Of a stretch of DNA of 64,000 bases, positions 1 through 64,000 are shown one piece after another. Numbering within the stretch: the stretch's first letter is position 1; the number at the start of each line of letters is the position of its first letter. A program made the translations under genes and the position numbers. Origin of the DNA: Aeromonas enteropelogenes (GTDB lineage Bacteria; Pseudomonadota; Gammaproteobacteria; Enterobacterales; Aeromonadaceae); contig NZ_CDCG01000018.1 of assembly GCF_000819845.1 (NCBI RefSeq), positions 190,126 to 254,125 of the forward strand, written 5' to 3'. The notes under the pieces were generated by a model that was not told where the DNA came from, made no database searches, and saw only the letters and a list, made by a program, of their open reading frames with translations.

Positions 1-1365
<1,365 letters not shown>

Positions 1366-1469
1366 GTTCCCTGTAATTAAAACTTAATCCAGTTCAGTGT
1401 CTTGTGTCACACAGGCCGGTTAGTATGGCAGTTTTTGTTTGACCGGCCCTGTTCACTGGGGTAAAGATG

Positions 1470-1503
1470 AAAGCGACCGATGGAAAATTGGTCGCTTTTT
1501 TTG
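1470..1503 (+). terminator. terminator-like hairpin between uup and rmf
   Basis: A perfect 9-bp stem AAAGCGACC (1470-1478) / GGTCGCTTT (1490-1498) has an 11-nt loop and runs into a T tract. It can end uup transcription, but it lies only about 20 nt before the rmf start, so it is also in the rmf leader. Confidence 0.75.
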
Positions 1504-1526
1504 TTCCACGAAGAGGGTCGTAGATG

Positions 1527-1703
1527 ATGAAGAGACAGAAACGGGACCGTCTGGAGAGAGCTCGTGCTCGTGGTTATCAGGCTGGCGTTGTCGGCAAACA
1601 GAAAGAAGCGTGTCCGTATCAATGCCTGGATGCCCGCGGGCACTGGCTTGGAGGTTGGCGTGAAGCCATGGAAGGGCGGGGCTCAGGCCTCTTCATGAAG
1701 TAA
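1527..1703 (+). CDS. rmf: ribosome modulation factor RMF
   Basis: This 58-residue basic protein begins MKRQKRDRLERARARGYQAG and contains CPYQ and WLGGWREAM, matching E. coli RMF (55 aa) nearly end to end, with a slightly longer tail. RMF binds 70S ribosomes in stationary phase and drives 100S dimer formation (hibernation). Two adjacent ATG codons exist (1524 and 1527); 1527 matches the family start, with AGAGGG at 1512-1517 as ribosome-binding site. The gene lies between uup and convergent fabA as in relatives. A terminator-like hairpin in its leader leaves no room for a separate downstream promoter, suggesting the hairpin influences expression. Confidence 0.95.
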   Translation: MKRQKRDRLERARARGYQAGVVGKQKEACPYQCLDARGHWLGGWREAMEGRGSGLFMK

Positions 1704-1731
1704 CCGGTACTTCATCACTCATGACAAAAGG

Positions 1732-1754
1732 AAAGGGGCCATCGAGGCCCCTTT
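1732..1754. terminator. bidirectional terminator between rmf and fabA
   Basis: Perfect stem AAAGGGGCC (1732-1740) / GGCCCCTTT (1746-1754) with loop ATCGA lies between the convergent ends of rmf and fabA. Confidence 0.85.
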
Positions 1755-1784
1755 GCGTTGCTGTTCATCATCTGTTTTTGCAGA

Positions 1785-2345
1785 TCAGAATGCGGTGGTG
1801 TCCTTGAACAGGCCCACTTTCAGGTCGGTCGCGCTGTAGATCGGACGACCATCCACCTCGACCACGCCATCGGCGATGCCCATCACCAGCTTGCGGTTGA
1901 TCACGCGCTTGAAGGTGATCTTGTAGGTCACTTTCTTGGCGGTCGGCAGGATCTGGCCGGTGAACTTCACTTCACCCACACCCAGCGCACGGCCCTTGCC
2001 CGGGCCGCCTTTCCAGCCGAGGAAGAAGCCGACCAACTGCCACATGGCATCCAGGCCAAGGCAGCCAGGCATCACGGGATCCCCCGGGAAGTGGCAGTCG
2101 AAGAACCAGAGATCCGGCGTAATCTCGAGCTCTGCCAGGATCTCGCCCTTGCCATGCTCACCGCCGTGGTCGTTGATCTTGACGATGCGATCCATCATCA
2201 ACATGTTGGGGGCGGGCAGCTGACTGTTACCCTCACCAAATAATTCGCCACGGCTGCAAGCGAGCAGCTCTTCACGAGTAAAAGACTCTTTGCCCTGTTC
2301 ACACAGAGAAAGGCGGGCTTCCATGGTGGTATTGTCTGGGGTCAC
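1785..2345 (-). CDS. fabA: 3-hydroxydecanoyl-ACP dehydratase/isomerase FabA
   Basis: FabA dehydrates 3-hydroxydecanoyl-ACP and isomerises trans-2- to cis-3-decenoyl-ACP, the branch point for unsaturated fatty acids in the cytosol. The 186-residue product carries the hot-dog-fold active site: His85 in [13 protein letters not shown] and Asp99 in [10 protein letters not shown]. The GTG start at 2345 is chosen because AAGGA (2354-2358) lies 8 nt upstream, whereas the in-frame ATG seven codons later has no ribosome-binding site. The N-terminus is about 14 residues longer than in E. coli (172 aa). A FabR-like palindrome sits 37-60 bp upstream. Confidence 0.97.
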
Positions 2346-2381
2346 GCTGTATATCCTTCAAGTGGGTCAAAGCGGGGCCAA

Positions 2382-2405
2382 TTTAGCGTACAGTTGTGCG
2401 CTAAA
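2382..2405. promoter_or_regulatory. FabR-like operator upstream of fabA
   Basis: A near-perfect palindrome has half-sites TTTAGCGTACA (2382-2392) and TGTGCGCTAAA (2395-2405), separated by GT, with one mismatch. It fits the AGCGTACA-type FabR repressor site known from E. coli fabA and fabB, and lies in the fabA promoter region. Confidence 0.6.
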
Positions 2406-2422
2406 CAACTCCGATCACTTCG

Positions 2423-4399
2423 TTACCTGTCCAGCAGCCGTGCCAGCAGGGCACGCAGCCCGGTGGGCTTGACGCTGGTGCCATTTAATTCATCCAGCCG
2501 CTCCTGAATGCGGCCAAACAGGGTATCCGGCATATCCGGCTCGCCGGCCACGCACCCTGTCAGCAGCTCGATGGCTTCCTCCACATGGTCCACCGGATGG
2601 ATATGGAACTGGCCTGCTTCCACTGTGGCTATCACCTCATCGGAGAGGTTCAGCTGCTGGGTATTGGTGCCCGGCAGAATGATCCCCTGTTTGCCGGTGA
2701 GACCGTGGATCTGGCACACCCGGAAGAAACCTTCGATCTTCTCGTTGACGCCCCCCACAGCCTGCACATTGCCAAACTGATCGACGGCGCCGGTCACCGC
2801 GAAGTGCTGGTAGATGGGCTGGCGGGCGAGGGCAGAGAGCAGGGCGCACAGACCGGTGAGAGAGGCGCTGTCGCCGTCAATCTCGTGATAGGACTGCTCG
2901 AACACCAGATTGGCCGACAGCGGCGAGGGGTTCTCGGCACCAAATTTGTTGGAGAGATAACCGTGGATGATCATCATCGCCTTGGCATGGATATGGCCGG
3001 CCAGTTCAGCCTTGCGTTCGATGTCTGCCACATCGCCATCCCCCAGATGCACTGTGGCGGTGAGGCGCACCGGTTCACCGAAATCATACGGGTGGCCCGA
3101 GACCTGGATGACGGAGAGGCCGTTGATCTGGCCTATCTCTTCGCCATCGGTTTGCAACAGGATCTGGCCATCGATAACCCCTTGATCTGATTGTTCAACC
3201 AGGTAGTTGAGGCGGTAATCCTGTTCCTCCAGCGCGCCGCGAATATGGGCATCGGTGACTACTTCCGACTCCAGCTCCCGAGCTAGGCTGTCCGACATGC
3301 GCATGATGGCGGAGAGCTGTATCTCGGACAGGGAGAGCCACTCCTGATGATCGCACAGGCGGCTGGCATGACGGCAAATGGCGGCAAGGGCTTCCGGGGT
3401 GAAATCCAGCAGGTTCCAGCGCTGGCGCAGCCAGGCCAGATATTGCAAGAATTCGGGCAGTTGTTCCTCTATGTTGACCTCGGAAACCAGATCGGCGCGC
3501 AGGAAGATACGCTCCGACATGTCCCGGTCCAGCATCTGGAATTCCGCCACATCGAGGCGATCCCCCACCAGGATCAGCTTGAGCTTGAGCGGGGTTGCCT
3601 CAGGGGTGAAGAAGGGGGTAAGGGTTTTGCCTTCCTGATAGGCAATCCAGTCCAGCTCGCCCTTTTGCATGGCATTTTTCAGCTTGAACCAGAGGTGAGG
3701 CTGATCGAGCAACTCGTCCAGCTGCAGGATGAGATAACCACCGTTGGCCTGGCGCAGCAGACCCGGCTCCAGCAGATGCTGGTTGGCATAGACGGAGCCC
3801 TGCTCTGTCTGGTAGTTGATGGAACCGAACAGGGTATCCCAGTTGAGATCCCGCCCGTAAATGATCGGCGCCTGCTGATCTTCGTGATGGATCAGCAAAT
3901 TGATCAGCACGGGATGCTGGAACTCCAGTCCCAGGGCGACGTGGGCGGCGAGATCGGTCAGGAAGTCATCAATCTTGGGATCGTTGTTCTGCTTGCGCAT
4001 GATGCGGGTCACCAGACGCTCGGCGTCCAGATGGTGGCTCATCAACTTTAGCAGTTCACCCACCATCTCACAGAATTCGATGCCGGTTCCCGGTTGCAGC
4101 CGCAGCCAGATGGGCTTGAACGGGTTGTTGAGGTTTTCGGTATAGCAGAGGTCGAACAGGTCGCCATCCTTGCCGTTGGAGTCGGCGATCAGCGTCTGGC
4201 AGACCCCTTCATAATCGGCGCCGGGAAAACCGTTGAGCAGCATGACCGGACAATCGCCATCGAAGCTGGCCAACCGTTTGACCGCCGAAATGGCTCTGGG
4301 CTGCAAGGCTGCAAAGGGGATGGGTTCAAGCTCACTGAGCATGGAAAACTGTTCAATTGCAAAAGCGGGTTTTAGTTGTTCTGATGTTAATTCAGCCAC
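2423..4399 (-). CDS. ycbZ: Lon-family peptidase, YcbZ/LonH type
   Basis: This 658-residue protein has a Lon-type serine-lysine proteolytic domain at its C-terminus: Ser511 in EIDGDSASLTGL and Lys554 in GGVNEKIEGFF form the expected dyad. The N-terminal two thirds are a degenerate AAA-like region without a clear Walker A, as in E. coli YcbZ (586 aa) and unlike classical Lon. It starts at GTG 4399. The neighbour fabA, 77 bp downstream, is the same as in E. coli. Substrate unknown; probably a cytosolic protease-like protein. Confidence 0.9.
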   Translation of the reverse strand: MAELTSEQLKPAFAIEQFSMLSELEPIPFAALQPRAISAVKRLASFDGDCPVMLLNGFPGADYEGVCQTLIADSNGKDGDLFDLCYTENLNNPFKPIWLRLQPGTGIEFCEMVGELLKLMSHHLDAERLVTRIMRKQNNDPKIDDFLTDLAAHVALGLEFQHPVLINLLIHHEDQQAPIIYGRDLNWDTLFGSINYQTEQGSVYANQHLLEPGLLRQANGGYLILQLDELLDQPHLWFKLKNAMQKGELDWIAYQEGKTLTPFFTPEATPLKLKLILVGDRLDVAEFQMLDRDMSERIFLRADLVSEVNIEEQLPEFLQYLAWLRQRWNLLDFTPEALAAICRHASRLCDHQEWLSLSEIQLSAIMRMSDSLARELESEVVTDAHIRGALEEQDYRLNYLVEQSDQGVIDGQILLQTDGEEIGQINGLSVIQVSGHPYDFGEPVRLTATVHLGDGDVADIERKAELAGHIHAKAMMIIHGYLSNKFGAENPSPLSANLVFEQSYHEIDGDSASLTGLCALLSALARQPIYQHFAVTGAVDQFGNVQAVGGVNEKIEGFFRVCQIHGLTGKQGIILPGTNTQQLNLSDEVIATVEAGQFHIHPVDHVEEAIELLTGCVAGEPDMPDTLFGRIQERLDELNGTSVKPTGLRALLARLLDR

Positions 4400-4463
4400 T
4401 TAAGACATCCGGTCGAAAAATAGGATCAATTGTTGCCATTATACACAGTTCAACTAGTGGTGA

Positions 4464-4503
4464 CAGGAAACAAGGAGCCTGTTTATAGGCTCCTTGTTTC
4501 CTG
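4464..4503. terminator. 17-bp perfect hairpin, likely bidirectional terminator
   Basis: Arms 4464-4480 and 4487-4503 are perfectly complementary over 17 bp with a 6-nt loop. It sits between the start of ycbZ and the end of the acyltransferase gene and would end the latter's transcript. T-rich tails lie inside the outer stem instead of after it. Confidence 0.6.
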
Positions 4504-4567
4504 CTGCATTAGGGTATGCAATTGATTTTTAGGCGCAAAATTCAGATCTTGGCACCGTGCTCGAAGG

Positions 4568-5584
4568 CTATGGCAACAGCCAGCGGGTGCTGCGATGACG
4601 TGATACCATCCAGCTTGTCAACAAGGAGGCCGCACCGCTTAGGGTGACCCATAGCGGGATCGCCCATACAGGGTTGCCTTCTTGCAGCATGGTGTAGTTT
4701 TTTAGCGGCCACAGGAAGATAGGGTGTAGCAGATAGATACCCAGACTGTGTTGACTGATGACATTCACGCCTTGCTGCCAGGACAAGGGCAATCTGGTGG
4801 CCCAGGTTCGTGCCAGGACAAATATCATGCTGGCGATCACCACGACATTGAGGGTCTTGTAGGAAAACCATAGCCCCACGCTGTACTCGCCCTGGGCAAG
4901 ACTTAATGCGACCACTTCACTGACAGTGAGATAGAGAGCCCCCAATCCGGACAGTGTCAAAAGCTGCAGGCTCCATCGGTTGCTCGGCCACTTGTGGTAC
5001 AACAGATAACCCAGTGGCAAATACCCGGAAAACAGCCACAAATCGTTGCTCCATAGCCCATCAACACCAAGCAGGAACAGGGTCGTTGTGATGAGCCACG
5101 GCACAACCAACCAGTAGAGGAGGGGATCACCCCAGCGCTTGACGCCCCATTGCAGAAACGGGATCACCAGATAAAGCGGGATGAAATAATAGAAAAATCC
5201 GAGATGGTAATAAGTTGCCTCTTGCGGGCTGGCGAGCAGGGTTTGCCAGGCCGTGCCGCCCTCAAAGCCACTGGTGCTCCATCCCGATAACCATGCATAG
5301 AACAGCGACCATACGACAAACGGGATAACTACTTTCCCCAGTCGACGCCGCACATAGTAGCGAAGATCAAATGGGCGCCGATCGCTTAGCATCAGCGCGC
5401 CGCTAATCAGAATAAATATGGGCACGGCCCAACGGCTCGCGCCGTTGATAGCAACTGCGGTCACCCATTGATTAAACGGTATCGTGCCGAGCGAGTCGCA
5501 ATAGGTGGCGACTACATGGATGGCGATCACCGCAACAGCGGCCATCACTCGCAATAAACTGAAGAAAAAGACACGCTGCTGCAT
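4568..5584 (-). CDS. acyltransferase-3 family membrane protein, WecH-like
   Basis: This 338-residue, very hydrophobic protein has about ten membrane segments. It shows hallmarks of the acyltransferase-3 fold: an N-terminal RVMAAVAVIAIHVVATY with the conserved His, NGASRWAVPIFILISGALM, and a late HSLGIYLLHPIF. Length and these blocks resemble E. coli WecH (YiaH, 331 aa), the O-acetyltransferase of enterobacterial common antigen. Acyl transfer to a surface glycan at the inner membrane is inferred; the acceptor is not visible. It is monocistronic at the edge of an accessory region, so horizontal acquisition is possible. Confidence 0.75.
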   Translation of the reverse strand: MQQRVFFFSLLRVMAAVAVIAIHVVATYCDSLGTIPFNQWVTAVAINGASRWAVPIFILISGALMLSDRRPFDLRYYVRRRLGKVVIPFVVWSLFYAWLSGWSTSGFEGGTAWQTLLASPQEATYYHLGFFYYFIPLYLVIPFLQWGVKRWGDPLLYWLVVPWLITTTLFLLGVDGLWSNDLWLFSGYLPLGYLLYHKWPSNRWSLQLLTLSGLGALYLTVSEVVALSLAQGEYSVGLWFSYKTLNVVVIASMIFVLARTWATRLPLSWQQGVNVISQHSLGIYLLHPIFLWPLKNYTMLQEGNPVWAIPLWVTLSGAASLLTSWMVSRHRSTRWLLP

Positions 5585-6210
5585 TTCTGTTCCTGTTTAT
5601 GGGGGATGTGATATGGGTGAAGGCCAAATGTCATCATCCTGTGCCCATTGGCCGCATGATTGGACTGACTTGGCGTGTGATAAGAGCAAGAAGAGAAAAT
5701 GGAGGGCTCGACGGAGTAGAGATCGTCGAAATGGTGCACGCCTGAATCGGCCATCACAGCGTGCAGGGGAACATAAAGTCGGGTTATGGGATGACGGGTG
5801 ACAAGCCACAATTGCAGAAGAGCCAGCAGGAATGGACTTGCACCGGTTACCCATAGTCATCCCGTTTGCGGTAGAAAATACACGGCAACAAGCAAAAGCT
5901 TGCAGTACCGTAGCACCCATTTTCTCGTCAGTTCGAAAACGGTACACCTAGGCCAGCGTCAATGAAATGCACCCAGCCATGCGGCGCGTCATGGGCTTAC
6001 GCAGTAATCAGGCTCGGTGTGTCACTCGATACAACGAGACCGGCTAAGCAAACAAGCTGTAGGGGGTTGATTCTATAAGGATGTCTAGAGTTTATCTCTA
6101 TATGTTATTTAACATAATATACATTATGCGCAGTGTCGTTGGGTGGGAAGCGTTGAGTTGGAGACCCGTGGTAACATTGAAAATCATGCAACATGCAAGT
6201 GGGATTTCTC
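5585..6210. other. gene-free stretch upstream of a small membrane protein
   Basis: About 630 bp without a convincing gene. Short frames on both strands lack family motifs and ribosome-binding sites. The right part is AT-rich and holds a 16-bp palindrome at 6101-6116 (TATGTTA, TT, TAACATA), possibly an operator or promoter element for the next gene. Confidence 0.5.
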
Positions 6211-6564
6211 ATGGATTACACATTGATTTCAGGCATTGTTGGCGGTTTGGGGATTGGTACATTGTTGAATTCGATCATCAGCAACTTTATCGCCAGGTCT
6301 GCAAAGCGTACCGACCGTCTTTATGAAGAAAAACGAAATGCTTACCTTGGTTTGTTGGACGCACTTCACAAAGCGGCTGTCCATCCATCGGATGCTGCAT
6401 CGAAGGAGTTCGCTTTGTGGCAGACGCGTTGCAATCTGTTTGGTTCCGAAGAGGTTTCGCGATATACGCAGAGAATTATTGATACCAATGACGGGCCTCG
6501 GTCAGAAAGAAATGACGCGTTCGATGGTCTCCTCAAAGCGATGAAAACGGATCTGGCGAAATGA
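6211..6564 (+). CDS. small membrane-anchored protein of unknown function
   Basis: A 117-residue product, not recognised. The start at 6211 (MDYTLISGIVGGLGIGTLLN) places one hydrophobic segment at residues 3-22, followed by a charged soluble part rich in Arg, Lys and Asp. An earlier in-frame ATG at 6193 is possible; neither has a strong ribosome-binding site. The layout, one N-terminal membrane helix plus a helical cytoplasmic tail (KRTDRLYEEKRNAYLGLLDAL), is common among accessory-region proteins. It is flanked by gene-poor DNA. Confidence 0.55.
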   Translation: MDYTLISGIVGGLGIGTLLNSIISNFIARSAKRTDRLYEEKRNAYLGLLDALHKAAVHPSDAASKEFALWQTRCNLFGSEEVSRYTQRIIDTNDGPRSERNDAFDGLLKAMKTDLAK

Positions 6565-7436
6565 AATATGGCTTACCAAGCTGGATAGCTCTGTCAGCCA
6601 TGAGATATATGATCGATTTCTGCAAGTGCCGTCCGCCATTAACAAGTTAGCTAGGCCTGCGGAGATTCTTTTGCACAACACACTACCGGTCTGGTTCCCT
6701 GCAGATCGCCTGTAACACATACGCATTGTGTGACACCGCAGAGCACGCGTTTAGCAATGACGGAACCAATATGGGATCTGGATGACGCGTTGATCGAACA
6801 GATTCATCCCAGTTGCCCATCATTTTTATCCAGGAGGCTCTTGTTGCTTTCGTTGAGGTATTTGTGGGTGTGTATAACCCCATCACCTTGCTCCATAATG
6901 CCAATGCCGATAAATGGGGTTATCGGCATTATTTGAGAATTTCAATTGGCCGAATTTATCCGTTTCTTCGATATGAGCATGCCCTTTAATCAGGCGATAG
7001 CGAAATGTTAACCGACCAATTTGTTTAACAACCCGAGACGCCTCTTCCAACCCAACTTCAATGAGCTTCCTGGCTATTTGGAAATAGAAGATCCCCCGAC
7101 CGTCAGATCCACCCAGGCCTCCTCGCTCACCATGATTTCGCGCTCAGCTGGATAATCGAATAGCCTGTTCCTGGTGTGAGGTGTTATGGCAATAACAATA
7201 GATCCCCCTCCCCCTGATCCGGCATCGTGAAGCCACGATATTTGGCAAGACGGGAAGTGGGCGATAAGAAGGGAAGATGTTGACTTCTGCGGGAAACAAA
7301 TCACATGGCCGTCCCTGGCCAAGGCCCCATGCATGGGGTCCCTCCCCTGCCCCTGTCAATCAACCTAACGTCATAAAAGAAGCTGAGAGTTGAGTGTGGT
7401 GAATATATTGTTTTCTGATCTGTTATCTCTCACTTT
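6565..7436. other. gene-poor accessory stretch
   Basis: About 870 bp between the small membrane protein and the recombinase gene. No intact gene is recognised. The minus strand carries broken protein-like reading frames (see 6883-7334). Confidence 0.5.
6883..7075 (-). pseudogene. remnant of an unidentified gene
   Basis: On the minus strand a reading frame without its own start reads QIARKLIEVGLEEASRVV..., later FRYRLIKGHAHIEETDKFG, and stops at 6883-6885. Its composition is protein-like. The frame just upstream (7074-7334, ending EEAWVDLTVGGSSISK) is open in another phase, as expected if a frameshift near 7075 broke a longer gene. The family is not recognised and it could be chance. Confidence 0.25.
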
Positions 7437-8717
7437 TTAGCCAAGTCGATCCAGTGGCTTTTTCTGGGCACTCTCATGTCGCTCGCTATTGCTGATATGC
7501 AGATATTTCGAGGTGGTATCTATGCTGTCGTGGCCGGCATCGGCCTGGACGTGAGAGAGCGGTCGGCCGTTGAGATTGATATCGTGAGTGATGCCGGTGT
7601 GGCGGATGGCATGGGGCGACAGTTGGCGCATCTCGGCCGCATCCTGAGCAAAGCCATCCTGCTCGGCATGATCGGCTCCCTTGGCGATCACCATCATGAT
7701 GAGATCCCGCAATTGACGGATCCCCAGATTGGCGTTGAGTTGCCCCTGTTCGCGACCATGACCTGCCGCCTTGTGCCGGATAAAGAGCGGTGTCTGTTCG
7801 TCCGGCGCCGGCAACGGCGTCAAGCCCAGAAAACGGCGGTAGCGGCCAAGAGCCTCTAGCAGCGCCTGCGACACGGCCACGGTTCGCCGTTTGCCACCCT
7901 TGCTCTGGGGAATGTAATAGCCCCAGACGCCGGTTTTGCGATCCCGGCGAAATTGCCCCATGACGGGGGTAAAGCCCGGTCTGGCGGCCACTTCCGAGAT
8001 CCGCAGATAACAGGCGTACATCAGTATGGTAAGAAATCGGCTGCGTTCGTGCTGCTCGGGATTGTCGCTGGCCAGCCACTCGGCGGCCTGCATGACATAG
8101 GACCATTGCAGCTCGCTGAAAGATTGCACCTGATCATCCGGTTCCTTCTCCACCGGGTGTTTCATCCGCTGCAACAACAGCACCGGGTTTCTGTCCATGT
8201 ACTCTTCCTGGATAAGGTACTGGAAAAAGGCTGACAGGATGGCGAGCTTGGTCTTCATCGCCTGCTCGCTCAGCCGATATGGTAGGGCCCGCCCGAGATC
8301 CTTTTTGCCGAGAAAAGGTCGCCAATGGGGATTAGGCAGGCGCTCCCCCCACTCTTTGTCCAGCACGAACTGCGCCACATTGCGATAGGCAATCAGCTCC
8401 TGTGGTGGGGACTGGCAGTAGTCCAGATAGCGCATCATGATGCGGCGAGTCAGATCTTTGGGGCTGATGGCGGCCTCGCGAAAGCACCAGTGGAAAAAGG
8501 TGGTCAGCTCGCTGCGGTAGGTCTTGTAGTTGTTTTCGTTATGGCGCTGTTCCAGCAGCCAGTCGACCGCCAGTTCGTAGACCAGCCCGGCGTCGGGGAC
8601 ATCGTTCAGGCTGAGGTTGGCTAGATAGAGATTGACCTGGGTATTACCGGCTTCCAGGTAGGCCAGACCGTCAAAAAGCGGCATGGCGGGGGGCAAAGAA
8701 CAAGTTGGATGAGTCAT
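7437..8717 (-). CDS. tyrosine recombinase/integrase (orphan)
   Basis: The 426-residue product has an N-terminal core-binding domain (about residues 30-150) and a C-terminal catalytic domain with the tyrosine-recombinase set: Arg in YLRISEVAA, Lys in PQSKGGKRR, HAIRHTG (His-x-x-Arg), GHDSIDTTSKY (His and the nucleophile Tyr). ATG 8717 is chosen; a TTG 12 codons upstream (8753) is also open. No excisionase, replication or other phage gene is adjacent, so this is either a solitary recombinase or the relic of an element. The sequence after its stop shares a 13-mer with the second recombinase locus. Confidence 0.85.
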   Translation of the reverse strand: MTHPTCSLPPAMPLFDGLAYLEAGNTQVNLYLANLSLNDVPDAGLVYELAVDWLLEQRHNENNYKTYRSELTTFFHWCFREAAISPKDLTRRIMMRYLDYCQSPPQELIAYRNVAQFVLDKEWGERLPNPHWRPFLGKKDLGRALPYRLSEQAMKTKLAILSAFFQYLIQEEYMDRNPVLLLQRMKHPVEKEPDDQVQSFSELQWSYVMQAAEWLASDNPEQHERSRFLTILMYACYLRISEVAARPGFTPVMGQFRRDRKTGVWGYYIPQSKGGKRRTVAVSQALLEALGRYRRFLGLTPLPAPDEQTPLFIRHKAAGHGREQGQLNANLGIRQLRDLIMMVIAKGADHAEQDGFAQDAAEMRQLSPHAIRHTGITHDINLNGRPLSHVQADAGHDSIDTTSKYLHISNSERHESAQKKPLDRLG

Positions 8718-9046
8718 GGTGTAGCTTGTAATGATGATGCTATGGCTTGGCAAGAGTGCATTGATTCAAGGGTAAGTTCAGGGTGTGGATACAAGACCCG
8801 CTCGGTTGCCAGCTAATCAGGCTCCCTGACCTGCGGGGCTGCGACTATCGATAAGTCGATGCTGTTAGGCCCGGCATCAGGCCGATACGGCGCTGGCGAC
8901 CGCACTCTAAATACGGCTCTGATTTATGCAATCAATATGCAGTGTTGTTAAAAAATTATCGGGGTAAATACCAATAAAAATGACTAAAAATGCTGATTTG
9001 GTGAATGCGGTAGATATTTACCCCAGGCGCGGCGTATCAGGGGTCC
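8718..9046. other. intergenic DNA with a spaced inverted repeat
   Basis: About 330 bp between the recombinase start and the end of yebG. It contains a perfect 10-bp inverted repeat, GGGGTAAATA (8961-8970) and TATTTACCCC (9015-9024), 44 bp apart in AT-rich sequence. No gene is seen. Confidence 0.5.
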
Positions 9047-9352
9047 TTAGGCCACCTGCTTGAGCGGCTTCTCTTTGCGTTTGGTCGGCGCCTGTTCATC
9101 TTCCTTGCCGCCTGTCGTCTGCAGCTTGCCGCCACGCAGCAGGGTTTGCAGTCGATCACGCTGTTCGGCCAGGTAGAATGCCAGGCTCTCTTGCTGCTGC
9201 GGGGCCAGCTCGATGGGGGCCTCTTCCAGCAGCAGCATGAGCTCGTCCGCCGTATCCAGCAGCTTGTCATAGGCATCTGCCTCTTTCTTGCTGGCAAAGG
9301 TCATCTTCTCCACTCCCCCACGAACCACGACATATTTGATTTCGACAGCCAT
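9047..9352 (-). CDS. yebG: SOS-regulated protein YebG
   Basis: The 101-residue product starts MAVEIKYVVVRGGVEKMTF and contains SKKEADAYDKLLDTAD, the diagnostic block of YebG, a small DNA-damage-inducible protein of unknown biochemical role. The C-terminus is Lys/Glu-rich. The frame stays open far upstream, but the family start is ATG 9352. A LexA box lies 34 bp upstream, consistent with SOS control as in E. coli. Confidence 0.93.
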   Translation of the reverse strand: MAVEIKYVVVRGGVEKMTFASKKEADAYDKLLDTADELMLLLEEAPIELAPQQQESLAFYLAEQRDRLQTLLRGGKLQTTGGKEDEQAPTKRKEKPLKQVA

Positions 9353-9386
9353 GATGGCCTCCTCTTGGTGTTGGTCAGTAGAGTGT

Positions 9387-9402
9387 ATGTATGGATATAC
9401 AG
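9387..9402 (-). promoter_or_regulatory. LexA (SOS) box of yebG
   Basis: The minus strand reads CTGTATATCCATACAT, matching the LexA consensus CTGT-N8-ACAG at seven of eight fixed positions. It is 34 bp before the yebG start. Confidence 0.8.
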
Positions 9403-9511
9403 TATTGCAAACAGGGGAAGGGAAAAGTGCGATGGAGGAAGCAGCTATTGACGTCGTTAGATAGTAAAGTGTCATTTGGCTTCTAGGTCTGACTGGTCGG
9501 AGCATGGATTG

Positions 9512-10387
9512 ATGACGATCGTACAACACCTGTTTATCCTGCTGATGGTGGAGGTGCTGTTGCTCGGGGGCATTGGCCGCCTGGTGATGGATCTCCCCTG
9601 GCTGTTGACCCTGCTGTGGGTGGCGCTGACTTTGCTGATGTTGCGCTGCCTGGTGGTGCTGGGCAGCTGGCTGTTCACCCGCTTTTACCCCTCCCCGGCT
9701 ATCAGCCTCTGGGCCAGGGTCAAGATGATGGCTGGCGAGATGCTTGCCTACCTCTACACCTTCACCTGGCTGCTCCCCTTCGAGCCGCTGCTGATGGCCC
9801 CCGATCGGTTGCCACCCTGCCGGCGTCCCGTGTTGCTGGTACATGGTTATGGTTGCAGCCGCGGGATCTGGCGCACCCAGCGAGCCAGACTTGAGGAAGC
9901 TGGCCATGTGGTGGCGACCATCACCCTCTCTCCGCCCTTTGGTCATATCGACGAGATGGTGCCCCTGCTTGCCCGGCGGATTGACCATGTGCTGGCCCAA
10001 ACCGGTGCCAGCCAGCTGGTGCTGATCGGTCACAGCATGGGGGGGCTGGTATGCCGCGACTATCTGGCGGTCGCAGGCGGTGACAAGGTGGCCGCGCTGA
10101 TCACACTGGCGACCCCTCATCAGGGCAGCCAGCTGGCGATGCTGGGGGTGGGTGCCAATGCCCGCGAGATGGAGCCGGGCTCCGGCTGGTTGCAACGCTT
10201 TGCCAGCGTGCCCCTGTGCGTGCCCGGGGTGTCGGTGCGCACCAGCCACGACAACGTGGTGATGCCCCAGGAGCGTCAGCGGCTGGACGGGATGGAAGAT
10301 ATCGAACTGCCCGCTCTCGGCCACCTCTCGCTGCTCTACTCCCGTCGCACCACGGATCTGCTGCAGGGGCTCTTGAAACGCTTCTGA
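9512..10387 (+). CDS. membrane-anchored alpha/beta hydrolase, lipase-like
   Basis: This 291-residue protein has two or three N-terminal hydrophobic segments (about residues 3-70) followed by an alpha/beta hydrolase domain. Visible motifs are the oxyanion HGYGCSRGIW, the nucleophile elbow GHSMGG, and a late His in LGHLSLL. This resembles triacylglycerol lipases/esterases anchored at the inner membrane; substrate unknown. ATG 9512 is chosen for CGGAG (9498-9502) 9 nt upstream; upstream TTG codons are open too. It diverges from yebG and converges on the acyl-CoA reductase gene, so lipid ester hydrolysis is a plausible context. Confidence 0.8.
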   Translation: MTIVQHLFILLMVEVLLLGGIGRLVMDLPWLLTLLWVALTLLMLRCLVVLGSWLFTRFYPSPAISLWARVKMMAGEMLAYLYTFTWLLPFEPLLMAPDRLPPCRRPVLLVHGYGCSRGIWRTQRARLEEAGHVVATITLSPPFGHIDEMVPLLARRIDHVLAQTGASQLVLIGHSMGGLVCRDYLAVAGGDKVAALITLATPHQGSQLAMLGVGANAREMEPGSGWLQRFASVPLCVPGVSVRTSHDNVVMPQERQRLDGMEDIELPALGHLSLLYSRRTTDLLQGLLKRF

Positions 10388-10392
10388 AAAAA

Positions 10393-10418
10393 AACGGGCC
10401 TGATCACTCAGGCCCGTT
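10393..10418. terminator. bidirectional terminator
   Basis: Perfect 11-bp stem AACGGGCCTGA (10393-10403) / TCAGGCCCGTT (10408-10418), with an A run on the left and T-rich sequence on the right, lies between the convergent hydrolase and reductase genes. Confidence 0.88.
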
Positions 10419-10442
10419 GTGTTTATGACTTCTTTCGTGTTG

Positions 10443-12416
10443 CTAGAAGTGGATCCCCTTGATCAGGGTCGAGACCGCGACCTGATCGGCGGTTGCCTTG
10501 GATTGATCGCCATCTTTGGGGTCGGCAAAGGTGCGAAAACTCGTGTTCATGATCACCTGGGCCACTCGCGGGGCCAGAGCATGGACCACCTGACCGAAGA
10601 CCCCGAGGCGGGTCGCCAGCCGTACGTGCTTGTTGATGATGGTGTCGCACACCAGATCGGCCGCCTCTTCCGGCGTCATCATGGGCACCTGGTCATAGAC
10701 CTTGGTCGGCGCCACCATGGGGGTCTTCACCAGCGGCATATTGATGATGGAGAAGTTCACCCCCTTGTCGGCAAACTCGGAGGCCGCGGTGCGCACCCAG
10801 GCGTCGAGGGCCGATTTGGAGGCAACATAGGCCGAGAAGCGCGGCGCATTGGTCAGCACCCCGATGGAGGAGATGTTGATGATGTGCCCCTTCTTCTTCT
10901 CGATCATCCCTGGCAGTACTCCCATGATCACCTTGAGCGCTCCGAAGTAGTTGAGCTGCATGGTGCGCTCAAGATCGTGGAAGCGATCGAAGGAGTCCTC
11001 GATGGAGCGGCGGATGGAGCGACCGGCATTGTTGATGAGGATATCGACCCCGCCATGATCCGCCACGATTTGTTGGGTGATGGCTTCCCCCTGTGCCAGA
11101 TCGGCCAAGTCACCCTGATAGACCTGCAGTGACAGGCCGAGTTCGGCAAATTCGGCCCGGGTCTCGGCAATCTTCTGCTCATCGCGGGCGATGGTCACGA
11201 CGATAGCCCCCGCCCCTGCCAGTTTGCGGGCCGTGGCCCGACCAATGCCGGAAGTGGCGCCGGTGACCAGTACCACCTTGCCCTCGACTCGGCCGCGCAG
11301 GGTGCGGTCGATGAAGAGCTCGGGATCGAGGTGGCGCTCCCAGTAGTCCCACAGACGCCAGGCGTAACTGTGCAGCGGTGGTACCTCGATGTCGGTTCCT
11401 TTCAGTACGCGCTGGGTCTCCCGGCTGTCGAAGCGGGTCGGATAGTTGATGAGGCGAAATACATCCTTGGGCAGCCCCAGATCGGCGATGGCGGCATCGC
11501 GGATGCGGCGCACCGGCGTCATGGTCATCAGCATCGCCATCAGGTGGCGCGGGATAAAGCTGAACAGGGAGGCATTGATGCGGATGGCGGGTTCCGGGGC
11601 GTGGGCGGCGCGGGAGAAGGTGCTGAGCATATCGCCGACCCGCATCGGGTTGGGATCCGTCAGGTGGAAGGTCTTGTTCTCCTCCCCCGCCTGATGAGAG
11701 ATGTGGGCCATGGCATCGACCACGAAGTTGACCGGCACCACGTTGATGCGTCCTCCTTCCACCCCGATGGCGGGCATCCAGGGGGGGAGCAGGCGACGCA
11801 GCTTCTGGATGGTCTTGAAGAAGTAATAGGGGCCGTCAATCTTGTCCATCTCGCCGGTGTTGGCATCCCCTACCACGATCCCGGGCCGGTAGATGCGCCA
11901 GGGCACCATGCACTCCTTGCGCACGATCCCCTCGGCCTCGTGCTTGGTCTGGAAATAGGGCAGATCGAGCTGCTCGGCCTCCTCGAACATGTCTTCCCGA
12001 AACAGGCCGTCGAACAGGCCGGCTGCCGCGATGGAGCTGCAGTGATGAAACTGGCGGGCGCCCAGCTGGGCCGCCAGCTGTACCGCCTGACGGGTGCCGT
12101 CGACGTTGACCTGCTGCTGGACGCCCGCCTTGGCGTTGAGATCATAGATGGCGGCCAGGTGAAAGAAGTGATCGATCCGATCGCGAAGCTCCCCTTGCAG
12201 CGCCTCTGTCACTCCCAGCAGCGGCAGCGTCATATCCCCGAATACCGGAGTAGCTCGTCCTTCATCCACCTGCCAGTAGTCGTGAAGCTCAGGTAATTTA
12301 TCCTGATTGGCGGCGCGCATCAGAAAATAAATGTGATTGTCAGGGGATTGTGCCAGCAATTTCTTAATCAACCTGCGCCCGATAAAACCACTTCCGCCTG
12401 TGATGAAATAGTTCAT
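10443..12416 (-). CDS. two-domain fatty acyl-CoA reductase (fatty alcohol-forming)
   Basis: The 657-residue protein fuses two Rossmann domains. The N-terminal half is a FAR/thioester-reductase-like domain with TGGSGFIG (6-13) and YFQTK (154-158). The C-terminal half is a classical short-chain dehydrogenase with TGATSGIG (385-392), NNAG and YVASK (530-534). Order, length and many blocks (REDMFEEAEQLD, RIYRPGIVVG, FINYPTRFD-like, AGRSIRRS, MPLVKTPM) match the Marinobacter reductase (about 661 aa) that converts long-chain acyl-CoA with NADPH to fatty aldehyde and alcohol for wax esters. It diverges from a phasin gene and shares the locus with a wax synthase. Activity is inferred from this match. 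Confidence 0.88.
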   Translation of the reverse strand: MNYFITGGSGFIGRRLIKKLLAQSPDNHIYFLMRAANQDKLPELHDYWQVDEGRATPVFGDMTLPLLGVTEALQGELRDRIDHFFHLAAIYDLNAKAGVQQQVNVDGTRQAVQLAAQLGARQFHHCSSIAAAGLFDGLFREDMFEEAEQLDLPYFQTKHEAEGIVRKECMVPWRIYRPGIVVGDANTGEMDKIDGPYYFFKTIQKLRRLLPPWMPAIGVEGGRINVVPVNFVVDAMAHISHQAGEENKTFHLTDPNPMRVGDMLSTFSRAAHAPEPAIRINASLFSFIPRHLMAMLMTMTPVRRIRDAAIADLGLPKDVFRLINYPTRFDSRETQRVLKGTDIEVPPLHSYAWRLWDYWERHLDPELFIDRTLRGRVEGKVVLVTGATSGIGRATARKLAGAGAIVVTIARDEQKIAETRAEFAELGLSLQVYQGDLADLAQGEAITQQIVADHGGVDILINNAGRSIRRSIEDSFDRFHDLERTMQLNYFGALKVIMGVLPGMIEKKKGHIINISSIGVLTNAPRFSAYVASKSALDAWVRTAASEFADKGVNFSIINMPLVKTPMVAPTKVYDQVPMMTPEEAADLVCDTIINKHVRLATRLGVFGQVVHALAPRVAQVIMNTSFRTFADPKDGDQSKATADQVAVSTLIKGIHF

Positions 12417-12664
12417 GTTATGGTTCCGCTACTGATTTTACTGTTAGTTGATGTTAGGTATATCACGATTCATATGGGAATCTTCAATACAATTACCGGT
12501 TCGTGAGCCATCCCTAAATTCAGTTAATCGACTATTTCGTTATTAGGTAGAACCCTCTATTTTTTGTCCATAGACTGAAGATGAAAAATCAGTAATGCCT
12601 CAACCGGATTGCCGTTGTCGTTGTCGCCATTACATGTATCTGCCGTTATTCAAGGAGCAATATC
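12417..12664. promoter_or_regulatory. divergent promoter region, reductase/phasin
   Basis: The 248-bp AT-richer spacer between two divergent lipid-storage genes must hold both promoters. An inverted repeat GATTC (12467-12471) / GAATC (12478-12482) is present, but no known operator was recognised. The TetR protein encoded at 14518 is a candidate regulator. Confidence 0.4.
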
Positions 12665-13237
12665 ATGGCTAAAAAACTTAAAGCGCTGGCCGGTTCGGTC
12701 ACCGACAACCAACTCGCCTCCACCATCAAGGAGTCGACCCAGCAGATCTGGTTGGCAGGGCTCGGTGCCTATTCCAAAGCCCAGGAAGAGGGTGGCAAGA
12801 TCTTTGACGCCCTGGTGCAGGAAGGGGAAGCTCTGCAGGCCAAGACCCGCCAGAGCGCCGATGAGAAGATCGCTGCCGTGGCCGACAAGACTGCCGGTAC
12901 CTGGGGCCGTCTGGAGCAAGTGTTCGAGGAGCGCGTCGCCCGTGCGGTGGCCAGCCTCGGGATCCCGACCCGCAAGGACATCGACAAGCTCTCCAAGCGC
13001 ATGGCCGAGCTGACCGAGGTGGTGCAACAACTGCTGGATGCCCAGGAGGGCGAGGCCCCAGCCGCCGAAGCCAAACCCGCTCCAGCCAAAAAGCCGGCCC
13101 CCCGCAAGGCTCCGGTAAAGAAAGCGCCGGTCGCCAAAGCCAAGGAGGCGGTCGCTGAAGAGGCTGCGGATCTGCTCTCCGCCGCCGAAGAGGCGGTAAA
13201 AGAGGTCAAGGCCAAGGCGGAAAGCGTCCTCCCTTGA
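12665..13237 (+). CDS. phasin family (PhaF/PhaI-like) granule protein
   Basis: The 190-residue product has an N-terminal amphipathic phasin domain (STQQIWLAGLGAYSKAQEEG, a hallmark of the PhaI/PhaF family) through about residue 125, with a heptad-rich segment ending LTEVVQQLLDAQ. A Lys/Ala/Pro-rich tail (KPAPAKKPAPRKAP and following) resembles the histone-like DNA-binding tail of PhaF. Phasins coat polyhydroxyalkanoate or neutral-lipid granules and help partition them. ATG 12665 has AAGGAG upstream. It leads the patatin-TetR-repeat protein run. Confidence 0.88.
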   Translation: MAKKLKALAGSVTDNQLASTIKESTQQIWLAGLGAYSKAQEEGGKIFDALVQEGEALQAKTRQSADEKIAAVADKTAGTWGRLEQVFEERVARAVASLGIPTRKDIDKLSKRMAELTEVVQQLLDAQEGEAPAAEAKPAPAKKPAPRKAPVKKAPVAKAKEAVAEEAADLLSAAEEAVKEVKAKAESVLP

Positions 13238-13328
13238 TCCCCTGACGGTGCACTGCTAATCGAGACCGGCCCATGCCCTGCGCTGGGCCGGTATCGTCAT
13301 GAAAAGTGTCATGGAGAGGGAGGCGACT

Positions 13329-14516
13329 ATGAGTACGATCGCGATGGCCCTTGCCGGCGGCGGCCCACTTGGTGGTATCTATGAAGTCGGTGCCTGTGCG
13401 GCGCTCTCCGACAGCATCCGTGGGCTGCGCCTCGAACATGCGGATATCTATGTGGGGGTCAGCTCAGGCGCCGTGGTCGCCTCGGCTCTGGCCAACGGCA
13501 TTTCGCCGGAGAAACTGGTGCGGATCCTGCTCAGTGACGATGCCGGCGAGATCTTCGACCCCGCCACCCTGCTGCGTCCTGCCTTTCGTGAATATGTCGC
13601 GCGCCTTGGCACCATACCGCCGCTGGCGTGGCAGAGCCTGACCCACTATCTGGCCGCCCCCTGGAAACACAGTCTGTTCGAATCCCTGCAGGGGCTCGCC
13701 AAGGCGATCCCGACCGGCCTGTTTGACAACCGTGGGGTGGATCGCATCCTGACCCAGTTCTTCTCCCGTCCCGGTCGCAGCAACGATTTTCGCGAGCTCA
13801 GTAGCCGCCTCTTTGTGGTGGCGACCGAGCTCGATACCGGTCACCCGGTGGCTTTCGGCAGCCCGGGGTACGACGATGTGCCCATTTCGGCCGCGGTGCA
13901 GGCCTCAGCCGCCCTGCCCGGCCTCTTTCCCCCTTCGCTTATCAACGGTCGTCACTATGTGGACGGGGCGCTGATCAAGACGCTGCACGCCTCGGTGGCG
14001 CTACAGGAGGGGGCGGATCTGGTCCTCTGCATCAATCCGCTGGTGCCCTTCGATGCGGACATGGCGACCAGCGAGCCCACCAATCTGGTGGATAGCGGCC
14101 TGCCGGTAGTGCTGGCCCAGACGTTTCGCGCCATCATCCACTCGCGCATGCATGTGGGGATGGACCGTTACCAGCATCAGTATCCCGATGCCGACGTCCT
14201 GCTGTTTGAACCCTCCCCCGCCGATGGCGAGATGTTCTTTACCAATGTGTTCAGTTACCGGGATCGCCGCCGTCTGTGCGAGCACGCCTATCAGCACACC
14301 CGTCGGGATCTCTGGGCGCGGCGCGAGATCCTGGCCCCTGTGCTGGCCCAGCATGGCCTCGAGCTCAATCTGGCGGCGCTGACGGATGAACAGCGCTCCC
14401 TGCTCACCCCCAGCACGGATGCGGTGGCGGCTCTCGACCGCTCGCTCGAGCAGTTGCAGCACTGGCTTACCCGCCGCTATGGCCAGGGGACTCGGCGCCC
14501 CGTGTCAAAGGAGTAA
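13329..14516 (+). CDS. patatin-like phospholipase/lipase
   Basis: The 395-residue protein carries all patatin landmarks: glycine-rich oxyanion loop AGGGPLGG (9-16), nucleophile elbow GVSSGA with Ser45, and DGA with Asp212 forming the Ser-Asp dyad. Patatins hydrolyse acyl esters of phospholipids or neutral lipids. ATG 13329 is preferred because AGGGAGG ends just 6-7 nt before it; an in-frame ATG at 13299 is weaker. The stop is one base from the TetR start, indicating co-transcription. In this locus it is a candidate lipase for stored wax esters or triacylglycerol, or for granule remodelling. Confidence 0.88.
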   Translation: MSTIAMALAGGGPLGGIYEVGACAALSDSIRGLRLEHADIYVGVSSGAVVASALANGISPEKLVRILLSDDAGEIFDPATLLRPAFREYVARLGTIPPLAWQSLTHYLAAPWKHSLFESLQGLAKAIPTGLFDNRGVDRILTQFFSRPGRSNDFRELSSRLFVVATELDTGHPVAFGSPGYDDVPISAAVQASAALPGLFPPSLINGRHYVDGALIKTLHASVALQEGADLVLCINPLVPFDADMATSEPTNLVDSGLPVVLAQTFRAIIHSRMHVGMDRYQHQYPDADVLLFEPSPADGEMFFTNVFSYRDRRRLCEHAYQHTRRDLWARREILAPVLAQHGLELNLAALTDEQRSLLTPSTDAVAALDRSLEQLQHWLTRRYGQGTRRPVSKE

Positions 14517-14517
14517 C

Positions 14518-15159
14518 ATGGAACGCAAACCCAAGCGGCGCACCCGTGAGCGGATCCTGACCACCGCCCTTGCCTGCTTCAACCAGCAGGGTGAGAGTGC
14601 CGTCACCACCACCGCCATCGCGGCCGAGGTGGAGATAAGCCAGGGCAACCTCTACTACCACTTCCACAACAAGGAGGAGATAGTCAACGCCCTGTTCGGC
14701 GAATTCGAGCAGGAGATGACCCGTCTGCTCGATGCGGTCAGCGCCCCCTCCGACGAGCCGGAAGATATCTGGCTCTTCCTGCACCTGATGTTCGAGACCA
14801 TCTGGAAATACCGCTTTTTCTACTACGACATCTCGGCTCTGATGAACGGCTATCACCGGGTCGAGCGGCACTTTTCCGCCCTGCTGCGGCGCAAGGAGCA
14901 GACCGCCGCGGCCATTTGTCACCATCTGCAAACGGTGGGGCTGATGTCGGGCACCTTGCAGCAGATTCAGTCGCTCGCCGTCAATATCGCGCTGGTGGGC
15001 ACATTCTGGATTTCCTATCAACGGGCCCTGCACCCTGGCGAGGACGCCGATATCGCCCGCGGCGTGTTTCAGGTGATGCAGCTGGTGGCCCCCTATTTGC
15101 GCGAGGATGCCCGTGTTCATCTGGACGCCCTCGCCCACCACTACACCAGCAAGGTGTGA
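14518..15159 (+). CDS. TetR-family transcriptional regulator
   Basis: A 213-residue regulator with a typical TetR N-terminal helix-turn-helix at about residues 8-55 (RERILTTALACFNQQGE, TTTAIAAEVEISQGNLYYHFHNKEEI). The C-terminal ligand domain has the aromatic-rich ETIWKYRFFYYDISALMNG block seen in a bacterial repressor subfamily (PF13972-like). ATG 14518 follows the patatin stop by one base with AAAGGAG in front. It probably senses an acyl-CoA or fatty acid and controls the divergent reductase and phasin promoters; both points are inference from position. Confidence 0.9.
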   Translation: MERKPKRRTRERILTTALACFNQQGESAVTTTAIAAEVEISQGNLYYHFHNKEEIVNALFGEFEQEMTRLLDAVSAPSDEPEDIWLFLHLMFETIWKYRFFYYDISALMNGYHRVERHFSALLRRKEQTAAAICHHLQTVGLMSGTLQQIQSLAVNIALVGTFWISYQRALHPGEDADIARGVFQVMQLVAPYLREDARVHLDALAHHYTSKV

Positions 15160-15184
15160 ACCACATGCAACAGGGAGAACATGC

Positions 15185-15985
15185 ATGACAACCTCACAGT
15201 CCCAACTCTCCGATTTCATCCCTTTCCCCTTTCCAGGCGGGGCCTATGAGTACCCGGGCGACGAGCTGGCCGAACAGTGGGCCAGGCTGCATCAGGGGGA
15301 TGCCGAACCCTGGCCCGAAGATCCCAAGGTGCAGGATGCCTGGCGCGCCTACCACGCCGGGGATTTTGCCCGGGCGGTGGCCCTTGGCAACGACGCCGGG
15401 GAGGCAGGGCTCAATGTGGTGAACAAGGCGCTGGTGATCCACGCCAGCTACCTGCTGGAGGACAAGTACGCCAAGCGGGCCGCCTTCGAGCTTGCCGCCA
15501 GCAACGCCGAGAAGCTGCAAAAACGGCAGCCTGACAATGCCAACGCCTGGTATTTTCACGCCTTGGCGCTGGGGCGTTACAGCCAGGTGATCTCCATCTC
15601 CAAGGCGCTTTCCCAAGGGATCGGCGACAAGATAAAGAGCAGCCTGGAGAAGGCCCTGGCGCTTGCCCCCGAGCACGCTGAGGCGCATATCGCCTTCGGG
15701 GCCTGGCATGCGGAGATCGTCGACAAGCTCGGTGCCATGATAGGCGGCCTCACCTACGGGGCGAAAAAGGAGGAGTCAGAGCGCCACTTCCAGGCGGCGC
15801 TGGCCCTTATTCCGGACTCCGCCATCGCCCGTATGGAGTACGCCAATGCCCAGGTGATGCTCTATGGCAAGAGCCGTTTGAAGGCGGCCGAGGCCCTCTA
15901 TGCCGAGGCGGCCAGCTGCGAGCCGGCCGATGCCATGGAACGGCTGGATGTGGAAGCGGCTCGTGATGAACTGGAAGAGGAGTAA
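15185..15985 (+). CDS. helical-repeat (TPR-like) protein of unknown function
   Basis: A 266-residue soluble protein rich in paired helices. Segments such as AKRAAFELAASNAEKLQKRQPDNANAWYFHALALGR, read in parts, and EKALALAPEHAEAHIAFGAWHAEIV look like tetratricopeptide repeats, from about residue 60 to 230. No signal peptide or catalytic motif is visible. ATG 15185 is preceded by AGGGAG. It follows the TetR gene by 25 bp and ends with its own terminator, so it belongs to the phasin-patatin-TetR transcript. A scaffold role on lipid granules is only a guess. Confidence 0.75.
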   Translation: MTTSQSQLSDFIPFPFPGGAYEYPGDELAEQWARLHQGDAEPWPEDPKVQDAWRAYHAGDFARAVALGNDAGEAGLNVVNKALVIHASYLLEDKYAKRAAFELAASNAEKLQKRQPDNANAWYFHALALGRYSQVISISKALSQGIGDKIKSSLEKALALAPEHAEAHIAFGAWHAEIVDKLGAMIGGLTYGAKKEESERHFQAALALIPDSAIARMEYANAQVMLYGKSRLKAAEALYAEAASCEPADAMERLDVEAARDELEEE

Positions 15986-16016
15986 CGATTCCGGATTCCG
16001 TTTAGCGCAAACAAGG

Positions 16017-16047
16017 AGGCCAACCGTCGGGTTGGCCTCTGTTTTTT
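16017..16047 (+). terminator. rho-independent terminator
   Basis: 9-bp stem AGGCCAACC (16017-16025) / GGTTGGCCT (16030-16038), loop GTCG, then CTG and a run of seven T. It ends the phasin-to-TPR transcript before the convergent wax synthase gene. Confidence 0.9.
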
Positions 16048-16074
16048 TAAGCAAAGGGCATGCGAGGTGGCGGC

Positions 16075-17502
16075 TCAGCCCAGCAGCGCATCCAGCCCAT
16101 CCGGATCAAACAACAGCTCGGGATCCATCAACACCAGCAGCAACAGTTGCTCGAATTCCACCGCGAAGCGTTCCACTACGCTGTCGGGATCCGGCACTCT
16201 CAGCTTGTCGGTGATAAGGCCGAGCTGCACCTTGTTGTCGTAGGAGAGGATCGATACCCCGACCCCGATATCGCCGGCCTGGGGTACCCAGAACAGCGGC
16301 TGGCGCAGGCGGGCTCCCGCCAGATAGAGGGTCTGCTGGGGGCCCGGCACATTGGTGATGACGGCACTGGCCTTGGCCGAGAGCAGATCGACCGCCTGCT
16401 GCTGCACCGTCTTCGGGGCCATGCCCAGCACCTCCAGCAAATTGAGCACCACCACAGGCTGCAACGAGCTGCGCAGGGCCTGCATCCGATCGCGCACCGT
16501 GAAGAGCCGCTGCAGCGGGTGTTCGATATCAAGGGGCAGATCCAGGGCCACCAGCCCGAAGCGGTTGCCAAGGGCGCCATCATCGTCTGGCGCTCGCATA
16601 TTGACCGGCACCAGGGCGCGGATCTCAATCTTGTCAGCGTCCTCCCCGTGGGCCTGCAGGTAGTGGCGAAACGCGCCGGCGGTAGCCGCGATAAGCAGAT
16701 CATTGACCGAGCAGCCGAGCACCTTGCCCACCGCCTTGATGTCCGGCAAGGGGATCTGCTGCGACCAGGCCACCCGCTTGGTGCTGCCGGTCTTGCCCTT
16801 GAGGCGGGAGGGGGAATCGTCCGCCAGAGTGGCGATGTTGCACAGCTCGCCCGCCACGTCACGGCCGGTCTTGAGATAATCCACCGCCCTGGTCGGGTGA
16901 GTGAGTACCTCGACGTATTTGGACCAGAGGGTGCCGGTGAGTTTGAGCCCGGCCCGCACCAGGCGGCTGCCTTGATGCGACTCCTCCTCTTCCTCGTTAT
17001 CCTCATCTATGCGGGGTTCGGACAAGGGAGTTGCGGCCGGTTTGGGGGTGTTGTCCATCATGGTGAGCATGGCCTTAACCAGGGAAAAACCGTCCCCCAT
17101 GGCGTGATGGATGCGCACCACCAGCGCCTGACCGCCAAGCGAGGTGTCGGTCAGGTGCATGTCCCACAGGGGGCGCTGCGGGTTGAGGGGGGTGGAGGCA
17201 AGATCGGCCACCAGCTTTTCGAGCTCCAGCTTGCCCGCCTCGCCCGGCAGGATCACCCGTTTGAGATGCTGATCGAGATCGAAGTCGGGATCGTGGCGCC
17301 AGTAGTAGCTCCCCCCTTCCAGCACGGCACGCTGGTGAAAACGTGGTTGCAGGGAAATGGTGTGACGAAGACCTTGTCTCAGGCGCGCTTCGTCGAGCTG
17401 TCCGTCAAACATCAATACCCCGATGATCTGCATCAGGTTGTTGGGTCTGTCCATGCGCAGCCAGGCGGTATCGACGCAGGAGATAAATTCACTCAATGGC
17501 AT
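16075..17502 (-). CDS. wax ester synthase / diacylglycerol acyltransferase (WS/DGAT)
   Basis: The 475-residue product has the WS/DGAT active-site motif HHxxxDG (HHAMGDG, 132-138), the conserved PLWDMHL (111-117) and a late NVPGP. These bifunctional enzymes esterify acyl-CoA with fatty alcohols or diacylglycerol, giving wax esters or triacylglycerol at the membrane/lipid-body surface. ATG 17502 is chosen (MPLSEFISCVDTAWLRMD) with AGGGA about 8 nt upstream; the frame is open 36 codons further. Together with the acyl-CoA reductase 3.6 kb away it would complete wax ester synthesis from acyl-CoA. Confidence 0.92.
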   Translation of the reverse strand: MPLSEFISCVDTAWLRMDRPNNLMQIIGVLMFDGQLDEARLRQGLRHTISLQPRFHQRAVLEGGSYYWRHDPDFDLDQHLKRVILPGEAGKLELEKLVADLASTPLNPQRPLWDMHLTDTSLGGQALVVRIHHAMGDGFSLVKAMLTMMDNTPKPAATPLSEPRIDEDNEEEEESHQGSRLVRAGLKLTGTLWSKYVEVLTHPTRAVDYLKTGRDVAGELCNIATLADDSPSRLKGKTGSTKRVAWSQQIPLPDIKAVGKVLGCSVNDLLIAATAGAFRHYLQAHGEDADKIEIRALVPVNMRAPDDDGALGNRFGLVALDLPLDIEHPLQRLFTVRDRMQALRSSLQPVVVLNLLEVLGMAPKTVQQQAVDLLSAKASAVITNVPGPQQTLYLAGARLRQPLFWVPQAGDIGVGVSILSYDNKVQLGLITDKLRVPDPDSVVERFAVEFEQLLLLVLMDPELLFDPDGLDALLG

Positions 17503-17760
17503 CTTTGTTTCCCTACAAAATGCATTTTCGAGCTCATCAGTCATGCCGAACGGCATATTGGCATGGGGCATGTGCACGGTGAAATGACAATAAAAAGAGA
17601 CGGCTTTCAATTAAACAAAACAAAAAGAGTTGTGTGGTATTCAAGCAGCCTGAGGCAGATTATTTATTCCCTGGTTAAATAATCGGCTCGTTTCAAAAAT
17701 AGATATTCAAACAAGGCGTCTTGCGAAAATTTATTATCCGCGAGGCGCATTGAAAGAGTT

Positions 17761-18096
17761 TTAAACGGATTTCGGGCAAGGGAGCCGATGTTTCACATAA
17801 TCGAGGATCTCCTGCTCCAGCACGCTGCGTACCGGCAACAGCATCAATCCCAGATGCACTTCAAGATGCAGGGAGTCTTCGTCGAGAGTGAGCAGCCCCT
17901 GTACCCCGGAGCCGCGAAAGCGCAGTTCCGTCTCCTCCTCGTTCGCCCATTCGCAGTCAAGCTGGTAGCTCTCCCCCATATCCTGGGCGATGGCTTCGGC
18001 GGCCAGTCGCGCTGCCGCCAGGCCCAGTTCATGCTGGCGGCTGACCTGAATGGTGGAAAGTGGGTTGCTGCCGCTGCGCGAGTCATAGAGGAACAT
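17761..18096 (-). CDS. polyhydroxyalkanoic acid system family protein
   Basis: The 111-residue protein fits the small PHA-granule-associated family (PF09650 type): ELGLAAARLAAEAIAQDMGESYQLDCEW, read in parts, then LRFRGSGVQGLLTLDEDSL and VHLGLMLLPVRSVLEQEI. These genes lie near phasin genes in other proteobacteria, but their biochemistry is unknown. The start is uncertain: ATG 18096 has AGG upstream, and an in-frame ATG at 18144 is also open. It lies 258 bp upstream of the WS/DGAT gene on the same strand, strengthening the storage-granule theme. Confidence 0.75.
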   Translation of the reverse strand: MFLYDSRSGSNPLSTIQVSRQHELGLAAARLAAEAIAQDMGESYQLDCEWANEEETELRFRGSGVQGLLTLDEDSLHLEVHLGLMLLPVRSVLEQEILDYVKHRLPCPKSV

Positions 18097-18322
18097 GGCG
18101 AATACCTGCTGGGAAATGTTTATTGATATTAAACACATGTTCACGACAAGTGAAAGAGGTGTGCCAATAAATGGGACTCACTTAACAGAGTCGGTGGTCT
18201 GCCACTGGGCACCCGGGCTTGCCATTTATTCCCGGCCGCCGGCGCGTTACACTTTCTCTGACGCTATGGCAAAGCCACTGATTTTTCGACCCTTTGTTTA
18301 TCCCCAGGCCAGAGAGCACGAC

Positions 18323-19039
18323 ATGACCCATCAGGATGACGCGAGTATCCAGGAGCGGCTCTATAGCCAGCTCAACCGGGTTGCCTCCCTGCGCGAGCAG
18401 ATCCGCACCCACCCGCAAGACAGGGCGGACCGGGACAGGCTGCGCCAGTGGCAGGCTGACCGGCTGGGGCGCACCCATCAGGATCTGCTGCAAAGCGATC
18501 GTTATGGCCCGGCAGCCGAGTTCTTCCTGACCGATCTCTATGGCCCCGGGGATTGTGCCCGCCGGGATGCGGACGTGATGCGGGTGATGCCGACCGCCGA
18601 GCGTTTCTTGCCCGAGTCCGGCCTCAAGGTACTGGCCCAGGCGATCGAGCTTGATGCCCTCTCGGAGGAGCTCGACTATCTGATGGTAGTGGCGCTGCGC
18701 CGCATCGATGGCATCGACCCCATCAGCGCGACCCATTACGCCATCGCCTATCGCGCCGTGGGAGAAAGGGCGCGGCGGGAGCAGCAGATTGCGCTGGTGG
18801 GCGAACTGGGCGCGACCCTGGATCGACTGGCCCGAAAGCCCCTGCTCGGTACCACCCTCAAACTGGTTTCCGGACCTGCCCATCTGGCGGGGCTTGGCGA
18901 GCTCTTCTCCTTCGTCGAGCGCGGCTATCGGGTCTGCCACCAGATGGGGCGGGCCGATGAGTTTCTGGCCACCATTGCCAGCCGCGAGACGGCGATCATG
19001 GACGCCCTGTTTGCCGGGGATACTGACGTGCTGACCTAA
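18323..19039 (+). CDS. conserved protein with FFLxDLYGP motif, function unknown
   Basis: A 238-residue soluble, mostly helical, Arg-rich protein. The block PAAEFFLTDLYGPGDCARRDADVMRVMP, read in parts, resembles a family named after an FFLEELY-type motif; no enzymatic function is known to me. ATG 18323 is taken as start; an upstream ATG (18266) in frame is possible, as the ribosome-binding site is weak. It diverges from the PHA-system gene and converges on prpD. Its place beside granule genes suggests a lipid-storage link, unproven. Confidence 0.7.
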   Translation: MTHQDDASIQERLYSQLNRVASLREQIRTHPQDRADRDRLRQWQADRLGRTHQDLLQSDRYGPAAEFFLTDLYGPGDCARRDADVMRVMPTAERFLPESGLKVLAQAIELDALSEELDYLMVVALRRIDGIDPISATHYAIAYRAVGERARREQQIALVGELGATLDRLARKPLLGTTLKLVSGPAHLAGLGELFSFVERGYRVCHQMGRADEFLATIASRETAIMDALFAGDTDVLT

Positions 19040-19101
19040 ACGGAGGGATTGGCGGGCAGTCAGCGCGTTGCGCCTCTTTTCCGATAACCAGGGTAAGAAA
19101 A

Positions 19102-19122
19102 AGCGGGCCATATGGGCCCGCT
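19102..19122. terminator. bidirectional terminator
   Basis: 8-bp stem AGCGGGCC (19102-19109) / GGCCCGCT (19115-19122), with an A run on the left and a T run at 19135-19140, lies between the convergent FFLxDLY gene and prpD. Confidence 0.75.
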
Positions 19123-19162
19123 GTCGTAGTTGGGTTTTTTAGATGGCCAGTATGGCGGCAGA

Positions 19163-20608
19163 TCAGATCACCAGCAGATCCATGAAGGTGTGGACCGGGG
19201 TGCTGGCCAGCTGTTTGCCATCCTGGCAGAGGGCGAGGATCTCCCCTACCCGCTTGGCCGGGAAACGGGTCGCCAGATTGTGGCGGAATTTCTCCACCAA
19301 CAGCGGGATCCCCTCCTCACGGCGGCGGCGGTGACCGACCGGATACTCCACCTCCACCTTGGCGGTGTGAGTACCATTCTTGAAGAACACCTGGATGGCG
19401 TTGGCAATGGAGCGCTTGTCCGCTTCAAGATATTCGCGGCTATAACGTTTGTCCTCCTGCACCACCATCTTGTCTCTCAACGCATCGATGCGGGGATCGG
19501 CGGCGATATCGTCCTCGTAATCCTCGGCGATGAGGCGACCGAAGATGAGGGGTACCGCCACCATGTACTGCAGGCAGTGATCCCGATCCGCCGGGTTGTT
19601 GAGGGCGCCCACCTTGCTGATGATGCGAATGGCCGACTCATGGGTGGTGAGCTCGATGCGGTCGATCTCATCCAGCCGCCCCTTCACCTCGCCATGGAGC
19701 TTCATGGCGCACTCCACCGCGGTCTGGGCATGGAATTCGGCCGGATAGGAGATCTTGAACAGCACGTTCTCCATCACATAGCTGCCATACCCCTGATGAA
19801 GGGCGAACTGGTTACCCTTGAACAGGACGTCGTAGAACCCCCACTTGGGGGCGCTCAGCACGCCGGGATAACCCATCTCGCCGCTCATGGTGATGAGGGC
19901 CAGGCGCACCGCGCGGGATGTCGCATCCCCCGCCGCCCAGCTCTTGCGCGAACCTGCGTTCGGCGCGTGGCGATAGGTGCGCAGGCTCTGGCCATCGACC
20001 CAGGCCTGGGAGACGGCATCGATCACCTGATCCCGGGTGCCCCCCAGCATGTGGGTCACCACGGCGGTGCTTGCTACCTTGACCAGCACCACGTGATCCA
20101 GGCCCACCCGGTTGAAGGAGTTCTCAAGCGCCAGCACACCTTGAATTTCATGGGCCTTCACCATGGCCACCAGCACATCGGCCATGGTCAGCGGCGCCTT
20201 GCCCTCGGCCACGCGGGTACGGGAGAGCCAGTCGGCGATGGCCAGGATCCCCCCCAGATTGTCAGAGGGGTGTCCCCACTCGGCAGCGAGCCAGGTGTCG
20301 TTGTAGTCGAGCCAGCGAATGATGGCGCCGATATCCCAGGCCGCCTTGACCGGATCGAGGCAGAACTGGGTGCCGGGCACCCGGGCACCAAAGGGGACGA
20401 CAGTACCGGGCACTATGGGGCCCAGGTGCTTGGTACACTCGGGAAAGCGCAGGGCCAGCAAGCCACAGCCCAGGGTATCCATCAGGCAGTGGCGGGCGGT
20501 GTCGAGGGCCGCTTGGCTGGTAATGGGGTGGCTGCAGACGTAATCGGCAATATCGACCAGTACCTGGTCAGGATCGGGTCTGTGGTTGACGTCGACGTTG
20601 GCGGACAT
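19163..20608 (-). CDS. prpD: 2-methylcitrate dehydratase PrpD
   Basis: The 481-residue MmgE/PrpD-family protein dehydrates 2-methylcitrate to 2-methyl-cis-aconitate in the methylcitrate cycle, which oxidises propionyl-CoA. It aligns along its length with E. coli PrpD (483 aa), for example [31 protein letters not shown] and [18 protein letters not shown] 20608 is chosen (MSANVDV) with AAGGA upstream; it starts 10 bp after prpC. Use of PrpD instead of AcnD/PrpF follows the enterobacterial layout. No prpE or prpR is adjacent. Confidence 0.96.
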
Positions 20609-20618
20609 CGTGATTTCC

Positions 20619-21746
20619 TTATCGTTGTTGTAGAGAGACAAAATGACGGGGGGCCGGGCCGACGTAATCGGCGCTCGGGCGGATGATCCGGTTGTGCTCG
20701 CGCTGCTCCATCACGTGGGCGCACCAGCCGGTGACCCGCGAACAGACGAAGATGGGGGTGAACAGCTTGGTCGGGATCCCCATGTAGTGATAGGCGCTGG
20801 CATGGAAGAAGTCGGCATTGGGGAAGAGCTCTTTTTCTTCCCACATCACCTTCTCCGCCTCGCAGGAGACGCGGTAGAGACGATCATCACCGACGGCTTG
20901 GGCCAGTTGCTCCGCCCACCCCTTGATAATGACGTTGCGCGGATCCGAGGTGCGATAGACCGCATGGCCAAAGCCCATGATCTTCTCCTTGGCTGCAAGT
21001 TTAGCCAGCAGCTCGCGTCTGGCCTGGGCCTCGTCCTGCCAATCCTCGATCATCGCCATGGCCGCCTCGTTGGCGCCACCGTGCAGGGGCCCACGCAGGG
21101 TGCCGATGGCGGCGGTGATGCAGGAGAAAATGTCGGAGAGGGTCGAGGCGCAGACCCGGGCCGCGAAAGTAGAAGCGTTGAATTCGTGCTCGGCATAGAG
21201 GATGAGGGAGACGTGCATGACGCGCCGCTCCAGCTCGCTCGGGGCTTTCTGGTGCAACAGCGCCAGGAAGTGGCCGCCGATGCACTCCTCGTCGGTATCC
21301 AGTGGGATGCGCATGCCTTCGTGGCTGAACTTGTACCAGTAGATGAGAATGCCCGGGAAGGCCGCCAGCAGGCGATCGGCCACCTCGTGTTCACGTTCGA
21401 AGCCATCTTCCGGCTCCAGATCTCCCAGCATGGAGCAACCGGTGCGCAGCACGTCCATGGGATGGGCATCGGCGGGAATGCGCTCGAGCACCTCCAGCAG
21501 CGCGGCTGGCAGGGCGCGCAGGCGACGCAGTTCGCGTTTGTACTCCTGCAGTTGCTGCTTGCTCGGCAGTTCGCCCTTGAGCAGCAGGTAGGCGACCTCC
21601 TCGAACTGGGCGTTGTCGGCCAGCTCCTTGATGTCGTAACCGCGATAGGTGAGCCCGGTGCCGCTCTTGCCCACGGTGCAGATGCTGGTCTCCCCCGCAC
21701 TCTGTCCGCGCAGGCCGGCGCCACCCAACGGTTTTTGCTGTCCCAT
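20619..21746 (-). CDS. prpC: 2-methylcitrate synthase PrpC
   Basis: The 375-residue citrate-synthase family enzyme condenses propionyl-CoA with oxaloacetate. Conserved active-site blocks are visible: [11 protein letters not shown] and [13 protein letters not shown] (catalytic histidines) and [16 protein letters not shown] (catalytic Asp region). Length equals typical PrpC and is shorter than the citrate synthase GltA. ATG 21746 has GGAGG in front. It is the middle gene of prpBCD, 12 bp after prpB and 10 bp before prpD. Confidence 0.95.
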
Positions 21747-21758
21747 TGCCTCTTCCTC

Positions 21759-22646
21759 CTAGTCCCTGGATGTGAACAGACGATCCAGTGTCTGTTCGTA
21801 GTGGTGATAACCGAGGAAGTCGTAGAGTGACTCCCGGGTCTGCATGGTCTCCACGACGGCGCGTTGGTGGCCATCCTGGCGAATGTGTTGATAGACGTTG
21901 AGAGCCGCCTGATTGGCGGCGCGATTGGCACTCAAGGGGTAGAGCACCATGTCGACCCCGTGGGCGGCGAGCTGCGTTTTATCAAACAGCTCGGTTTTGC
22001 CGAACTCGGTCATGTTGGCGAGGATCGGTACCCCGGCCGCCTGCTTGAAGAGATCGTACTGGTCAAGCTCGGTCACCGCCTCGGCGAAGATCATGTCGGC
22101 CCCGGCGGCCACGTAGGCGGCGGCGCGCTCCAGCGCCGAGCCAATCCCCTCCACCGCCAGTGCATCGGTGCGCGCCATGATGACGAAGTGTTGATCCTCT
22201 CGGGCATCCACCGCCGCCTTGATGCGATCGCACATCTCCTCCAGAGAAACCACCGCCTTGTTGGGTCTGTGACCACAGCGCTTCTGGGCGACCTGATCTT
22301 CCATGTGGACGGCAGCCACCCCTGCCCGCTCGAAGGCCCGCACCGTGCGGGCGATGTTGAAGGCGCCGCCCCAGCCGGTGTCGATGTCCACCAGCAGTGG
22401 AACACGGGTCGCCGCCGTGATCCTTTCAGCATCGGTCAAGACGTCGTTCAGGCTGGTCATGCCAAGATCCGGCAGGCCGTAGGAGGCATTGGCCACCCCG
22501 GCACCGGAGAGATAAAGGGCCTGAAAACCGCTACGCTCGGCCATCAGCGCCATGTAGGCATTGATGGTTCCGACGATCTGCAGGGGGCGTTCATTGGCGA
22601 GGGCGGTGCGAAAACGCAGGCCCGCCGAGGGGGGCAAACTGGACAT
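21759..22646 (-). CDS. prpB: 2-methylisocitrate lyase PrpB
   Basis: The 295-residue isocitrate-lyase superfamily enzyme cleaves 2-methylisocitrate to pyruvate and succinate. The signature [13 protein letters not shown] contains the catalytic Cys, and VDIDTGWG and [11 protein letters not shown] are the usual metal and substrate blocks. ATG 22646 (MSSLPPSAG) is preferred over the overlapping ATG 22649, because AAGGAG then lies 5 nt upstream. The frame remains open to 23444 as a non-coding extension through letA. First gene of prpBCD; an operator-like palindrome lies 44 bp upstream. Confidence 0.95.
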
Positions 22647-22689
22647 CATGACTCCTTTCATCTGTCTGGTTAACTCATCTAATATCACG

Positions 22690-22705
22690 TTTACGTTAAC
22701 GTCAA
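22690..22705. promoter_or_regulatory. operator-like palindrome upstream of prpB
   Basis: TTTACGTTAACGTCAA (22690-22705) has a perfect palindromic core ACGTTAACGT. It lies 44 bp before prpB and about 90 bp before letA. The shape recalls MerR-type LiuR sites of branched-chain amino acid catabolism, which also yields propionyl-CoA, but this match is from memory. Confidence 0.45.
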
Positions 22706-22793
22706 TCATACTTTCGTGGCAGACCCGCGCCAGGCAAGACAGATGACGGCTTTTAAGGTAAATTTCACCAATTCCTTCAACAGGTTGAATCGT

Positions 22794-23420
22794 ATGATGG
22801 AGCCCGGTTCCGTGATCGTTTGCCCGGCGTGTGACTTGCTCATTCAGCGCAAGGCATTGCCGCTGCGTCGCCATGCCCACTGCCCGCGCTGTCACCAGCA
22901 TCTCTACGGCCGTTACGCCTTTCGCCCCTCGCAACTGATGGCGCTCACCATCACGGGGTTCATGCTGCTTCCCTCCGCTTTTTTTGAACCCCTGCTCTAC
23001 CTGCGCCTCGCCGGCGTCAATTCGGACGCCAACCTGCTGCGGGGGATCATGGTGTTGTTTGAAGAAGGAGAGCTCTGGGTTGCCAGTCTGGTGCTCTGGT
23101 GCGCCGTGCTGGCGCCGGTGGGGTTGCTTGGGGGGATCTTTGCTCTCGCCTCCGGGCTCGCCAAGCGCTGGCATCTCCTGGCGCCAACCTTGAAGGCAGT
23201 GGAGGTGTTTCGTCACTGGGCCATGCTGGAGGTCTACATCGTCAGCCTCCTGGTGGCCCTGTTCAAACTGGTCGATATCGCCGATGTGCGCCTCGGCGGC
23301 GGTTTGCTGAGCCTTGGCATTTTGATGCTGCTCAACATGACCCTGCTTATCCTGTTTGATCCCGCCCCCTACTGGGAACGTATTCCTCTCAAGGAGCCGC
23401 AACGTGACCAGCGCCCGTGA
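22794..23420 (+). CDS. LetA/PqiA-type membrane protein, first half
   Basis: The 208-residue protein has an N-terminal zinc-ribbon-like motif (CPACD...CPRC) and about four membrane segments, matching the N-terminal half of E. coli LetA (YebS, 427 aa), for example [25 protein letters not shown], read in parts. LetA is the inner-membrane partner of LetB in lipid transport. Here LetA is split: this gene ends 17 bp after the start of the second half. ATG 22794 is chosen; 22797 or 22743 are alternatives. The two-gene form also occurs in some related genera as far as I recall. Confidence 0.85.
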
Positions 23421-24006
23421 ACTGGGACTGTGCCGCTGCCACACCTGCGGCCTGCTGGTGCGCTATCAGGTCGGTAGCGTTTGCCCACGTTGCGCCAGCA
23501 AATTGCAGGTGCGGATCCCCCGTTCCCTGGCCTGGTCATGGGGCTTTCTGGCGCTCGCCACCTTCATGTTGTTGCCTGCCAATCTCTTGCCCATCACCCA
23601 TTTTTACAACAAGGGGTTGCTGCAGTCTGACACCATCTTCAGCGGCATCATGGCCCTCTATCGCAGCAAGATGGGGGGTATTGCCACCATAGTGCTGACC
23701 GCCAGTATCCTGGTACCGGTGGGCAAGATCCTGGGGCTGGGCTGGATTTGCTGGCAGTTGCAACGCAGCAAGCCGGTGCGTCGCAAGCGTCAGCTGTTGA
23801 TGTACCGGGTGATCGATTTCATCGGCCGCTGGTCGATGCTGGATCTGTTCGTCATCTCCCTGATGGTCGCTCTGGTGGATCGCGGCGTCATGCTTAGTGT
23901 ACGGGCCGGCCCCGGTGCCACGGCCTTTGCCGGAGTGGTGGTGCTGACCATGATGTCGGCCCGTATGCTCGATACCCGCCTGCTGTGGGACAAAGCGGCC
24001 CGTTGA
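23404..24006 (+). CDS. LetA/PqiA-type membrane protein, second half
   Basis: The 200-residue product begins at GTG 23404 with AAGGAG upstream, overlapping the previous gene by 17 bp in another frame. It has its own zinc ribbon (CRCHTCG...CPRCASK) and four membrane segments including [10 protein letters not shown] and [20 protein letters not shown], which match the C-terminal half of E. coli LetA. The split is clean: both parts have good ribosome-binding sites and zinc ribbons, so this looks like two working subunits and not a frameshift. letB follows after 55 bp. Confidence 0.87.
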
Positions 24007-24061
24007 ATCATTCTCTGTGTTTAGTCGATACGCTGTCGAAGGCAGCCAATAAGGAGTCACT

Positions 24062-26614
24062 ATGATCGGGGCTGAACCCGTCATTGAAAAACGTCGCTGG
24101 TTATCGCCGGTCTGGTTGTTGCCCCTCATTGCCCTGCTGCTGGCGGGCGGCTTTCTCTATCAGCAGATAGCGAGCCGGGGCCAGCTTATCCAAATCAACT
24201 TTGCCCAGGGCAACGGCATCCTGCCCGGCAAGACCCAGATCCGCTATCAGGGGGTTGCCGTCGGCGTGGTGCAGGAGCTGGAGCTGGCCGAAGATGGTCG
24301 CAAGATTGCAGTCATGGCCAAGATAGAGAGCAGCGCCCGCTCGCTAATCCGCAAGGGCTCCGATTTCTGGCTGGTGAGCCCGAAGGCGTCCCTTACCGAG
24401 ATCTCGGGCCTCGATACTCTGGTCTCCGGCAACTACATCAACTTGCAACCGGGGCGCGAGAGCAACCCGTTTGAAGATACCTTCGATGCTCTGGAAGGCC
24501 CTCCCCCGGGGTATCAGGCGCAGGGACGTATGCTGCACCTGACCGCGGATTCGCTGGGCTCGGTAGGAATTGGCTCCAAGCTCTATTTTCGTGGTATCGA
24601 GGTGGGCAGCGTCATCAACACCCGCCTCGGCCAAGACAACCAGAATGTGTTGCTGGATCTGGTGATCGAGCCCCGTTTTGAGCACCTCATCAAGGCCGAT
24701 ACCCGCTTTTGGAACATCAGCGGCATCAAGGGCTCCTTCAGCCTGGCCGGCGTCAACGTCGAGGCTGGCAGCCTGACTTCCATCCTGAGCGGCGGTATCG
24801 CTTTTGATTCACCAAAAACCTCACCTGAGGCTGAAGCGGGACAAATCTTCACCCTCTTCAAGGGACTGAATGAAGCAGCCCGGGGGACACGCATCGCCAT
24901 CAATGCGGGGGACCTGCCAGTCAAGGAGGGGATGCCCATTCTCTTCGAAGGGATCGAGATTGGCCGCATCGACCCGATTATCCTGACCGACAAGGGGCGG
25001 GACGTGACGGCGCTGATCAACCCGGAGCAGGCCTGGCGGATCACCGACAAGAGCCAGTTGGTCTGGGAGAGTGCAGCGCTCTCCCCCACCGGGGTCAAGC
25101 ATGCGGATCGCCTGCTGGCTGGCCCGGCGATTCGTCTGGACTATGTAGCGGGCAACCAGGTCGAGCAGATGACGCTCACCGACCGAGCCCCCCAGACGGG
25201 GACCCGCATCAGCCTGCAGGCCGAGGATCTGGCCGGGCTCAATCAGGATGCGCCTATCTGGTACAAGGGATTGCAGGTGGGCCGCATCAACCAGCTCATC
25301 CTCGACAAGCAAGGCAATGCCAGCGTCGAGCTGATGATCCAGCCCGAGCACCAGCACCTGCTGGCTCGCGCCCGCTTCTACCGGGCGGCGCCGTTGCAGA
25401 TCGCTGCTGACTTGAGTGGCATCAAGGTCGAAACCAGTCCGGCCAGTGCCTGGCTCAGCGGCGGCATCAAGCTGGTGCAGGCTGCCAGTGGCGAGCGGAT
25501 CAACCGCCTCTATCCCAGCCGGGAGCTGGCACTGCTCGGCAGCCAGGATGCCAAGCCGCAGCGCTGGTTGCTCAAGGCCGCCCAGGCAGATGGCATCGGC
25601 ATCGGCACGCCCGTGCACTATCTGGGGCTGGCAGCAGGCAAGGTCACACAGTTGCGGGCCATCAACGAAGGAGTCGAAATAGCGCTCGAGATCGACGGTG
25701 TCTATGCGCCCCTGCTGGCGAAGCAGCCGCAATTTTGGAAAAAGGCAGCGGTCGATGCCAGGGTCGGGGTCGATGGCGTCAAGGTGAAGGTCGGTAATCT
25801 CGCGACCCTGCTGCGCGGTGCCATCGAGTTCGATCTGCTGGGCACAGGTCGCAGCAGTCATCAGTTGTTTGACAGCAAGGAGCAGGCCACCGCGAGGGTG
25901 CGGCCACTCACCCTGGTTGCCGAGAGCAATCCTGGCCTTGGGGTGGGCAGCCCGATCCGCTATCGCGGTGTCGAGATCGGCAAGATTGAACAGATCGAAC
26001 TGGAACCTGCGCTGGGTCAGGTGATCTTCAAGGCGCAACTGGATGGTCAGTATGCCGAACGCTTCCTGCAATCCGGGGCTCGTTTCACTCTGGTACAGGC
26101 CAAGCTGGGTCTGGGCGGGGTGAATCATCTCGATACCCTGATCAAGGGCGCCTTCGTGGAGGCCTTGCCCGGCAAAGGGGCAGGTAAAGAACGTTTCCCG
26201 CTGAGTCAGACTGATCCCGTGGGGCTGGCCTTGACCCTCAAAAGCCCGTCAGTCAATGGCTTGAGCGTCGGCAGTCCCCTGCTGTTTCGCAAGATGGTGG
26301 TCGGTAGCGTGACCAGGGTCGCTCTGGCCCGTGATGGCAGCGAGGTGCTGATCGATGTGAACGTCAACAAGGAGTATGCCCATTTGGTACGAGCCCACTC
26401 CCGCTTCTGGAACGTCTCCGGCGTCAAGGCTGACATCGGTCTGACCGGCGGCACCATAGAGGTGGAAACGGTGCAGAGCCTGCTGGCCGGTGGTATTGCC
26501 TTCAACACCCCGGAGCGGGACATGGGGCCGACCGTCAAGGCAGGCCACCGCTATCCGCTCTATGCCAAGGCGGAAAAAGAGTGGCTGGAGTGGAGCCCCA
26601 GGATCCAACCCTGA
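24062..26614 (+). CDS. letB: LetB, seven-MCE-domain envelope lipid transport protein
   Basis: The 850-residue protein has one N-terminal membrane helix (LSPVWLLPLIALLLAGGFLY) and a long periplasmic part. Seven MCE repeats are visible by the recurring G-x-x-V/I-x-Y/F-x-G-x-x-V/I-G pattern (RYQGVAVG, YFRGIEVG, LFEGIEIG, WYKGLQVG, HYLGLAAG, RYRGVEIG, LFRKMVVG). Seven repeats and near-identical length identify LetB (YebT, 877 aa) and not PqiB, which has three. LetB hexamers form a lipid tunnel between inner and outer membranes. AAGGAG precedes ATG 24062. A terminator follows. Confidence 0.93.
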   Translation: MIGAEPVIEKRRWLSPVWLLPLIALLLAGGFLYQQIASRGQLIQINFAQGNGILPGKTQIRYQGVAVGVVQELELAEDGRKIAVMAKIESSARSLIRKGSDFWLVSPKASLTEISGLDTLVSGNYINLQPGRESNPFEDTFDALEGPPPGYQAQGRMLHLTADSLGSVGIGSKLYFRGIEVGSVINTRLGQDNQNVLLDLVIEPRFEHLIKADTRFWNISGIKGSFSLAGVNVEAGSLTSILSGGIAFDSPKTSPEAEAGQIFTLFKGLNEAARGTRIAINAGDLPVKEGMPILFEGIEIGRIDPIILTDKGRDVTALINPEQAWRITDKSQLVWESAALSPTGVKHADRLLAGPAIRLDYVAGNQVEQMTLTDRAPQTGTRISLQAEDLAGLNQDAPIWYKGLQVGRINQLILDKQGNASVELMIQPEHQHLLARARFYRAAPLQIAADLSGIKVETSPASAWLSGGIKLVQAASGERINRLYPSRELALLGSQDAKPQRWLLKAAQADGIGIGTPVHYLGLAAGKVTQLRAINEGVEIALEIDGVYAPLLAKQPQFWKKAAVDARVGVDGVKVKVGNLATLLRGAIEFDLLGTGRSSHQLFDSKEQATARVRPLTLVAESNPGLGVGSPIRYRGVEIGKIEQIELEPALGQVIFKAQLDGQYAERFLQSGARFTLVQAKLGLGGVNHLDTLIKGAFVEALPGKGAGKERFPLSQTDPVGLALTLKSPSVNGLSVGSPLLFRKMVVGSVTRVALARDGSEVLIDVNVNKEYAHLVRAHSRFWNVSGVKADIGLTGGTIEVETVQSLLAGGIAFNTPERDMGPTVKAGHRYPLYAKAEKEWLEWSPRIQP

Positions 26615-26646
26615 GCGCCTCCTCTTTTTAACCACAAACCTTGACC

Positions 26647-26680
26647 ACAAGCCCGGCTCTGCGCCGGGCTTGTTATTTTT
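26647..26680 (+). terminator. rho-independent terminator of letAB
   Basis: Perfect 11-bp stem ACAAGCCCGGC (26647-26657) / GCCGGGCTTGT (26663-26673), followed by TATTTTT. It separates letB from rsmF, which therefore needs its own promoter (TAAAAT at about 26718 is a candidate -10). Confidence 0.9.
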
Positions 26681-26756
26681 CCCGGCACCAGCGTTCAGGA
26701 TTTCACTGGGCATGTGGTAAAATGCGCCCCTTTTTCAGGTCTGACGAGACGGCGCC

Positions 26757-28187
26757 GTGCACGACAATACCTACCTTCCCGATCATTTTTTATGTCATAT
26801 CGCGGCCATCATGCCGGCTCACCTCGCCATGGAGGAGTTCGTAGCCAGCTGTCGGCGGCCGCTACGGCGCAGTATCCGGGTCAATACCCTGAAGATCTCC
26901 GTGTCTGACTTTGTGGCCAAAATGGCCCCCCTTGGCTGGCAACTCGATGCCGTGCCCTGGTGTGACACCGGTTTCTGGCTGACCCGGGCCGATGAAACCG
27001 TCCCTCTTGGCAACACGGCGGAACATCTGAGCGGTCTCTTCTATATCCAGGAGGCGAGCTCCATGTTGCCGGTGACGGCGCTTTTTGCCAGCGACAAGAT
27101 CAAAACCGACGGCATGTTGCTCGATGCTGCCGCCGCCCCCGGCTCCAAGACCACCCAGATCGCCGCGCTGATGAACAACCAGGGGATGCTGGTTGCCAAT
27201 GAGTACTCCAGCAGTCGACTCAAAGTATTGAGTGCCAATATCCAGCGCTGCGGCGTCACCAATGTGGGCATGACCCATTTCGATGCCAAGGTATTTGGCC
27301 AATGGTTGCCGGAGACCTTCGACGCCATTTTGCTCGATGCCCCCTGCTCCGGCGAAGGGACGGTGCGCAAAGACGAGGATGCCCTGCGCAACTGGAGCCT
27401 GGAGAGCATCGAGGAGATCGCGGCGGTGCAAGCCGGCTTGCTGGAGAGCGCCTTCCATGCCCTCAAGCCCGGCGGTGTGCTGGTTTACTCCACCTGCACA
27501 TTGAGCCAACAGGAGAACCAGGCCATCTGCCAATCCCTGCTGGACAAGTTTGGCGATGCCTTGAGCTTTGACTCGCTGGCTAGCCTCTTCCCCGGGGCCG
27601 AGCAGGCATGCACAGCGGAAGGATACCTGCACGTTTGGCCCCAAATCTTCGACAGTGAAGGTTTTTTCGTCGCCAGATTGCGCAAGCACCACTCAGTGCC
27701 CAACACCATGTTCAAGCCGGGCAAACTCGGCAAATTCCCCTTCTCGCCGCTGCCGGCCAAGGAGGCAGATCCCATGGCGCGCGACATCGCAGCCACGTTT
27801 GGGGTGGCGCTGCAGGGACAGTTATTTGGCCGCAATGACGAGATATGGTGCTTCCCCGCGCTGTTCGAACAGGTTCAGGGCAAGCTGCGCTTCGATCGCA
27901 TTGGCTTCAAATTGGCAGAGACCTTCAAAAAAGGCTATCGCCTCACTCACGAGTGGGCCCTGGCCCATGGTGACCTGGCAACCCGGGGATTTGTCGAGCT
28001 CGACAGTACAAATGCACGGGAGTTCATGATGGGACGGGATGTCTGGCCCGAGCAGGAGGCTGGCGCCGGCGAGGTGATCGTACGTTACCAGGGACATACC
28101 CTGGGGATGGGGAAATGGGTCGGCAGCCGGGTCAAGAATGCCCTGCCCCGCGAGCTGGTGCGAGATACCAATCTGTTTGCCGAATGA
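26757..28187 (+). CDS. rsmF: 16S rRNA m5C1407 methyltransferase RsmF
   Basis: The 476-residue protein matches E. coli RsmF (YebU). It has the NOL1/NOP2/Sun SAM-methyltransferase core with RPLRRSIRVNTLKIS, DAAAAPGSKTTQ (SAM loop), DAPCSGEGTVRKD and the catalytic Cys in YSTCTLSQQEN, followed by a PUA-like C-terminal region. It methylates C1407 of 16S rRNA on the 30S subunit. It starts at GTG 26757; the ribosome-binding site is weak. The letA-letB-rsmF order equals yebS-yebT-yebU in E. coli. Confidence 0.94.
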   Translation: MHDNTYLPDHFLCHIAAIMPAHLAMEEFVASCRRPLRRSIRVNTLKISVSDFVAKMAPLGWQLDAVPWCDTGFWLTRADETVPLGNTAEHLSGLFYIQEASSMLPVTALFASDKIKTDGMLLDAAAAPGSKTTQIAALMNNQGMLVANEYSSSRLKVLSANIQRCGVTNVGMTHFDAKVFGQWLPETFDAILLDAPCSGEGTVRKDEDALRNWSLESIEEIAAVQAGLLESAFHALKPGGVLVYSTCTLSQQENQAICQSLLDKFGDALSFDSLASLFPGAEQACTAEGYLHVWPQIFDSEGFFVARLRKHHSVPNTMFKPGKLGKFPFSPLPAKEADPMARDIAATFGVALQGQLFGRNDEIWCFPALFEQVQGKLRFDRIGFKLAETFKKGYRLTHEWALAHGDLATRGFVELDSTNAREFMMGRDVWPEQEAGAGEVIVRYQGHTLGMGKWVGSRVKNALPRELVRDTNLFAE

Positions 28188-28198
28188 CCACAGGTTAG

Positions 28199-28387
28199 AA
28201 AGGGTTGGGCTCCGCCTCTGTTCGAGTCTGGAAAACCCACACTTCGGTTGAACTTTTCGTCGGATCTTGAAAAGCCGGGTTCATTGTCTAAGCTTAAGGC
28301 AATCCGAACACCAGTTAGCGCACGGCTCTGCAAGGAGCCAATTCCCCTATGCCAGGTACAAGGAATTGGTACCTGGCTTTTTTTATA
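28199..28387 (+). ncRNA. candidate structured RNA ending in a strong terminator
   Basis: Between rsmF and the RHH gene, consecutive foldable elements end in a rho-independent terminator: GGGTT/AACCC (28202-28206/28234-28238), TGAAC+CTTTTC with GAAAAG+GTTCA (28249-28283), GGCTC/GAGCC (28324-28339), then GCCAGGTAC/GTACCTGGC (28351-28377) with seven T. CCAATTCC (28338-28345) can pair with GGAATTGG (28362-28369), competing with the terminator. It may be an independent small RNA or the rsmF 3' UTR; only weak promoter matches are seen. Confidence 0.4.
28351..28387 (+). terminator. rho-independent terminator
   Basis: 9-bp perfect stem GCCAGGTAC (28351-28359) / GTACCTGGC (28369-28377), followed by TTTTTTTAT. 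It ends transcription coming from rsmF or from the candidate RNA. Confidence 0.9.
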
Positions 28388-28408
28388 TCTGATGTTTCCC
28401 CTTCCCAG

Positions 28409-28669
28409 CTACTCGACAGGTTCGAGCAAGGTTTCCTTGACCGGGGATGGCGATGACAAGATCTCATGCTGATAAAGCAGATCGATCGCCTGCTCTATCA
28501 GGGAAGCCTGACTGTCTTCAAGATGAATACCCAATTCATGCAAACGTGCGGCATGGCGATTGCTGATCCAACACTGCAGACGGGTATGGGTTTCCTGTTT
28601 GCGCTTCACATGTTGGCGCTGACGCTCTGCATTATCGAGGGCCGAATTCTCTTTCGTTTCCTGACTCAT
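28409..28669 (-). CDS. small ribbon-helix-helix protein, RepB/CopB-like
   Basis: The 86-residue product has a charged N-terminus (AERQRQHVKRKQETH) then RLQCWISNRHAARLHELGIHLE and SQASLIEQAIDLLYQ. This beta-strand-helix-helix pattern, preceded by an AExQRxxVxRK block, resembles plasmid copy-control proteins of the RepB/CopB type. DNA binding as a dimer is inferred. It lies on the same strand, 180 bp after an orphan tyrosine recombinase, and the two may form a small mobile or relic module. ATG 28669 is the only sensible start. Confidence 0.55.
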   Translation of the reverse strand: MSQETKENSALDNAERQRQHVKRKQETHTRLQCWISNRHAARLHELGIHLEDSQASLIEQAIDLLYQHEILSSPSPVKETLLEPVE

Positions 28670-28693
28670 AAGTGCTACAAACTTTAATTACCA

Positions 28694-28776
28694 ACCTTGT
28701 TATCTCTCACCTTCAATACCGACAAGGTATGGACAAGAGAAACTCCCCGCTCCCCCGTTCGAAATGGGGGCCTTGT
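28694..28776. repeat. three competing inverted-repeat arms beside recombinase 2
   Basis: ACCTTGT (28694-28700), ACAAGGT (28722-28728) and CCTTGT (28771-28776) let the middle arm pair with either side. The right pairing encloses a CCCCCG/TGGGGG stem with loop TTCGAAA (28752-28770), which looks like a tRNA T-arm. It could be a recombination site or a leader of the RHH gene. Confidence 0.4.
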
Positions 28777-28849
28777 ATAAGCGCGATAAATATACCACCA
28801 GATCAAAGAGATATCATTTAACATAAAATTGTGAGTGACGCGGTAATGA

Positions 28850-29878
28850 TTACAGCAATCCATCAAGCGCATGGTCGGAGAACTTGTTTGCATCGTCGAA
28901 GTACTCCTGCAAGGTACGCATGTCTTTGTGGCGAGTCACTTCGATGATCTTGTTCATGGGTTTGCCTGCGGTCACCGCCGAGGTAATAAAGCCTCGGCGC
29001 AAACTGTGACCACTGACATAGAGATCATCAATGGCCTGGCCAGTACGACGCTTGATCATCAGGTTGATGCCTTGCGGACCGAGCGGTTCCTCCGTGAGTT
29101 GCCCCCAACGGTTCATCCGGCGAAACAGTGCCCCCTCCTTGATACGGCTTTTTTCCAACCAGCGCTGTAGTCCCTGAACCGGACAATATTGCTTGCCAGG
29201 CACCAAAGCTATTTCGGTTTCGTGCAGCTGATGTTTGCTGGGTTTGAGACGAAGCCTTATCCCCTGCCCCACAAAATCCAGGTCGCAGACTTCAATTCGT
29301 GCCGCTTCCGATCGGCGCAATGCGCCACTGAACATCAGCAGCAACAAGGTATGGTCACGAAGGCCCGCCAAGGTTGAGGTATCGATCCCGCTCAGCACTC
29401 TGGCCAGAGGTTGTAGTGTCAGGGCACCAGTTTTGCGCTTTCGGTTGTCACCGAGCCGCACTATGCCGCGCATCATCTCCTTGATTTCGGGATGTTCGGT
29501 TGGCATGGGGTGAATGCCTTTTTGCTTGAAGGCGTAGCGGATCCCAGCCAGTCGTCTCACCAGAGTAGCCGGCTTGCGCGGCTCGCCATTACGTAGCTCC
29601 CCCTTGCCCTCTTCCTTATCCAGCCATACCCAGTCGGCTAATACCCCATCGGCCTGATCCGCCAGAAAGTTCATGATGTCGTGATGGGTTGTTTGCAGTG
29701 GATCAAGCCCATGCAACTGGCACCAGAATACGAAGATGCGGGTATCCGCCTGATAGGCATTGAGTGTGGAATCAGCCTTGGCACTGCGTAGAAATCGCCT
29801 GGCCCGGCTATTTAGCTGGGCATCAAAGACGGTTTGCAGTGACTGATGTGCGGGGTTTGAAAAAGTAGGGTAAGCCAC
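28850..29878 (-). CDS. tyrosine recombinase/integrase (second, orphan)
   Basis: The 342-residue protein has a core-binding domain (about residues 10-125: SRARRFLRSAKADSTLNAYQAD, read in parts) and a catalytic domain with Arg in SGALRRSEAA, Lys in LKPSKHQ, GHSLRRG (His-x-x-Arg), VTRHKDMRT and the nucleophile Tyr in LQEYFDDA. It starts at GTG 29878 with no clear ribosome-binding site. It is unlike the recombinase at 7437 in length and sequence. No phage, plasmid or cassette genes accompany it except the RHH gene. Dense palindromes lie directly upstream. Confidence 0.85.
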   Translation of the reverse strand: MAYPTFSNPAHQSLQTVFDAQLNSRARRFLRSAKADSTLNAYQADTRIFVFWCQLHGLDPLQTTHHDIMNFLADQADGVLADWVWLDKEEGKGELRNGEPRKPATLVRRLAGIRYAFKQKGIHPMPTEHPEIKEMMRGIVRLGDNRKRKTGALTLQPLARVLSGIDTSTLAGLRDHTLLLLMFSGALRRSEAARIEVCDLDFVGQGIRLRLKPSKHQLHETEIALVPGKQYCPVQGLQRWLEKSRIKEGALFRRMNRWGQLTEEPLGPQGINLMIKRRTGQAIDDLYVSGHSLRRGFITSAVTAGKPMNKIIEVTRHKDMRTLQEYFDDANKFSDHALDGLL

Positions 29879-29919
29879 GTAACACTATGATTCTATGTGA
29901 AGTTTCGAAAGATCTTACA

Positions 29920-29967
29920 GGATCTTCAAGATCCTTCAAGTATCGATAATGAATATTATCGATACTT
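29920..29967. repeat. tandem palindromes upstream of recombinase 2
   Basis: GGATCTT-C-AAGATCC (29920-29934) is followed by a perfect 13-bp inverted repeat, AAGTATCGATAAT (29938-29950) / ATTATCGATACTT (29955-29967), with loop GAAT. The pair sits 41-89 bp before the recombinase start and could be an operator or a recombination core. Confidence 0.6.
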
Positions 29968-30130
29968 AAGAGGCTTCATTTCATAAAGTAAACACCGAGG
30001 ACAATCCTTTATTTTTTAAGACACTCGTTAACTCGTTTAGCAGCAACATTGGCATGAAGAAATATCTTTTGTGAGAGATAGCGTATGGGGAACATGGAAA
30101 ATGTGAATACCATGAGTCTGATTTTTAAAG

Positions 30131-30158
30131 AAAATGCCCCGCTTTTGCGGGGCATTTT
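30131..30158. terminator. terminator of the tatD operon end
   Basis: Perfect 12-bp stem AAAATGCCCCGC (30131-30142) / GCGGGGCATTTT (30147-30158), loop TTTT, just after tatD on the minus strand. Confidence 0.88.
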
Positions 30159-30162
30159 GTGA

Positions 30163-30942
30163 CTAAGGTTTGGCTAGTTTGAACAATTCGAAGAAATTCC
30201 GGCTAGTGGCTTCTGCCAATTTGGCCAGGGGGATCTGACGGAGATCTGCAATAAACTGGGCAACATCTCGTACAAACGCGGGTTCGTTCTCCCTCCCCCG
30301 ATGGGGCACGGGGGCAAGATAGGGTGAGTCCGTTTCGACCAGCAGTCGCTCCAGAGGCAGCGCCTTGACCACGGCTTGCAAGGCAGATGCATTCTTGAAG
30401 GTCGCAATACCCGATATGGAGATATAAAACCCCATCGCCATGGCGGCCTCGGCCATTTCCAGGGATTCGGTGAAACAATGCAGCACGCCGCCCACCTGAT
30501 CAGCCCCCTCTTCACGCATGATCTGCAGCGTATCTTTCTGGGCATCACGGGTATGGATGATGAGTGGCTTGTTCAGGGCGCGCGCTACCCGGATATGTTC
30601 ACGGAACGAAGCTTGCTGCACCGCCTTGTTTTCCGGCGAATAAAAATAATCGAGCCCGGTTTCACCGATGGCAACGACACGGGGATCGGCGGCTTGGCGC
30701 AGCAGGAGATCGGCATCGACACCCGGCTCTTGATTAAGCGGATGCACCCCACAGGACGCAAACACCTGGGGATAAGGCGCAATCGCTGCCATCATGGTTG
30801 GAAACTGCGCCTGGGTGACGCTCACACACAAAAAATATCCCACATCCAGCTTCGCCGCCTTGGCCAGGACATCTGCCATATCGGTTTGCTTGCTGCCATA
30901 GCTGAGGCGGTCAAGATGACAGTGGGAATCAACGAGTAACAT
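30163..30942 (-). CDS. ycfH: TatD-family metal-dependent hydrolase (YcfH)
   Basis: The 259-residue TIM-barrel nuclease-like protein has the TatD metal motifs: DSHCHLD at the N-terminus, GETGLDY, LIIHTRDA, LHCFTES and ETDSPYLAP. The family includes 3'-5' DNases, but the role of YcfH in cells is unclear. ATG 30942 (MLLVDSHCHLD) is chosen with AAGG 6 nt upstream, not the TTG two codons earlier. It closes the plsX-to-tatD cluster, the same end gene as in E. coli (next to holB). Confidence 0.93.
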   Translation of the reverse strand: MLLVDSHCHLDRLSYGSKQTDMADVLAKAAKLDVGYFLCVSVTQAQFPTMMAAIAPYPQVFASCGVHPLNQEPGVDADLLLRQAADPRVVAIGETGLDYFYSPENKAVQQASFREHIRVARALNKPLIIHTRDAQKDTLQIMREEGADQVGGVLHCFTESLEMAEAAMAMGFYISISGIATFKNASALQAVVKALPLERLLVETDSPYLAPVPHRGRENEPAFVRDVAQFIADLRQIPLAKLAEATSRNFFELFKLAKP

Positions 30943-30963
30943 AAACAACCTTTCTTTTCAGAT

Positions 30964-31911
30964 CTATAACCAGCGGCTGAGCCAGTTCATCAGATGGATG
31001 GTGGGATTGGAAAGCTGTCCCGGCTGACAAACAGCCTTGAGGGCGACCAGCTGCTGCTCCGCGTCGAGCAGTTTTTCGCTGGAGTGTTGCTCGGCCAGCT
31101 GTCCACTGAGCGCCGCCAGATCCGGCATCGCCAATTGATGATGGCCACAGCCAGCCTGGATTTTTAGAGCATCACATAAAAAGAGTTGCAACCAGTGCAA
31201 GCGGACCTGTGTCTCCTGACCCAGTTGTGAGCAGAGTACGGTTGCCTTGCTCGGCGCCTTGCCGAGGGCCACGAAGTGCTCCAACAATTCGCGACGGGCG
31301 CCATCCTGTTGCTGCTCGATATAGTCGAGTACCCGCAACGGTGCCCCCTGACAGATCCGCACCTGAGCCTGGGTGGCCTGATGACCTTGCTCGGCGAGCC
31401 AGGACAAGGTCTCCCCTTCCGCCGGCAACTGGCAGACATGTTTGTGGCAACGGCTGAGAATTGTGGGCAGCAGGCGGGAAACCTGGGAGGCGATCAGCAG
31501 CAGCAAGCTGTCGCCAGCCGGTTCTTCCAGCGTCTTCAGCAGAGCATTGGCCGCCGATTCCGTCATTCGCTCCGCATCGGGAATGATCACCACCTTGCCA
31601 CGCCCCAGCTGGGCAGACCCCTGCAGCCGGTTGCAAATATCGCGAATGGCCTCGACCCCGATGGTTTTCCCCTCACGGGATAGCTGACCCAGATCCGGGT
31701 GATTGCCCTTGTCAAACAGTTGGCAAGAGTGACAATGACCGCAGGGCTCTCCCCGATCCGGTTGCTGACAGAGGTGAAGGCGGGCCAGGCGTTCCGCCAG
31801 CTGCTCCTTGCCAAGACCGGGATCGCCCAGCAACAACCAGGCATGGCCCAGCCGCCCACTGGCGGCTGTCTGGCTCAGGGCCTGCCAGTCGGGGATCAAC
31901 CAGGGATACAT
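30964..31911 (-). CDS. holB: DNA polymerase III delta' subunit HolB
   Basis: The 315-residue clamp-loader subunit has a DnaX-like AAA+ fold with a degenerate P-loop ([12 protein letters not shown]), a zinc cluster (Cys48, Cys57, Cys60, Cys63) and the SRC motif in ILSRCHKH. Delta' acts as a rigid stator in the beta-clamp loader at the replication fork. It overlaps the tmk end by 16 bp and precedes tatD by 21 bp, the classic tmk-holB-ycfH order. Confidence 0.94.
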
Positions 31912-32522
31912 AAATGCGTATCCAGCGCGCTTTCGATGGCGGCTTTTACCTGATCCGGAATCTGCTCTGCATCGATCACCACAATGGAATCATCTTTGGC
32001 CGCGAGCTCAAGGTAACGGTGGCGGGTACGTTCAAAAAAACAGAGCTGTTCGAGCTCGATGCGATCCAGCTCACCGCGATGACGGGCCCGCTGTAAACCA
32101 ACGGCAGGATCGATATCGAGATAGAGAGTCAGATCCGGTTTGAAGTCACCGAGCACCGCCTGCTTGATGGCACCAATCAAGTGGGCGTCGATGCCGCGGC
32201 CGCCCCCCTGATAGGCCTGGGAGGAGAGATCGTGGCGATCCCCCACTACCCAGATCCCCTCGGCCAGCGCCGGCTTGATGCGGGTTTCCACCAGTTGTAC
32301 CCGGGAGGCATACATCAACAGCAGCTCGGCCTCGATGGTGAGCCGCTCGTCGTGCACCTCCTTGACGATGCTGCGCATCCGCTCGGCCAGCGGCGTGCCA
32401 CCCGGTTCGCGGGTGCACTCGATGCGGTCGATGCCATGGTTATGCAGATAATCGGTGACATAACGCACCGCGGAGCTCTTCCCTGCCCCTTCCAATCCTT
32501 CGATCACGATAAATTTAGACAT
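31896..32522 (-). CDS. tmk: thymidylate kinase
   Basis: The 208-residue P-loop kinase phosphorylates dTMP to dTDP. It has the P-loop GLEGAGKSS (9-17), the [11 protein letters not shown] block, the [16 protein letters not shown] block and a lid with [15 protein letters not shown] 32522 overlaps the mltG stop as TAATG, so translation is coupled. Confidence 0.96.
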
Positions 32523-33523
32523 TAGGACTTCTTCAATATGTATTCACGAACCGCCCGATTGTGTTCATCGAGGGTCTTGGAAAAATGGTGGGCACCGCCC
32601 CCTTTGGCGACAAAATAGAGATAATCGGTCGACTTGGGATTAAGGGCTGCCTCAATGGAGGCCTTGCCAGGCATGGCGATGGGGGTGGGCGGCAAGCCGT
32701 CGATCACATAAGTGTTGTACGGGTTCTTGTCGGTCAGATCGCTGCGGCGGATATTGCCATCGTAGCGATCCTTCACCCCGTAGATCACGGTGGGATCGGT
32801 CTGCAGCTTCATGCCAAGACGCAACCGGTTGACGAAGACAGAGGCAATTTGTGCTCGCTCCTCTGGTTTGCCGGTCTCCTTCTCGATGATGGAGGCCATG
32901 ATCAGCGCTTCATAAGGGGTCTTGTAGGGCAGGTTGGCCTGACGTTTTTCCCAGCTCTGCTGCAGGAAGGCTTCCATATCCTGATGCGCCCGCCGCAAGA
33001 TGGAGAGATCGCTGGCATGGGTGGTATAGGCATAGGTTTCCGGCAGGAACCACCCTTCGAGCTTGCCATTTTCAATGCCAAGCTCGCGGGCCAGTTCGTC
33101 CTCGGATTGCTCCACCGTCAGGCGCTCCAGATAAGGGGCGCTAGAGAGCTGCTTTTGCCAGTCCTCGAAACGGGAGCCTTCGACAAAGGTCAGACTGAAA
33201 TGAAACTCCTTGCCCGAGGCAAACAGGGAGAGCGTCTCCTTGAGCGGGGCTCCCTCCTTGATTTCATAGGTGCCTGATTTGATCGCGACCAGTTCGGGAT
33301 GACCCCGCAACCAGAGCCGCACCGCCCAGGGGCTGGTTTCCCCCTCCCCCAATTCGGCGATCAGACGAGCGGCATGGGCCCCTTTCTCCACCGTAAAGAG
33401 CCGGGTCGGCCCCTTGTTGGTAAGGGTCTCCACTTGTTGCCACTTGTAATGCACATAACCCCCGGCGGCGGCCACTGTCAGGGCCGCCCCCGCGAGCAGG
33501 GTGTAAAGCCGATTAAACTTCAA
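32522..33523 (-). CDS. mltG: endolytic murein transglycosylase MltG (YceG)
   Basis: The 333-residue protein has an N-terminal membrane anchor ([16 protein letters not shown]) and a periplasmic YceG-like domain with catalytic Glu214 in SIIEKET and the TDPTVIYG and PPTPIAMPG blocks. MltG cleaves nascent glycan strands and sets their length. The start is TTG 33523, with AGGAG 10 nt upstream; the gene overlaps pabC by 11 bp. Length and order match E. coli. Confidence 0.95.
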
Positions 33524-34319
33524 TGACCAAACGCTCCTGTAAACGACGACTCAATACTGCTGCGGGGTAGCGAAACGCTTCAATGCCGTTGACCGGCACC
33601 ACACCCATCAGGGTGTTGGTGAGCCACACTTCTTCCGCTTGTCGCAGTGACTCCAGCGGAGCCTCTACCACACGCAACTCAATACTCATCTGTTTCAACA
33701 TCATCATGATCTTGCGCCGCATGATGCCATCGACACCGCCACGGGCCAGATCGGGCGTGAACACCGTCTTGCCCCGACGCCAAAACAGATTGGCACTGAC
33801 CCCTTCCACCAGACAATCCCTGCTGTTCAGCACTACTCCTTCGACTGCACCGCGACTGACTAGTTCGCTTTTAAGCAACACTTGTTCCAGTCTATTCAAG
33901 GTCTTGAGACCTGCCAGCATGGGAGCATCGCCAATCCGCTGCCGGCATACCAGCATCTCGATCCCGCTTTGTTGCCATTCGCTGTAATGTTGCGGGAAAG
34001 GCGCAAGGGAGAGGATCCGGGTGGGATGCCGGCAGTCACTGCCATCATAACCACGTCCACCTTCGCCACGTGTCAGGACAACTTTGGCCACACACTCTGC
34101 TTGTTCGGCCACGAGCGAATCAAGTTCCTCTGCCAGCAGCTCCCAATCCGGGTCTGTGATCCCCAGACGGAGGTTAGCCTGCTGCAGCCTGGCCAGATGG
34201 GCAGGCCACTCCAGCACTCGACCATTCCTGACCGCCATGGTAGTGAAATGGCCATCTCCATAGGCAAGACCGCGATCCTTGGCCGAGATGGCATCGACAT
34301 TCATTCCATTGATAAGCAA
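33513..34319 (-). CDS. pabC: aminodeoxychorismate lyase PabC
   Basis: The 268-residue fold-type IV PLP enzyme releases pyruvate from aminodeoxychorismate to give p-aminobenzoate for folate. It shows RGEGGRGY, the PLP lysine in LAGLKTLNRLEQVL and EGVSANLFWR. The TTG start at 34319 (LLINGMNVDA) is chosen because GGAGG (34326-34330) lies 6 nt upstream and it aligns with the E. coli N-terminus (269 aa); the frame is open to 34385. A terminator hairpin sits right before this ribosome-binding site. Confidence 0.93.
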   Translation of the reverse strand: MLINGMNVDAISAKDRGLAYGDGHFTTMAVRNGRVLEWPAHLARLQQANLRLGITDPDWELLAEELDSLVAEQAECVAKVVLTRGEGGRGYDGSDCRHPTRILSLAPFPQHYSEWQQSGIEMLVCRQRIGDAPMLAGLKTLNRLEQVLLKSELVSRGAVEGVVLNSRDCLVEGVSANLFWRRGKTVFTPDLARGGVDGIMRRKIMMMLKQMSIELRVVEAPLESLRQAEEVWLTNTLMGVVPVNGIEAFRYPAAVLSRRLQERLVIEV

Positions 34320-34333
34320 GGGATCCCTCCGAT

Positions 34334-34364
34334 AAAAAAGGCCCGATACCGGCAGTATCGGGCC
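34334..34364 (-). terminator. intrinsic terminator between fabF and pabC
   Basis: Perfect 10-bp stem GGCCCGATAC (34340-34349) / GTATCGGGCC (34355-34364) with six T on the minus strand (34339-34334). The pabC ribosome-binding site begins 4 bases further on, so pabC-mltG-tmk-holB-tatD depends on read-through or on a promoter inside fabF. Confidence 0.88.
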
Positions 34365-34386
34365 CCTGTCATTGCCCTTCGGCAAA

Positions 34387-35628
34387 TTATACGCGTTTGA
34401 AGATCAGTGAACCATTAGTACCGCCAAAACCGAAGGAGTTGGAGAGGGCGTATTCGAAGTTCCCCGGCTTGGCCACGTGAGGAACCAGATCCAGGTCACA
34501 CTCCTCATCCGGGTTATCCAGGTTGATGGTCGGCGGCGCGATCTGATCGCGCAGGGCCAGAACGGTAATGATGGCCTCAATGGCGCCCGCAGCACCCAAC
34601 AGGTGACCGGTCATGGACTTGGTGGAGCTGATCATCAGGGACTTGGCATGCTCGCCAAATACCTCTTTCATGCCACGCAGTTCGGCAACATCGCCCAGCG
34701 GAGTGGAGGTGCCGTGCGCGTTGATGTAACCGATCTGCTCGGGCGCGATCCCGGCATCCTTGATGGCGTTCTTCATGGCGCGAGCACCACCATTGCCATC
34801 GGCGGGAGGCGCTGTCATGTGATAGGCATCGCCACTCATGCCAAAGCCAACCAGCTCGCCATAGATCTTGGCACCACGGGCCTTGGCATGTTCGTACTCT
34901 TCCAGCACCAGTACACCGGCACCGTCACCCAGCACGAAACCATCGCGATCCTTGTCCCATGGACGGCTCGCCTTCTGCGGTTCGTCGTTGCGGTTGGAGA
35001 GTGCCTTGGCTGCGGCAAAGCCGCCCATCCCCATCGGGGTGGAAGCCTTCTCGGCACCACCGGCGACCATTACGTCCGCATCGCCATAGGCGATCATCCG
35101 ACCGGCCATGCCGATGGCATGAGTGCCCGTGGTACAGGCAGTGGTCACGGCGATGTTGGGGCCCTGCATGCCTTTCATGATAGAGAGATGACCGGACACC
35201 ATATTGATGATGGTAGACGGCACGAAGAAGGGGCTCAGCTTGCGGGGGCCACCGTTGACCAGGCTGCTGTGGTTCTGTTCGATCAGACCCAGGCCACCGA
35301 TGCCGGAGCCGATGGCCACACCGACACGCTCGGCATTCTCTTCGTTGATAACAAGGCCAGAATCATCCAGTGCCTGGATACCGGCGGCCACGCCGTATTG
35401 AATGAAGAGATCCATCTTGCGAGCTTCTTTACGGTTGATACCGTACTGCTCGGGATCAAAATCTTTGACTTGGCCGGCGAAACGGGTTGCAAACTCGCTG
35501 GCATCAAAGTGTTCGATGGGGGAAATGCCGCTCTGCCCGTTGAGCAGGGCTTGCCAGCTGGATTCAGCAGTGTTGCCCACCGGGGAAAGCATCCCCAAGC
35601 CGGTCACCACGACTCTGCGTTTTGACAC
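34387..35628 (-). CDS. fabF: 3-oxoacyl-ACP synthase II FabF
   Basis: The 413-residue condensing enzyme extends acyl-ACP with malonyl-ACP. The Cys-His-His triad is visible: Cys165 in [10 protein letters not shown], His in [11 protein letters not shown] and His in TGHLLGAAG. It starts at GTG 35628 with GGAGA 9 nt upstream. It follows acpP after a terminator hairpin and is followed by another, so its own mRNA is flanked by attenuating structures. Confidence 0.97.
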
Positions 35629-35662
35629 TGAGGTAGTCTCCGAGAGGTATTTTGAAAGGGAA

Positions 35663-35695
35663 CAAATATAAAAGAAGCGGCCCTTGGGCCGCTTC
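35663..35695 (-). terminator. terminator/attenuator between acpP and fabF
   Basis: Perfect 10-bp stem GAAGCGGCCC (35674-35683) / GGGCCGCTTC (35686-35695) with loop TT and, on the minus strand, a TTTTATATTT tail. It would produce abundant monocistronic acpP mRNA with partial read-through into fabF. Confidence 0.85.
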
Positions 35696-35710
35696 CTTCA
35701 GAACAGGAAA

Positions 35711-35947
35711 TTATTCCTGATTAGCGGTGATGTAGTCGATAGCCGCTTGAACAGTGGTGATCTTCTCGGCTTCTTCATCAGGAATTTCGGTATCGAATTC
35801 TTCTTCCAGCGCCATTACCAGTTCAACGGTATCCAAAGAGTCAGCGCCCAGGTCGTCGACGAAGGAGGCAGCGTTCTTAACGTCTTCCTCTTTAACACCC
35901 AGTTGTTCGATGATGATTTTCTTTACGCGTTCTTCGATGTTGCTCAT
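35711..35947 (-). CDS. acpP: acyl carrier protein
   Basis: The 78-residue acidic protein has the phosphopantetheine-accepting Ser in [10 protein letters not shown] and the typical [18 protein letters not shown] start. It carries growing acyl chains for the fab enzymes and PlsX. ATG 35947 has AAGGA upstream. The 157-bp spacer to fabG holds a plausible promoter; a terminator follows, fitting very high ACP expression. Confidence 0.99.
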
Positions 35948-35993
35948 GACCTGAATTTTCCTTTAAAAATACGCTATTGCGTCTGGTTGGGGT

Positions 35994-36021
35994 AGTTTAT
36001 TCAATTGCCGTGAGTTTGCAA
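35994..36021 (-). promoter_or_regulatory. candidate acpP promoter
   Basis: On the minus strand TTGCAA (36016-36021) and TAAACT (35994-35999) are 16 bp apart, about 50 bp before the acpP start. Confidence 0.4.
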
Positions 36022-36104
36022 GTAGCTTGCCGCTGGTCAAACCACGAAATTCGCCAAACTTCGGCGTACTATCGCAAATTTGAACAGATCTCACGACAAA
36101 TTGA

Positions 36105-36839
36105 TTACACCATGTACATCCCGCCATTAACATGCAGGGTTTCGCCAGTGATGTAGGCGGCATCATCCGATGCCAAGAATACCACAGCAGCGGCAATTTC
36201 TTTTGGATCGCCCAGACGAGCGGCAGGTACCTGGCTCATGATGCCGGCACGCTGCTCTTCATTGAGCGCCTTGGTCATATCGGTCTCGATGAAACCGGGG
36301 GCAACCGCGTTCACGGTAATGCCGCGGGAGGCCACTTCACGGGCCAGCGACTTGGTGAACCCCACCAGGCCCGCCTTGGCGGCCGCGTAGTTGACCTGAC
36401 CGGCGTTGCCCATGGTGCCGACCACGGAACCGATGCTGATGATGCGGCCATTGCGCTTCTTCATCATGGCGCGCAGCACCGGCTTGCTCAGACGGTACAG
36501 GGAGGTGAGGTTGGTGTCGATGATCTCGTTCCACTCATCATCCTTCATCCGCATCAGCAGGTTGTCACGGGTGATCCCGGCGTTGTTGATCAGGATGTCG
36601 ATGTCGCCAAAACGCGCCTTGATGGCGGCGAAGACGGCTTCGATGGATTCCTGGCTGGTCACGTTCAGCGCCATGCCGCAACCCTGTTCACCCAGATAGG
36701 CGCTGATTGCCTCGGCGCCGCTCTCGCTGGTCGCAGTGCCGACTACCTTGGCGCCACGGGCAGCAAAAGTTTCAGCAATCGCACGGCCGATGCCACGACT
36801 GGCACCGGTCACCAACACAACCTTATCGGTAAAGCTCAT
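36105..36839 (-). CDS. fabG: 3-oxoacyl-ACP reductase FabG
   Basis: The 244-residue short-chain dehydrogenase reduces 3-oxoacyl-ACP with NADPH. TGASRGIG (11-18), NNAG, Ser in IISIGSVVG and NYAAAK give the complete Asn-Ser-Tyr-Lys set. ATG 36839 has CAGGAG 6 nt upstream; it follows fabD by 13 bp. Confidence 0.97.
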   Translation of the reverse strand: MSFTDKVVLVTGASRGIGRAIAETFAARGAKVVGTATSESGAEAISAYLGEQGCGMALNVTSQESIEAVFAAIKARFGDIDILINNAGITRDNLLMRMKDDEWNEIIDTNLTSLYRLSKPVLRAMMKKRNGRIISIGSVVGTMGNAGQVNYAAAKAGLVGFTKSLAREVASRGITVNAVAPGFIETDMTKALNEEQRAGIMSQVPAARLGDPKEIAAAVVFLASDDAAYITGETLHVNGGMYMV

Positions 36840-36852
36840 TCATTGCTCCTGT

Positions 36853-37788
36853 TTACTTGATCTGGGCCAGCGCCTGCTCGAAAGAGGCGGCATCGTTGGC
36901 ATGAATACCTTCCACGCGCTTGTCGATGCGCTTGGCGAGCCCGGTCAGTACCTTGCCCGGTCCCATTTCGATCTCGAGGATGACTCCCTCGTTGGCCATC
37001 CGCTCGACAGTCTCGGTCCAACGAACCGGGCTGAACAACTGACGCACCAATGCCTGCTTGATGGCGGCCGGATCCTGCTCACAGGATACGTCGACATTAT
37101 TGATGACGGCGATGGCAGGAACCTTGATCTCGATCCCGTCCAGCGCAGCTGCCAGTTTTTCGGCGGCAGGTTTCATCAGCGCGCAGTGGGAGGGCACAGA
37201 GACCGGCAGCGGCAGCGCACGCTTGGCACCGGACTCTTTCATCAGCACGTTGGCGCGCTCGACGGCCTCTTTGTGACCGGCGATGACCACCTGGCCCGGG
37301 GAGTTGAAGTTGACCGGAGAGACCACCTGCCCTTCAGCCGCCTTCTCGCAGTTGGCGGCGATGGCGTCGTTGTCCAGGCCGATGATGGCGGCCATGGCAC
37401 CGGTGCCTTCCGGCACGGCTTCCTGCATGGCCAGACCACGCAGCTCAACCAGTTTGACCGCATCGGTAAAGGCCAGCGCGCCGCTGCAGACCAGGGCGGA
37501 ATACTCACCCAGACTGTGGCCTGCCATCACGGCGGGGGTCGCTCCACCCTGCTGTTGCCACAGGCGCCACAGCGCGACAGAAGCGGTCAGCAGTGCAGGC
37601 TGGGTACGCCAAGTCTTGTTCAGCTCTTCGGCCGGACCTTCCATGACCAGGGCAAACAGGTCATAACCCAGCACCTGGCTCGCCTCGGCGAAGGTCTCCT
37701 TGATCACGGCATGTTGTTCGGCCAGCTCGGCCAGCATGCCGACGGTTTGGGAGCCCTGTCCCGGGAAGGCAATGGCAAATTGGGTCAT
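36853..37788 (-). CDS. fabD: malonyl-CoA:ACP transacylase FabD
   Basis: The 311-residue transacylase loads malonyl groups onto ACP. It has FPGQGSQ at the start, the nucleophile Ser92 in AGHSLGEYSAL and the catalytic His in VPSHCALM. ATG 37788 (MTQFAIAFPGQG) is chosen over the adjacent ATG 37791 for spacing to AAGGA. Flanked by fabH and fabG as usual. Confidence 0.96.
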   Translation of the reverse strand: MTQFAIAFPGQGSQTVGMLAELAEQHAVIKETFAEASQVLGYDLFALVMEGPAEELNKTWRTQPALLTASVALWRLWQQQGGATPAVMAGHSLGEYSALVCSGALAFTDAVKLVELRGLAMQEAVPEGTGAMAAIIGLDNDAIAANCEKAAEGQVVSPVNFNSPGQVVIAGHKEAVERANVLMKESGAKRALPLPVSVPSHCALMKPAAEKLAAALDGIEIKVPAIAVINNVDVSCEQDPAAIKQALVRQLFSPVRWTETVERMANEGVILEIEMGPGKVLTGLAKRIDKRVEGIHANDAASFEQALAQIK

Positions 37789-37857
37789 CATTGATTCCTT
37801 TAAATAAGAGAAAAATGAGAACGGCAGGATGAGACGCTCGTCCCATCCCGCTGACGA

Positions 37858-38817
37858 TCAGAGGCGAACCAGCGCCGAGCCCCAGGCAAAACCGCCGCCG
37901 AAGGCTTCCAGCAAGACCAGCTGGCCCGGTTTGATCCGGCCGTCACGCACCCCTTCATCAAAGGCGATGGGCACGGAGGCGGCAGAGGTGTTGCCGTGTT
38001 TGTCGAGGGTCAGCACCACCTTGTCCAGCCCCATGCCAAGTTTCTTGGCGGTGGCGCTGATGATGCGGAAGTTGGCCTGATGGGGCACCAGCCAGTCCAG
38101 CTCGCTCGGCTCGGTGCCGGCGGCGGCCAGGGTTTCGGTGACGATCTCGCTCAGACGGGTGACCGCGACTTTGAAGACATCATTGCCCTTCATGTACATG
38201 TAGGCTTCGAGCTCGGCCCCCGGCATGCCGCGACGGGGCTGCGGCAGCTTGAGCAGCTCGCCGTAACGGCCATCCGCATGCAGATGGGTGGAGAGGATGC
38301 CGGGGGTGTCGCTCGCACCGATCACCACGGCCCCTGCCCCATCCCCGAACAGGATGATGGTGCCACGATCCCCGGGATCGCACATGCGCGACAGCACATC
38401 GGCGCCGACGACCAGCACGTAGCGGGCGGCACCGGATTTGACGAACTGATCGGCAATGGAAAGCGCGTAGGTAAAGCCGGCGCAGGCGGCCGCCACGTCG
38501 AAGGCCGGGATCCCTTGCACCCCGAGCAGCCCCTGCAGTTCACAGGCGGCGGCCGGAAAGGCGTTTTCGGCGCTGGTGGTGGCCAGCACTATCATGTCGA
38601 GATCGGCGGCCGTCAGGCCCGCGGCCTCCAGTGCGCGCAGGGCTGCTTGGTGAGACAGGGTTGCAACGGTTTCATCGGCACCGGCAATACGGCGTTCACG
38701 GATCCCAGTTCGCTCCACAATCCATTCGTCACTGGTCTCTACCATCTGTTCGAGGTCGGCGTTGGTACGTACTGAGTGCGGCAGATAGCTGCCAGTACCC
38801 AAAATTTTGCTATGCAT
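37858..38817 (-). CDS. fabH: 3-oxoacyl-ACP synthase III FabH
   Basis: The 319-residue initiation condensing enzyme joins acetyl-CoA and malonyl-ACP. Cys112 in [11 protein letters not shown], His in [10 protein letters not shown] and Asn in GNTSAASVP form the triad. ATG 38817 ([13 protein letters not shown]) matches the E. coli start; the frame is open 13 codons further. It follows plsX by 7 bp; the ribosome-binding site is weak, suggesting translational coupling. Confidence 0.96.
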
Positions 38818-38824
38818 AGAGTTC

Positions 38825-39844
38825 TTATAGGTCCCTGTCGGAGAAGACAGCTTCAAGGCGATCTGCTATTTGCAGTGGGAGTTGATGTTTGGCCTCTTGT
38901 GCGGCCAGCAGGATCGCATTACACAGGGCGCGTCGTTCGGCCCGCCCATGACTTTTTACCACAATGCCGCGCAATCCTAACAGACTTGCGCCGTTATACT
39001 GGTCGGGGTTCAGGTAAGAAAAACGCCGTTTGAACAGAAATCCTGCGATCCGGCCAAGAAAAGTACGCTTCTTGCGGGGATATCCGGCCAGTTCGGCCAT
39101 CATCCTCACTACCCCTTCCGCCGTTTTGAGGGCAACATTGCCGACAAACCCGTCGCATACAATGACGTCGCTATCGCCGCTGAAGATGCGATCTCCCTCG
39201 ACAAAGCCAACATAGTTGAGGGCGGAGCACTGACGAAGCAACTCGGCGCTGTGGCGTACCAGATCGTTCCCCTTGATCTCCTCCTCGCCAATATTGAGCA
39301 AGGCAACCCGGGGGTCAGCAATGCCCTCGACCTTCTCAGCCACCACAGACCCCATCACCGCGAATTGCAGCAAGGTATCGGCATCGCAACTGACGTTGGC
39401 CCCCAGATCCAGCATCACGGTACGTTTGCCACTCAAGGTGGGCAGCGCCTTGATAAGAGCTGGACGGTCGACGCCGGGCAGGGATTTGAGCACGCACTTG
39501 GCCATGGCCATCAGGGCACCGGTATTGCCGGCACTGACGCAGGCATCGGCTTCGCCGGATTTCACCAAGTTGAGCACTACCCGCATGGAGGAGTCTTTCA
39601 GGGTACGCAGCGCCACGATCGGCTTGTCGCCCATTCCCACGACCTGGGAGGCATGCACGAAACGAACGCGGGGGTGATTGAGCAAGCCATGTTGCTGCAG
39701 CAGTGAGGAGGTCTGGTGTTGCTCACCGACCAGAATAAGTTTTAGTTGGGGTAAAAGAGACAGTGCCTGCACGGCGGCAGGCACTGTTTCCGAGGGGCCA
39801 ATATCTCCCCCCATGATGTCTAGCGCGACAGTTTGCGTAGACAA
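38825..39844 (-). CDS. plsX: phosphate acyltransferase PlsX
   Basis: The 339-residue enzyme converts acyl-ACP to acyl-phosphate, the first step of phospholipid synthesis with PlsY. The conserved [43 protein letters not shown] and [13 protein letters not shown] blocks are present. The start is TTG 39844 ([13 protein letters not shown] after the initiator), 6 nt after AAGGA; a TTG two codons upstream is too close to that site. No ATG is available near the family start. Confidence 0.95.
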
Positions 39845-39853
39845 AGGCAATCC

Positions 39854-40021
39854 TTAAGCGATTACCTTTTTACCGCGGTAGAAACCATCGGCAGTCACGT
39901 GGTGACGACGATGGGTTTCGCCACTGGTCTGATCAACAGTCAGGGCAGCGGTGGTCAGCGCATCGTGGGAACGACGCATGCCACGCTTGGCACGGGTTTT
40001 ACGGTTCTGTTGTACGGCCAT
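39854..40021 (-). CDS. rpmF: 50S ribosomal protein L32
   Basis: The 55-residue basic protein reads [19 protein letters not shown] at the N-terminus, with a [15 protein letters not shown] segment near the C-terminus, identical in layout to L32 of E. coli (57 aa). The zinc-binding cysteines of some L32 proteins are absent, as in E. coli. It lies between yceD and plsX, only 9 bp before the plsX start, in the conserved operon. Confidence 0.98.
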
Positions 40022-40040
40022 TGTAGGCTAACTCCTAAAT

Positions 40041-40562
40041 TCACTTACGTTTAAGCTCTTCAAGAACTGCAAAGGGATTCGGCCGCTCATCAGCAGGTTC
40101 GATTTCACCCCAGGTCATCTCCATGTTGCCTCGCGGGCACGCATCCAGAGAATGCATGGCCACTTGAGGCAACGAGAGGATGAGTTCATCCTCCAGGATT
40201 TGATGAAGATCTATCTCGCCGTTTTCGTCCAACTCAATGGGCTCATAAGCTTCCGGCAGTTCTTCCTCGTTTGTTCTTTCGAACAGCGGAGTGTAGATAA
40301 ATTCAGCTTCACAGAGATGTTCGAAAATCTCTCCGCAGCGTTGGCAAACCAGGTCAACCTTGGCATGGGCAGTGCCTTTCATAACGGTCAACTTCTGGAC
40401 ATCTTTGCCAAAGTGCAGTGATACCTCGATATCACTCTGCAAGCCAGCGGTTGATTCCTCCAGCCTGGGCATCTGCGACTTTTCCACCATCCCGACATAA
40501 TCGAGCAGCTTCGAGGCACTACGGACTGGATCAACCTTAACGGGCAACTTCACCTTTTGCAT
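40041..40562 (-). CDS. yceD: DUF177 protein YceD (L32/23S rRNA-associated)
   Basis: The 173-residue protein starts MQKVKLPVKVDPVRSA, exactly the length and start of E. coli YceD. It has a CQRCGEIF zinc-like pair, LPEAYEPIELDENGEIDL and a C-terminal PNPFAVLEELKRK. The family is linked to 23S rRNA/L32 production. It has no ribosome-binding site and its promoter -10 ends 9 bases upstream, so the mRNA should be leaderless or nearly so. First gene of the rpmF-plsX-fab cluster. Confidence 0.93.
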   Translation of the reverse strand: MQKVKLPVKVDPVRSASKLLDYVGMVEKSQMPRLEESTAGLQSDIEVSLHFGKDVQKLTVMKGTAHAKVDLVCQRCGEIFEHLCEAEFIYTPLFERTNEEELPEAYEPIELDENGEIDLHQILEDELILSLPQVAMHSLDACPRGNMEMTWGEIEPADERPNPFAVLEELKRK

Positions 40563-40571
40563 AGGGCGCGA

Positions 40572-40600
40572 ATAATATAGGTCTAACAACTGATAGTCAA
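40572..40600 (-). promoter_or_regulatory. strong sigma-70 promoter of yceD-rpmF-plsX
   Basis: On the minus strand TTGACT (40595-40600) and TATTAT (40572-40577) are 17 bp apart. Transcription should start within about 3 nt of the yceD ATG (40562). Confidence 0.75.
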
Positions 40601-40681
40601 AGGAAAAAGTCCTTACCGCCGATGATTTTAACCTCACAAGTCCCTAGAATGCCGGTACTCGTTCTCATCGGTACCTGAATT

Positions 40682-41263
40682 ATGCCACAGAATCTGATCC
40701 TCGCCTCAACTTCTCGTTACCGCAAAGCCTTGCTGGAGAAGCTTGGCCTCCCCTTCGAATGCGCAGCCCCCGAGGTGGATGAATCCCCCCAGCCCGGTGA
40801 AACCGCCGAGGCGCTGGTGGCTCGCCTTGCCCACGCCAAGGCCGCAGCCATCGCCAATCGAGTTGATCATGGCTTGATCATCGGTTCTGATCAGGTGTGT
40901 GTATGCGATGGTCGTATCCTCGGTAAACCGGCTACAGTTGACAGCGCCGTTGCCCAACTGATGGCGGCGCAGGGACGCAGTGTTACCTTCTACACCGGAC
41001 TCTGCGTACTGGATGCCGTTTCCGGTCGTGCCGAACAATTGGTAGAGCCCTTTACCGTCCATTTTCGTACTCTGGGCGAGGATGCCATCCGGCGTTATGT
41101 GGAGGCCGAGATGCCACTCGACTGCGCCGGCAGCTTCAAGTGCGAAGGAATGGGAATAGTGCTGTTCAAAGGGCTGGAGGGACGCGATCCCAATGCGCTG
41201 ATCGGCCTGCCGCTGATCGGCCTGATCGAGCTGCTAGAGCGTCACGGTCTTGCTCTCCCCTGA
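40682..41263 (+). CDS. yceF: Maf-like nucleotide pyrophosphatase YceF
   Basis: The 193-residue Maf/Ham1-fold protein begins [21 protein letters not shown], with APEVDES, the GSDQV block and [12 protein letters not shown]. The YceF subgroup in E. coli hydrolyses m7GTP. It is divergent from yceD, 119 bp away, and next to rluC as in E. coli. ATG 40682 is the family start. Confidence 0.92.
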
Positions 41264-41294
41264 CCTCATGACTCGGCATAAAATGCCACAAAAT

Positions 41295-41322
41295 AAAACG
41301 GGAGCCCAGGCTCCCGTTTTTT
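41295..41322. terminator. bidirectional terminator
   Basis: Perfect 12-bp stem AAAACGGGAGCC (41295-41306) / GGCTCCCGTTTT (41309-41320), loop CA, between convergent yceF and rluC. Confidence 0.9.
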
Positions 41323-41362
41323 GATCAGCAACGACTCGAAAAGAGCGCGCCGGATATTGGCA

Positions 41363-42307
41363 TCAGCGAGGCAACCCGTTCAGGAAGGTGTCGAGCTCGG
41401 GGGAAAGCGGCGCCTCGACTTGCATCTCGCGGCCATCGGCCGGATGGGTAAAGGTCAGCTTCCAGGCATGCAAAAAGAGTCGTTTCAGCCCTTGGCTGCG
41501 CATTTTCTCGTCAAACGCGGCTTCTCCATACTTATCATCACAGGCGATCGGGTGACCGGCATGCAGGGTATGGACACGGATCTGGTGGGTACGACCGGTG
41601 ATCGGACTGCACTCGACCAGGGTCGCCTCGGCGAATTGACGCACGATCCGAAAACGGGTTTCCGACGGCTTGCCATCGGCACTGACCCGCACCACCCGCT
41701 CGCCAGATTGCAACTCATTTTTGCGCAGCGGCGCATTCACCACCCTGACATGTGACTGCCACTGGCCACGTACCAGCGCCAGATACTGTTTGCGCATGGT
41801 CTTGACCCGCAGCTGTTCGTGCAGACTGCGCAGGGCACTGCGCTTCTTGGCGACCAGGAGCACACCTGAGGTATCGCGATCGAGACGATGCACCAGCTCG
41901 AGGAAACGGGCTTCGGGGCGCAGCGCGCGCAGCCCTTCAATCACGCCGAAACTGAGGCCACTGCCGCCATGCACCGCCATACCGGAAGGCTTGTTCAGTA
42001 CGATCATGGCATCGTCTTCAAACAGGATCTGACTCTCGAGGCGCTGGATAACCCCAAGGTTGGCCGAGGGCAGCTCATTTTTTTCGGCCACACGCACGGG
42101 GGGCACCCGCACTTCGTCGCCCGCGCAGAGTTTGTACTCCGGTTTGATGCGCTTTTTGTTTACCCGCACTTCGCCTTTGCGAAGGATGCGATAGATCAGG
42201 CTCTTGGGGACGCCCTTTAGCTGAGTCTTGAGAAAATTGTCGATGCGCTGCCCGTCATGCTCAGCTTCGATGGTGAGCAGCTGCACTTGTTGATGTATCT
42301 GTGTCAT
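41363..42307 (-). CDS. rluC: 23S rRNA pseudouridine synthase RluC
   Basis: The 314-residue enzyme has an N-terminal S4 RNA-binding domain ([20 protein letters not shown], read in parts, then GEVRVNKKR) and a RluA-type catalytic domain with Asp143 in HRLDRDTSG. RluC modifies U955, U2504 and U2580 of 23S rRNA in E. coli. ATG 42307 is chosen (MTQIHQQVQ); the frame is open 13 codons more. It diverges from rne, the same neighbour as in E. coli. Confidence 0.94.
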
Positions 42308-42369
42308 GGCGCGGATTTTAACACTGCCTGAGCCCCTTGGCTGCATGGTTTGTTGAAAAATGGCGCCTT

Positions 42370-42719
42370 GCTATAAAAGAGGTTTAAATGGGATAATAAA
42401 CAAGGTTTTGTCATTGTGTTCAAGCCTTGTACTAAGTGGCCAAAAAGTATGCCACCCAATCCCGAAACACCGTGTATACAAGAACATGTCGGTTCCCGGG
42501 TGCGAGGTACAACGCATGGAGAACACAAACATCACCTTTAATTTGTCTCCACTGCGGCATCCGTAACGTCCCTTCTCGAGAAGTGATGACCAGAGCGCCC
42601 TCAGTTTGCGCCTCATGCATACCCCAACCGGGAGGTTGCCCCAGTATGCTGAAGACCCGAGGCCGGCGCCGGCAGGACCCAGGTGGAGGAAATCAAAATG
42701 ACACAATAATGAGAACTCA
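42370..42719 (+). promoter_or_regulatory. rne 5' leader (rne5-type autoregulatory region)
   Basis: About 350 bp of non-coding DNA before rne with several -10-like boxes (TATAAA near 42373, GATAAT near 42392) and a structured, GC-rich 3' part. By analogy with the E. coli rne 5' UTR it should let RNase E cut its own mRNA. Near the end, GGAGGA (42685-42690) serves a mini-ORF at 42698 and not rne itself. Confidence 0.6.
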
Positions 42720-42723
42720 ATGA
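42698..42723 (+). CDS. two overlapping mini-ORFs in the rne leader
   Basis: ATG ACA CAA TAA (42698-42709) sits 7 nt after GGAGGA. Its stop overlaps the ATG of a second mini-ORF, ATG AGA ACT CAA TGA (42709-42723), whose stop overlaps the rne ATG at 42720. Three different frames are used, so rne may be reached by stop-start re-initiation. No product of interest is expected; the role would be regulatory. Confidence 0.4.
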
Positions 42724-45700
42724 AAAGAATGCTGATCAATGCAACTCAAGAAGAGGAGTTGCGCGTAGCGCTGGTTGACGGACAACAGCTCTACGATTTG
42801 GATATTGAAAGTCCGGGACACGAGCAGAAGAAAGCGAACATTTACAAGGGCAAGATCACCCGCGTAGAACCCAGTCTCGAAGCTGCTTTTGTCGACTACG
42901 GCGCCGAGCGCCACGGTTTCCTGCCTCTCAAGGAAATCGCCCGCAATTACTTCCCCTCCGGTTACTCCTATCAGGGTCGTCCCAACATCAAAGAAGTGGT
43001 CCGTGAAGGTCAGGAAGTTATCGTCCAGATCGACAAGGAAGAGCGCGGTACCAAGGGTGCAGCCCTCACTACTTTCATCAGCCTGGCCGGTAGCTACCTG
43101 GTACTGATGCCGAACAACCCCCGCGCCGGTGGTATCTCCCGCCGCATCGAGGGTGACGAGCGGACCGAGCTGAAAGAAGCCCTGAGCGGACTGACCGTGC
43201 CGGACGGCATGGGCCTCATCGTGCGCACCGCAGGTGTGGGCAAGTCTCCGGAAGAGCTGGAGTGGGATCTGAACGTTCTGCTCAACCACTGGGATTCCAT
43301 TCACAAGGCCTCACAACAGCGTGCCGCTCCCGTGCTGATCCACCAGGAAAGCAACGTGATTGTGCGCGCCATTCGTGACTACCTGCGTCGCGATGTGGGC
43401 GAGATCCTGATCGACAACCCGGTGATTTTCGAGCGTGCCAAGGCTCACATCGAGCTGGTTCGCCCCGATTTCCTCAATCGTGTGAAGCTGTACAAGGGTG
43501 AAGTTGCCCTGTTCAACCACTTCCAGATCGAGAGCCAAATCGAGTCTGCCTTCCAGCGTGAAGTGCGCCTGCCCTCCGGCGGCAGCATCGTCATCGATCC
43601 AACTGAAGCACTGACTTCCATCGATATCAACTCCTCCCGTGCAACCAAGGGTGGCGATATCGAAGAGACCGCCCTGCAGACCAACCTGGAAGCGGCCGAC
43701 GAGATCGCTCGCCAGCTGCGCCTGCGCGACCTGGGTGGCCTTATCGTCATCGACTTTATCGACATGACCCCGGTTCGCCATCAGCGCGAAGTGGAGAATC
43801 GTCTGCGTGAAGCCGTGCATCAGGACCGTGCCCGCATCCAGCTGGGCCGTATCTCCCGTTTCGGTCTGCTGGAGATGTCTCGTCAGCGTTTGCGTCCCTC
43901 CCTCAACGAGTCCAGCAGCCACATCTGCCCCCGTTGCCAGGGCCAGGGCGTGATCCGCGACAACGAGTCGCTGGCTCTGTCCATCCTGCGTCTCATCGAA
44001 GAAGAGGCCATGAAGGACAACACCGAACAGGTGCATGCTCAGGTACCGGTCGATGTCGCCGCCTATCTGCTGAACGAAAAACGTTCCTCCATCGCCAGCC
44101 TGGAGCAGCGTAATGATGTTCGCGTCTACATCATTCCGAATCAGCATCTGGAAACACCGCACTATGAAGTGACACGCATCCGCCAAAGCGAGATCCCGGA
44201 AGGGGCCAGCTACGAGCTGAAAACCGAAATTGCCAAGCCGGTCTATCAGCCCAAACAGGCTCAGGTGATCGAACGCGAGCAGCCGCTGCTGCAAGGCTTT
44301 GCCCAGCCGACTCCGCCAGCGCCTGTTGCCCAGCCGCAAGCGGCCGCGACCGTGGCGACTCCGGCACAGAGCAGTGGCTTCTTCAGCAAGCTGTTCAAAG
44401 GGATCGCTGGTCTGTTTGGTAGCGAACCCGCTCCTGCAGATGTGAAAGTGCCTGCCGAGAAAGCGGCCGCTGGTCGTGAGGCGCGCAAGGAAGAGGGTCA
44501 TCGTCACCAGCGTGAAGAGGGCCGTGGCCGTGGTCAGCGTGGTCGTCGTGATGACAACCGCGGTAACCGCAACAATGCCGATGCGTCCGAGAAGCGTGAC
44601 AACGCCGGCCGTGACAATCGTGAAGGAAGCGAGAACCGCAACCGTCGTCCCCGCAAGGAGCGTGAACCGCGTCAGGATCGTGAAGTACGCACTGAACAGC
44701 GTATGGAACGTGAACCTCGCGAGCCGCGTCAGGAACGCGAACAGCGTGAGCCTCGTGCCCCCCGCCAGCCTCGTGCCCCCCGCGAACCGCGCGCAGAAGT
44801 GCTGGTTGACGCCGTAGAGACCGCAGCCGTTGCCGCTGAACCGCGTCAGGAAAAAGAGCAGAAAGTGGCCGAACGCCGCGAACGTCGTCAACTGCGCAAG
44901 CAGATCCGTGTCGATGTTGCTGCCGCTGACACCCCTGCCCTGCCGGTTGAGGACGTTCAAACCGCCGCCGTGGAAACAAATGTTGCCCACGAGCAGGATG
45001 AGCAGGCCGAAGGCCAGCGCCGTTCCCGCCGCACTCCGCGCAACCAACGCATCGAAGGCCAGCGTCGCAAACGCATCAACGAAGAGGCTCGTAGCCAGCG
45101 TGATGAAGAGCCGCAGGCCGAAGTGACAATGACTGCAGCGGCTCAATCCGATGCCGCCCAGGTCAAAGTGGAAGAGCCTGCAGTACCGGTGATCACCATT
45201 CCGAGCGCCGAAGCTGTTGCCGCAGCCCTCCAGGCCTCTGCCGCGCTGACCGAGCATGTGGTCGTTGAAACCATCGCGGAAGAAGCTGCCAACAAGGTGG
45301 AAGCCACTGTTGCTGACACTCAACCAGAAACTGCCGAAGTTGTTGTAGATGCAGCTCCTGAAGCCGTTACCGCCTCCTCCGAGGTCGAGAGCGTAAGCGT
45401 GGTTGAGGCTGTAGAAACCGCAGAGGTTGCAGAGCCGGTTATCGTAGCCGAGCCAGTGGCTCCTGTGGTGGAAGACGTTGTCGCACCTGTTGTCACCGCA
45501 ATCAAAGAGGTTGCTGTGGAAGAAGCGGAACCTGCTAAGACCATCAACAAGCAGGTTATGCACGGTGCTGGTTTGCTGGCGCGCGCCCGCAAGGCATCTG
45601 CGCCGATGGCTACTCCGGCCGAAGCCCCTGCCCTACCTGCCCGCGAGCCAGTTGATTACCCGCCGCTGGTCCGCAGTGAGGTCAGCAGCTCAGGTCGCCA

Positions 45701-45755
45701 TGGTGGCAGCACCGCTGCCGTCAACGCGGCATCCTGCCCGGCTGGTCGTCCGTAA
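42720..45755 (+). CDS. rne: ribonuclease E
   Basis: The 1011-residue endoribonuclease has the catalytic half (residues 1-530): S1 domain ([22 protein letters not shown], read in parts), 5' sensor, DNase I-like [10 protein letters not shown] and the zinc-link [10 protein letters not shown]. The C-terminal half is low-complexity: an Arg-rich region (about 580-720, RNA binding) and an acidic Val/Ala/Glu-rich region with degradosome docking sites expected but not recognisable by eye. It processes rRNA and tRNA and decays mRNA at the inner membrane. The ATG has only a weak site of its own (GAG at 42711-42713). A terminator follows. Confidence 0.97.
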
Positions 45756-45785
45756 TCGCTTAATCAGCAAGCCTGATTTGCAAAA

Positions 45786-45815
45786 AGCCACTCCCAGGAG
45801 TGGCTCTTTTTATTT
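45786..45815 (+). terminator. rho-independent terminator of rne
   Basis: 9-bp stem AGCCACTCC (45786-45794) / GGAGTGGCT (45797-45805), then CTTTTTATTT. Confidence 0.9.
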
Positions 45816-46571
45816 GTCGCACAGTTAACTTTAGCCAAATATCAGTTTTCTCCTGTTGGATACGGTACCTGCTACTTGCTTTGACTTGATCATCCAAGTA
45901 CTACTGCGCCCGTGCCTTCGGACCAAGCTCCCTTTCCCATCCGTCAGATCTTCACTATTACCCTCATCATCTTGCCAATCACCTCCGACTCTTTACTGCC
46001 TGGCCTTGTTAGAGAGTATTGAGGTTTCAGGTCTGGGTTTAAAATATTGTCATCAACATTTAGTTTGTTGGCATATATAGAGATTCTTATCGACACATCT
46101 CTGTTCTCGGCCCCCCTTCCAAATCAACAACATGGCTGATGATGGATGATAACCAGTGGCAAGTTTCAATGAATGGACCAGTGCATCACCTTGGGCAATT
46201 GATATGAGATAACAAACACGGAAATGGCTCGACAGGAACATCATCTAGCCCTTCAGTTACGACTCTTCGCTACATACGGCCGTCACGCATACAGAACAGA
46301 CAGTGCCGCACGTTCAGCCTCTGCCGACAAGGCAATCTATTTTCGCCGCTAACCAACTCACCTCTGCTCTCCCCTCACAACCCCCCTGTGGCCATTCAAG
46401 TCTTGTCCTATGATTTCCTTCCCCTTGCCTTATCACCATCGTGAAAGACCTGGAAATTAGGAGTCCCCTCTTGTCGCCAAGTAAAAGCAATCTGACAACA
46501 AAGCCCATGAAAAGCTGTCTGCGCTTTTGAGAGGGTCAAGGCATCGACTGCTCTCAAGCTGCGGACAAGAA
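45816..46571. other. 750-bp gap without a recognised gene
   Basis: The spacer between rne and the pit terminator has lower coding quality than its surroundings. A minus-strand frame ending at 45944 reads KLNVDDNILNPDLKPQYSL and later ESEVIGKMMRVIVKI, which looks like the C-terminus of a lost protein, but has no start. Other short frames show no motif. Confidence 0.45.
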
Positions 46572-46593
46572 AAAAGGACCCGCAGGCCCTTTT
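46572..46593 (-). terminator. terminator of pit
   Basis: On the minus strand AAAAGGGCC pairs with GGTCCTTTT (one G-U pair), loop TGCG, followed by T's; it is 19 bp after the pit stop. Confidence 0.8.
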
Positions 46594-46611
46594 ATAAAAT
46601 TACGTTGCTGT

Positions 46612-48081
46612 TCAACCAAACAAATGATTGCTGATAATGAACAGGCCACCGGAGAGCAACATAGTCAGCGGTAGGGTCAGCACCCAGGCCATCAGGATGG
46701 TCTTGATGGTCTGGCTCTGCAGACCAGACTTGTTCGCCACCATGGTACCCGCAACTGCAGAAGAAAGGATGTGCGTAGTGGATACCGGCATGCCGGTCAA
46801 GCTGGCGACCCCGATGGAGCTGGCTGCGGTGATCTGGGCCGCAATGCCCTGGCTGTAAGTCATGCCAGAGGAACCAATCTTCTCCCCCACGGTGTGAACG
46901 ATACGGCGCCAGCCCACCATGGTGCCACAACCGAGCGCCAGCGCGATGGAGACGATGACCCAGGTCGGTGCGTATTCGGCGGTCGCGGTCAGATCCTTGC
47001 GCCACTTGGCCAGATCGGTCAGCTCCTTGGCCGGCAACGGCAGTTTGGAGACCTTGCGAGCAGTATCGTCGATACAAAGCAGCAGACGGCGCACTTCACG
47101 ACGATCACTCGGGCTCAGTTGATCGTAAGTACGCACGGCGTCAAGTCGGGTATCCAGCGTCGCCATCGCCTGCAAGGCACTGTCGGCAGAGCAATGAGTC
47201 AACAGCTCTTCCTTGCTGGCTGCCGGCGCCGAGAAATTGATCACCTCACCCAAAGCAGCCTGGTTACGCTGATAGATCTCCATGATGCGATGATTGGCAT
47301 CCTGGGTGCGATCCAGATCGTAGGCGCGGCTGTTCATGTCCAGTGCGAAGTAGGCCGGCGCCATGCAGATGAGCACCAGCATCACCAGACCGATCCCTTT
47401 CTGACCATCGTTGGAGCCATGTACAAAGCTCACCCCCATGGCCGACGCAACCAGAGTGAGACGAGCCCAGAATGGCGGGTGCTTTTTGCCATCTACCAAT
47501 TGACGCTCTTCCGGCGTTTTATGGATCTTGTTGCTGGTCCAGATACGCTTCATCGCCAGCAGCAACAGGGCCGCGACGATAAAACCGATGGTAGGAGAGA
47601 TGATAAGGGAGAGCATGATGTCGATGGCCTTGCCCACGTTGATCCCCTGGGTCACCGGTTTATGGCTGATCCAGGCATAGGCACCGCCAACCCCAAGAAT
47701 GGAGCCAATCAAGGTGTGGGAGCTGGATGCCGGGATCCCGAAGAACCAAGTACCCAGGTTCCACACGATGGCGGAAAACAGCAAGGAAAACACCATGATC
47801 AATCCCTGGGTGGAATCCATCCCGAGCAGCAGATCGATGGGCAGCAAGTGAACGATGGCGTAAGCCACCCCCAGGCCACCAAACATGACACCAAAGAAGT
47901 TGAAGATCCCGGAGGCCACAACCGCCAGATGAGCGGGCATTGCCTTGGTATAGATCACCGTTGCTACCGCATTGGCGGTATCGTGAAAGCCGTTGATGAA
48001 TTCATAGGCCAGCACAAAAAAAACGGCCAATACCAAACCGATTGACCACCACAAACCCAAACCACTGAACATTTCAAACAT
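46612..48081 (-). CDS. pit: low-affinity inorganic phosphate transporter Pit
   Basis: The 489-residue inner-membrane protein aligns with E. coli PitA/PitB throughout: FINGFHDTANAVATVIYTKAMP, read in parts, FGIPASSSHTLIGSI, SFVHGSNDGQKGIG and LTGMPVSTTHILSSAVAGTM. About ten membrane segments flank a soluble middle loop (about 255-370). It imports metal-phosphate complexes with protons. ATG 48081 is taken as start (48072 also possible; E. coli starts near here). A promoter lies about 220 bp upstream. Confidence 0.94.
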   Translation of the reverse strand: MFEMFSGLGLWWSIGLVLAVFFVLAYEFINGFHDTANAVATVIYTKAMPAHLAVVASGIFNFFGVMFGGLGVAYAIVHLLPIDLLLGMDSTQGLIMVFSLLFSAIVWNLGTWFFGIPASSSHTLIGSILGVGGAYAWISHKPVTQGINVGKAIDIMLSLIISPTIGFIVAALLLLAMKRIWTSNKIHKTPEERQLVDGKKHPPFWARLTLVASAMGVSFVHGSNDGQKGIGLVMLVLICMAPAYFALDMNSRAYDLDRTQDANHRIMEIYQRNQAALGEVINFSAPAASKEELLTHCSADSALQAMATLDTRLDAVRTYDQLSPSDRREVRRLLLCIDDTARKVSKLPLPAKELTDLAKWRKDLTATAEYAPTWVIVSIALALGCGTMVGWRRIVHTVGEKIGSSGMTYSQGIAAQITAASSIGVASLTGMPVSTTHILSSAVAGTMVANKSGLQSQTIKTILMAWVLTLPLTMLLSGGLFIISNHLFG

Positions 48082-48304
48082 AAAAAAAAGCCTGTTTATG
48101 AGTTGCGGCGGATTATGCCAGATGGCGGCCAACGCCATAGCCACCCATGAAATATTTCAGCCATAAAAAAAAAGAGCATTTTTCATCAGTACAGCTTAGG
48201 TACAGGTTCCATGCGGCCTGTCGAGGATTAATTAAATCAACCAATCATTGCTTAAAACGCGTTTTTTCATGTGCTTTCTAATTACAAAAACGCTTTTTTT
48301 ACTA

Positions 48305-48332
48305 TTTATAAATCCCAAAACGACCTAATCAA
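48305..48332 (-). promoter_or_regulatory. candidate pit promoter
   Basis: Minus-strand TTGATT (48327-48332) and TATAAA (48305-48310) are 16 bp apart in AT-rich DNA, giving a leader of about 220 nt. The rest of the 48082-48420 spacer holds no gene. Confidence 0.45.
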
Positions 48333-48424
48333 GGTCATAAAACGCACAGCAAAACATCTTTTGTTGCTGGCCGTGTCTCCTTAGATGACCCCTCATTCCC
48401 ATGGTTGTCGACAGCCGGATACAA

Positions 48425-48449
48425 AAAAGGAGCACTGAGTGCTCCTTTT
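48425..48449 (-). terminator. terminator of dcd
   Basis: 11-bp stem AAAAGGAGCAC (48425-48435) / GTGCTCCTTTT (48439-48449); minus-strand tail TTTTTT, 20 bp after the dcd stop. Confidence 0.88.
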
Positions 48450-48468
48450 CATGTTATCTGCCGCCACC

Positions 48469-49050
48469 TCAATCCTGGTTGATACGGCTCGCAACGGCGC
48501 CCTGCTGGCTCTTGTACTTGGCATTTTCCCGTTTGTTGTAGGGACGTGCCGCAGTCCCCGAGAGCATCTCGAAGTTCAGCGCGCCGATCTTCATCTTGGG
48601 ACGCAGCGCCAGCGGCAGCTTGCCGCCGTTGTAGAACTCCAGCACGATGCGGCCGGACCAGCCCGGATCGATGCGGTGTGCGGTAACGTGCACCATGAGA
48701 CCAAGGCGCGCCAGCGAAGAGCGACCATCCAGCCAGCCGACGATATCCGCAGGCAGGGTAACGGATTCATAAGTCACAGCCAGTGCCAGCTGGCCCGGGT
48801 GCAGATAGAAGGCTTCGCCATCCGGAATGTGGATCTCGTCGCTCATCACCCGATCGATGGCGTCGGCCATTTCACTGCTCGGGCCGCTCAAATCGATATA
48901 GGGGGCGGTGTGATCGCGAAATACCCGAAACTCGTTGCCGAGCAGCACATCGACGCTGACGCCACTGATCCGCTCCACACCGGGTCTGGGTTCGATGATG
49001 ATCTTGCCTTCATCCAGATGACGTTCGATATCGGTATCACAAAGACGCAT
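48469..49050 (-). CDS. dcd: dCTP deaminase
   Basis: The 193-residue enzyme has the same length as E. coli Dcd and deaminates dCTP to dUTP for thymidylate synthesis. Key blocks: [45 protein letters not shown] with the catalytic Glu. ATG 49050 has AGGAG 9 nt upstream. It lies 63 bp after udk and shares the pyrimidine theme, as in E. coli. Confidence 0.97.
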
Positions 49051-49084
49051 TGGGCGACTCTCCTGACAAATTATTCATTTAAAA

Positions 49085-49105
49085 AAGCCGGGCATCACCC
49101 GGCTT
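49085..49105 (-). terminator. terminator of udk
   Basis: 8-bp stem AAGCCGGG (49085-49092) / CCCGGCTT (49098-49105) with a minus-strand T run, between udk and dcd. Confidence 0.82.
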
Positions 49106-49113
49106 GTTTCATC

Positions 49114-49758
49114 TTAACCAATCAACATGTGGCGGATACGCGCCTTGAGCATGTCGATCGCGATACGGTTCTTGCCGCCACGGGGCACGATAACATCGGC
49201 ATACTGCTTGGAAGGCTCGATAAACTGCAGGAACATGGGGCGCACGGTTTTCTGGTACTGCTTGAGTACGGAATCCATGGTGCGGCCACGCTCCTGCACG
49301 TCGCGCACCAGACGGCGCAGCAGGCAGATGTCCAGCGGGGTATCCATGAAGATGGAGGCATCCATCAAATCGCGCAGACGGCTGTCGGTCAGCAGCAGGA
49401 TCCCTTCCAGAATGATCACCTTGCGCGGTGCAAAGCGGGTCACTTCACTCATCCGTGTGTGCTCGGAGTAGGAGTATTGCGGGATCTCGACCCCCTCCCC
49501 CTTGAGCAGAGAACCCAGGTGCTCTACCAGCAGGCTGTGATCCATGGAGCTGGGATGGTCATAGTTGGTTTTGACCCGCTCTTCCATGGTCAGGTGGGAT
49601 TGATCCTTGTAGTAGCAATCCTCGGAGATGACACCGATTTCCCCAGCCCCCAGCTCAGCCACCAGCTCTTCATAAATGGTCTGGGCGATAAGACTTTTAC
49701 CGGACGCAGACGCGCCCGCAATACCGATGATCACACACGAATGTTGAGTATCAGACAT
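49114..49758 (-). CDS. udk: uridine kinase
   Basis: The 214-residue P-loop kinase phosphorylates uridine and cytidine with GTP. P-loop [12 protein letters not shown], substrate region [11 protein letters not shown] and [13 protein letters not shown], and ILEGILLL match E. coli Udk (213 aa). ATG 49758 is the family start. It follows mrp by 110 bp. Confidence 0.96.
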
Positions 49759-49868
49759 GACAAATACCTAAAAGAGAAGAGCTGTGGGGATGATTTAAAC
49801 CGATCCATTATATGAAAAAGGGTGGGCCATGCCCACCCTCAATTCCTTTTCAAGCTATCGACAGCCGA

Positions 49869-50951
49869 TTAATCACCCAGCGCCCGGGTATAGAGGGGGG
49901 TCGCAATCGGTTTTGCGCTGAAAAAGAGTTCAGCCCCTACCCTGCGGGCCAGCTTCAGATAGGCCTGAGCCAGGGTGCCTTCCGGCGCACCGAACACGGT
50001 CGGACAGCCATCATCCATGTGCTGGCGAATGTCGATGTGCAGCGGCATCTGGCCAAGCAGCGCCACATGATACTGCTCCGCCATCTTCTGGCCGCCGCCG
50101 GTACCAAACAGCGGTTCGTGATGACCGCAAGCGCTGCAGACGTGGTAGCTCATGTTCTCTATGATGCCGAGCACGGGTACATCGACTTTGTTGAACATGG
50201 CCACCCCCTTGCGCGCATCGGCCAGCGCCACATCCTGCGGCGTGGTGACGATCACCGCTCCCGAGGTAGGCACCTGCTGGGCCATGGTAAGCTGGATGTC
50301 GCCAGTGCCAGGTGGCATGTCCACTACCAGATAATCCACTTCGCCCCAGCGGGTTTCACCCAGGATCTGCGCCAGCGCCTTGCTTGCCATGGGGCCACGC
50401 CAGATGGTGGCGTCCTGCTCGGCAACCAGATAGCCGATGCTGTTGCTCTTGAGGCCGCACGCCATGACCGGCTCCATCATCTTGCCATCATGGCTGACGG
50501 GGCGCTCCTTGAGGGTACCCATCATGGTTGGGATGGAGGGGCCATAGATATCCGCATCCAGAATGGCGACCCGCGCCCCCTCCTTTTGCAGCGCAAGCGC
50601 CAGGTTGACGGCGGTGGTGGACTTGCCCACCCCCCCCTTGCCGGAGGCGACCACGATGATGTTGCGAATGCCCTGCACCGCCGCCAGACCCTGGGCCCGC
50701 GGCATGCTGGCGACGTCTATCTCCAGCTGCCAGTCGATGCGGGAGACCCCAGTCGCCGTGCGCAGCCTGGCGTCGAAGTCCTCCTTGAGCTGCTCGAGCA
50801 GCGAGAGACCGGCAAAGGGCAACACCAGCCGAATGGTGAGCCCCTGATCTTCATGGATGATCTCGCGCACGAAGCCGGCATCGACCAGATCCTTGTGCCA
50901 GCCGGCAGGCTTAAATTCGGCGAGGATCTGTTTTACTGAATCAATCACCAT
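49869..50951 (-). CDS. mrp: iron-sulfur cluster carrier Mrp/ApbC
   Basis: The 360-residue ParA/NBP35-like ATPase has a deviant Walker A GKGGVGKS (104-111), DADIYGPS, DMPPGTGD and the cluster-binding CSACG motif (CxxC). The N-terminal 85 residues are a DUF59/MIP18-like domain. It carries Fe-S clusters to apo-proteins. ATG 50951 has GAGGAG in front. It diverges from metG, as in E. coli. Confidence 0.95.
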   Translation of the reverse strand: MVIDSVKQILAEFKPAGWHKDLVDAGFVREIIHEDQGLTIRLVLPFAGLSLLEQLKEDFDARLRTATGVSRIDWQLEIDVASMPRAQGLAAVQGIRNIIVVASGKGGVGKSTTAVNLALALQKEGARVAILDADIYGPSIPTMMGTLKERPVSHDGKMMEPVMACGLKSNSIGYLVAEQDATIWRGPMASKALAQILGETRWGEVDYLVVDMPPGTGDIQLTMAQQVPTSGAVIVTTPQDVALADARKGVAMFNKVDVPVLGIIENMSYHVCSACGHHEPLFGTGGGQKMAEQYHVALLGQMPLHIDIRQHMDDGCPTVFGAPEGTLAQAYLKLARRVGAELFFSAKPIATPLYTRALGD

Positions 50952-51137
50952 TAACTCCTCATTATCTCGTCATTATCTTGAGGTGAACGGTTACCGCACA
51001 CAAATCAGTGGCTTGCCTGCCGCGCTCAATACGGCGTCCACCGGGCGGGGCAGCGCCACAACCCTAGGCAGGCTACCCCCAATTCGGGTAACATGCACGG
51101 CACTGTATCATCCCAACAAGCACATCAAGAACGTATT

Positions 51138-53171
51138 ATGGCAACTGATCCTCGTACAATGCTGGTAACCTGCGCCCTTCCCTATGCCAATGGCTCCATT
51201 CACCTTGGCCACATGCTGGAACACATCCAGGCCGATATCTGGGTTCGTTATCAGCGAATGCGCGGTCATCAGGTCCACTTCATCTGTGCCGATGATGCCC
51301 ACGGCACCCCGATCATGCTCAAGGCGCAGCAGATGGGGATCACCCCGGAAGAGATGATTGCGGCGGTTTCCCAGGAGCACCAGGCCGATTTCGCCGGCTT
51401 CAACATCAGCTTCGACAACTACCACTCCACCCACAGCGAAGAGAACCGCGAGCTGGCGAGCCTCATCTACACCCGCCTCAAAGAGGCCGGCAAAATCAGC
51501 AGCCGCACCATCTCCCAGCTGTTCGATCCGGAAAAGGCCATGTTCCTGCCGGACCGCTTCGTCAAGGGCACCTGCCCCAAGTGCAAGTCTCCAGATCAGT
51601 ACGGTGACAACTGCGACAGTTGCGGCGCCACCTACAGCCCGACTGAACTGATTGACCCGAAATCCGCCGTCTCCGGCGCGACCCCGGTGATGAAGGATTC
51701 CGAGCACTTCTTCTTCGACCTGCCCCAGTTCGAAGCCTGGCTGGCCGGCTGGGTACGTGGCTCCGGCGCCATCCAGGAAGAGATGGCCAACAAGATGCAA
51801 GAGTGGTTCGAAAGCGGCCTGCAGCAGTGGGACATCACCCGCGACGCCCCCTACTTCGGCTTCGAGATCCCGGGCGCCCCTGGCAAATACTTCTACGTTT
51901 GGCTGGATGCCCCCATCGGCTATATGGCGTCGTTCAAGAATCTGTGCAACAAGCGCGGCGACATCGATTTTGACAGCTACTGGAAAGCGGATTCCGACGC
52001 CGAGCTCTACCACTTCATCGGCAAGGACATCGCCTACTTCCACTGCCTGTTCTGGCCGTCCATGCTGGAAGGGGCGGGTTTCCGCAAGCCGACCAAGGTC
52101 AACGTACACGGCTATGTGACCGTCAACGGCGCCAAGATGTCCAAGTCCAAGGGCACCTTCATCAAGGCTTCCACCTACCTGAACCACCTGGATCCGGAGT
52201 GCCTGCGCTACTACTACGCAGCCAAGCTCAACAGCCGCATCGACGATCTGGACTTGAACCTTGAAGACTTCGTGCAGCGCGTCAACGCCGACGTGGTCAA
52301 TAAGCTGGTCAACCTCGCCTCCCGTAACGCCGGCTTTATCGCCAAGCGCTTCGGCGGCAAACTGGCCGCCACCTGCGCCGAGCCCGAACTCTATGCCGAG
52401 TTCGCCAACGCCCGCGCCGCCATCAGTGAAGCCTACGAGAGCCGCGAATTCAGCCGCGCCATCCGCGAGATCATGGCCCTGGCCGACAAGGCCAACCGCT
52501 ATGTGGACGACAAGGCCCCCTGGGTCATCGCCAAGCAGGAAGGGGCAGATGCCGAGCTGCAAGCGGTCTGCTCCGTCGGTATCAACTTGTTCCGCGTGCT
52601 GATGGCTTACTTGAAGCCCGTCATGCCCCAGCTGGCCGAGCGCGCCGAGGCTTTCCTGGGTGAGACCCTGGCTTGGGACGGCATCGCCTCCCCGCTGGTC
52701 GACCACACCGTCGCTCCGTTCAAGGCGCTGTTCTCCCGCATCGAGCCGGCCAAAATTGAAGCCATGATCGAAGCCTCCAAGGAGGATCTGGCCAAGGAGC
52801 AGGCGCCGAAAGTGACCGGTCCCCTGGTAGACGATCCTATCAGCGAGACCATCGCCTACGACGACTTTGCCAAGATTGACCTGCGCGTGGCGCTGATCAA
52901 GAAGGCCGAAGCGGTGCCGGAAGCAGACAAGCTGCTGAAACTGCAGCTCGACATCGGCGGCGAAACCCGCCAGGTGTTCGCCGGCATCAAGTCCGCCTAC
53001 AACCCCGAAGATCTGGAAGGCAAGCTGACCGTGATGGTGGCCAACCTGGCCCCGCGCAAGATGCGCTTTGGCATGTCCGAAGGCATGGTGCTGGCTGCTG
53101 GCCCCGGCGGCAAGGATCTCTGGATCCTGGAGCCCCAGGAAGGCGCCCAGCCCGGCATGCGTGTCAAGTAA
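51138..53171 (+). CDS. metG: methionyl-tRNA synthetase
   Basis: The 677-residue class I synthetase has exactly the E. coli length. HLGHM (HIGH motif), the zinc knuckle [28 protein letters not shown] (KMSKS) and a C-terminal tRNA-binding/dimerisation OB domain (from about residue 575, [15 protein letters not shown]) are visible. ATG 51138 (MATDPRTM) is chosen. The long minus-strand frame opposite it is an antisense shadow. Confidence 0.98.
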
Positions 53172-53192
53172 GCGCAATTTCACATCCCATTC

Positions 53193-53220
53193 AAAGAGAG
53201 GCCCCTGGCCTCTCTTTTTT
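53193..53220 (+). terminator. rho-independent terminator of metG
   Basis: Perfect 11-bp stem AAAGAGAGGCC (53193-53203) / GGCCTCTCTTT (53207-53217), then TTT. Confidence 0.92.
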
Positions 53221-53362
53221 CATGCCCGCGCCGCTGTGCCAAGGGCTAACAAGAAGACTTGCCCTCCTCCCTCGCGGATGGTTGTCGCCATCGTGCAATT
53301 TGCCTAGACTGGCGGTTCTCGTCGGGTCATCGACCCGTCATTCATCACGGCAAGGAGTAAGC

Positions 53363-53998
53363 ATGATCACCTTATATGGAACCCCTGTCAGCCGGGCACT
53401 GCGTGTCTCCTGGTTGCTGGAAGAGCTGGGTATCGAGTGGCAGTTCCAGTTTCTCGACTTTGCCAAGGGGGAAAACCGCAGCGACTGGTTTTTGACCCTC
53501 AACCCGAGTGGCAAGATGCCGGTGATCAAGGATGGGGAGTTCGTTTTGACCGAATCTGCCGCCATCATGCAATACCTGGCCGAGGTCTACGGGCCAGAGT
53601 GGCTGCCAGAGAGAGGGACGCAGGCCTCGGCGCTGCACGCCCAGTGGGTCAGTTTCATCACCTGCGAGCTGGAGCAGCCGCTCTGGACCATCGGCAAGCA
53701 CCGCTTCGCCCTGCCCGAGGCCCAGCGCCTGGCGGCCATCTTCCCCACCGCCAAGTGGGAGTTTGACAAGGCAGCTGCCATTGCCGAATCCTGGGTGCCT
53801 GAGCAGGGCTACCTGCTGGGGGAGCAGATCACTATCGCAGATCTGCTGCTGGCCCATACCCTGATGTGGGCGACCCGCTTCGAGCAGAGCATACCGCCAA
53901 AACTCGCGGCCTATCGGGATCGCCTGGCCAAGCGCCCGGCCCTGCAGGCGGTGCTCGCCAAGACCCAGGCCATCGCCGACGCCGCGCAGGCCAAATAA
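53363..53998 (+). CDS. glutathione S-transferase family protein
   Basis: The 211-residue protein has an N-terminal thioredoxin-fold GST domain (MITLYGTPVSRALRVSWLLE, NPSGKMPVIKDGEFVLTESAAI with the cis-Pro and glutathione-binding Glu-Ser, read in parts) and a helical C-terminal domain with the N-capping TIADLLLAH block. The substrate is unknown. ATG 53363 has AAGGAG 6 nt upstream; the frame is open further up without a site. Single-gene transcript. Confidence 0.88.
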   Translation: MITLYGTPVSRALRVSWLLEELGIEWQFQFLDFAKGENRSDWFLTLNPSGKMPVIKDGEFVLTESAAIMQYLAEVYGPEWLPERGTQASALHAQWVSFITCELEQPLWTIGKHRFALPEAQRLAAIFPTAKWEFDKAAAIAESWVPEQGYLLGEQITIADLLLAHTLMWATRFEQSIPPKLAAYRDRLAKRPALQAVLAKTQAIADAAQAK

Positions 53999-54007
53999 TG
54001 CAAACAA

Positions 54008-54034
54008 AAGCGGGAGCCCACGGGGCTCCCGCTT
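54008..54034. terminator. bidirectional terminator
   Basis: 12-bp perfect stem AAGCGGGAGCCC (54008-54019) / GGGCTCCCGCTT (54023-54034), loop ACG, between convergent gst and acyP. Confidence 0.88.
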
Positions 54035-54047
54035 CCTTTCGTCGATC

Positions 54048-54320
54048 TCAATTGGTATGAAAACCCTGTCCCTTGGGCGGCGGCGCCTCTTCATACTCCA
54101 TCCGGGTCACCCTGGCGGTACGCGGGCCATGCTCCAGCCAGCCCAGCATCATCTGTACCCCCTGCGTTGGACCGCAGATCAGGATCTCCACCGAGCCATC
54201 TTCCAGGTTGTAGGCATGCCCTCGCAGGCCCAGTTGCAAGGCGCGCTCGCGAGTGAAATAGCGAAACCCCACGCCCTGAACCTGTCCCCACACCCGAATG
54301 ACAAACGATTGCTCTCCCAT
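54048..54320 (-). CDS. yccX: acylphosphatase
   Basis: The 90-residue enzyme hydrolyses acyl phosphates. The signature GQVQGVGFRYFT contains the catalytic Arg20, and GHAYNLEDGSVEI contains Asn38. Length and sequence match E. coli YccX, which also neighbours the rlmI gene. ATG 54320. Confidence 0.95.
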   Translation of the reverse strand: MGEQSFVIRVWGQVQGVGFRYFTRERALQLGLRGHAYNLEDGSVEILICGPTQGVQMMLGWLEHGPRTARVTRMEYEEAPPPKGQGFHTN

Positions 54321-54403
54321 TTCTCACACCTTCTGCTTAAGGAATTGGCTGCCAAGACGATAATGTGCGCGACACTCTCTCTTCTGCAGGATGCAGCTCC
54401 ATT

Positions 54404-55834
54404 ATGAAAGAAGTTAAATTCCGTTGGGTTGACCGCTATCTCATTCACCTGACCATTGGTGAAAAATTCTACGTCTCGTTTTGGCTCCCTCTGCTGATCA
54501 TTGCCTTTCTCAGCTGGTACATGCTGGCCAGCAGTCATGAACAGGAGATCCAGCTCAGAGTCCAGCAGTTGCAAGAGCAGGTCAAAACGGTGGCCCAGCT
54601 GGTGAGCCAGCAACCCGGCCTCGTCCTGCCCGCCGATCTGCGTCTGGAGGCGCAAGGCAGCGCCGGCCTGCAGCAACAGGGGGAGCACTACCGGTTCAGC
54701 GCCGCAGCGGGCCAGGCGGGCTACGTCACCGGCCAGCTCGATGTCAGCAACATATCCATGTGGGATGATCAGGGCTCAACTCTGATCCTCATCGCCATCC
54801 TCGCAGTCCTGATGGCCCTGGTCATCCACTATATGATGACCTTTGTTTCCGGCGCCCTCTACTCCACCAACAAGGCGTTGCAGACCGTCGCCGACGGGGA
54901 CCTCACCTTTCGTCTCAACTTCTTCCCGGTGCGGGACGAATTCTCGGTGCTGGCGGGCAGCATAGACCGCTTCACCGACCGTCAACACAAGATAGTCAAA
55001 CTGGTGGAAGAGTCCGCCGAGGCGCTCACTCTGGCTGCCGACGAGTTTCGCGAGCACGCCGGCGAAGGGGAAGCCATGGCCCGCGCCCAGCGCTTGCACA
55101 TGGATTCTCTCGCCACCGCAATGGAGCAGATGTCCGCCGCCATCCGAGAAGTGGCTCGCAACGCCAACGACACCCTGCAACAGACTCGCCAGTCCAGCGA
55201 GGAGGCGGCCAACGGTGCCGAGCGGGTGGCCCGTACCATAGAGGCTATACGCACCCTGGCCGACGAGATTGGCAACGCCTCCGGCGCGGTGGAGCGGCTG
55301 ACTCACAACGCCAATCGCATCAACGAAGTGGTCAACGTCATCAACGCCATCTCCCAGCAGACCAACCTGCTGGCGCTCAATGCCGCCATCGAGGCCGCCC
55401 GCGCCGGCGAGCAGGGACGCGGTTTTGCGGTGGTCGCCGACGAGGTGCGCACCCTCGCCAGCCGCACCCAGCAGGCGACGGTGGAGATCCAGCAGATGAT
55501 TGAAGAGCTGCAGGCCGGCACCGGGGCGCTGAACGACATCATGGAGAAGACCGTCGGTCGCGCCGCCAGCAGCCAGCAGCTGATCAGCGAAGTGGGGCTG
55601 GATATCGAAAAATTGAGCAACCACAGCGATGCGGTGCTGGAGATGAGCACCCAGATCGCCACCTCCAGCGAGGAGCAGAGCTCGGTGGCCGCCGAGATCA
55701 CCCACAACCTGGATCAGGTGCGCCACGAGGCGGCGCAGGTGGAGGAGTCCGCCAGCGCCTCGGTGGCCGGTACCCAGGGACTGAAAGCCACCGCCAGCGA
55801 ACTGACCCAGGCCCTCAAGGGGATCAAGATCTAA
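54404..55834 (+). CDS. methyl-accepting chemotaxis protein
   Basis: The 476-residue receptor has two membrane helices (about residues 25-45 and 125-150) around a short periplasmic part of about 80 residues. A HAMP domain ([18 protein letters not shown]) and a long cytoplasmic coiled coil with the conserved tip [20 protein letters not shown] and [15 protein letters not shown] follow. The small sensor part lacks a recognised Cache or 4HB fold, so the ligand is unknown. ATG 54404 (MKEVKFRW) is chosen. The gene stands alone, divergent from acyP. Confidence 0.93.
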
Positions 55835-55947
55835 TCGCGTAATTCGCCAGATCAGGCCGGAGGGCGTAAATGCGCCGGGTCGTTTGAGTTTTACCTGCGG
55901 GCCACATAGAATGTGGCCCCTTTTCTTTCTACCATCGGCAACTACCC

Positions 55948-57141
55948 ATGAGCGCTTCCATCTATCTCGTCAAAGGCCGCGAAAAATCCCTGCTACGTCG
56001 CCACCCCTGGATCTTCTCCAAGGGGATCGAGCGGGTTCAGGGCAACCCCATCGACGGCGACACCGTCGAGATCTACTCAAACGATGGCAAGTGGCTCGCC
56101 CGTGGCGCCTGGTCCGGCAGCTCCCAGATCCGCGCCCGAGTCTGGACCTTCGACAAGGACGAGACCATCGATCTCGACTTCTTTATCCGCCGCCTCTCCT
56201 ATGCCCAGGAGTCCCGCGATCCGCTGATCAAGCGCCAGGGTCTCACCGGCTATCGCCTGTGTGCCGCCGAGTCCGACGGTCTGCCGGGTCTGACCATCGA
56301 CCGTTACGCCGATTTTCTGGTGTGCCAGATCCTCTCCGCCGGTGCCGAGTTCCAGCGGGACCTCATCACCCAGGCCCTGCGCACCCTCTACCCCGAGTGC
56401 AGCATCTATGAGCGCTCCGACGTGGCGGTACGCAAGAAGGAAGGTCTGAAAGAACGCACCGGCGTGATTTACGGCGAGACCCCGAACGAACCCGTGATGA
56501 TCGAGGAAAACGGCGGAGTCAAGATCCTGGTGGACATCCGCAACGGCCACAAGACCGGCTTCTATCTGGATCAGCGTGATAACCGTCAGGCGGCCGCCAA
56601 ATACACCGAAGGCAAGCGGGTGCTCAACTGCTTCTGCTACACCGGCGGTTTTGGCGTCTATGCCCTCAAGGGCGGCGCCAAGGAGGTGGTCAACGTCGAT
56701 CTCTCCCAGAACGCACTGGACATCGCCCGTCAGAACGCCGAGCTGAACGGCCTGGACACCTGCAATACCCAGTTCGTGCGTCACGACGTGTTCAAGCTGC
56801 TGCGCGAATATCGCGAGAAGGGCGAGAAGTTCGACGTCATCGTGCTGGATCCCCCCAAGTTTGCCGAGAGCAAGGCCCAGCTGCTGGGTGCCTGCCGCGG
56901 CTACAAGGACATCAACATGTTGGCGTTCCAGCTGCTGGCGCCGGGCGGCGTGCTGCTCACCTACTCCTGCTCCGGCCTGATGGAGCAGAGCCTGTTCCAA
57001 AAGATCGTCGCCGATGCGGCCCTCGATGCCGGTCGCGATGCCCAGATCCTGGAGCTGCTCTCCCAGGCCTCCGATCACCCCATCGGTACCGCCTATCCGG
57101 AAGGTTTCTACCTCAAGGGGCTGGTGGTGCGCGCCCGCTGA
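55948..57141 (+). CDS. rlmI: 23S rRNA m5C1962 methyltransferase RlmI
   Basis: The 397-residue protein has an N-terminal PUA domain ([19 protein letters not shown], read in parts) and a SAM-methyltransferase domain with [32 protein letters not shown] and the catalytic Cys in TYSCSGLM. It matches E. coli RlmI (YccW, 396 aa), which sits next to yccX there too. Confidence 0.95.
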
Positions 57142-57167
57142 TCGGCAAGCGCCCTCTCTTTTTGATC

Positions 57168-57197
57168 AATCAGGCCCCGTTGCGGGCCTGATTTTTT
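57168..57197 (+). terminator. rho-independent terminator of rlmI
   Basis: 10-bp stem AATCAGGCCC (57168-57177) / GGGCCTGATT (57184-57193), then TTTT. Confidence 0.9.
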
Positions 57198-57462
57198 GCC
57201 GCGCCCTTGTCGTTTGTGCCGTACCCACCCCCTCTCCTTTCACCTTCTCGGCCCGCTTGGCCCCTGTCATCCTTTACTGCGTGTTTTTGCACAATAAGTG
57301 CACATCTATGACTTCAATCACACTCGTATGACTCTCTTTCTCGTAACGTAAGCCAGCCTGAGGCGATCCTGCGTCCGGGATGCCGCCCCATCAGGACTGA
57401 GGGGTCGGCACAACAACAAAAATCGATGTCAGGCCAAGCTGAACATCACAAGGGATAACGTC

Positions 57463-58647
57463 ATGAATCAATCATTGCCGCTGTTAACGCCGCTGCGGGG
57501 CATCGCTGCCCTGATGGTGGTGCTGTTCCACGCCCGTCTGTTGCTCTTTCCCCAGTGGATGGAGTCGATAGCTGGGGTCACCCAACTCATCGAGAATGGC
57601 TATCTCTGGGTCGATCTCTTCTTTATCCTGAGCGGGCTGGTGCTGGCCCATGTCTACGGTGAGGCCTTCACCGCCCCCCGCCGCACCGTCAGCTATGGCC
57701 GCTTTCTCTGGCTGCGACTGACCCGGGTTTACCCCCTCTATGTTGTGACCCTGGTGCTGCTGGTAGGCTGGGAGCTTTACAAGGCGCAGCACGGAGTGGG
57801 CTTCTACGGCGGCCCCCTGTTCAAGATGTGGGAGTGGGAAGGAATGCCTCCGTTCGGTTCCCCCTTTACCCCGGCCGAGGCGCTGCCAAGTGCACTCCTG
57901 CTGCTGCAGGTAGTGACAGATCAGGGGCTGACCTGGAACTTCGCCGCCTGGTCCCTGAGCGTGGAGTGGATAAGCTATCTGTTGTTCCCGCTGCTCATTC
58001 CGCTCGCAGTCACCCGCAGCCGCTGGAGTCACCTCGCCCCCATGCTGGCACTGACAGTGCTTGCCTTTATCGTGCATAGCCGGGGGACCCTGGATGTCAC
58101 CAGCGGGGCGCTGGCCGTTGGTCGTGGGGTGAGTGAGTTCGTGCTCGGCCTCTGGTTGCTGCCCAGGGTCAAGGCAGCGCGGAGTTTGTCCATGATGCAA
58201 CGGGATCTGCCACTGCTTATCGCCTTCCTGCTGCCCTTCGTGCTGCTGCAGTTCACCATGACACCGCAACTGACCCTGCTGCTGATCTGCGCCTACGTGC
58301 TGCTTATCTGGATTGCCGCCTCTCAAGGGAAGCGCCAAAGCCCGCTGCTGCGCTTGCTCGACAACCGCCTCACCAACTGGCTGGGGGATCTCTCCTACTC
58401 CATCTACCTGCTCCATGCTCTGGTGCTGCTAACCGGTTGTGAGCTTATCCACTACCTGGCGCCAGAATTGACCGAGTGGTGGTATGCCCAGACCAACCCG
58501 CTGTTGGGAGTGGTGGCAACCCTGTTGATGCTGGCGGTGTTGATCGCGCTCTCGGCGGTGAGCTATCACCTCTTTGAGCGGCCACTGCAGCGGCGCCTGC
58601 GCCGCGTTGGTCAGGCGCGCCAACCGGCATTGGAGCGGGCAGGATGA
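57463..58647 (+). CDS. acyltransferase-3 family membrane protein, OafA-like
   Basis: The 394-residue, ten-or-more-helix membrane protein has the acyltransferase-3 hallmarks: TPLRGIAALMVVLFHARLL with the catalytic His, GYLWVDLFFILSGLVLAHVY, LTRVYPLYVV, WSLSVEWISYLLFPLL and LSYSIYLLHALVLL. Such proteins O-acylate lipopolysaccharide, capsule or other glycans. ATG 57463 has AAGGGA upstream. It is not closely similar to the WecH-like protein at 4568. No glycan genes adjoin, so the acceptor cannot be told. Confidence 0.85.
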   Translation: MNQSLPLLTPLRGIAALMVVLFHARLLLFPQWMESIAGVTQLIENGYLWVDLFFILSGLVLAHVYGEAFTAPRRTVSYGRFLWLRLTRVYPLYVVTLVLLVGWELYKAQHGVGFYGGPLFKMWEWEGMPPFGSPFTPAEALPSALLLLQVVTDQGLTWNFAAWSLSVEWISYLLFPLLIPLAVTRSRWSHLAPMLALTVLAFIVHSRGTLDVTSGALAVGRGVSEFVLGLWLLPRVKAARSLSMMQRDLPLLIAFLLPFVLLQFTMTPQLTLLLICAYVLLIWIAASQGKRQSPLLRLLDNRLTNWLGDLSYSIYLLHALVLLTGCELIHYLAPELTEWWYAQTNPLLGVVATLLMLAVLIALSAVSYHLFERPLQRRLRRVGQARQPALERAG

Positions 58648-58674
58648 TGACCTGCTCCAAAAGTGCCAGGCCGG

Positions 58675-59088
58675 TTAGCTTAGCTCATCCAGACTGTTCA
58701 TGACCCAGGCACTGGGGTGCTGGCCAAACCCGAGGCGGGGGTAGTAATCCACAGCCTGGGGAGCGGCCAGCAAGATCAGCTTGCAGCCCGGTTGCAGCTG
58801 CAGGAAGGTCTCGCGGATCAATGCCTTGCCAATCCCCTGCCCTTGCACCGCCTCGGCCACCGCCAGATCAGAGAGATAGCAACAGTAACAGAAATCGGTC
58901 ACCGAGCGGGCCACCCCCACCAGTTCCTCTCCCTGCCAGGCGGTTACCAGCAAACCGGCGTTATCCAGCATGCCCTGAATGGTCGACAAATTCTCCGTGG
59001 GGCGCCTGGCCCCCAATGTGGTCTTCGCCAGCAACTGGACGAAGGCTTCTGGCGTGATGGGATGGTTGACCCGCAGTGTCGTGTTCAC
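58675..59088 (-). CDS. GNAT-family N-acetyltransferase
   Basis: The 137-residue product fits a single GNAT domain: ELVGVARSVTDFCYCCYLSDL, read in parts, AVQGQGIGKALIRET (acetyl-CoA pyrophosphate loop Q/RxxGxG/A) and YYPRLGFGQH. The GTG start at 59088 is chosen because AAGGAG lies 5 nt upstream; the frame is open to 59208. The substrate is unknown. It converges on the acyltransferase gene and diverges from selD. Confidence 0.85.
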   Translation of the reverse strand: MNTTLRVNHPITPEAFVQLLAKTTLGARRPTENLSTIQGMLDNAGLLVTAWQGEELVGVARSVTDFCYCCYLSDLAVAEAVQGQGIGKALIRETFLQLQPGCKLILLAAPQAVDYYPRLGFGQHPSAWVMNSLDELS

Positions 59089-59202
59089 CTGAACTCCTTG
59101 TAATGTTCCGTTTATGACCCATTTCTCCCGATAACGGGGCCAATTGTCCAGCAATTGGTCGTTTTGGCCATGAATTCCTGTTCGAACCTGCGGGGCCGAT
59201 TG

Positions 59203-59211
59203 TGGCATAAT
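59203..59211 (+). promoter_or_regulatory. candidate extended -10 of selD
   Basis: TGGCATAAT (59203-59211) is an extended -10 match, leaving a GC-rich leader of about 190 nt before selD. No good -35 at 17 bp is seen. Confidence 0.35.
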
Positions 59212-59406
59212 ACCCCGTCCTGTGGCCCTTGACGGGGCTACGCTGGCGCATCTGATCGCCCCCTTTCCCCGTCCGGCTTGGCAGCCCTGCGTGACTGCCT
59301 GCGGCGCCGCCTTTGATGGCAGCCAAGGCCACCCGTTTTTTGCGGTTCATTCCGCCCGTTTATCAAGGCGCCCCACCGGAGCGCCTGCACAAGCAAGGGG
59401 GTAAGT

Positions 59407-60444
59407 ATGTCTTCCATTCGTCTGACCCAATACAGCCACGGCGCTGGTTGTGGCTGCAAAATCTCTCCCAAGGTGCTCGATACCATTCTCAAGAGCCAGA
59501 TCCCGGGGTTCAACGATCCGACCCTTATCGTCGGCAACAGCAGCAAGGATGACGCGGCCGTGGTCGATATCGGCAACGGTCAGGGCATTGTCTCCACCAC
59601 CGACTTCTTCATGCCCATCGTCGATGATCCTTTCACCTTTGGCCGCATCGCCGCGACCAACGCCATCAGCGACATCTACGCCATGGGCGGCAAGCCCATC
59701 GTCGCCATCGCCATCCTCGGCTGGCCCATCAACACCCTGCCCGCCGAAGTGGCTCAACAGGTGATCGACGGCGGTCGTCAGGTGTGTCACGAGGCAGGGA
59801 TTTCACTGGCCGGCGGCCACAGCATCGATGCCCCCGAGCCTATCTTCGGCCTGGCTGTGACCGGTATCGTGCCACTGGACGCCATCAAGCAGAACGACAC
59901 CGCCAAGGTGGGTGACACCCTCTATCTGACCAAGCCCCTTGGCATCGGCATCCTCACCACCGCCCAGAAGAAGAGCAAGCTCAAGCCCGAGCACGAGCAA
60001 CTGGCCCCCAACGCCATGTGCACCCTCAACAAGATCGGCCAGCAATTCGCCGCGCTGCCGGGGGTCCACGCCATGACTGACGTGACCGGTTTTGGTCTGG
60101 CCGGTCATCTGCTGGAGATGTGCGAAGGCTCAGGGGTCAGCGCCCGCCTCGACTTCAAGGCGCTGCCGCTGCTGGACGAAGTAGATTACTACCTGAGTGA
60201 GGGTTGCGTGCCGGGCGGTACCCTGCGCAACCACGACTCTTACGGCCACAAGCTCGATGCCATGGACGATCGCACCCGCAACATCCTGTGCGATCCGCAG
60301 ACCAGTGGCGGCCTGCTGGTAGCCGTAGGCAAGGAGAGCGAGGAAGCCCTGCTCGCCATCGCCCGTGACGCTGGCCTCTCCCTCTCGCCCATCGGCGAGA
60401 TCAAGGCTCTGGAAGGCAACCGCTTTATCGAGGTTATCCAATGA
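59407..60444 (+). CDS. selD: selenide, water dikinase SelD
   Basis: The 345-residue enzyme makes selenophosphate from selenide and ATP. The N-terminal [12 protein letters not shown] carries Cys15 (the position that can be Sec in some species) and Lys18. [18 protein letters not shown] and [14 protein letters not shown] are typical nucleotide-binding blocks. It overlaps mnmH by 4 bp (ATGA), so the two are translationally coupled and act in tRNA selenation. Confidence 0.97.
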
Positions 60445-61553
60445 GCGGATTGCCGCTGATCACCGACTACGCCCGGGTCTTTCTGGACGACATCCCCCTG
60501 ATTGACCTGCGCGCCCCTATCGAGTTCAAGGAGGGGGCTTTCCCCTGTGCCACCAACCTGCCCTTGATGACGGACGATGAGCGTGCCCAGGTGGGGACCT
60601 GTTACAAGAAGCAGGGTCAGGCCGCCGCCATCGAGCTTGGTCACAAGCTGGTGGGGGGAACGGTGCGTGCCGAGCGCATCGAAGGCTGGCTGGCGCAGTT
60701 GCGCCAGCAGCCAGATGCCCTGCTCTACTGCTTTCGCGGCGGCCTGCGCTCGCAAACCGTACAACAGTGGCTCCATGATGCAGGGGTTACCCGTCCCCGC
60801 ATCGCCGGAGGCTACAAGGAGCTGCGCCGCTTCCTGATCGACACCCAGGACAAGGCCTCTGCCGAGTGTCACTGGAGCGTGCTGACCGGCATGACCGGCT
60901 CCGGCAAGACCCATATGCTGGATCAGGTGACCCAGGCGGTGGATCTGGAGGGCCATGCCCACCACAGGGGGTCGTCGTTTGGCCAACTGCCGGGGGGCCA
61001 GCCCAGCAACATCAACTTTGAAAACAACCTGGCCATCGAGCTGCTCAAGCGTCGTCACCACGGCGAGCAAGCGTTCGTGGTGGAAGACGAGAGCCGCCTT
61101 ATCGGTCGCTGCTGCCTGCCGCTCTCCCTCTATGAGACCATGTGCCAGGCACCGCTGGTGGTGGTGGATGTGCCGCAACACGAACGCGCCGAGCAGATCC
61201 GCGAGGATTATGTGCACGATCTCTGGCTGCGTTATCAGGCCATGTATGGCAATGAAGCCGGCTGGCCCCTGTTTGCCGCCTACCTGACCGACGCCCTGGC
61301 CCGCCTCAAGCGCCGCCTGGGGGATCAGGCCCACCGCGAGCTGGATCAGCTGATGCAAACGGCCCTTGAAGAGCAAAGCCGCAGCGGTGATACCTCGCTG
61401 CATCTGGCCTGGATCACCCTGCTGCTGACCCGCTACTACGACCCCATGTATCTCTACCAGCTTGGTAACAAGCAGGAGCGCATCGTGTTTCGGGGCGACA
61501 AGCAGGGATGTCTCGACTATTTTGCCGAGCAGCACGCCAGCCAGGCGATCTGA
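60441..61553 (+). CDS. mnmH: tRNA 2-selenouridine synthase MnmH (SelU/YbbB)
   Basis: The 370-residue protein has an N-terminal rhodanese domain with catalytic Cys97 in [12 protein letters not shown] and a C-terminal P-loop domain with GMTGSGKT (150-157). It swaps sulfur for selenium in the wobble 2-thiouridine of tRNAs, through a geranylated intermediate in E. coli. The start overlaps the selD stop. No selA/selB is in the window, so selenium use here may be for tRNA alone. Confidence 0.96.
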
Positions 61554-61591
61554 TCCGGCCCTTATCAGCAAGCGCTGCAAGAGGAATTCCC

Positions 61592-62236
61592 ATGTTGAAA
61601 TTCGAGGTGATCCCGGTCACCCAGTTCGCCCAGAACTGCTCCCTCATCTGGTGTGACGAGACCCGTGAGGCGGCCCTTGTCGATCCGGGTGGCGAAGCGG
61701 ACAAACTGCTGGCCGCCATCGCCAAGCGGGGGTTGACCCTGACTCACATCCTGCTAACCCACGGTCATCTGGATCACGTGGGCGCCGCCGCAGAGTTACG
61801 GGAGAGAACCGGCGTCACCATCACCGGCCCCCACCAGGAAGATGCCTTCTGGCTCGACATGCTGCCCCAGCAGAGCCAGATGTTCGGCTTCACCCATACC
61901 CCTGCCTTCGCCCCCGACCGCTGGCTCGAACAGGGTGACAAGGTGCAGGTGGGCAAGTGCGCGCTGGACGTCTACTTCTGCCCCGGCCACACCCCTGGCC
62001 ATATCGTGCTGCTCAGCCAAACCGAGCGGCTCGCCTGGGTCGGTGACGTGCTCTTTGCCGGCAGCATTGGCCGTACCGACTTCCCGCGCGGGGATCACGG
62101 GACGCTGATCAAGTCGATCACCGAGACCCTGCTGCCGCTGGGCGACGAGATCGTCTTTATCCCGGGTCACGGCCCCAGCTCCACCTTCGGCCGCGAGAAG
62201 GTGAGCAACCCCTACCTGACCCAACCCATCTGGTGA
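61592..62236 (+). CDS. ycbL: metallo-beta-lactamase fold hydrolase YcbL
   Basis: The 214-residue protein has the metal motif THGHLDH (His57, His59, Asp61, His62), CPGHTPGHIVL, GDVLFAGSIGRTDFPRGD and IPGHGPSSTFGRE. Size and sequence match YcbL, a glyoxalase II-like enzyme. ATG 61592 has GAGGA upstream; it follows mnmH by 38 bp and may be co-transcribed. Confidence 0.93.
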   Translation: MLKFEVIPVTQFAQNCSLIWCDETREAALVDPGGEADKLLAAIAKRGLTLTHILLTHGHLDHVGAAAELRERTGVTITGPHQEDAFWLDMLPQQSQMFGFTHTPAFAPDRWLEQGDKVQVGKCALDVYFCPGHTPGHIVLLSQTERLAWVGDVLFAGSIGRTDFPRGDHGTLIKSITETLLPLGDEIVFIPGHGPSSTFGREKVSNPYLTQPIW

Positions 62237-62242
62237 TCAAAA

Positions 62243-62264
62243 GGCAGCGGCATTGGCCGCTGCC
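62243..62264 (+). terminator. terminator-like hairpin after ycbL
   Basis: 9-bp stem GGCAGCGGC (62243-62251) / GCCGCTGCC (62256-62264), followed by pyrimidine-rich sequence with few consecutive T. Confidence 0.6.
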
Positions 62265-62433
62265 TCTCTTCCCTTTCTCTTTGCTTCTAAGCTGTCATTT
62301 TGCAGTTAACTGGCACCTTTTCCGCCGCTGCATCCTGCTTTTTGCCCATTGCCACCACCTATTGCCGCCAAGTGAGGCCGCTATCCGGGCGGGTCAACCA
62401 CGAGCTCAACTCTGCCTTCAAGAGCAGAAAACA

Positions 62434-62463
62434 AAAATCCCCACCCGGGGGTGAGGATTTTTC
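62434..62463 (-). terminator. terminator of rnd
   Basis: On the minus strand AAAATCCTCACC pairs with GGTGGGGATTTT (one G-U pair), followed by T's; it lies about 20 bp after the rnd stop. The rest of the 62265-62433 spacer shows nothing clear. Confidence 0.8.
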
Positions 62464-62481
62464 AGGCCGCAAAGCGTTGGC

Positions 62482-63594
62482 TTACTGCTCCAGCAGATGG
62501 CCTACCAGCTCATGACGCCACCCTTGCAGCAGCATGGGCTTGTCGGCGCGGGCCCGCTCTTCGTCGCTCATCCGCCAGCTCCAGGTGAAGTACTGGTGGA
62601 TGATCTTCTTGCTGGCGATCAGCTCGGGCGGAATATTGCTGACCTTGGCCTTCTCGTCCACCAGGGCCTTGATACGCTTGAGCTCGGCCTTGTATTTGGG
62701 GAAGTCCACCAGCCGGCGAATGGGCTCGGGCCAGCTGTCGGGATCGCTCTGCTGGGCCTTGGCGACGATATCCAGCATCCGCTTGCCGTGGATCTTGATC
62801 TCGATGGGCGAGAGCCCCAGTTCGTTGAGATCGCGAAGGGACGCGGGACGGCGTTCCGCCACCTTGAACAGGTGCAGCTCTTTGACCACGAAGTTGAGGG
62901 CGAGATCCCGGCGGACCGCTTCCTGCTGGCGCCAGGCGGCCAGCTCGCGCAGGATCGCCAACTCGCGGCGACCCAGTTGCCAGGCGTTGACGATCTCGAG
63001 ATAAGCCTGACGAGGATCGTTGCCCTGGGTCTTGCGGGCGGAGTGGTTTTGGCACTCCTGCTCGAACCAGGGAAATTTGCCACTTTCACGCAGCTTGCTC
63101 ATCACCTTGTCGTAGAGGGGCATCAGGTAGAAGACATCGGCCGCCGCGTATTCGAGCTGGCGGTCTGTCAGCGGGCGAGCCAGCCAATCGGTGCGGGCCT
63201 GATCCTTCTCAAGGGCCACGCCGAGGAATTCATTGACCAGGGCACCAAAGCCCACCGAGACGCCATAGCCCAGAAAGGCGGCCGCCAGCTGGGTATCGTG
63301 CATCTGATTCGGCAAATGACCGGCCTCGTGCTGGATAAGTTCGAGATCCTCGCCGGAGGCATGCAGGATGGCGATCTGCCCTTCCCGACCAAGCCGTCGC
63401 CAGAGCGGGGCGAGATCCAGAGTGAGCGGATCGAGCAGCGCCAGCTGCTTGCCATCGTAGATTTGAAACAGGCCCAGTTGAGGGTAATAGGTGCGGGTGC
63501 GAACGAATTCAGTATCGATGGCCAGGGGAACGTCGGCCAGAGAAGCGAGATACTGCTCCAGTTCGGCTTGCTGTGAAATGAATTGATAGTGCAT
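62482..63594 (-). CDS. rnd: ribonuclease D
   Basis: The 370-residue 3'-5' exonuclease has the DEDDy motifs: AIDTEFVRTRTYYPQLGL (Exo I), HDTQLAAAFLG (Exo II region) and DRQLEYAAADVFYL (Exo III), plus a C-terminal HRDC-type helical domain (AWQLGRRELAILRELAAWR, read in parts). It trims tRNA 3' ends. ATG 63594 is chosen by alignment to E. coli (375 aa); the frame is open 17 codons more. It follows fadD as in E. coli. Confidence 0.94.
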   Translation of the reverse strand: MHYQFISQQAELEQYLASLADVPLAIDTEFVRTRTYYPQLGLFQIYDGKQLALLDPLTLDLAPLWRRLGREGQIAILHASGEDLELIQHEAGHLPNQMHDTQLAAAFLGYGVSVGFGALVNEFLGVALEKDQARTDWLARPLTDRQLEYAAADVFYLMPLYDKVMSKLRESGKFPWFEQECQNHSARKTQGNDPRQAYLEIVNAWQLGRRELAILRELAAWRQQEAVRRDLALNFVVKELHLFKVAERRPASLRDLNELGLSPIEIKIHGKRMLDIVAKAQQSDPDSWPEPIRRLVDFPKYKAELKRIKALVDEKAKVSNIPPELIASKKIIHQYFTWSWRMSDEERARADKPMLLQGWRHELVGHLLEQ

Positions 63595-63626
63595 CTTTGC
63601 CTGCAAGTTTTCAGGGCCAAAAGAAA

Positions 63627-63650
63627 AAACCGTGGGATGTCCCACGGTTT
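63627..63650 (-). terminator. terminator of fadD
   Basis: 11-bp stem AAACCGTGGGA (63627-63637) / TCCCACGGTTT (63640-63650), with T's on the minus strand, between fadD and rnd. Confidence 0.88.
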
Positions 63651-63692
63651 TGCATCACTGCGCTGCCTGGCCAAGAGGCCTGGCGACGCCGG

Positions 63693-64000
63693 TTACTGCT
63701 TGGCAATCTCTTCGTCGCGCAGGACGCGGCGCAGGATCTTGCCCACATTGGTCTTGGGAAGTTCGTCGCGAAATTCTACCAGTTTCGGCACCTTATAGGC
63801 AGTCAGATGTTTGCGGCAGTGGGCAATAATCTCGTCATCCTGCAGTTTTGCATCTTTCCTGACCACGAAGATCTTCACCAGCTCGCCGGAGACCTTGTGC
63901 GGCACGCCGACGGCCGCCACTTCCAGCACTTTCGGGTGCAGCGCCACCACGTCTTCAATTTCATTCGGGTAGACGTTGAAACCGGAGACCAGGATCATAT
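63693..64000 (-). CDS. fadD: long-chain acyl-CoA ligase FadD (C-terminal part only)
   Basis: The visible 102 codons are the C-terminal subdomain of an acyl-CoA synthetase: [32 protein letters not shown] and [18 protein letters not shown] with the catalytic Lys near the end. The frame runs off the right edge. Position next to rnd and sequence agree with FadD, which activates exogenous long-chain fatty acids at the inner membrane. It would supply acyl-CoA for beta-oxidation and for the storage locus at 10-19 kb. Confidence 0.9.

Follow-up and report, generated by a model that had tools for sequence, protein, structure and literature searches.

A probable wax-ester and neutral-lipid storage cluster common to Aeromonas and Betaproteobacteria

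In the Marinobacter wax-ester pathway, a two-domain fatty acyl-CoA reductase (FAR) works with WS/DGAT (wax ester synthase / diacylglycerol acyltransferase). The same two enzyme families are found in the Aeromonas enteropelogenes locus described here, and the same chemistry is predicted from their intact motifs, although here, in contrast to the Marinobacter pathway, the enzymes are clustered with a phasin, lipases, a regulator, a TPR protein and a common dyad. The polyhydroxyalkanoate (PHA) granule system (phaP/phaF, PHA_gran_rgn and PhaC) has a PF05597 phasin and a PF09650 protein in common with the locus, which, however, contains no PHA synthase. Discussion of storage lipids in Aeromonas usually centres on PHA, and the literature found on Aeromonas and wax ester synthase mentions the genus for PHA only.

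A study of Burkholderiales metagenome scaffolds (PLoS One 2023, PMC10351704) describes two scaffolds on which ws/dgat lies beside an SDR homologous to Marinobacter FAR and a PHA-system protein, and a third ws/dgat scaffold with a phasin; the paper also names an acyl-CoA binding protein. Pieces of the cluster are thus already known, and were partly noted, from that order. The main text of that paper contains the words Aeromonas, patatin and TetR nowhere, and its account of the ws/dgat scaffolds does not describe the dyad or the TPR protein. What is new here is the TAG-N10-CTA dyad, together with the TPR fold of a 266-aa protein, which is nearest to lipid carriers.

Gene content and predicted activities of the block

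The analysis considered a window of 64,000 nucleotides, and the features of the block are collected in Table 1. All eight genes that the initial annotation had named between 10443 and 19039 are present there, all but the 266-aa protein with a Pfam or NCBIfam profile match. Its left edge was one gene short, as the alpha/beta hydrolase sits just outside that range and was therefore omitted.

Table 1 Features of the block, with positions in the window
Feature	Position	Strand	Evidence
Alpha/beta hydrolase (lipase-like)	9476..10387	+	Abhydrolase_1 7.7e-11
Two-domain fatty acyl-CoA reductase (PRK07201 type)	10443..12416	-	PRK07201, NAD_binding_4, adh_short
16-bp dyad TAGGTAGAACCCTCTA (TAG-N10-CTA), proposed operator of divergent reductase/phasin promoters	12544..12559	+	
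PhaF-type phasin, lipid-body coat candidate	12665..13237	+	PF05597 1.5e-35
Patatin-like lipase/phospholipase	13329..14516	+	PF01734 8.3e-29
TetR-family regulator	14512..15159	+	PF13972 2.1e-40, TetR_N 6.1e-14
266-aa cytosolic TPR protein, candidate lipid carrier	15185..15985	+	AlphaFold2 model, nearest folds
WS/DGAT, HHAMGDG	16075..17610	-	TIGR02946 382 bits
PHA_gran_rgn small protein (PHA-system protein)	17764..18096	-	PF09650 4.2e-24
FFLEELY-motif (FFLEE) protein, function not assigned	18320..19039	+	NF047641 3e-70

The reductase has the features that define a two-domain fatty acyl-CoA reductase: it matches NCBIfam PRK07201 over 657 of 657 positions (962 bits), its halves match NAD_binding_4 (the male-sterility domain, 1.2e-45) and adh_short (5.5e-50), and both YxxxK pairs and both glycine motifs are intact in 91 of 91 aligned rows, with both Y and K invariant. 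Among the best 80 matches of a longer list, a 91% match was found in A. allosaccharophila, in keeping with the genus of the window. Identity to a putative Marinobacter Maqu_2220 sequence is provisionally put at 56.6% over 663 columns. The predicted activity is conversion of long-chain acyl-CoA to fatty alcohol. WS/DGAT scores above the curated TIGR02946 cut-off of 309.95 and has the family motif HHxxxDG, intact in 55 of 55 rows of the relatives' alignment; acyl transfer to a fatty alcohol or to diacylglycerol is predicted, and the listed TTG start may lie upstream of the true one.

The PHA_gran_rgn gene lies upstream of the WS/DGAT gene on the same strand, and the start of the TetR gene overlaps the patatin stop. 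In the relatives' alignments, the GxSxG and DG motifs of the patatin are intact in 64 of 64 rows, and HSMGG of the hydrolase is kept in 36 of 36. The hydrolase begins with a hydrophobic segment, which may place it in the membrane, followed by HGYG and GHSMGG, and is probably a neutral-lipid hydrolase. The FFLEE protein gave an all-helical model (pLDDT 89.4) with no Foldseek match under E 0.2 (best E 0.22); this absence does not count as evidence for a new fold.

No Pfam or NCBIfam profile matches the 266-aa protein at E 0.001, but its AlphaFold2 model (pLDDT 95.3) is a TPR fold, the same as that of RMDN/PTPIP51-type proteins. Its nearest folds are the lipid-carrier TPR proteins PTPIP51/RMDN3 (7cc7), TPAT (8g52), BstC (7t1s) and TatT (3u64), and the model points to a possible cytosolic lipid carrier. 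The Pfam model RMD1-3 gives the window protein 18.1 bits against a cut-off of 26.7; it picks up 22 of 41 relatives at E<=1, the best of them at 8.2e-7, and generic TPR models pick up more. A link to PTPIP51 by sequence alone was set aside as weak (phmmer E 0.0014, profile E 0.0044), engineered TPR proteins (2.4e-10) being ahead of PTPIP51 in the same profile search.

Distribution, origin and the conserved dyad

The block genes are inherited together. Aeromonas species have either the whole block or none of it: it is present in 20 of 37 and absent from 17. The reductase was counted in 20 genomes, WS above the cut-off in 19 plus one contig-end fragment, and the TPR protein in 19. Eighteen of the 20 loci carry all nine genes, the remaining two being cut by contig ends, and wherever an Aeromonas locus extends far enough, the hydrolase is part of the block. 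No WS above the cut-off was found in the 17 block-less genomes, four of which show an empty site with prpD directly beside yebG. Mean dN/dS is 0.06-0.16 across the nine genes (7-8 comparisons per gene, with dS near saturation for some), and this, together with the recurrence in the genus, argues against a chance assembly.

The initial annotation knew of no described system of this composition in Aeromonas. Betaproteobacteria also have these genes, for the most part in unchanged order, so the composition is not peculiar to the genus. Twenty-five non-Aeromonas loci have the complete set of six core genes, and in 24 of them order and strands are the same, which suggests that the cluster travelled as a unit. 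As the Aeromonas reductase nests within Betaproteobacteria, beside Crenobacter, and the cluster recurs there, it was probably acquired from that group. Recent foreign composition was considered and rejected: GC is 61.1% in the block, 58.7% in the whole window and 62-63% in prpD/prpC. Across 71 non-Aeromonas loci, the recurrent neighbours apart from block genes are a sugar-nucleotide gene group, found in about 19-22, and ORFs that we interpret as antisense shadows.

Between reductase and phasin, TAG-N10-CTA is present in all 20 Aeromonas loci, and the 16-bp dyad is identical in 19 of 19 others. Among the 58 non-Aeromonas loci open to the test, 57 have the frame, against an average of 1.7 and a maximum of 5 for shuffled sequence; often there is a second copy at exactly 22 bp. 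Three sub-strings of the Aeromonas dyad were found as exact strings in 0, 0 and 1 of these 58 loci, and only the TAG-N10-CTA frame is common to Aeromonas and the betas. At up to 3 mismatches, the known site is the sole match in the window and in the genome, compared to six genome matches for a reversed control pattern at 3 mismatches; this says only that there is no second good copy. Elsewhere in the cluster, 13 of 18 non-Aeromonas loci have the frame upstream of the FFLEE gene, as do 0 of 19 Aeromonas loci; the frame is absent upstream of WS (0/36 clusters; Aeromonas 0/18) and of PHA_gran_rgn (0/25 clusters; Aeromonas 0/19). The dyad would therefore control only part of the module. A conserved dyad beside the target promoters is what a TetR operator looks like, and the block's own TetR is its putative binder. 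In genome G042 the TetR gene lies beside WS on a separate contig, and the dyad still stands at reductase/phasin (L052, L168); the single non-Aeromonas locus without the dyad, L054, also lacks the TetR gene. Against TetR as the binder, seven loci with no TetR in the retrieved stretch, some of them short contigs, retain the dyad.

Competing readings and the proposed role in storage

We consider that the block is probably a horizontally acquired, regulated module for wax-ester or neutral-lipid storage. The reductase would turn long-chain acyl-CoA into fatty alcohol, and WS/DGAT would esterify this alcohol with a second acyl-CoA to form wax ester or, with diacylglycerol as the acceptor, triacylglycerol. 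The droplet would be coated by the PhaF-type phasin and the PHA_gran_rgn protein, and its lipid mobilised by the patatin and the hydrolase; the TPR protein may ferry a lipid intermediate or lipid acyl group through the cytosol, and TetR on the dyad would govern reductase and phasin in both directions. This storage reading, already offered by the initial annotation, remains the best one, backed by co-inheritance, the reductase-synthase pairing, intact motifs and a phasin kept without PhaC, while the product and the 'storage organelle' stay predictions. In a class sample of 369 genomes, for which only first candidates per genome were scored, the reductase was found in 12, WS in 21 and both in 10 (Fisher p 1.9e-12, own genome counted and kinship ignored). 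Against the storage reading stand the 8 of 11 retrieved reductase loci of this sample that show no partner gene, and the two reductase genomes without WS. Where a reductase locus lacks WS, a WS was found elsewhere in 29 of 30 reductase-bearing genomes, 28 above the cut-off; these cover 30 of the 34 loci without a local WS, the other four being on short contigs. Of 20 stand-alone WS regions, taken from 47 listed WS matches, 13 have PHA_gran_rgn close by.

It is improbable that the block serves mainly triacylglycerol, with WS/DGAT acting as a DGAT and the alcohol or aldehyde of the reductase used otherwise. The WS/DGAT family is bifunctional and also able to make triacylglycerol, two of the 12 class-sample reductase genomes have no WS match, and 11 of the 21 WS genomes have no reductase; against this, reductase and synthase share genomes in the class sample far more often than chance would give, and within the genus neither is gained or lost without the other (both in 20 of 37, neither in 17). 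Only a slim chance is left to the reductase being an SDR of other specificity, for example for envelope or signalling lipids, with WS making an ester other than storage wax. PRK07201 is named merely 'SDR family oxidoreductase', and the search for solved full-length relatives matched only single SDR domains, but the match is full-length with the male-sterility domain included, and the provisional identity to Maqu_2220 also speaks against it.

An accessory PHA-granule locus, whose phasin and PHA_gran_rgn protein serve PHA and whose other genes feed or mobilise it, is very unlikely. Two genes do come from PHA-named families, and a PhaC_N (PF07167) match at E 0.001 is present in 8 block genomes, the window's own among them, in which the block may still have a part in PHA storage. 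A PHA-granule locus would contain a PHA synthase or always share a genome with one; the match is missing from 12 of the 20 block genomes, that of the A. sobria type strain among them, and for this reason PHA granules were dropped as the main account. The PhaC region of the window's genome, moreover, contains no block gene. PhaC is found in 12 of the 17 block-less genomes (both 8, block only 12, PhaC only 12, neither 5), a difference that is not significant (Fisher p 0.10). On a tree of a XerC-like sequence, from which 4 of the 37 genomes were left out for want of a usable one, this complementarity amounts to two independent pairs, which is no independent support, and it is suggestive only. Because 12 block species without a PHA synthase match retain them, the phasin and the PHA-system protein presumably serve a lipid other than PHA, which strengthens the storage reading.

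More tentatively, and with considerable doubt, the storage module may be a mobile wax-body regulon common to Betaproteobacteria and Aeromonas. One TetR would read the lipid supply through the dyad, switching reductase, phasin and, in many betas, FFLEE; in cells that lack PHA synthase, PHA-type coat proteins would cover droplets of wax; and a PTPIP51-like cytosolic TPR carrier would link reductase and synthase by delivering fatty alcohol or acyl lipid to the latter, a step for which our literature search found no description in bacterial wax-ester making.

If the storage reading is true, about half of the sampled Aeromonas species can store wax or oil, 12 of these 20 having no PHA synthase match, and phasins gain a testable role outside PHA. 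Bacterial neutral-lipid storage would then also have a concrete candidate pair of operator and regulator, as well as a cytosolic protein that may carry lipid, an idea that a single purified protein is enough to test.

Gene content and conservation in Aeromonas

Nine genes fill the space between yebG and prpD in the window, encoding an alpha/beta hydrolase, a two-domain reductase, a PhaF-type phasin, a patatin, a TetR regulator, a 266-aa TPR protein, a WS/DGAT (WS), a PHA_gran_rgn protein and an FFLEELY-motif protein (FFLEE). The initial annotation described eight of these as a storage locus; all eight are present, but the extent needs correction, since the hydrolase is a ninth member. Catalytic motifs of the block enzymes are intact in the rows tested. 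Among the 80 top reductase matches taken from a longer list, the closest named relatives are nine Aeromonas records, at 78-91% identity, which places the window in an Aeromonas chromosome.

Features in the window
Feature	Position	Remark
yebG	9050-9352	flank of block
alpha/beta hydrolase	9476-10387	ninth block gene
dyad TAGGTAGAACCCTCTA	12544-12559	between divergent reductase and phasin genes; identical in 19/19 other Aeromonas loci
inverted repeat GATTATTTATTCCCTGGTTAAATAATC	17658-17684	upstream of WS
prpD	19166-20641	flank of block

Within the genus, 20 of 37 genomes carry the reductase and 19 carry the 266-aa protein (G012 is broken at its gene). WS scored above its cut-off in 19, plus a contig-end fragment in G012, with a 20-bit match in G027 left out of the count. 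The co-occurrence search proposed in the initial annotation was run across genomes and returned all nine genes in 18 of the 20 Aeromonas loci; in the fetched stretches, the remaining two (G012, G028) stop at contig borders. The nine genes are thus one unit in Aeromonas. In 16 of the 20 loci, yebG and prpD flank the block on opposite sides, while the flanks differ in G009 and G029. Four of the 17 block-less genomes keep prpD, with yebG 137-246 bp away and no block remnant found. On a genus tree built from two flanking genes of 33 of the 37 genomes, block presence requires four changes, at least two of them on well supported branches. Mean dN/dS was 0.06-0.16 for the nine block genes, as compared to 0.05-0.14 for four flanking genes. 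It should also be noted that prpD is missing from 14 of the 37 genomes, 13 of which also lack the block, and that one yebG adjoining the block looks interrupted by one stop (L122:2535-2795).

Relatives outside Aeromonas and origin

We compared 80 reductase loci (9 from Aeromonas and 71 others, the best 80 of a larger list). Loosely matched partners near the reductase were phasin (78), TetR (69), TPR protein (64), patatin (53), WS (46), PHA_gran_rgn (35), FFLEE (28) and hydrolase (27), counts that should be read considering that many loci are incomplete at their ends. Of the 25 non-Aeromonas loci with all six core genes, 24 share a single order and strand set, and in a Crenobacter locus (L018) eight of the nine genes occur, arranged as in Aeromonas. 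A FastTree phylogeny of the reductase, with local support values only, pairs Aeromonas with Crenobacter (support 100) within an otherwise betaproteobacterial set. The block is common to Aeromonas and Betaproteobacteria, and transfer from the betaproteobacterial side into an Aeromonas ancestor is likely; block composition gave no sign of transfer. Elsewhere the cluster fades: among 11 gammaproteobacterial loci beside our own, one has four partner genes, one has three, one has TetR alone and eight have none.

Among 369 gammaproteobacterial genomes, our own included, the reductase occurs in 12, a WS match in 21 (19 above cut-off) and both in 10 (Fisher p 1.9e-12, kinship ignored). Of 34 non-Aeromonas loci without a local WS, 30 genomes were searched, and WS lies elsewhere in 29 (28 above cut-off). 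PHA_gran_rgn is within the fetched stretch in 13 of 20 such stand-alone WS regions, and four of these regions contain only a distant paralogue (24-28%). In G042, WS, TPR and TetR genes share one contig, and reductase, phasin and patatin another.

Other arrangements were also seen. L158 has the reductase beside TetR, phasin and FFLEE, a reduced form of the module; its genome (G276) gave no WS match at E 1e-40. In L161:2837-9018 and L162, from two genomes that belong to a single other family of the taxonomic order of Aeromonas, a distant WS/DGAT (21-22% identity) lies near a same-type TetR and a PhaF-type phasin, with a patatin-like ORF in L161 and no reductase in either region, perhaps a parallel neutral-lipid locus.

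The dyad and its candidate reader

The reductase/phasin space could be extracted from 58 of the 71 non-Aeromonas loci (not from 13), and TAG-N10-CTA is present in 57, as compared to a mean of 1.7 and a maximum of 5 loci in 50 letter shuffles. Spacers of 4-8 and 11-15 remained at chance level, with N9 in 16. All 24 double sites are spaced 22 bp. Of the non-Aeromonas loci, 13 of 18 also have the motif ahead of FFLEE, at a distance of 35-73 bp, and 2 of 18 have it upstream of the hydrolase, with none upstream of patatin, TetR, TPR, WS or PHA_gran_rgn; 2 of the 20 stand-alone WS regions carry it ahead of the WS match, at 84-98 bp. Altogether, 94 copies fall in the ~16 kb that lie between reductase and phasin or upstream of FFLEE, versus 35 in 1.39 Mb elsewhere in the same loci. 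Since L054, the one locus where the dyad is missing, has no TetR either, the block TetR would be its natural candidate reader. The dyad is, however, retained at seven further loci whose stretch contains no TetR; three of these are on short contigs.

Predicted product of the block

PhaC_N, the PHA synthase domain, was found in 20 of the 37 genus genomes, of which 8 carry the block and 12 do not; it was not found in 12 block genomes and five block-less ones. Twelve species therefore retain the phasin and PHA_gran_rgn protein although no PHA synthase is recognisable in them, and we set aside the reading of the block as a PHA locus. In our own genome, PhaC is present on a different contig from the block. 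The PhaC_N matches of G005 and G020 are split in two, possibly through frameshifts or assembly faults.

The block is real and, judging from sequence, is predicted to be a regulated neutral-lipid storage module, probably transferred, with wax ester as the likeliest product. This pathway type is already known. PMC10351704 describes ws/dgat scaffolds from Burkholderiales that also encode a FAR-like SDR and a PHA-system protein, and another such scaffold with a phasin. In the open-access journal literature searched, no listed paper dealt with a wax-ester gene cluster of Aeromonas, the 266-aa TPR protein or the dyad. What is new is the cluster-wide dyad, the TPR protein as a lipid-carrier candidate, and putative PHA-type coat proteins without a PHA synthase.
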